Of a stretch of DNA of 17,563 nucleotides, positions 1 to 17,563 are shown piece after piece (the stretch's first letter is position 1; each line of letters opens with the position of its first letter). The notes below the pieces were generated by a model. That model had not been told where the DNA came from, made no database searches, and worked only from the letters and a program-made list of their open reading frames with translations. Position numbers and translations under genes: made by a program. Source of the DNA: Candidatus Desantisiibacteriota bacterium (GTDB taxonomy: Bacteria; UBA9089; CG2-30-40-21); contig JACQYP010000058.1 in assembly GCA_016208205.1 (NCBI GenBank), forward strand, positions 5,982 through 23,544, read 5' to 3'.

Positions 1-1753
1 CTGTAATGGTTGTGGTGCCATACTGCTGGACATCAACCGTAAAGCTTGTGGTAAATGAACCCTGTGTGCCGGCCTGTGCTGTCTGAATAGTAGCATTGGT
101 GCCAAAGACTACGGTAATGTTATCTCCTGCCGCATAGCCTGTGCTGTAAATCGTAACGATCGTGCCAACCGTACCTGTTGTTGGTGTAACGCTGACCACC
201 TGCGGCGAGATAAAGAAGCTGTTGCCGGCACTTGCGATACCTTTGGCTGTAATGGTTGTAGTACCATATGCCTGGACATCAACCGTAAAACTTGTGGTAA
301 ATGAACCCTGTGTACTGGCAACCACCTGCCCAATGGTAGCATTAGTGCCAAAAGCAACGGTAACAGCATCACTTGCGGCATAGCCTGTGCTGTAAATCGT
401 AACGATCGTGCCAACACTGCCTGTTGCTGGTACAACGCTGACCACCTGCGGTGTAATAAAGAATCCATTGCTGGCAATTGAGATACCGCTGGCTGTAATG
501 GTTGTGGTACCATACTGCTGGACATCAACCGTAAAGCTTGTGGTAAATGAACCCTGTGTGCTGGCAACTGCTGTCTGAATAGTATCATTGGTGCCAAAGG
601 CTACTGTAATATTATCTCCTGCAGCATAGCCTGTGCTATAAATCGTTACCACTGTGCCAACGCTGCCTGCTGTTGGCGTAACACTGACCACCTGCGGTGT
701 AATAAAGAAGCTATTGCCGGCAATTGAGATACCGCTGGCTGTGATAGTTGTAGTACCATACTGCTGGACATCAACCGTAAAGCTTGTGGTAAATGAGCCA
801 TTCGTACTGGCAACTGCTGTCTGAATGGTAGCATTGGTGCCAAAGGCTACGGTAATATTATCACTCACAGCATAGCCTGTACTGTAAATCGTAACGATCG
901 TGCCAACGCTGCCGGATGTCGGTGTAACACTGACCACCTGCGGGGTAATAAAGAATCTGTTGTTGGCACTTGCGATACCGTTTGCTGTAATGGTTGTGGT
1001 ACCGTATACCTGGACATCAACGGTAAAGCTTGTGGTAAATGAGCCCTGTGTGCTGGCCTGTGCTGTCTGGATGGTAACATTGGTGCCAAAGGCTACGGTA
1101 ATATTATCCCCTGCGGCATAGCCTGTGCTGTAAATCGTAACTATTGTGCCCACTGTGCCTGTTGCCGGTACAACGCTGACTACCTGCGGTGTAATAAAGA
1201 AGCTGTTGTTTGCACTTGAGATACCGCCGGCTGTAATGGTTGTGGTACCATACTGCTGGACATCAACCGTAAAGCTTGTGGTAAATGAACCCTGTGTGCT
1301 GGCCTGTGCTGTCTGGATGGTAGCATTGGTGCCAAAGGCTACGGTAATATTATCCCCTGCGGCATAGCCTGTGCTGTAAATCGTAACTATTGTGCCCACT
1401 GTACCTGTTGCCGGTACAACGCTAACTACCTGCGGTGTAATAAAGAAGTTGTTGTTTGCACTTGAGATACCGCCGGCTGTAATAGTTGTGGTACCATACT
1501 GCTGGACATCAACCGTAAAGCTTGTGGTAAATGAGCCATTCGTGCTGGCAACTGCCTGTTGAATGGTAGCATTGGTGCCAAAGGCTACAGTAATATTATC
1601 ACCAGCTGCATAGCCTGTGCTGTAAATCGTAACTATTGTGCCAACGCTGCCTATTGTTGGTGTAACGCTAACCACCTGCGGCTTGATAAATATGGTGTCT
1701 GTATCAACATCAGCCGCATCAGCCAACACTGTTGTTATACCATAAACCTGCGT
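1..1753 (-). repeat. Homogeneous 246-bp (82-residue) repeat block
   Basis: Anchors at 32, 278, 524, 770, 1016, 1262, 1508 and 1754 are exactly 246 bp apart. Units share long stretches of identical DNA. The segments starting at 1016 and 1262 differ by only seven bases in 246 by my count, five of them silent. The unit runs through FFITPQVVSVVPATG, TGTVGTIVTIYSTGY, AAGDNITVAFGTNATIQ, QGSFTTSFTVDVQQYG and TTTITAGGISS. Compared with the 85-residue units, the linker between the last and first strands is three residues shorter. I see no cysteine codon in this block. It is the part of the array closest to the C terminus in the window and continues past position 1. It most likely arose by recent unequal recombination or slippage, with the reading frame preserved. 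Confidence 0.92.
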
Positions 1754-4700
1754 ATCAATGGTAAATACACCCGTAAATGCACCGTTTACATCACTGCTAA
1801 TCACGGTAATGCTTGGTGTTAGGCCAAAGTCAACACGGACATCGGTACTTGCCGCAAACCCAGTGCCATTGATACCAATCACCCTTCCTACCGTACCATT
1901 TGCAGGTGTTACATGGATAACGCCACGGATAACGAACACGGTCTTTCCTGCCGGAATACATGTCTTGCTGCCAATAGCCACAATGGTCGTTAACCCATAG
2001 GGCTGATTATTAACCGTAAAGGTAGTTGTAAATTCACCGTTATTATCTGCAATACATTTTGTTATCGACCTTGATGTTCCAAAGTCAATGGCTACCCCTT
2101 CATTGGGTGCAAAGCCATCACCCTTAACCGTAACGATTACACCCAGCGTCCCCTGTGTTGGCGTAACGGTTACAATCTTTGGACTGATCCCAAAGGTGGA
2201 TGTAGCCATTCGACCAGAACCTATGCCCTGTGCCCTGATGATCGTCACCCCTGCCGGCTGAACATTAACCACAAAGGTAGTGCTGAATGTTCCCAGATTC
2301 GAAGCAGCACAGTATGGATTTCTTGACTCAGTATCAGTACCAAAGAATACCTGAATCACCTCATTTGCCTGATACCCATTACCAGTAACCGTAACCGTAA
2401 TACCTGTTGTACCGGATGGCGGGACAACCGCAGTAATATTTGGTACAAGTCCAAACCTGCTCACACCTGTTTCACCAGAGCCGGTACCCCTGGCATTGAT
2501 TGTTTTTGTCCCATAAACCTGAGTATCAACCGTAAATATCTTAGTAAACACACCATCAGTATCAACCACCGGATCAACAATGGACATGGTTGTTCCAAAA
2601 TCAATCCATACCTGTTCGCCTGATTGATAACCGTCACCAATAACCGTAACAAAGCTGCCTATGGTTCCGGTAGTTGGTACTACCTCTCGGATCTTACCAC
2701 GAATCTTTACTGTTGTCAGATTAGATAACCCGCTTGAAAGCCCTGTTGCTGTTAAGGTTGTTGTCCCAAACACCTGAGTATCTATGGTAAAGCCTCTGGC
2801 AAAATACCCGCTGATATCCGGTATGACTGTAAACATATTTGTACGATTACCAAAGTCTATCTGTACGGTTTCAGAGACAGCATAGCCGGAACCCTCTACC
2901 GTAATCCATGCACCTACCACACCGCTTGCCGGTGACACCCAGACCCTGGGCGTAATCCAGACATAGTCGCTTGCCGGGACACCATATGTCTTACCAACAC
3001 CCTCAACCATGGTTTTACCACATTTTTGAGTATCTATGGCAAAGGTTGTTGTCCATGATCCTTCTTCAGATGCCTCATCAACATATTGTATCCCGGCACT
3101 GGTTCCAAAGTCTAACCTCACTGCCTCACTTGTTCCATAACCGGTTCCACAAACCGTAATTATGCTGCCCAGCATACCGGTTGTTGGATTAATCACAATC
3201 TTTGGTATGATAAAGTGGTATGAGCTAAAACATGTCGGTGTACTTAAGCCCGAGGCTGTTATTGTATGCGTCGCATATTTCTGGGTATCAACTGTCCAGA
3301 CAACACTGAATTCACCTTGTGCATTACTCACTGTGTCGGTAATACTTATAGTCTTTCCATAATCAATCCGTACCCTTTCCCCTAAGCCATACCCATTACC
3401 CATAACCGTGACTAAAGAGCCGGTCATGCTCACGGTTGGAGACACAAGAATAATATTTTCACGAATATGGTAGTAATTATAAGCTCTCTCCCCTGATGGA
3501 ACACCCTCAGCATCTACGGTCGTTGTCCCATAGATTTGGGTATTAATAATATAACTTACCTCAAACTCACCGCGATAATTGCTCCATGTATTCGCAATCT
3601 TTGGCTCCAATATTGTTCCAAAGACAATAAATACCTGCTCACCTGCCCCATACCCATTACCCTTGATAGTCACTATACTGCCAACCGTGCCAAAGGATGG
3701 TAGAACATGGGTAACATTGGCACATATTGTAAACGGTGCTGTAGTCATCTCAGCCGTACTGCTGCCATAAACCCTGACAACCTTTTCCCCATAGGGTTGG
3801 GTATTGATAATATATGTCCCGGCAAATGTCCCATATTCTGATGTGAATATCTTATCCTCTAATAATTGCTCACCTATATAGAACCTGATCCATTCCTTAT
3901 CTCCATATCCATCACCATTAATACTGATTATGCTGCCAACAGAGCCTCTGGTTGGTGTCATATTGAGAATATGACCACGAATGGTAAAGACATCCGTATC
4001 TGTTAAGTCTGATTGCAAGCCTGTAGCAATAATTGTTGTTACGCCAAAGGATTGTGTATCAATAACAAAGCTTGTCTCAAACCCACCCTTTATATTTGTT
4101 TCAACCCTGACTACATCCTGGCTTCTACCAAAATCAACCTGAATCCACTCGCCTGCCCAGTATCCCTTGCCCTCAAGGACAACCAATGTCCCAACCGTAC
4201 CAGAGCTCGGACTGACAATGGATATGCCGGGATTGATACTAAATATCCTTGTATGCGTCTGCCCGCTAAGCAATCCGGTAGCCTTAACATCATGCCCACC
4301 TGTCGGCTGCTCATCCACAACAAAGCTTGTCGCAAAGGTGCCCTCACTGCTTGTTGTTGCTATGGCAATGGTTAATGTCTCACCAAAATCAACACTAACC
4401 TGCTCATCACTTCCAAACCCTGTGCCCTCAACCGTAACCGTAAGACCAACGGTTCCTGCCTCAGGGCTAAGCACTGAAATCTTAGGCTGGATATAATAGT
4501 AAACCTGAGACTTCAGCCAGGAGGTTAGTCCATTTGCCTTCACAGTCTTTGTCCCATACGGTTGAGTGGTTACAGTAAAGGTTGCTATACACCAACCATT
4601 GCTATCTGTAGTCGGCTGAGCCACCTTACCGGGCAATGTACCAAAAAGTATGCTTACTTGTTCAGATGCATAATACCCATCACTCACTATCTCAACCAAT

Positions 4701-7700
4701 GCCCCAACAGAACCAATAGTTGGTGTGAGCGACCTTATTCTCTGAGTAATAAAGAAGGCTTTATCATATGTCTCACCGCTTGTATTTCCTATAATTGTTG
4801 CTGTCTTTGTCCCATACACCTGAGTATTAATAGTAAATACGCATGTCCATGAACCCTGATTGCCTGTTGTAAGGGTTATAATACTCGGGGTATTCCCAAA
4901 GTTTATCTTAATAGACTCACTTGTTCCATAACCTGTTCCCTTAACTGTAACAAGTGTTCCAATAGTCCCTGTTGTTGGGCTAAAGGAATAGATGTTACAG
5001 GTAATATCAAATATCCTCTGCACCTTCAAGCCACTCGTTAAGCCGGTGGTCATAATAGTAGTTGTTCCTGCTACTTGAGTATTTACTGCAAATACAACAG
5101 AGAATGTCCCGCATGGAGCCTTTTCTTGAGCAGGGCTGCTGGCTATACATATAGCCATGGTTGGCTTATTACCAAAGGTAATATGTATGGTTTCATTAGC
5201 CTTGTAGCCGGTACCAACCACTGTCACACTTTGACCAACCGTACCGGTCATAGGCGATACAAGTGTTATGTCCGGAATAATATTAAAATAACCAAACGCT
5301 GTTAATCCTGAACTCATTCCATAGGCATTAAATGTAGTTATTCCGGCCGGCTGGGTATCAATAATATAGCTCGTAGTAAATGAACCAACTCCAGTCGTAA
5401 ATGGTACCTTCCATGCACTTGTTGTTCCAAATGTAATCTTTACTAATTCAGTCTTCCCAAAACCATTACCGGAAATCATAACGGTTGTTCCAACAGTACC
5501 AACAGATGGTGTAACATAGGTCACATTCCCAATAATCACAAATCCATCTGCAGAAACAAGCTTAGATTTATACCCTGTAGCAATGATAGCTGTTGTTCCT
5601 GGATTACCGGCACTCCATTGAGTTGCTTGAGTATCAATAGTAAATACTGCCTCAAAGTATCCACCTGTATTCGTAACAACCGCCTTAATCTTTGTCTTTG
5701 TACCAAAATCAACATCTATCTGTTCATTCTTATAATACCCGTCCCCTGTAACCGTAACAAATGTCCCAATTGTACCAACATTCGGGCTTACCTCATGTAT
5801 CCTCTGTGTAACAAAGAAATAAACCCGATCAACCTTACCACTGCTAAGACCGGTAGCAATAACCGTAGTTGTCCCATAAACCTGGGTATCAACCGTAAAT
5901 ATGGTTTCAAACCTTCCGCTACCGCTTGTAGTAAGTACTATCAGCGTAACCGTTGTTCCAAAGGAAATCCTGACATTCTCAACCGCAGGAGTTCCATAAC
6001 CATTACCCACAATACTTACCAATGTCCCTACAATACCACTTGTTGGGCTCAGGATAGAGATACCATACTTAACCACAAACTCTATATAATCAATTTGACC
6101 AGATTCAATACCCTGAGCAATAACCGAGCATGTCCCGGCCGGTTTATCATCTATGGTAAATATTATCTCAAAGTTGCCGTCTGTTTGAGCATAACCAGTA
6201 GCGATAGTTTCGGTTGTCCCGACCCCTAATCGAACATATATTTCCTCTTCTCCTTTATAGCCATTACCAATAAGTGTAACCGTTGTCTCTACCGGACCTG
6301 TTGACGGCTGGATACCGGTTACCCGACCGGTAATAAAGAAAGCACCCTTGCTCTGCTCAGATGATATAAATCCTGTTGCCGTGATGGTCTTGGTAGCCGC
6401 TTCTTGTGTATCTACGGTAAAGACAATCGTCCAGATACCGTTATCGTCTGTCTGTCCAATCTCTATCTGCTGTCTGTTCCCAAAATCAATCTTTACATTC
6501 TCGTTAATACCATACCCAACACCGCTAACCGTAACCACTGTTCCCACAGAACCATTGGTTGGTGTTACCTCAATTATCTTGCCATGGATATAACAGCTAT
6601 GTGTGGCTGTTGCCCCTGATAGACTGCCTGTAGCAAGTATAGTTGTCTTGCCCGACGGCTGGGTATCAATAGTAAAGCTTGTTGTCCATGTACCGTCATT
6701 ACTTGATATAGCCGGGGAAACACCAGGACTTGTGCCAAAATCAACAGATATATTCTCAGCAATGCCAAAGCCTGTCCCTGTAATCGTTACCACACTCCCG
6801 AGTGTCCCACTTGTTGGTGTTACCGATACAATACTGCCAACTATCTTGTATAGCTTTTCTGAGATACATCCGCTGGAAGCTCCGGTCACCCTTACAGTTG
6901 TAGATCCATAGCTTTGAGTATCAATGGTAAATACAGCCGAGAAGGTACCAAGCGGCAATGTTGCTGAAACCGACGGAAATTCTATCCTGTCATTTACCTT
7001 GCCAAAGTCAATATGCAGATACTCACCAAACGATATGTTTATTGTCCCATCAAACCCATTACCCTCAACCGTTACCGGGCTTCCAACCGTACCAATAGAA
7101 GGCGAAACCCGGGTAATATTACCAATAATCTTGAACTCATTGCCGGCAATATCAGTGGCACCGGTCTTCATCCCCTTAGCCGTAATACTCTTTGTTCCAT
7201 AAGGCTCAAGGTCAACCACAAAGCTGCCGGTAAATGTCCCAAACAGGCTTGTTTGAGTATTTCCAATAGACTGATTATTGCCACCTGTCCACTTGTAGAA
7301 TTCATTACCAAAATAGAAATTCACTGCCTCATTGACACTCCAGCCATCACCCTTCAGGGTTACTGTAGTTCCTACTGAACCAATGGTTGGGCTGACAGAG
7401 TATATCCTTGGCATAACCCAGAAAGAAATATTGCTTGCCTTGGTCTTTGTGGTTTTCCCTGTAGCTGTAATACTATTTCGTCCATAGCTTTGTGTATCCA
7501 CAGTAAAGGACACGCTGAATGTCCCATACTGTGATGTCGTAACTACAGCAATGGTCTTGGTTGTCCCAAAGTCAACGGTTATTTGTTCACTCTTTCCATA
7601 TCCATTACCCTGGACAGTAACATTTGTACCGATAATTCCAAAGGATGGCTGAACTTTGATAAGATTGCCGACAATATTATAGATATTCTGTGCTGTCTGA

Positions 7701-10700
7701 CCAGAGTTTGTACCGCTGACTACAATCGTTGTTGTCCCAAAAGATTGTACATCAATCGTAAAGATAGATGTCCATTCACCGAAATTACTGCTTTCACAAG
7801 AACTTATGGAATTATTTGTTCCAAGCTTGATATTAATCGTCTCTGTAGATGCATAACCATTGCCATAAACCGTCACCTTAGAGCCGACAGTACCAATAGT
7901 TGGCATAACTGAAACCACATTGCTGGTGATAAAGAATCTATTGAATGTCTCCTGACCTGACTCACCAACTCCATTAACCCTTATGGTTGTTGTTCCACAG
8001 GATTGAGTATTAATGGTAAACCCAATCTCAAAATGACCATCTGCTCCGGCATAGGCAGAGGTAATCGTACCCTCAAATGTACCAAAGTAAACATTGATAG
8101 GCTCAGTATCGCTATAACCACCACCCTTAATAGTGATTATTGTTCCCACACTGCCAACAGATGGTGTTACTATAGCTGTATCTCCAATTATCTTGCAATA
8201 TCCTTCAACCGGTGGTGTGGCATTCCCATCCACTGCTACAGTTTTTGTTCCATAGACCTGAGTATCAATGGTAAAGGTAACCATAAACGAGCCGTTACTC
8301 ACAGTATTCCCAACCGGTATCCTCTGTCCATTACCAAATTTCACATAAATCCCATCAGGATAAGCGAAACCATTACCCCAGACCGTAATTATCTTGCCTA
8401 CTGTGCCAAAGGCAGGTGATATATTTGTTACTGCAGCCTGAATGCTGAATGTACCACTCTTTATCATACCGCTATTTTTCCCAATAGCAGATAGAGCCCT
8501 GCCGCCAAGCGGCTGAGTATCGGCTGTAAAGGTTACTGAGAACGAGCCATAACTGCTGCTCGTCCCAATAGCAATGGTTGGTGTTGTTCCCAGACTGATA
8601 CGAATATTCTCAGCAGAGCCATAGCCGCAACCCTCAATGGTTATTAATGTGCCAACCGTACCCTTCAGCGGTGTAATCAGGGTTAAGCCGGTATCAACCT
8701 TAAAGTAGCCACTGGCCTCCTGATTAGATACAGGACCTATTACAGTAATGGTTGTTGTCCCGGCCGGCTGGGTTGTGACCACAAAAGAGGTGCTGTATTT
8801 ACCTACCCCATTAGACACTGCATTGGCAATGGTTTTAGTAAACCCAAAGTGAACCGTAACTATTTCATTCATTCCATAACCGTCACCATTAACCGTTATC
8901 CTTGTCCCAACGGTTCCGCTCGAAGGATTAACAGACAATACCCTGCCCTTGATGATAAAGATATTCTGAGCCTTACCAAGTGAGCCGAATCTGCCTTCAG
9001 CAGTAATGGTTGTTGTCCCGCCCGGCTGGGTATCAACCGTAAAGATTGAGGTAAGTGTTCCGGCTGCAGACGAATAATATGTCGGTCCATGCGGTGATGA
9101 ACCAAATACATTCCAGATAGGCTCACTGGGTGCATACCCATCCGTCCATATCCTGACAACCGTTCCTACGCTGCCTTGAGTTGGTGATACTAACAAAATT
9201 CTTTGTATCAGCTTGAAGGTAAGGGACGATGATGCAGCCGTTGTTACCCCATATGCTGTCACGGTCTTTGACCCTAACGAGGCTACATCCCAGGGTTGAG
9301 TGTCAATGGTAAAGGTGACTATAAATAACCCTGCCTCATTTGCCTTGCAGGTAGCAATGGTCTTAGTCGAACCATAAGAGATGCGAATGGTTTCGCTTGC
9401 CCCATACCCGGCACCCATCATCATTACTTGTGTTCCAATGGCTCCTGAATTTGGAGTAATCGTGGTCGCATCAACCGTAACTATAAACTTCCTGCTGTCT
9501 TCCTCGTTTGAGGTCAGTCCATAAGCCCTGACAGAAGTAAATCCATATACCTGTGGATCTACCGTAAAGCTTACGCTGAATGTGCCGTCCGGCGTTGTCT
9601 CAATATTAGCAATGCTGTGTGTTGTCCCAAAATCAATTGCTGCAACCTCTGCCTCGCCATAGCCGTCACCCTCAACAATAACCCAGATGCCGACCGTTCC
9701 AACGGTTGGTGAAAGAAGGGTGATATGGACTTGGATCCGACACTCATTTCCTGCCTGCTCGTTTGATGTTATCCCTCTGGCAAGCACAGTAGTTGTTCCT
9801 TTATGTTGGGCATCAATGGTAAAGGCTGTGCTGAACGCACCATGGATGTTTGTACTTGTCTGCACGATGGTTGCTGCTTTGCCAAAGTCAATCCCTATAT
9901 TTTCACTTGCACCAAATCCATCACCATACAGGCTGATAGTTGTTCCTACTGAGCCGGAATTGGGTGTTACCAATCGTATCCTTGGTCTGATATTAAAGTA
10001 AACAAGATCCTGTTCCTTTGTAATTAAGCCGGTAGAAAGTACGGTTGTTGCTCCTATAGCCTGGGTATCAATGGTAAATGTGGTTGAGAATGAGCCGTTC
10101 GCATTGGTAGCCACTGTGGTAATTGACATAATTGTCCCAAAGTCAACACGGATCACCTCTCCTGCACCATAACCATTTGCCACAAGCGTAACAATCGTCC
10201 CTACCGTCCCCCTGTCTGGTGACAGGATGATGATTTCCTGGGTAATCTTCAACCTGTTTGTTGAAACCGTACCAGACTCAAGACCGGTAGCAATAATGGT
10301 TGTCGTTCCATATCTTTGAGTATCAATGGTAAATATAGACTCAAAATATCCACAGGCATCAGTAGTAATTAGAGAGATACTCACCGTGTTACCAAGCGAG
10401 ACCCTTACCAATTCAGTTGCCTTATAGCCGTCACCGATAACTGTCACGAATGTCCCTACCGTACCAGTCGTTGGTAAAACAGATGGAATGGCTGGATTAA
10501 TGGTTATGTAACCAATATCCTCTTTATTGGTAGATACCCCAAGAACTCTAATCGTCGTACTACCAAGCTGCTGTCTGTCAATGGTAAAGGTAGTGCTGAA
10601 TGTCCCTTCAATGGATGCTTGTGTAATGGCTATTGAGGGTGTTGTTCCAAAGATAACATTAATGGTCTCTTCATTACCATACCCATTAGAGTAAATAGAG

Positions 10701-13700
10701 ATAAGTGTCCCGACCGTGCCATAGGTTGGCGTAACCAATGAAAGCTTGGTTTTAATAATATATGTATTCTCTGAGACAACACCTGTGCCTATGCCTGTTG
10801 CCTTAATGGTTGTTGTTCCATAGCGTTGCGTATCAACGGTAAATGTAGCTGTCCATGAACCCCTGATATCAGTCATTGCCCGGGTCATATCCATATACTT
10901 ACCAAAATCAAGGACAATCCCTTCAGAGATACCATAGCCATTACCAATAACCGTTACACTGGATCCAACCGTGCCAATACCTGGAATAACGAATGGGATG
11001 CTTGGCTCAATGAAGATTTGTTCCTTAGCCGTCAATTTAGAGTCAAGCCCTGTCCCAAGGATGGTTGTTGTGCCATAGGGTTGCGTATCTATGGTAAAGG
11101 TTACGCTGAAGGTACCGCCAACCCAGCAATCTATTGTTCCTGATACCTTAGTTATTCCGCTTGTAGTTACCGCCGTAATGGTTCCATTTGTCCCAAAGTT
11201 GATCCTTACCTGCTCTGTGGCATAATATCCATTACCCTCAAGGCTGATGGTTGTCCCTACCGTTCCATGGGTTGGGGTACAGATAATTATCCTGGGAATG
11301 ATGAAGAAGGTAGCTGTATCCCTTTGGCCCGGATAACCCTTGCTTCTGACAAGGATAGTCGTTGTGCCTGCAGGTCTTACATTTGTTGTAAAATAAGCCG
11401 TAAAACTGCCACAAAGATCATCTGTCCAAACAGTAATATCTGTATTACCACCATTTCCATCATTATAATTTACCTCATTGGTACCAAAATACACACTTAA
11501 TTTCTTCTGGATATCATACCCATTATTGGTAGTATACCCATTGCCCCGCACCTCTATCTGCGTCCCTATCGTACCCAGTGACGGTGAAACCAGGATAATT
11601 CTCGGTGTAACCTTGAATATATTAGAATTAATCTCTTTACTATCCATACCCTTAACAGTAATGGTATGACTTCCATAGGGTTGTGTATCAATGGTAAACA
11701 CATGGGTAAATGAACCATTTGTCGAGGCATAGGTAGTTGTCAGCGTGGGATTCATCCCATACTCAATAACTACCAGCTCGCTACTGCCATAACCATCAGC
11801 CTTGATAGTTACTACTGTCCCTACAGAGCCTTCCCTTGGCTCATAATAGATAAGATTCGACTTAATGATAAAGAACTGGGAGAAGGCAGACGATGCCCCA
11901 ATGTCTACACCTGTAGCCAGAACCGTGGTTGTTCCAAACGCCTGGACATCAACCGTAACCGGCACTTCAAACGAGCCTGCAGCATCTGTAATTGTAGTTG
12001 CAGCGGTTGGACTCTTGCCAAAGGTGATATGGATATTGCCGGAAGGATTATACCCAGTACCTTTAACTGTAACCACCTGACCCACTGTCCCGCACGCTGG
12101 TATCACATCTGTCAGCTTAACCCCAATGAAGAAATAAGAAATGGTAGCAACATCAGAGGTCATCCCACTAACTACAACCGTCGTAGTACCATAAGTCTGT
12201 GGGTCATCGGCATTAAACCAACCCACAAATGTACCTACATCCGTTACACCCCATGCGTTTGATTCACTCATACTCATAATAGTACCAAAGTCAAGCTTGA
12301 CCTTCTCACCCTGGCCATAACCAGTACCGGTAATGTAGACCGATATACCAATTGTACCGGCACTCGGTGAAACAAGGGTAATCTTGGGCATAACACGGCA
12401 ATAACCATAATACTCGGCATGAGACTGTAAGCCATAGGCACTAATAGTCTTTGTTCCTGTAAACTGAGTATCAATGGTAAAGGTTGTGCTGAACGATCCC
12501 ATTGGACTGGCATAGGTCGTGGTAATGCTCCCTGTTTTTCCAAACCCGATACGAATAGGCTCACCTGCATCATATCCGGTGCCGGCAACCATAATAGTTG
12601 CCCCAACCGAGCCAAAGGTTGGATAGACCCCGGTAATCTCGCGTTTAATGGTAACCATAGCCCAAGTTGATGTTCCGCTGCTTGAACCAATACAGGTGAC
12701 GGTTGTTGGACCTATGGGCTGGGTATTAATAGTAAAGGTAACACTGAATGTACCGTAGATATTTGTATGAGTAGCATTAATTGTCTTTGTATTGCCAAAG
12801 TCAACACGAATATCCTCATTGGCACCATATCCGTTACCATAGACAGTTATAATAGTTCCTACTGTCCCTTCTAATGGACTAACCCAAATCTCCGGCCTGA
12901 TGGTAAATATTTGGGTAAAGGTAGTACCCGCCTTTGATCCCAGAGCAGTAATAGATGTTGGACCAACAGGTTGCTCGTTAATAATAAATTGCGCACTAAA
13001 GGTACCATGTCCTGTAGCCGAGCCGGAAAGCATACGAGTTGTTCCAAAATTAATAGTTATCCCTTCACCGATCCCATCCATAGCACCATAACCGGTACAT
13101 GTCAGATCAACCATGCTTCCTACTGTGCCTGCTGTAGGTGTAATGATCAGATTCTCCTTCATCGTAAACATAATAGTGCCTGACGCACCTGATACAATGC
13201 CTTTAGCCATAACCACCACATCACCCCATGCCTGAGATGTAGTGGTAAAGTTAGCCGTAAAAACACCATTTTCCAGGGCTTCAGCTGTGGTTACAGTTTT
13301 ATCATCCCCAAAATCAACCCTGACAATCTCATATCCTTGATAACCCGTGCCCTCAATATAAACACCCATACCCACAGTCCCTGTTGTTGGAGATATGGAT
13401 GTTACCCCTGTAGTGCTATAGAATACATCATCATCAGATGTCTTGGATGTCAGCCCTGTAGCCACAATGGTTGTCTTGCCAACCGGCTGGGTATCGACGG
13501 TAAACGAGGCATTAAACACACCATGAATATTGGCTGAAATAAGTGTAATAGATGAGGTGCTTCCAAAATCTATTCGGACAAGCTCTTCTGTTCCAAACCC
13601 ATTACCATTGACAATAACCTGGGTCCTTGCCACTGGTCCTGATAATGGAGTTACATTGACAATATGCCCCACAACCTTGAGGTAATTAACCGATTGCTGT

Positions 13701-16700
13701 GAACTATTAGCCCTCCAACTACGAGCAAGGACTGTGCTTGTACCAGCCGGCTGAGTTGGTATAGCAAAGGTAACTACAAAGGCACCATTTACATCAGTCT
13801 CTGTAGTACTTAAGTCATATCCTGGTACTTCAAATTGTGATACAACATCTATCTTTGTTCCAAACTGTATCCCAATCGTCTCTGTAGCACAATATCCATC
13901 ACCCCTGACCGTAACCGTTCTCCCAACCGTACCACTGTTTGGAGAAACCTCCCAGACTCTGGCAATGATCTTATAGAAATCATCAGCCGGCTGATTGGAA
14001 ACAACACCTGTAGCGGAAATGGTCTTTGTCCCATAGGTTTGGGTATTTACGGTAAACACACAGGTAAACGAGCCAATATTGTCTGCATAGATTTCAGTAA
14101 TACTTTGAGTATTGCCAAAGTCAATTCGAATAAGCTCATTTATCTTAAACCCATTACCCTTAACCGTGATCATGGTTGTTACTGTCCCAAAGGTTGGGTT
14201 AACCTGAGTTATCCTTGTCTCAATGTTATAGAAATTAACAGACGATGTCCCTGATGATGTCCCTGTTGCCAGGATAGTGGTCACGCCCCATCCTTGTGTA
14301 TCAACCGTAAAGGTGGTTGAGAATGAGCCGTATTTATCAGCCTGGGTATACACTGTCTTGCTTGTCCCAAAGTTTATTCTCACACCCTCATAGGCTGTAT
14401 AGCCGTCACCCTCAACATATACGTCAGAGCCAACCGTGCCATGATTTGGTAAAACAAACTCAACCTTGGGATTAATGATAAATGTCTCTGAAGCAGATAT
14501 ACCGGTAGCCAGCCCATAACCGGTAATTGTCTTTGTGCCAAGCTGTTGATGATCAATGGTAAAGACTACTGTCCATGAACCATAAATCGTGCTGCTTGCA
14601 TAGGCAATGGTTGGTGTTGTCCCAAAATTAACCTCAACGCGTTCCCTATAACCATAGCCATTTCCAGAAACCGTCACGAATGTCCCTACAGTGCCGTAGT
14701 TTGGTGAAACCCGAATGATTCTCGGCAGGATCACCAGGGTATTGGTTGCCTGGTTAAGGATAGAGCCAATGGCAACAATGGTTGTTGTGCCATAAACTTG
14801 AGTATTTATGGTAAATGAAACCGTAAATGTTCCACCCGCACCACCGGTTTCATTAGAGCCTATAACCCCGCTTGTCTGAACCACTGACCTGCTTATCGTT
14901 GTCCCAAAATTAACCTGTATTGTATCTGTTGCCGCATAGCCATTACCCCAGATGGTAACCCCTGTGCCAACTGTACCGGATGCAGGCGTAACATCGTATA
15001 TCTTGGCTGTGATATAGAAGGTAGCTGTTGCGGCTACAGCATAATAATCATGAGCCATGATGGTTGTTGTCCCGCCCGGCTGGGTATCAATATCAAATTC
15101 AACTGTCCATGTCCCATCTGTTGTGGTCTGTGTTGCAGCAATCTGGTATGGATACACCCTGCCGCCAAAATCAATCCACAATGCTGCTGTCGGGCTATAC
15201 CCATTACCCCTGATAGTGATATGCGTGCCAACCGTACCATTGTCCGGCAGAACATGGGTGATATGCGGCTTGATAAAGTAATCAATAGATGGCTGCTGAT
15301 TTGTCCTCAACCCCTTCCCTGTAACGGTCTTGGTAGCATAGGACTGGGCATCAACCGTAAATACAGCGGCAATCGTCCCCATCTCTGCTGCCTTAACCGT
15401 AGCTATGCTTGGATTCTTGCCAAAGATGATCCGGACATTCTCTGTTGCCCCATAGCCATTACCATAAACCGTAACAAAGCTTCCTACTGTGCCGCTCGTT
15501 GGCACTATTCCTGTAATATTGGCTATAATGGTAAATGTCCCTGAGGCATTGGCTCCTGGACGATTGGTATCAAAGGCTGTAATCGTAGTCGTCCCCTGAG
15601 CCTGGGTATCAACCGTAAAGGTACAGGTAAACGAACCCTCTGCTACAGAGGTAGTATTCGTAATAGTGCCATTATTTCCAAACTGCATACGAATACTTGA
15701 GTTTGCCCCAAATCCATTACCAGCCACAGTGACAATCGTTCCAACCGAGCCGGTTGTTGGTGCTATCTTAATAATATTGGACTTGATATCATAGAAATTA
15801 TAGGCTGAGCATTGTGTCTCTGCACTTATACCGGTTAATATTGTTGAGCCATAGGGTTGTGTATTAACCACAAATTCCATGGTCAAGGTACCATCAATTG
15901 AGGTATTATAGGCACTATTATATTCATCAACATTTGTTCCAAAATACAGCAAGATCTGCTTTTTCTCGTCATAACCGGTCATGTAAACCGTAACATTTAC
16001 CCCAACCGTACCAAAGGATGGTGTCAATCTTACCACCTCGGGCATGATCTTATAGTATCTGTTGACTACCTGTTGTGTTGCCGTACCGGTAACGGTTACG
16101 GTCTTTGTGCCGTATATTTGCGTATCGATTGTAAAGATGATGGTAAAATCACCAATTCCATCTGCAGCCGGTATCTTAATAGGCTTTGTCTTGCCAAGGT
16201 CAATGGTCACATTCTCATTTGCCCCATAACCAGTACCAACAATAGTAATATAGCTGCCTACTGTCCCATAGGTTGGTGTAATCAATGGTACATCCGACTC
16301 AATGTGGAACCTGTTCTCTGCCAGATGATTGATCTCATCATATAAGCCGGCAGCTATAACGCTCTTTGTGCCATAGAACTGATGGTCAACGGTAAAGCTT
16401 GTCTCAAACATACCCTTAATAGAGGTTATTGGTGAGGCAATGGTTGTCGTTGTCCCAAAGGTTACTCTAATAGTCTCAGTAGCTGCATAACCCTTACCAA
16501 TAACACTGACCAATGTCCCTACTGAGCCTGTAGTTGGCGAAACTACATGCACCTTTGAGGTAATAAAGAAGATATCATCATCAACCTCCTTAGTACCGTT
16601 AATACCGGTAGCAATCACGCTTGTTGTCCCATAGGGTTGCGTATCAACTACAAATCTTAATGAGAATGTCCCGTCAAATGATGCTGGTCCAACGACTATC

Positions 16701-17563
16701 TGCGGTGTTGTTCCAAATTCAATGGATATAGTATCCGTGCGTTCATAGCCGTCACCCCTGACCTCAACATCGCATCCAACAGGACCGGTATTAGGCAGAA
16801 CATGGGTAATATGCTGGAATATACTGCACGTTGTTGCTGCTGCTACGCCGGACTCAATGCCGGTAGCCGTTACCGGACGAGGACCATAGGCTTGAGCATC
16901 AATGGTAAAGGTGGTATTAATGTTGCCTATATTCGATGCCAGGGTAGTAGTAATGCTATTATTTGTTCCAAAGCCTATTCGAACCTGCTCATAAGCCTTG
17001 TAACCGGCACCCCAGACATTGATGGTTGTGCCCACACTCCCTGACTGAGGCGAAACAAAGATACCAGTGGTTATCTTGAAATAATTATAATGTGTCCAGT
17101 CGGTAGTAGTACTTGTCACCCTGACCGTAGTCGTCCCAACCGGCTGGGTATCAACCACAAAGTAAGCCATAAAGCTGCCGTCAATAATAGCACTTGCTGT
17201 AGCTGCCGCTGGTTTTGTTCCAAAATCAAGACTAACGGTCTCACCGGCTACATAACCGGTACCCCAAACCGTAACAAGTGTTCCCACAACACCCTCTGTT
17301 GGCGATACCCTCCAGACCTCTGGTTTAATAATAAAGGTATTGTATGCCTTTTGTAATGCCTTGTTCATCCCTTCAGCTGTAACTGTGGTTGTTCCTAATG
17401 CTTGAGTGTCAATGGTAAACCTGATAGTAAACGAACCGTTAGTACTTGCTTTAAGTATCGATGCAATCTGTTGTTTTGTGCCAAAATGAGCATAAACAAA
17501 TTCTTCGTAACCATACCCTGTGCCAAGTATAGTAACCACTGTCCCAACCGTGCCCTGACCTGG
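1..17563 (-). CDS. Giant IPT/TIG-like Ig-repeat protein, interior fragment without start or stop
   Basis: One frame is open across the whole window, with codons from 17563-17561 down to 4-2 and base 1 left over. Reading every triplet, I found no in-frame stop, so at least 5,854 residues are encoded and both ends lie outside. The translation is 68 tandem units of about 82-102 residues. Each has GTVGTxVT, GxGY or GxGF, a strand ending FGT, then GSFTTxFTVDTQ and GTTTITATG. The first half matches the IPT/TIG Ig-like fold; the second half is a less standard version of it. No enzyme motif, transmembrane segment, signal peptide or anchor is visible. By analogy with other giant Ig-repeat proteins it is probably an exported or surface fibre or adhesin, but that is inference. 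Cysteines are scattered upstream and absent from 1-1753. Alternative family names such as a generic bacterial Ig-like domain are possible; coding status is near certain. Confidence 0.96.
1694..1723 (-). other. Asp-rich linker at the junction of the two repeat zones
   Basis: The ten residues ADAADVDTDT, with four Asp, join the last divergent-type unit to the first 82-residue unit. Elsewhere in the homogeneous block this linker is Gly/Ser/Asn rich (GGISSANNN). It marks the boundary where spacing changes from 255 to 246 bp. Rigidifying the inter-domain joint through calcium is conceivable but not shown. Confidence 0.6.
3983..4009 (-). other. Acidic inter-unit linker SDLTDTDVF type
   Basis: The linker between units at 4058 and 3803 reads DLTDTDVFT, with three Asp in seven residues. 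It occupies the same place as the acidic linkers at 1694-1723, 13421-13444 and 16562-16591. Confidence 0.5.
5081..5356 (-). repeat. Long unit (276 bp) with a two-cysteine loop insertion
   Basis: This Ig-like unit is seven residues longer than the common 85. The extra length falls in the loop between the FG strand and the GTF strand. That loop carries two cysteines, encoded at 5147-5149 and 5111-5113, reading C-IASSPAQEKAP-C. If the protein is exported, the pair could form a disulfide across the loop; this is inference from position only. Confidence 0.75.
5357..5635 (-). repeat. Long unit (276 bp), insertion in the loop after VDTQ
   Basis: The usual turn VDTQxxGTT is expanded to DTQATQWSAGNPGTT, encoded at about 5591-5635, adding seven residues between two beta strands. 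The rest of the unit keeps GTVGTTV, GNGFG and ITFGTT. This is a different insertion site from most of the other long units. Confidence 0.72.
6920..7210 (-). repeat. Long unit (291 bp) with an expanded FG strand region
   Basis: The unit is 12 residues longer than the common form. The strand leading to FG appears partly duplicated: after GNGFDG it reads INISFGEYLHIDFGK, with two FG pairs where other units have one. The following loop, VNDRIEFPSVSATLPLG, is also longer than usual before GTFSAVFTID. Confidence 0.7.
7211..7495 (-). repeat. Long unit (285 bp), YFGNE-type loop insertion
   Basis: After the strand NFYFGNE, the loop is expanded to include YKWTGGNNQSIGNTQ before GTFTGSFVVD. The YFG-N-E...Y...GGN pattern also appears in the long unit at 11381-11686. 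The two may share an ancestor or be a distinct unit subtype. The loop is rich in Gly, Asn and Gln and looks flexible. Confidence 0.72.
9032..9304 (-). repeat. Long unit (270 bp), insertion in the loop after VDTQ
   Basis: The turn after the conserved D is expanded to DTQPWDVASLGSKT, encoded at 9263-9304, in place of the short DTQPxGTT turn. This adds five residues at the same place as the insertion at 5591-5635. Confidence 0.7.
11087..11380 (-). repeat. Long unit (294 bp), loop insertion after FG
   Basis: The core keeps GTVGTTISL, GNGYYATE and INFGTNGT. The loop to the next strand is then lengthened (about 11117-11180) and includes TSGITKVSGTIDCWVGG before GTFSVTFTID. The extra sequence is Thr/Ser/Gly rich with a single Cys and Trp. 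Confidence 0.72.
11381..11686 (-). repeat. Longest unit (306 bp), DGNGG loop insertion
   Basis: At 102 residues this is the longest unit. The region after GNGY is expanded (TTNNGYDIQKK) before VYFGTNE. The loop after FG then contains VNYNDGNGGNTDITVW before DDLCGSF. The closely spaced Asp, Asn and Gly resemble calcium-binding loops, but no defined metal motif is complete, so binding is only a possibility. The linker has been replaced by DSKEINSNIF. It follows directly after another long unit. Confidence 0.73.
13421..13444 (-). other. Acidic inter-unit linker KTSDDDVF
   Basis: Three consecutive Asp codons (13427-13435) sit just before the opening strand of a unit. Most units have polar but uncharged residues at this place. 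Confidence 0.5.
13757..14044 (-). repeat. Long unit (288 bp), loop insertion and Pro at the conserved D
   Basis: The loop after FGTK is expanded with IDVVSQFEVPGYDLSTTE before NGAFVVTF (about 13784-13865). The conserved D of the VDTQ strand is replaced by Pro (AIPTQPAG). The unit otherwise keeps GTVG near 13920-13935 and the final GTSTV strand. Confidence 0.7.
14804..15085 (-). repeat. Long unit (282 bp), Gly/Ser-rich loop insertion
   Basis: Between FGTT and GTFTVSFTIN the loop is lengthened to include ISRSVVQTSGVIGSNE followed by TGGAGG (about 14834-14910). The location is the same post-FG loop that is expanded in most other long units, and the core strands are unaltered. Confidence 0.7.
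16562..16591 (-). other. Acidic inter-unit linker TKEVDDDIF
   Basis: Glu plus three consecutive Asp codons (16574-16582) precede the opening strand FFIT of a unit. The layout is very like the linker at 13421-13444, although about 3.1 kb separates them. Confidence 0.5.

Follow-up and report, generated by a model that had tools for sequence, protein, structure and literature searches.

Introduction

In Omnitrophota, giant open reading frames (ORFs) of more than 20 kb are frequent and have been linked to predation or symbiosis, as stated in the part of PMC10066038 considered here. The giant protein of Candidatus Velamenicoccus archaeovorus is 39,678 amino acids long, and lengths of up to ~ 85,800 amino acids are reported for Omnitrophota in excerpts of PMC10066038 and PMC12057145, the latter also proposing roles in recognition and cell-wall degradation for giant proteins. 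According to the same portion of PMC10066038, the V. archaeovorus protein carries 42 predicted membrane helices and is proposed to form a coat, and most giants have few annotated domains. Tandem Ig-like domains dominate the 1.5-MDa RTX adhesin MpAFP of Marinomonas primoryensis, which, in the excerpted text of PMC3492233, has ~ 120 copies identical at the DNA level together with RTX-like repeats, and for which type I secretion has been suggested. As for the type IX secretion system (T9SS), the phyla named for it in the part of PMC11285876 considered do not include the lineage of Desantisbacteria, which the excerpt of PMC12057145 places with the PVC group. Furthermore, among the titles and abstract openings listed in literature searches that covered Desantisbacteria, Omnitrophota, T9SS and giant genes, with bioRxiv preprints outside this scope, none describes a giant gene of Desantisbacteria. 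Here we analysed a stretch of Desantisbacteria DNA of 17,563 nucleotides, referred to as the window.

Results

A giant single-frame gene crosses the window, which confirms the original prediction. On translation of the whole window, the minus-strand frame stays open from position 17563 to position 2 over 5,854 codons with 0 stops and neither start nor stop in view; a stop codon interrupting it was looked for and none is present. Given the base composition of the strand, ~ 348 stops would be expected by chance in such a frame (log10 P ~ -156), and the window's remaining five frames hold between 134 and 621. The portion seen here (2..17563, minus strand) is an internal fragment of 17.6 kb, truncated by the window edges with start and stop both outside, and contains 68 tandem Ig-like repeats; it is characterised by its 0 stops, an HMM, a dN/dS of 0.21-0.23 and modelled repeats. 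The mass of the encoded part is 612 kDa, in agreement with the predicted single protein of at least 5,854 residues and ~ 600 kDa or more, although this bound is far too low since kin have the frame uninterrupted for 18,588 codons. That a standard ORF call can overlook the gene is also correct, as the default list (at least 100 aa) consists of 11 small ORFs and lacks the giant frame.

The self-built HMM applied to the window protein detected 68 Ig-like repeats of ~ 85 residues each, 82-104 residues apart. Sixty-eight repeats make 67 intervals, which matches the number of in-phase intervals reported before, but the exact anchors used at that time were not reproduced. DNA anchors coding for DTQ lie in coding phase in 31 of 31 cases in the window and those of the form GTNGGN(A/T)(C/G)N in 55 of 59.

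Two classes of repeats are observed. Repeats w0-w60 (1667..17563, minus strand) are old divergent copies, with a mean identity between paralogues of 38.5% as calculated from 150 of the 1,830 repeat pairs, and their order is fixed across species. They pair one to one and in strict order with repeats c29-c89 of C336 (JAHIZN010000456.1), a contig from another MAG, with 61 of 61 best matches in order, and the orthologous repeats display a mean identity of 80% compared to 38.5% for the paralogues. This conserved order in a separately assembled contig speaks against the window being a misassembly of several shorter genes, the other outcome against which the prediction was to be checked. Repeats w61-w67 (2..1666, minus strand; w67 is incomplete) form a recently homogenised tail array with a spacing of 82 residues, as judged from identity within versus between contigs: w61-w66 are 86% identical among themselves and 70% identical to c90-c103 of C336.

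A stretch of three repeats (9716..10480, minus strand; A1, model m406d1740c23a) was modelled with a pLDDT of 95.3 and a pTM of 0.82, and is predicted to be a chain of Ig-like beta-sandwich domains. The best PDB match of this model with Foldseek is the pentameric S-layer protein 7ptp (E 1.6e-8), and a second look at the structural matches includes a Deinococcus S-layer, the matches coming from adhesins, receptors and complement proteins alike, all with Ig-like chains. On the basis of the model and of these matches, the window repeats are predicted to be Ig-like beta-sandwiches. By sequence, the first 1,000 window residues gave no match in the PDB. A likeness to the IPT/TIG family (PF01833) is seen next to the array, where an upstream neighbour of ~ 650 residues scores as TIG (E 6.6e-16) and is matched by the window repeats (C130:1333-2280, 36%), and a homologue, P0004, carries PF01833; none of six window segments exceeds the Pfam cut-off for this family, and the repeats are not assigned to it.

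Other family searches were as follows. PF00662 (E 1.6e-16) and PF16277 (DUF4926, E 4e-9) were above their cut-offs on the tail repeats and were dismissed as repeat-driven chance, because the short match recurs from one near-identical copy to the next and a membrane helix is absent from the window. Weaker Pfam rows below cut-off on window segments, F5/8 type C (E 0.022) and SSB (E 0.19) among them, were set aside. NCBIfam showed no match for two window pieces of 1,000 and 700 residues, and a single scan of viral contigs with the first 1,000 window residues found no relative. With the PF00662 label rejected, no enzyme family passes its cut-off in the 5,854 window residues or in two scanned C-terminal regions.

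The search for relatives matched 13 of 61 genomes, with frames above 5,000 aa in at least 4 of these. Contig C336 consists, over its entire 55,768 bp, of a single open frame, which has 18,588 codons and 219 repeats; a third MAG has this gene open for 19,075 and 11,115 codons, and stop-free stretches of 23,492 and 28,375 codons are found among kin as well. Orthologous contigs open over 55.8 kb and 57.2 kb place the gene among giant bacterial ORFs (> 20 kb) in the usage of PMC10066038. A protein of 1,987 residues from Ca. Desantisbacteria HY792 (P0016) looks like a continuation of the same array downstream of the window. Moreover, contig C111 of genome G002 is also collinear, contig C1 of G005 spans within one contig the junction of C1 and C2 of G008, and contig C130 of G001 and the contig that follows it share an overlap of 38 identical bases, while C139 and C111 conflict near the start of C336. 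No complete copy on a single contig was seen among the relatives' contigs. The summed pieces amount to 39,409 residues in G002, a close relative of the window whose piece order is inferred, and to 45,269 residues in G008, from a deeper branch, each sum including ~ 60-90 residues that correspond to gap (X) or to letters out of frame ahead of an N gap (C437 and G008 C1).

Comparison of the window with two orthologous contigs gave dN/dS values of 0.21 (with C336) and 0.23 over window residues 1-5216, the last 638 codons being excluded because the tail repeats do not correspond one to one. At this divergence of about half a synonymous substitution per site, pN is lower than pS in 10 of 10 blocks in each of both comparisons. 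Judged from these substitution patterns, the giant frame is under purifying selection, evenly along its length.

An inspection of both ends of the protein, as the original prediction had proposed, was carried out through the relatives and revealed a signal-like segment at the N-terminus and a T9SS-type domain at the C-terminus. The N-terminal segment is found in G001 C130 and G003 C177, these two genomes having in common a TTG start with GGAG upstream. By hydropathy, a putative Sec signal is recognised in G001 C130 and at the G008 start; the window itself has no start and that of G002 falls in an N gap. Simple hydropathy judged by eye shows 0 TM-like segments in the window and, across 17 pieces, a signal segment in the two pieces with a start. 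Nine further hydrophobic segments (4 in C336, 1 in C222, 1 in G008 C2 and 3 in G005 C1) lie inside repeats and were read as strands, so that the signal segment is the only convincing membrane segment among the 17 pieces by this approach. The RTX motif GGxGxDx(LIVFY) has 0 matches in all 17 pieces, which sets the protein apart from RTX/T1SS adhesins such as MpAFP, LapA and SiiE.

At the other end, the C-terminus matches the tail of the PorU model in G002 C266 (E 8e-10) and G005 C29 (E 5e-10). The tail of the G002 orthologue (P0007) has PorU 6za2 as its best PDB sequence match (E 0.002), and its structural model, of medium confidence (pLDDT 71.6), has PorU as top Foldseek match, with FlgD, which is not a T9SS protein, in fourth place. 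Among 135 collected proteins, 14 match the G002 tail at E ≤0.001; 11 of the 14 carry PF18962 (Por_Secre_tail), and 10 of 12 tails entered the alignment. Hence a C-terminal domain of PorU/RgpB/PorZ type is present in G002 C266, P0007 and G005 C29, the window having no C-terminus. TIGR04183, the type A sorting model, is not reached by the tail of the giant itself, which attains only the tails of PorU or M6-type models. Altogether, G008 has at least one start region and one strong C-terminal match, and G002 and G005 have one strong C-terminal match each.

A PorV-family gene lies directly after the C-terminus in 3 of 3 cases examined. The G002 neighbour is over the cut-off of the PorV/PorQ family model (E 6e-41) and below the PorV and PorQ equivalog cut-offs, which makes it a PorV candidate at the family level; those of G005 and G008 were recognised from their position and a motif in common. 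For SprA, all 5 of the related genomes tested, the window's own not being among them, have a match, against 0 of 14 controls. No single-place SprA score is over the cut-off, but when the proteins are scored whole, 2 of 4 reach the curated cut-off of 200, the others scoring 199.8 and 184.6, which points to an SprA translocon in the related genomes. C25 peptidases exceed their cut-off in 5 of 5 genomes; the one such protein scored on the PorU model, from G001, gave 79.1 bits against a cut-off of 420. GldM has matches in 0 of 5 genomes and likewise in 0 of 14 controls, so that this count does not discriminate.

Discussion

The window is likely an internal piece of one giant Ca. Desantisbacteria gene whose product, a chain of Ig-like domains secreted by an SprA-type route, would serve as a stalk or adhesin. 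The single frame, the repeats, orthology, selection, the terminal domains, the neighbours and the SprA and C25-peptidase homologues in kin support this reading at the sequence level, and we infer from it the joining of the pieces into one chain, its secretion, surface anchoring, length and adhesive role. The function, left open by the original prediction, is now partly inferable. The full product would be mostly Ig-like, with ~ 39,000 residues or more in the close kin of the window and ~ 45,800 in the deeper branch. Its N-terminal signal peptide would give entry to the Sec pathway and the outer membrane would be crossed through an SprA-type (type IX) translocon, guided by the C-terminal sorting domain and the PorV-family partner encoded just downstream, after which the chain may be kept at, or released from, the cell surface. 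At ~ 4 nm per Ig-like domain, a row of ~ 440-490 such domains would extend as a fibre of roughly 1.5-2 micrometres, most likely a stalk or adhesin gripping surfaces, mineral or other cells.

Between such a stalk and a cell coat the fold is no guide, because the structural matches spread over Ig-like chains of many protein kinds. A chain wrapping or tiling the cell like an S-layer or capsule, with no projecting stalk, would agree with the S-layer matches of the model and with the coat proposed for the V. archaeovorus giant, but the matches are equally to adhesins, receptors and complement proteins. Moreover, S-layer proteins come as many short copies rather than as a single chain that is tens of thousands of residues long; we hold a coat to be unlikely. 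Slightly less probable still is that the frame yields smaller proteins, cut after translation or translated piecewise, and no giant chain. Very long chains would indeed be costly and hard to complete, but the absence of stops over 18,588, 19,075, 23,492 and 28,375 codons, the even purifying selection, the start region of G008 and the one strong C-terminal match in each of G008, G002 and G005 argue for a single product.

By analogy with the predation or symbiosis linked to the Omnitrophota giants and with the recognition and cell-wall degradation proposed for giant proteins, the protein could also be a membrane-spanning weapon that attaches to and digests other cells. This we consider improbable, given that no enzyme family passes its cut-off in the regions scanned, that the array is uniform and that the signal segment stands alone as a convincing membrane segment, against 42 helices in V. 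archaeovorus (PMC10066038, part considered). An assembly artefact, in which repeats of several genes were fused or collapsed, is very improbable: a gap falls within the tail array, whose copies are almost the same in sequence, and C139 and C111 conflict, but the 61 divergent repeats keep their order in separately assembled contigs, G002 C111 is collinear as well, and the G008 C1-C2 junction is spanned by a single contig.

Giant genes are already known, and it is the Ig-array architecture together with the export route that look like a new variant. Like the Omnitrophota giants, the gene is a single ORF of tens of thousands of codons in an uncultured lineage (PMC10066038 and PMC12057145, excerpts); unlike them, it does not encode multiple predicted transmembrane helices but a near-uniform Ig-like array that has a signal-like segment at its start and ends in a tail of T9SS type. 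It shares with MpAFP the predominance of tandem Ig-like domains, but its repeats are divergent, fixed in order and ~ 4 times as many. It also resembles T9SS substrates of the PorU/PorZ/RgpB type (TIGR04183, PF18962), with a signal-like segment at one end, a PorU/PorZ-related tail at the other and SprA, C25 and PorV-family genes in related genomes, although the tail falls short of TIGR04183 and the protein is far larger than SprB, which has ~ 6,500 amino acids.

The producer, an uncultured groundwater bacterium, probably exposes the chain on its surface by a type IX-like system. More tentatively, and with the balance somewhat against it, the gene may encode a single secreted chain of ~ 40,000-46,000 residues (4-5 MDa, 1-2 micrometres extended), exported by a T9SS outside the described phyla, in which hundreds of divergent Ig domains have long stayed in precisely the same order, so that position along the fibre would itself be functional. 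That the divergent repeats have remained in order while about half a synonymous substitution per site accumulated speaks against their being no more than a spacer. If true, this protein would rank with the longest predicted ones for which both ends and an export route are assigned, and the size range of T9SS cargo would widen several-fold, taking SprB at the size above. It would also place a T9SS in a lineage absent from the list in the portion considered of one recent paper (PMC11285876). For the study of tandem repeats the locus offers a natural experiment, a homogenising array lying beside sixty-one repeats that are not, and if the reading holds, the way in which bacteria make giant proteins, and their reason for doing so, would become testable.

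The open frame and its two kinds of repeats

The minus strand of the window carries a single frame, running from base 17563 to base 2, that stays open for 5,854 codons, as stated in the original prediction. This frame contains 0 stops while ~ 348 would be expected given the base composition of the strand, and each of the other frames holds 134 to 621 of them. The encoded part amounts to 612 kDa, in agreement with the ~ 600 kDa or more that had been anticipated, with a pI of 4.9 and an abundance of Thr, Gly, Val and Ile. Default ORF calling, which the prediction said can miss the gene, indeed returns only 11 small ORFs (at least 100 residues). With an HMM derived from the protein's own sequence, 68 head-to-tail Ig-like repeats (w0-w67) are found, mostly spaced by 82-87 residues and in some cases by 89-104, which cover 5,853 of the 5,854 residues; codon-phase anchors at the DNA level are consistent with this repeat frame.

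Within the window the repeats display a mean identity of 38.5% to one another (150 of 1,830 pairs). The last seven (window 2-1666, minus strand) are near-identical, in contrast to the 61 others, which are old and divergent. Repeats w61-w66 share 86% identity among themselves and 70% with repeats c90-c103 of contig C336 from the related genome G001, a sign of recent homogenisation or expansion. Hence two modes of repeat evolution, a homogenised tail and an old divergent remainder, stand side by side in one gene. A match to PF00662 (complex I chain 5 N-terminus) at window 2-2563 (minus strand), over cut-off with an E-value of 1.6e-16, was rejected as a false-annotation trap since it falls on the homogenised repeats; the window protein carries this label in the protein database.

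Orthologues and selection

Contig C336 (JAHIZN010000456.1, 55,768 bases; MAG G001, Modern_marine.mb.176) is a single open frame of 18,588 codons and 219 repeats, with neither start nor stop within the contig. The best matches of w0-w60 are c29-c89 of C336, in strict order for 61 out of 61 and with a mean identity of 80% (lowest 63%), and contig C111 of G002 (19,075 codons) is likewise collinear with the window. Comparison of the window with two orthologous contigs gave dS of 0.62 and 0.52, dN of 0.13 and 0.12 and dN/dS of 0.21 and 0.23, pN being lower than pS in 10/10 blocks each time. Given these ordered orthologous repeats and substitution ratios, the sequences indicate that the giant gene is real, old and under purifying selection over the compared length.

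In the protein search the window protein was recovered as P0001, from a 23,544-base contig. P0016 (HY792_03090, Candidatus Desantisbacteria bacterium), a partial protein of 1,987 residues from a contig of equal length, starts within the tail array of the window and from there keeps to the order of the orthologous contigs over their following stretch. Since 17,563 + 5,961 + 20 = 23,544, the window most likely ends at a gap of ~ 20 bases that falls within the near-identical repeats of the tail. Two other HY792 proteins, P0008 and P0014, map to other stretches of the same giant gene, and P0002 (73% identity) comes from the Desantisbacteria MAG HY793. A partial member of the repeat family, P0019 (HY772_03460), is labelled Woesearchaeota archaeon; its contig is possibly mis-binned.

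Gene ends and total length

The two gene ends, a search for which was originally proposed, were seen in relatives, with a start and signal-like segment in G001 (C130) and a C-terminal domain in G002 (C266). The former consists of a TTG codon with GGAG upstream, followed by the signal-like segment and the first repeats, and the start region of G003 is similar. C130 ends in 38 bases that are shared without mismatch by the overlapping contig C161 (3,274 codons, 39 repeats). C266 (2,393 codons) displays eight Ig-like repeats, then ~ 1,700 residues of other repeats and a terminal ~ 110-residue domain. Together, six G002 pieces, whose order along the gene we infer, give 2,151 + 3,240 + 1,435 + 19,075 + 11,115 + 2,393 = 39,409 residues and 442 repeats. 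The tail of G002 C139 (L076) aligns with the opening ~ 187 residues of C336 whereas C111 differs just upstream of the matching point; C139 also resembles C111 at about 7030-8050, mostly at 54-62%. This inconsistency may reflect either a block duplication inside the giant gene or a second branch.

In the deeper branch, G008 C1 has a start and signal-like segment, then a 100-N gap and, beyond it, a frame of 21,112 codons. The last 127 bases of this contig recur unchanged as the first bases of C2 (23,492 codons), and G005 C1 (85,129 bases, 28,375 codons open) spans this junction. By comparison with G005 C29 and our arithmetic, the G008 C-terminus is found on C323, ~ 270 residues past the end of C2. 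The three G008 frames total 45,269 residues and 487 repeats. With the missing piece and the 336 residues that precede the N gap included, and with overlap and gap letters subtracted, we calculate a full length of ~ 45,800 residues.

Upstream of the giant gene, a ~ 650-residue TIG-like protein is encoded in all four start regions examined (L018 1168-3189; also G002 C437, G003 C177 and G008 C1), with other genes intervening in G008. Conserved at 38-41% identity between branches, it may be a companion of the giant protein. A PorV-family gene lies downstream in 3/3 gene ends examined. From these shared neighbours, both branches would represent one locus.

Putative export signals and T9SS-like genes

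In G002 C266 and G005 C29, the terminal ~ 110 residues align with the tail of the model for PorU, a part of the type IX secretion system (T9SS), with E-values of 8e-10 and 5e-10; both score far below its cut-off because the tail alone is scored against a whole-protein threshold. Among solved chains, sequence comparison places PorU (E 0.002) nearest to P0007, an orthologue of C266, followed weakly by PorZ (E 0.92). Foldseek with the tail model of P0007 (pLDDT 71.6, first 30 residues unreliable) ranked PorU at the top (E 6e-4, TM 0.62 on query), FlgD fourth and PorZ ninth. PF18962, which we take to be a T9SS sorting tail, was found in 11 of the 14 proteins that, among those collected, share the G002 tail (E 0.001 or better). 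The gene after C266 is matched by the PorV/PorQ family model (E 6e-41, over cut-off), while the more specific PorV and PorQ models leave it under their cut-offs.

SprA (TIGR04189) matches were observed in 5/5 genomes and 0/14 controls, and four SprA-like proteins scored whole gave 211.9, 199.8, 201 and 184.6 (cut-off 200). These SprA/Sov translocon homologues of ~ 2,000-2,190 residues (L095, L096, L097 and L099) occur in the Desantisbacteria-like MAGs G001, G002, G003 and G008, whose lineage is not among the phyla usually associated with T9SS; in the protein search two SprA homologues are named Desantisbacteria, one being HY793. C25 (gingipain-like) peptidases are present in all five genomes, with five matches in G005 (C44, C6, C43, C11) and four in G008 (C260, C213, C143, C41). 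That of G001 has its own TIGR04183 tail and a PorU model score of only 79.1 against 420; by eye, the C25 frame of G008 C260 continues into similar repeats. GldM gave no match in the genomes, the controls being equally silent. On hydropathy of 17 pieces, the signal segment is the sole convincing membrane segment, nine further segments over threshold lying inside repeats and being read as strands.

Known giants and proposed role

Giant ORFs as such are already known. Excerpts of earlier reports describe them in Omnitrophota, where that of V. archaeovorus comprises 39,678 residues and 42 predicted membrane helices (PMC10066038), and mention giants of up to ~ 85,800 residues and Omnitrophota, Elusimicrobia and CG03, Desantisbacteria being placed with the PVC group (PMC12057145). 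In the part consulted of a huge-protein survey, signal peptides are nearly confined to proteins below 20,000 residues (PMC11573180), and an excerpt on T9SS assigns it to Bacteroidota and possibly other FCB phyla, stating its absence elsewhere (PMC11285876). Among the literature matches listed, in a scope without preprints and closed journals, there was no paper on a Desantisbacteria giant gene.

The simplest account is that the giant protein would be a secreted extracellular fibre, entering via a Sec signal at its N-terminus and undergoing T9SS-like translocation led by its C-terminal domain. In Bacteroidota, T9SS cargo is held at the cell surface by its C-terminus; if so here, the N-terminus of the long Ig-like stalk would be distal. 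At ~ 4 nm per Ig-like domain, 442-487 domains would reach about 1.8-1.9 μm if fully extended. The main rival is that such a protein would serve as a cell coat. Adhesion or a stalk is our first choice of role, by analogy with MpAFP, whose ~ 120 Ig-like domains should be arranged as a chain according to an excerpt of its description (PMC3492233).
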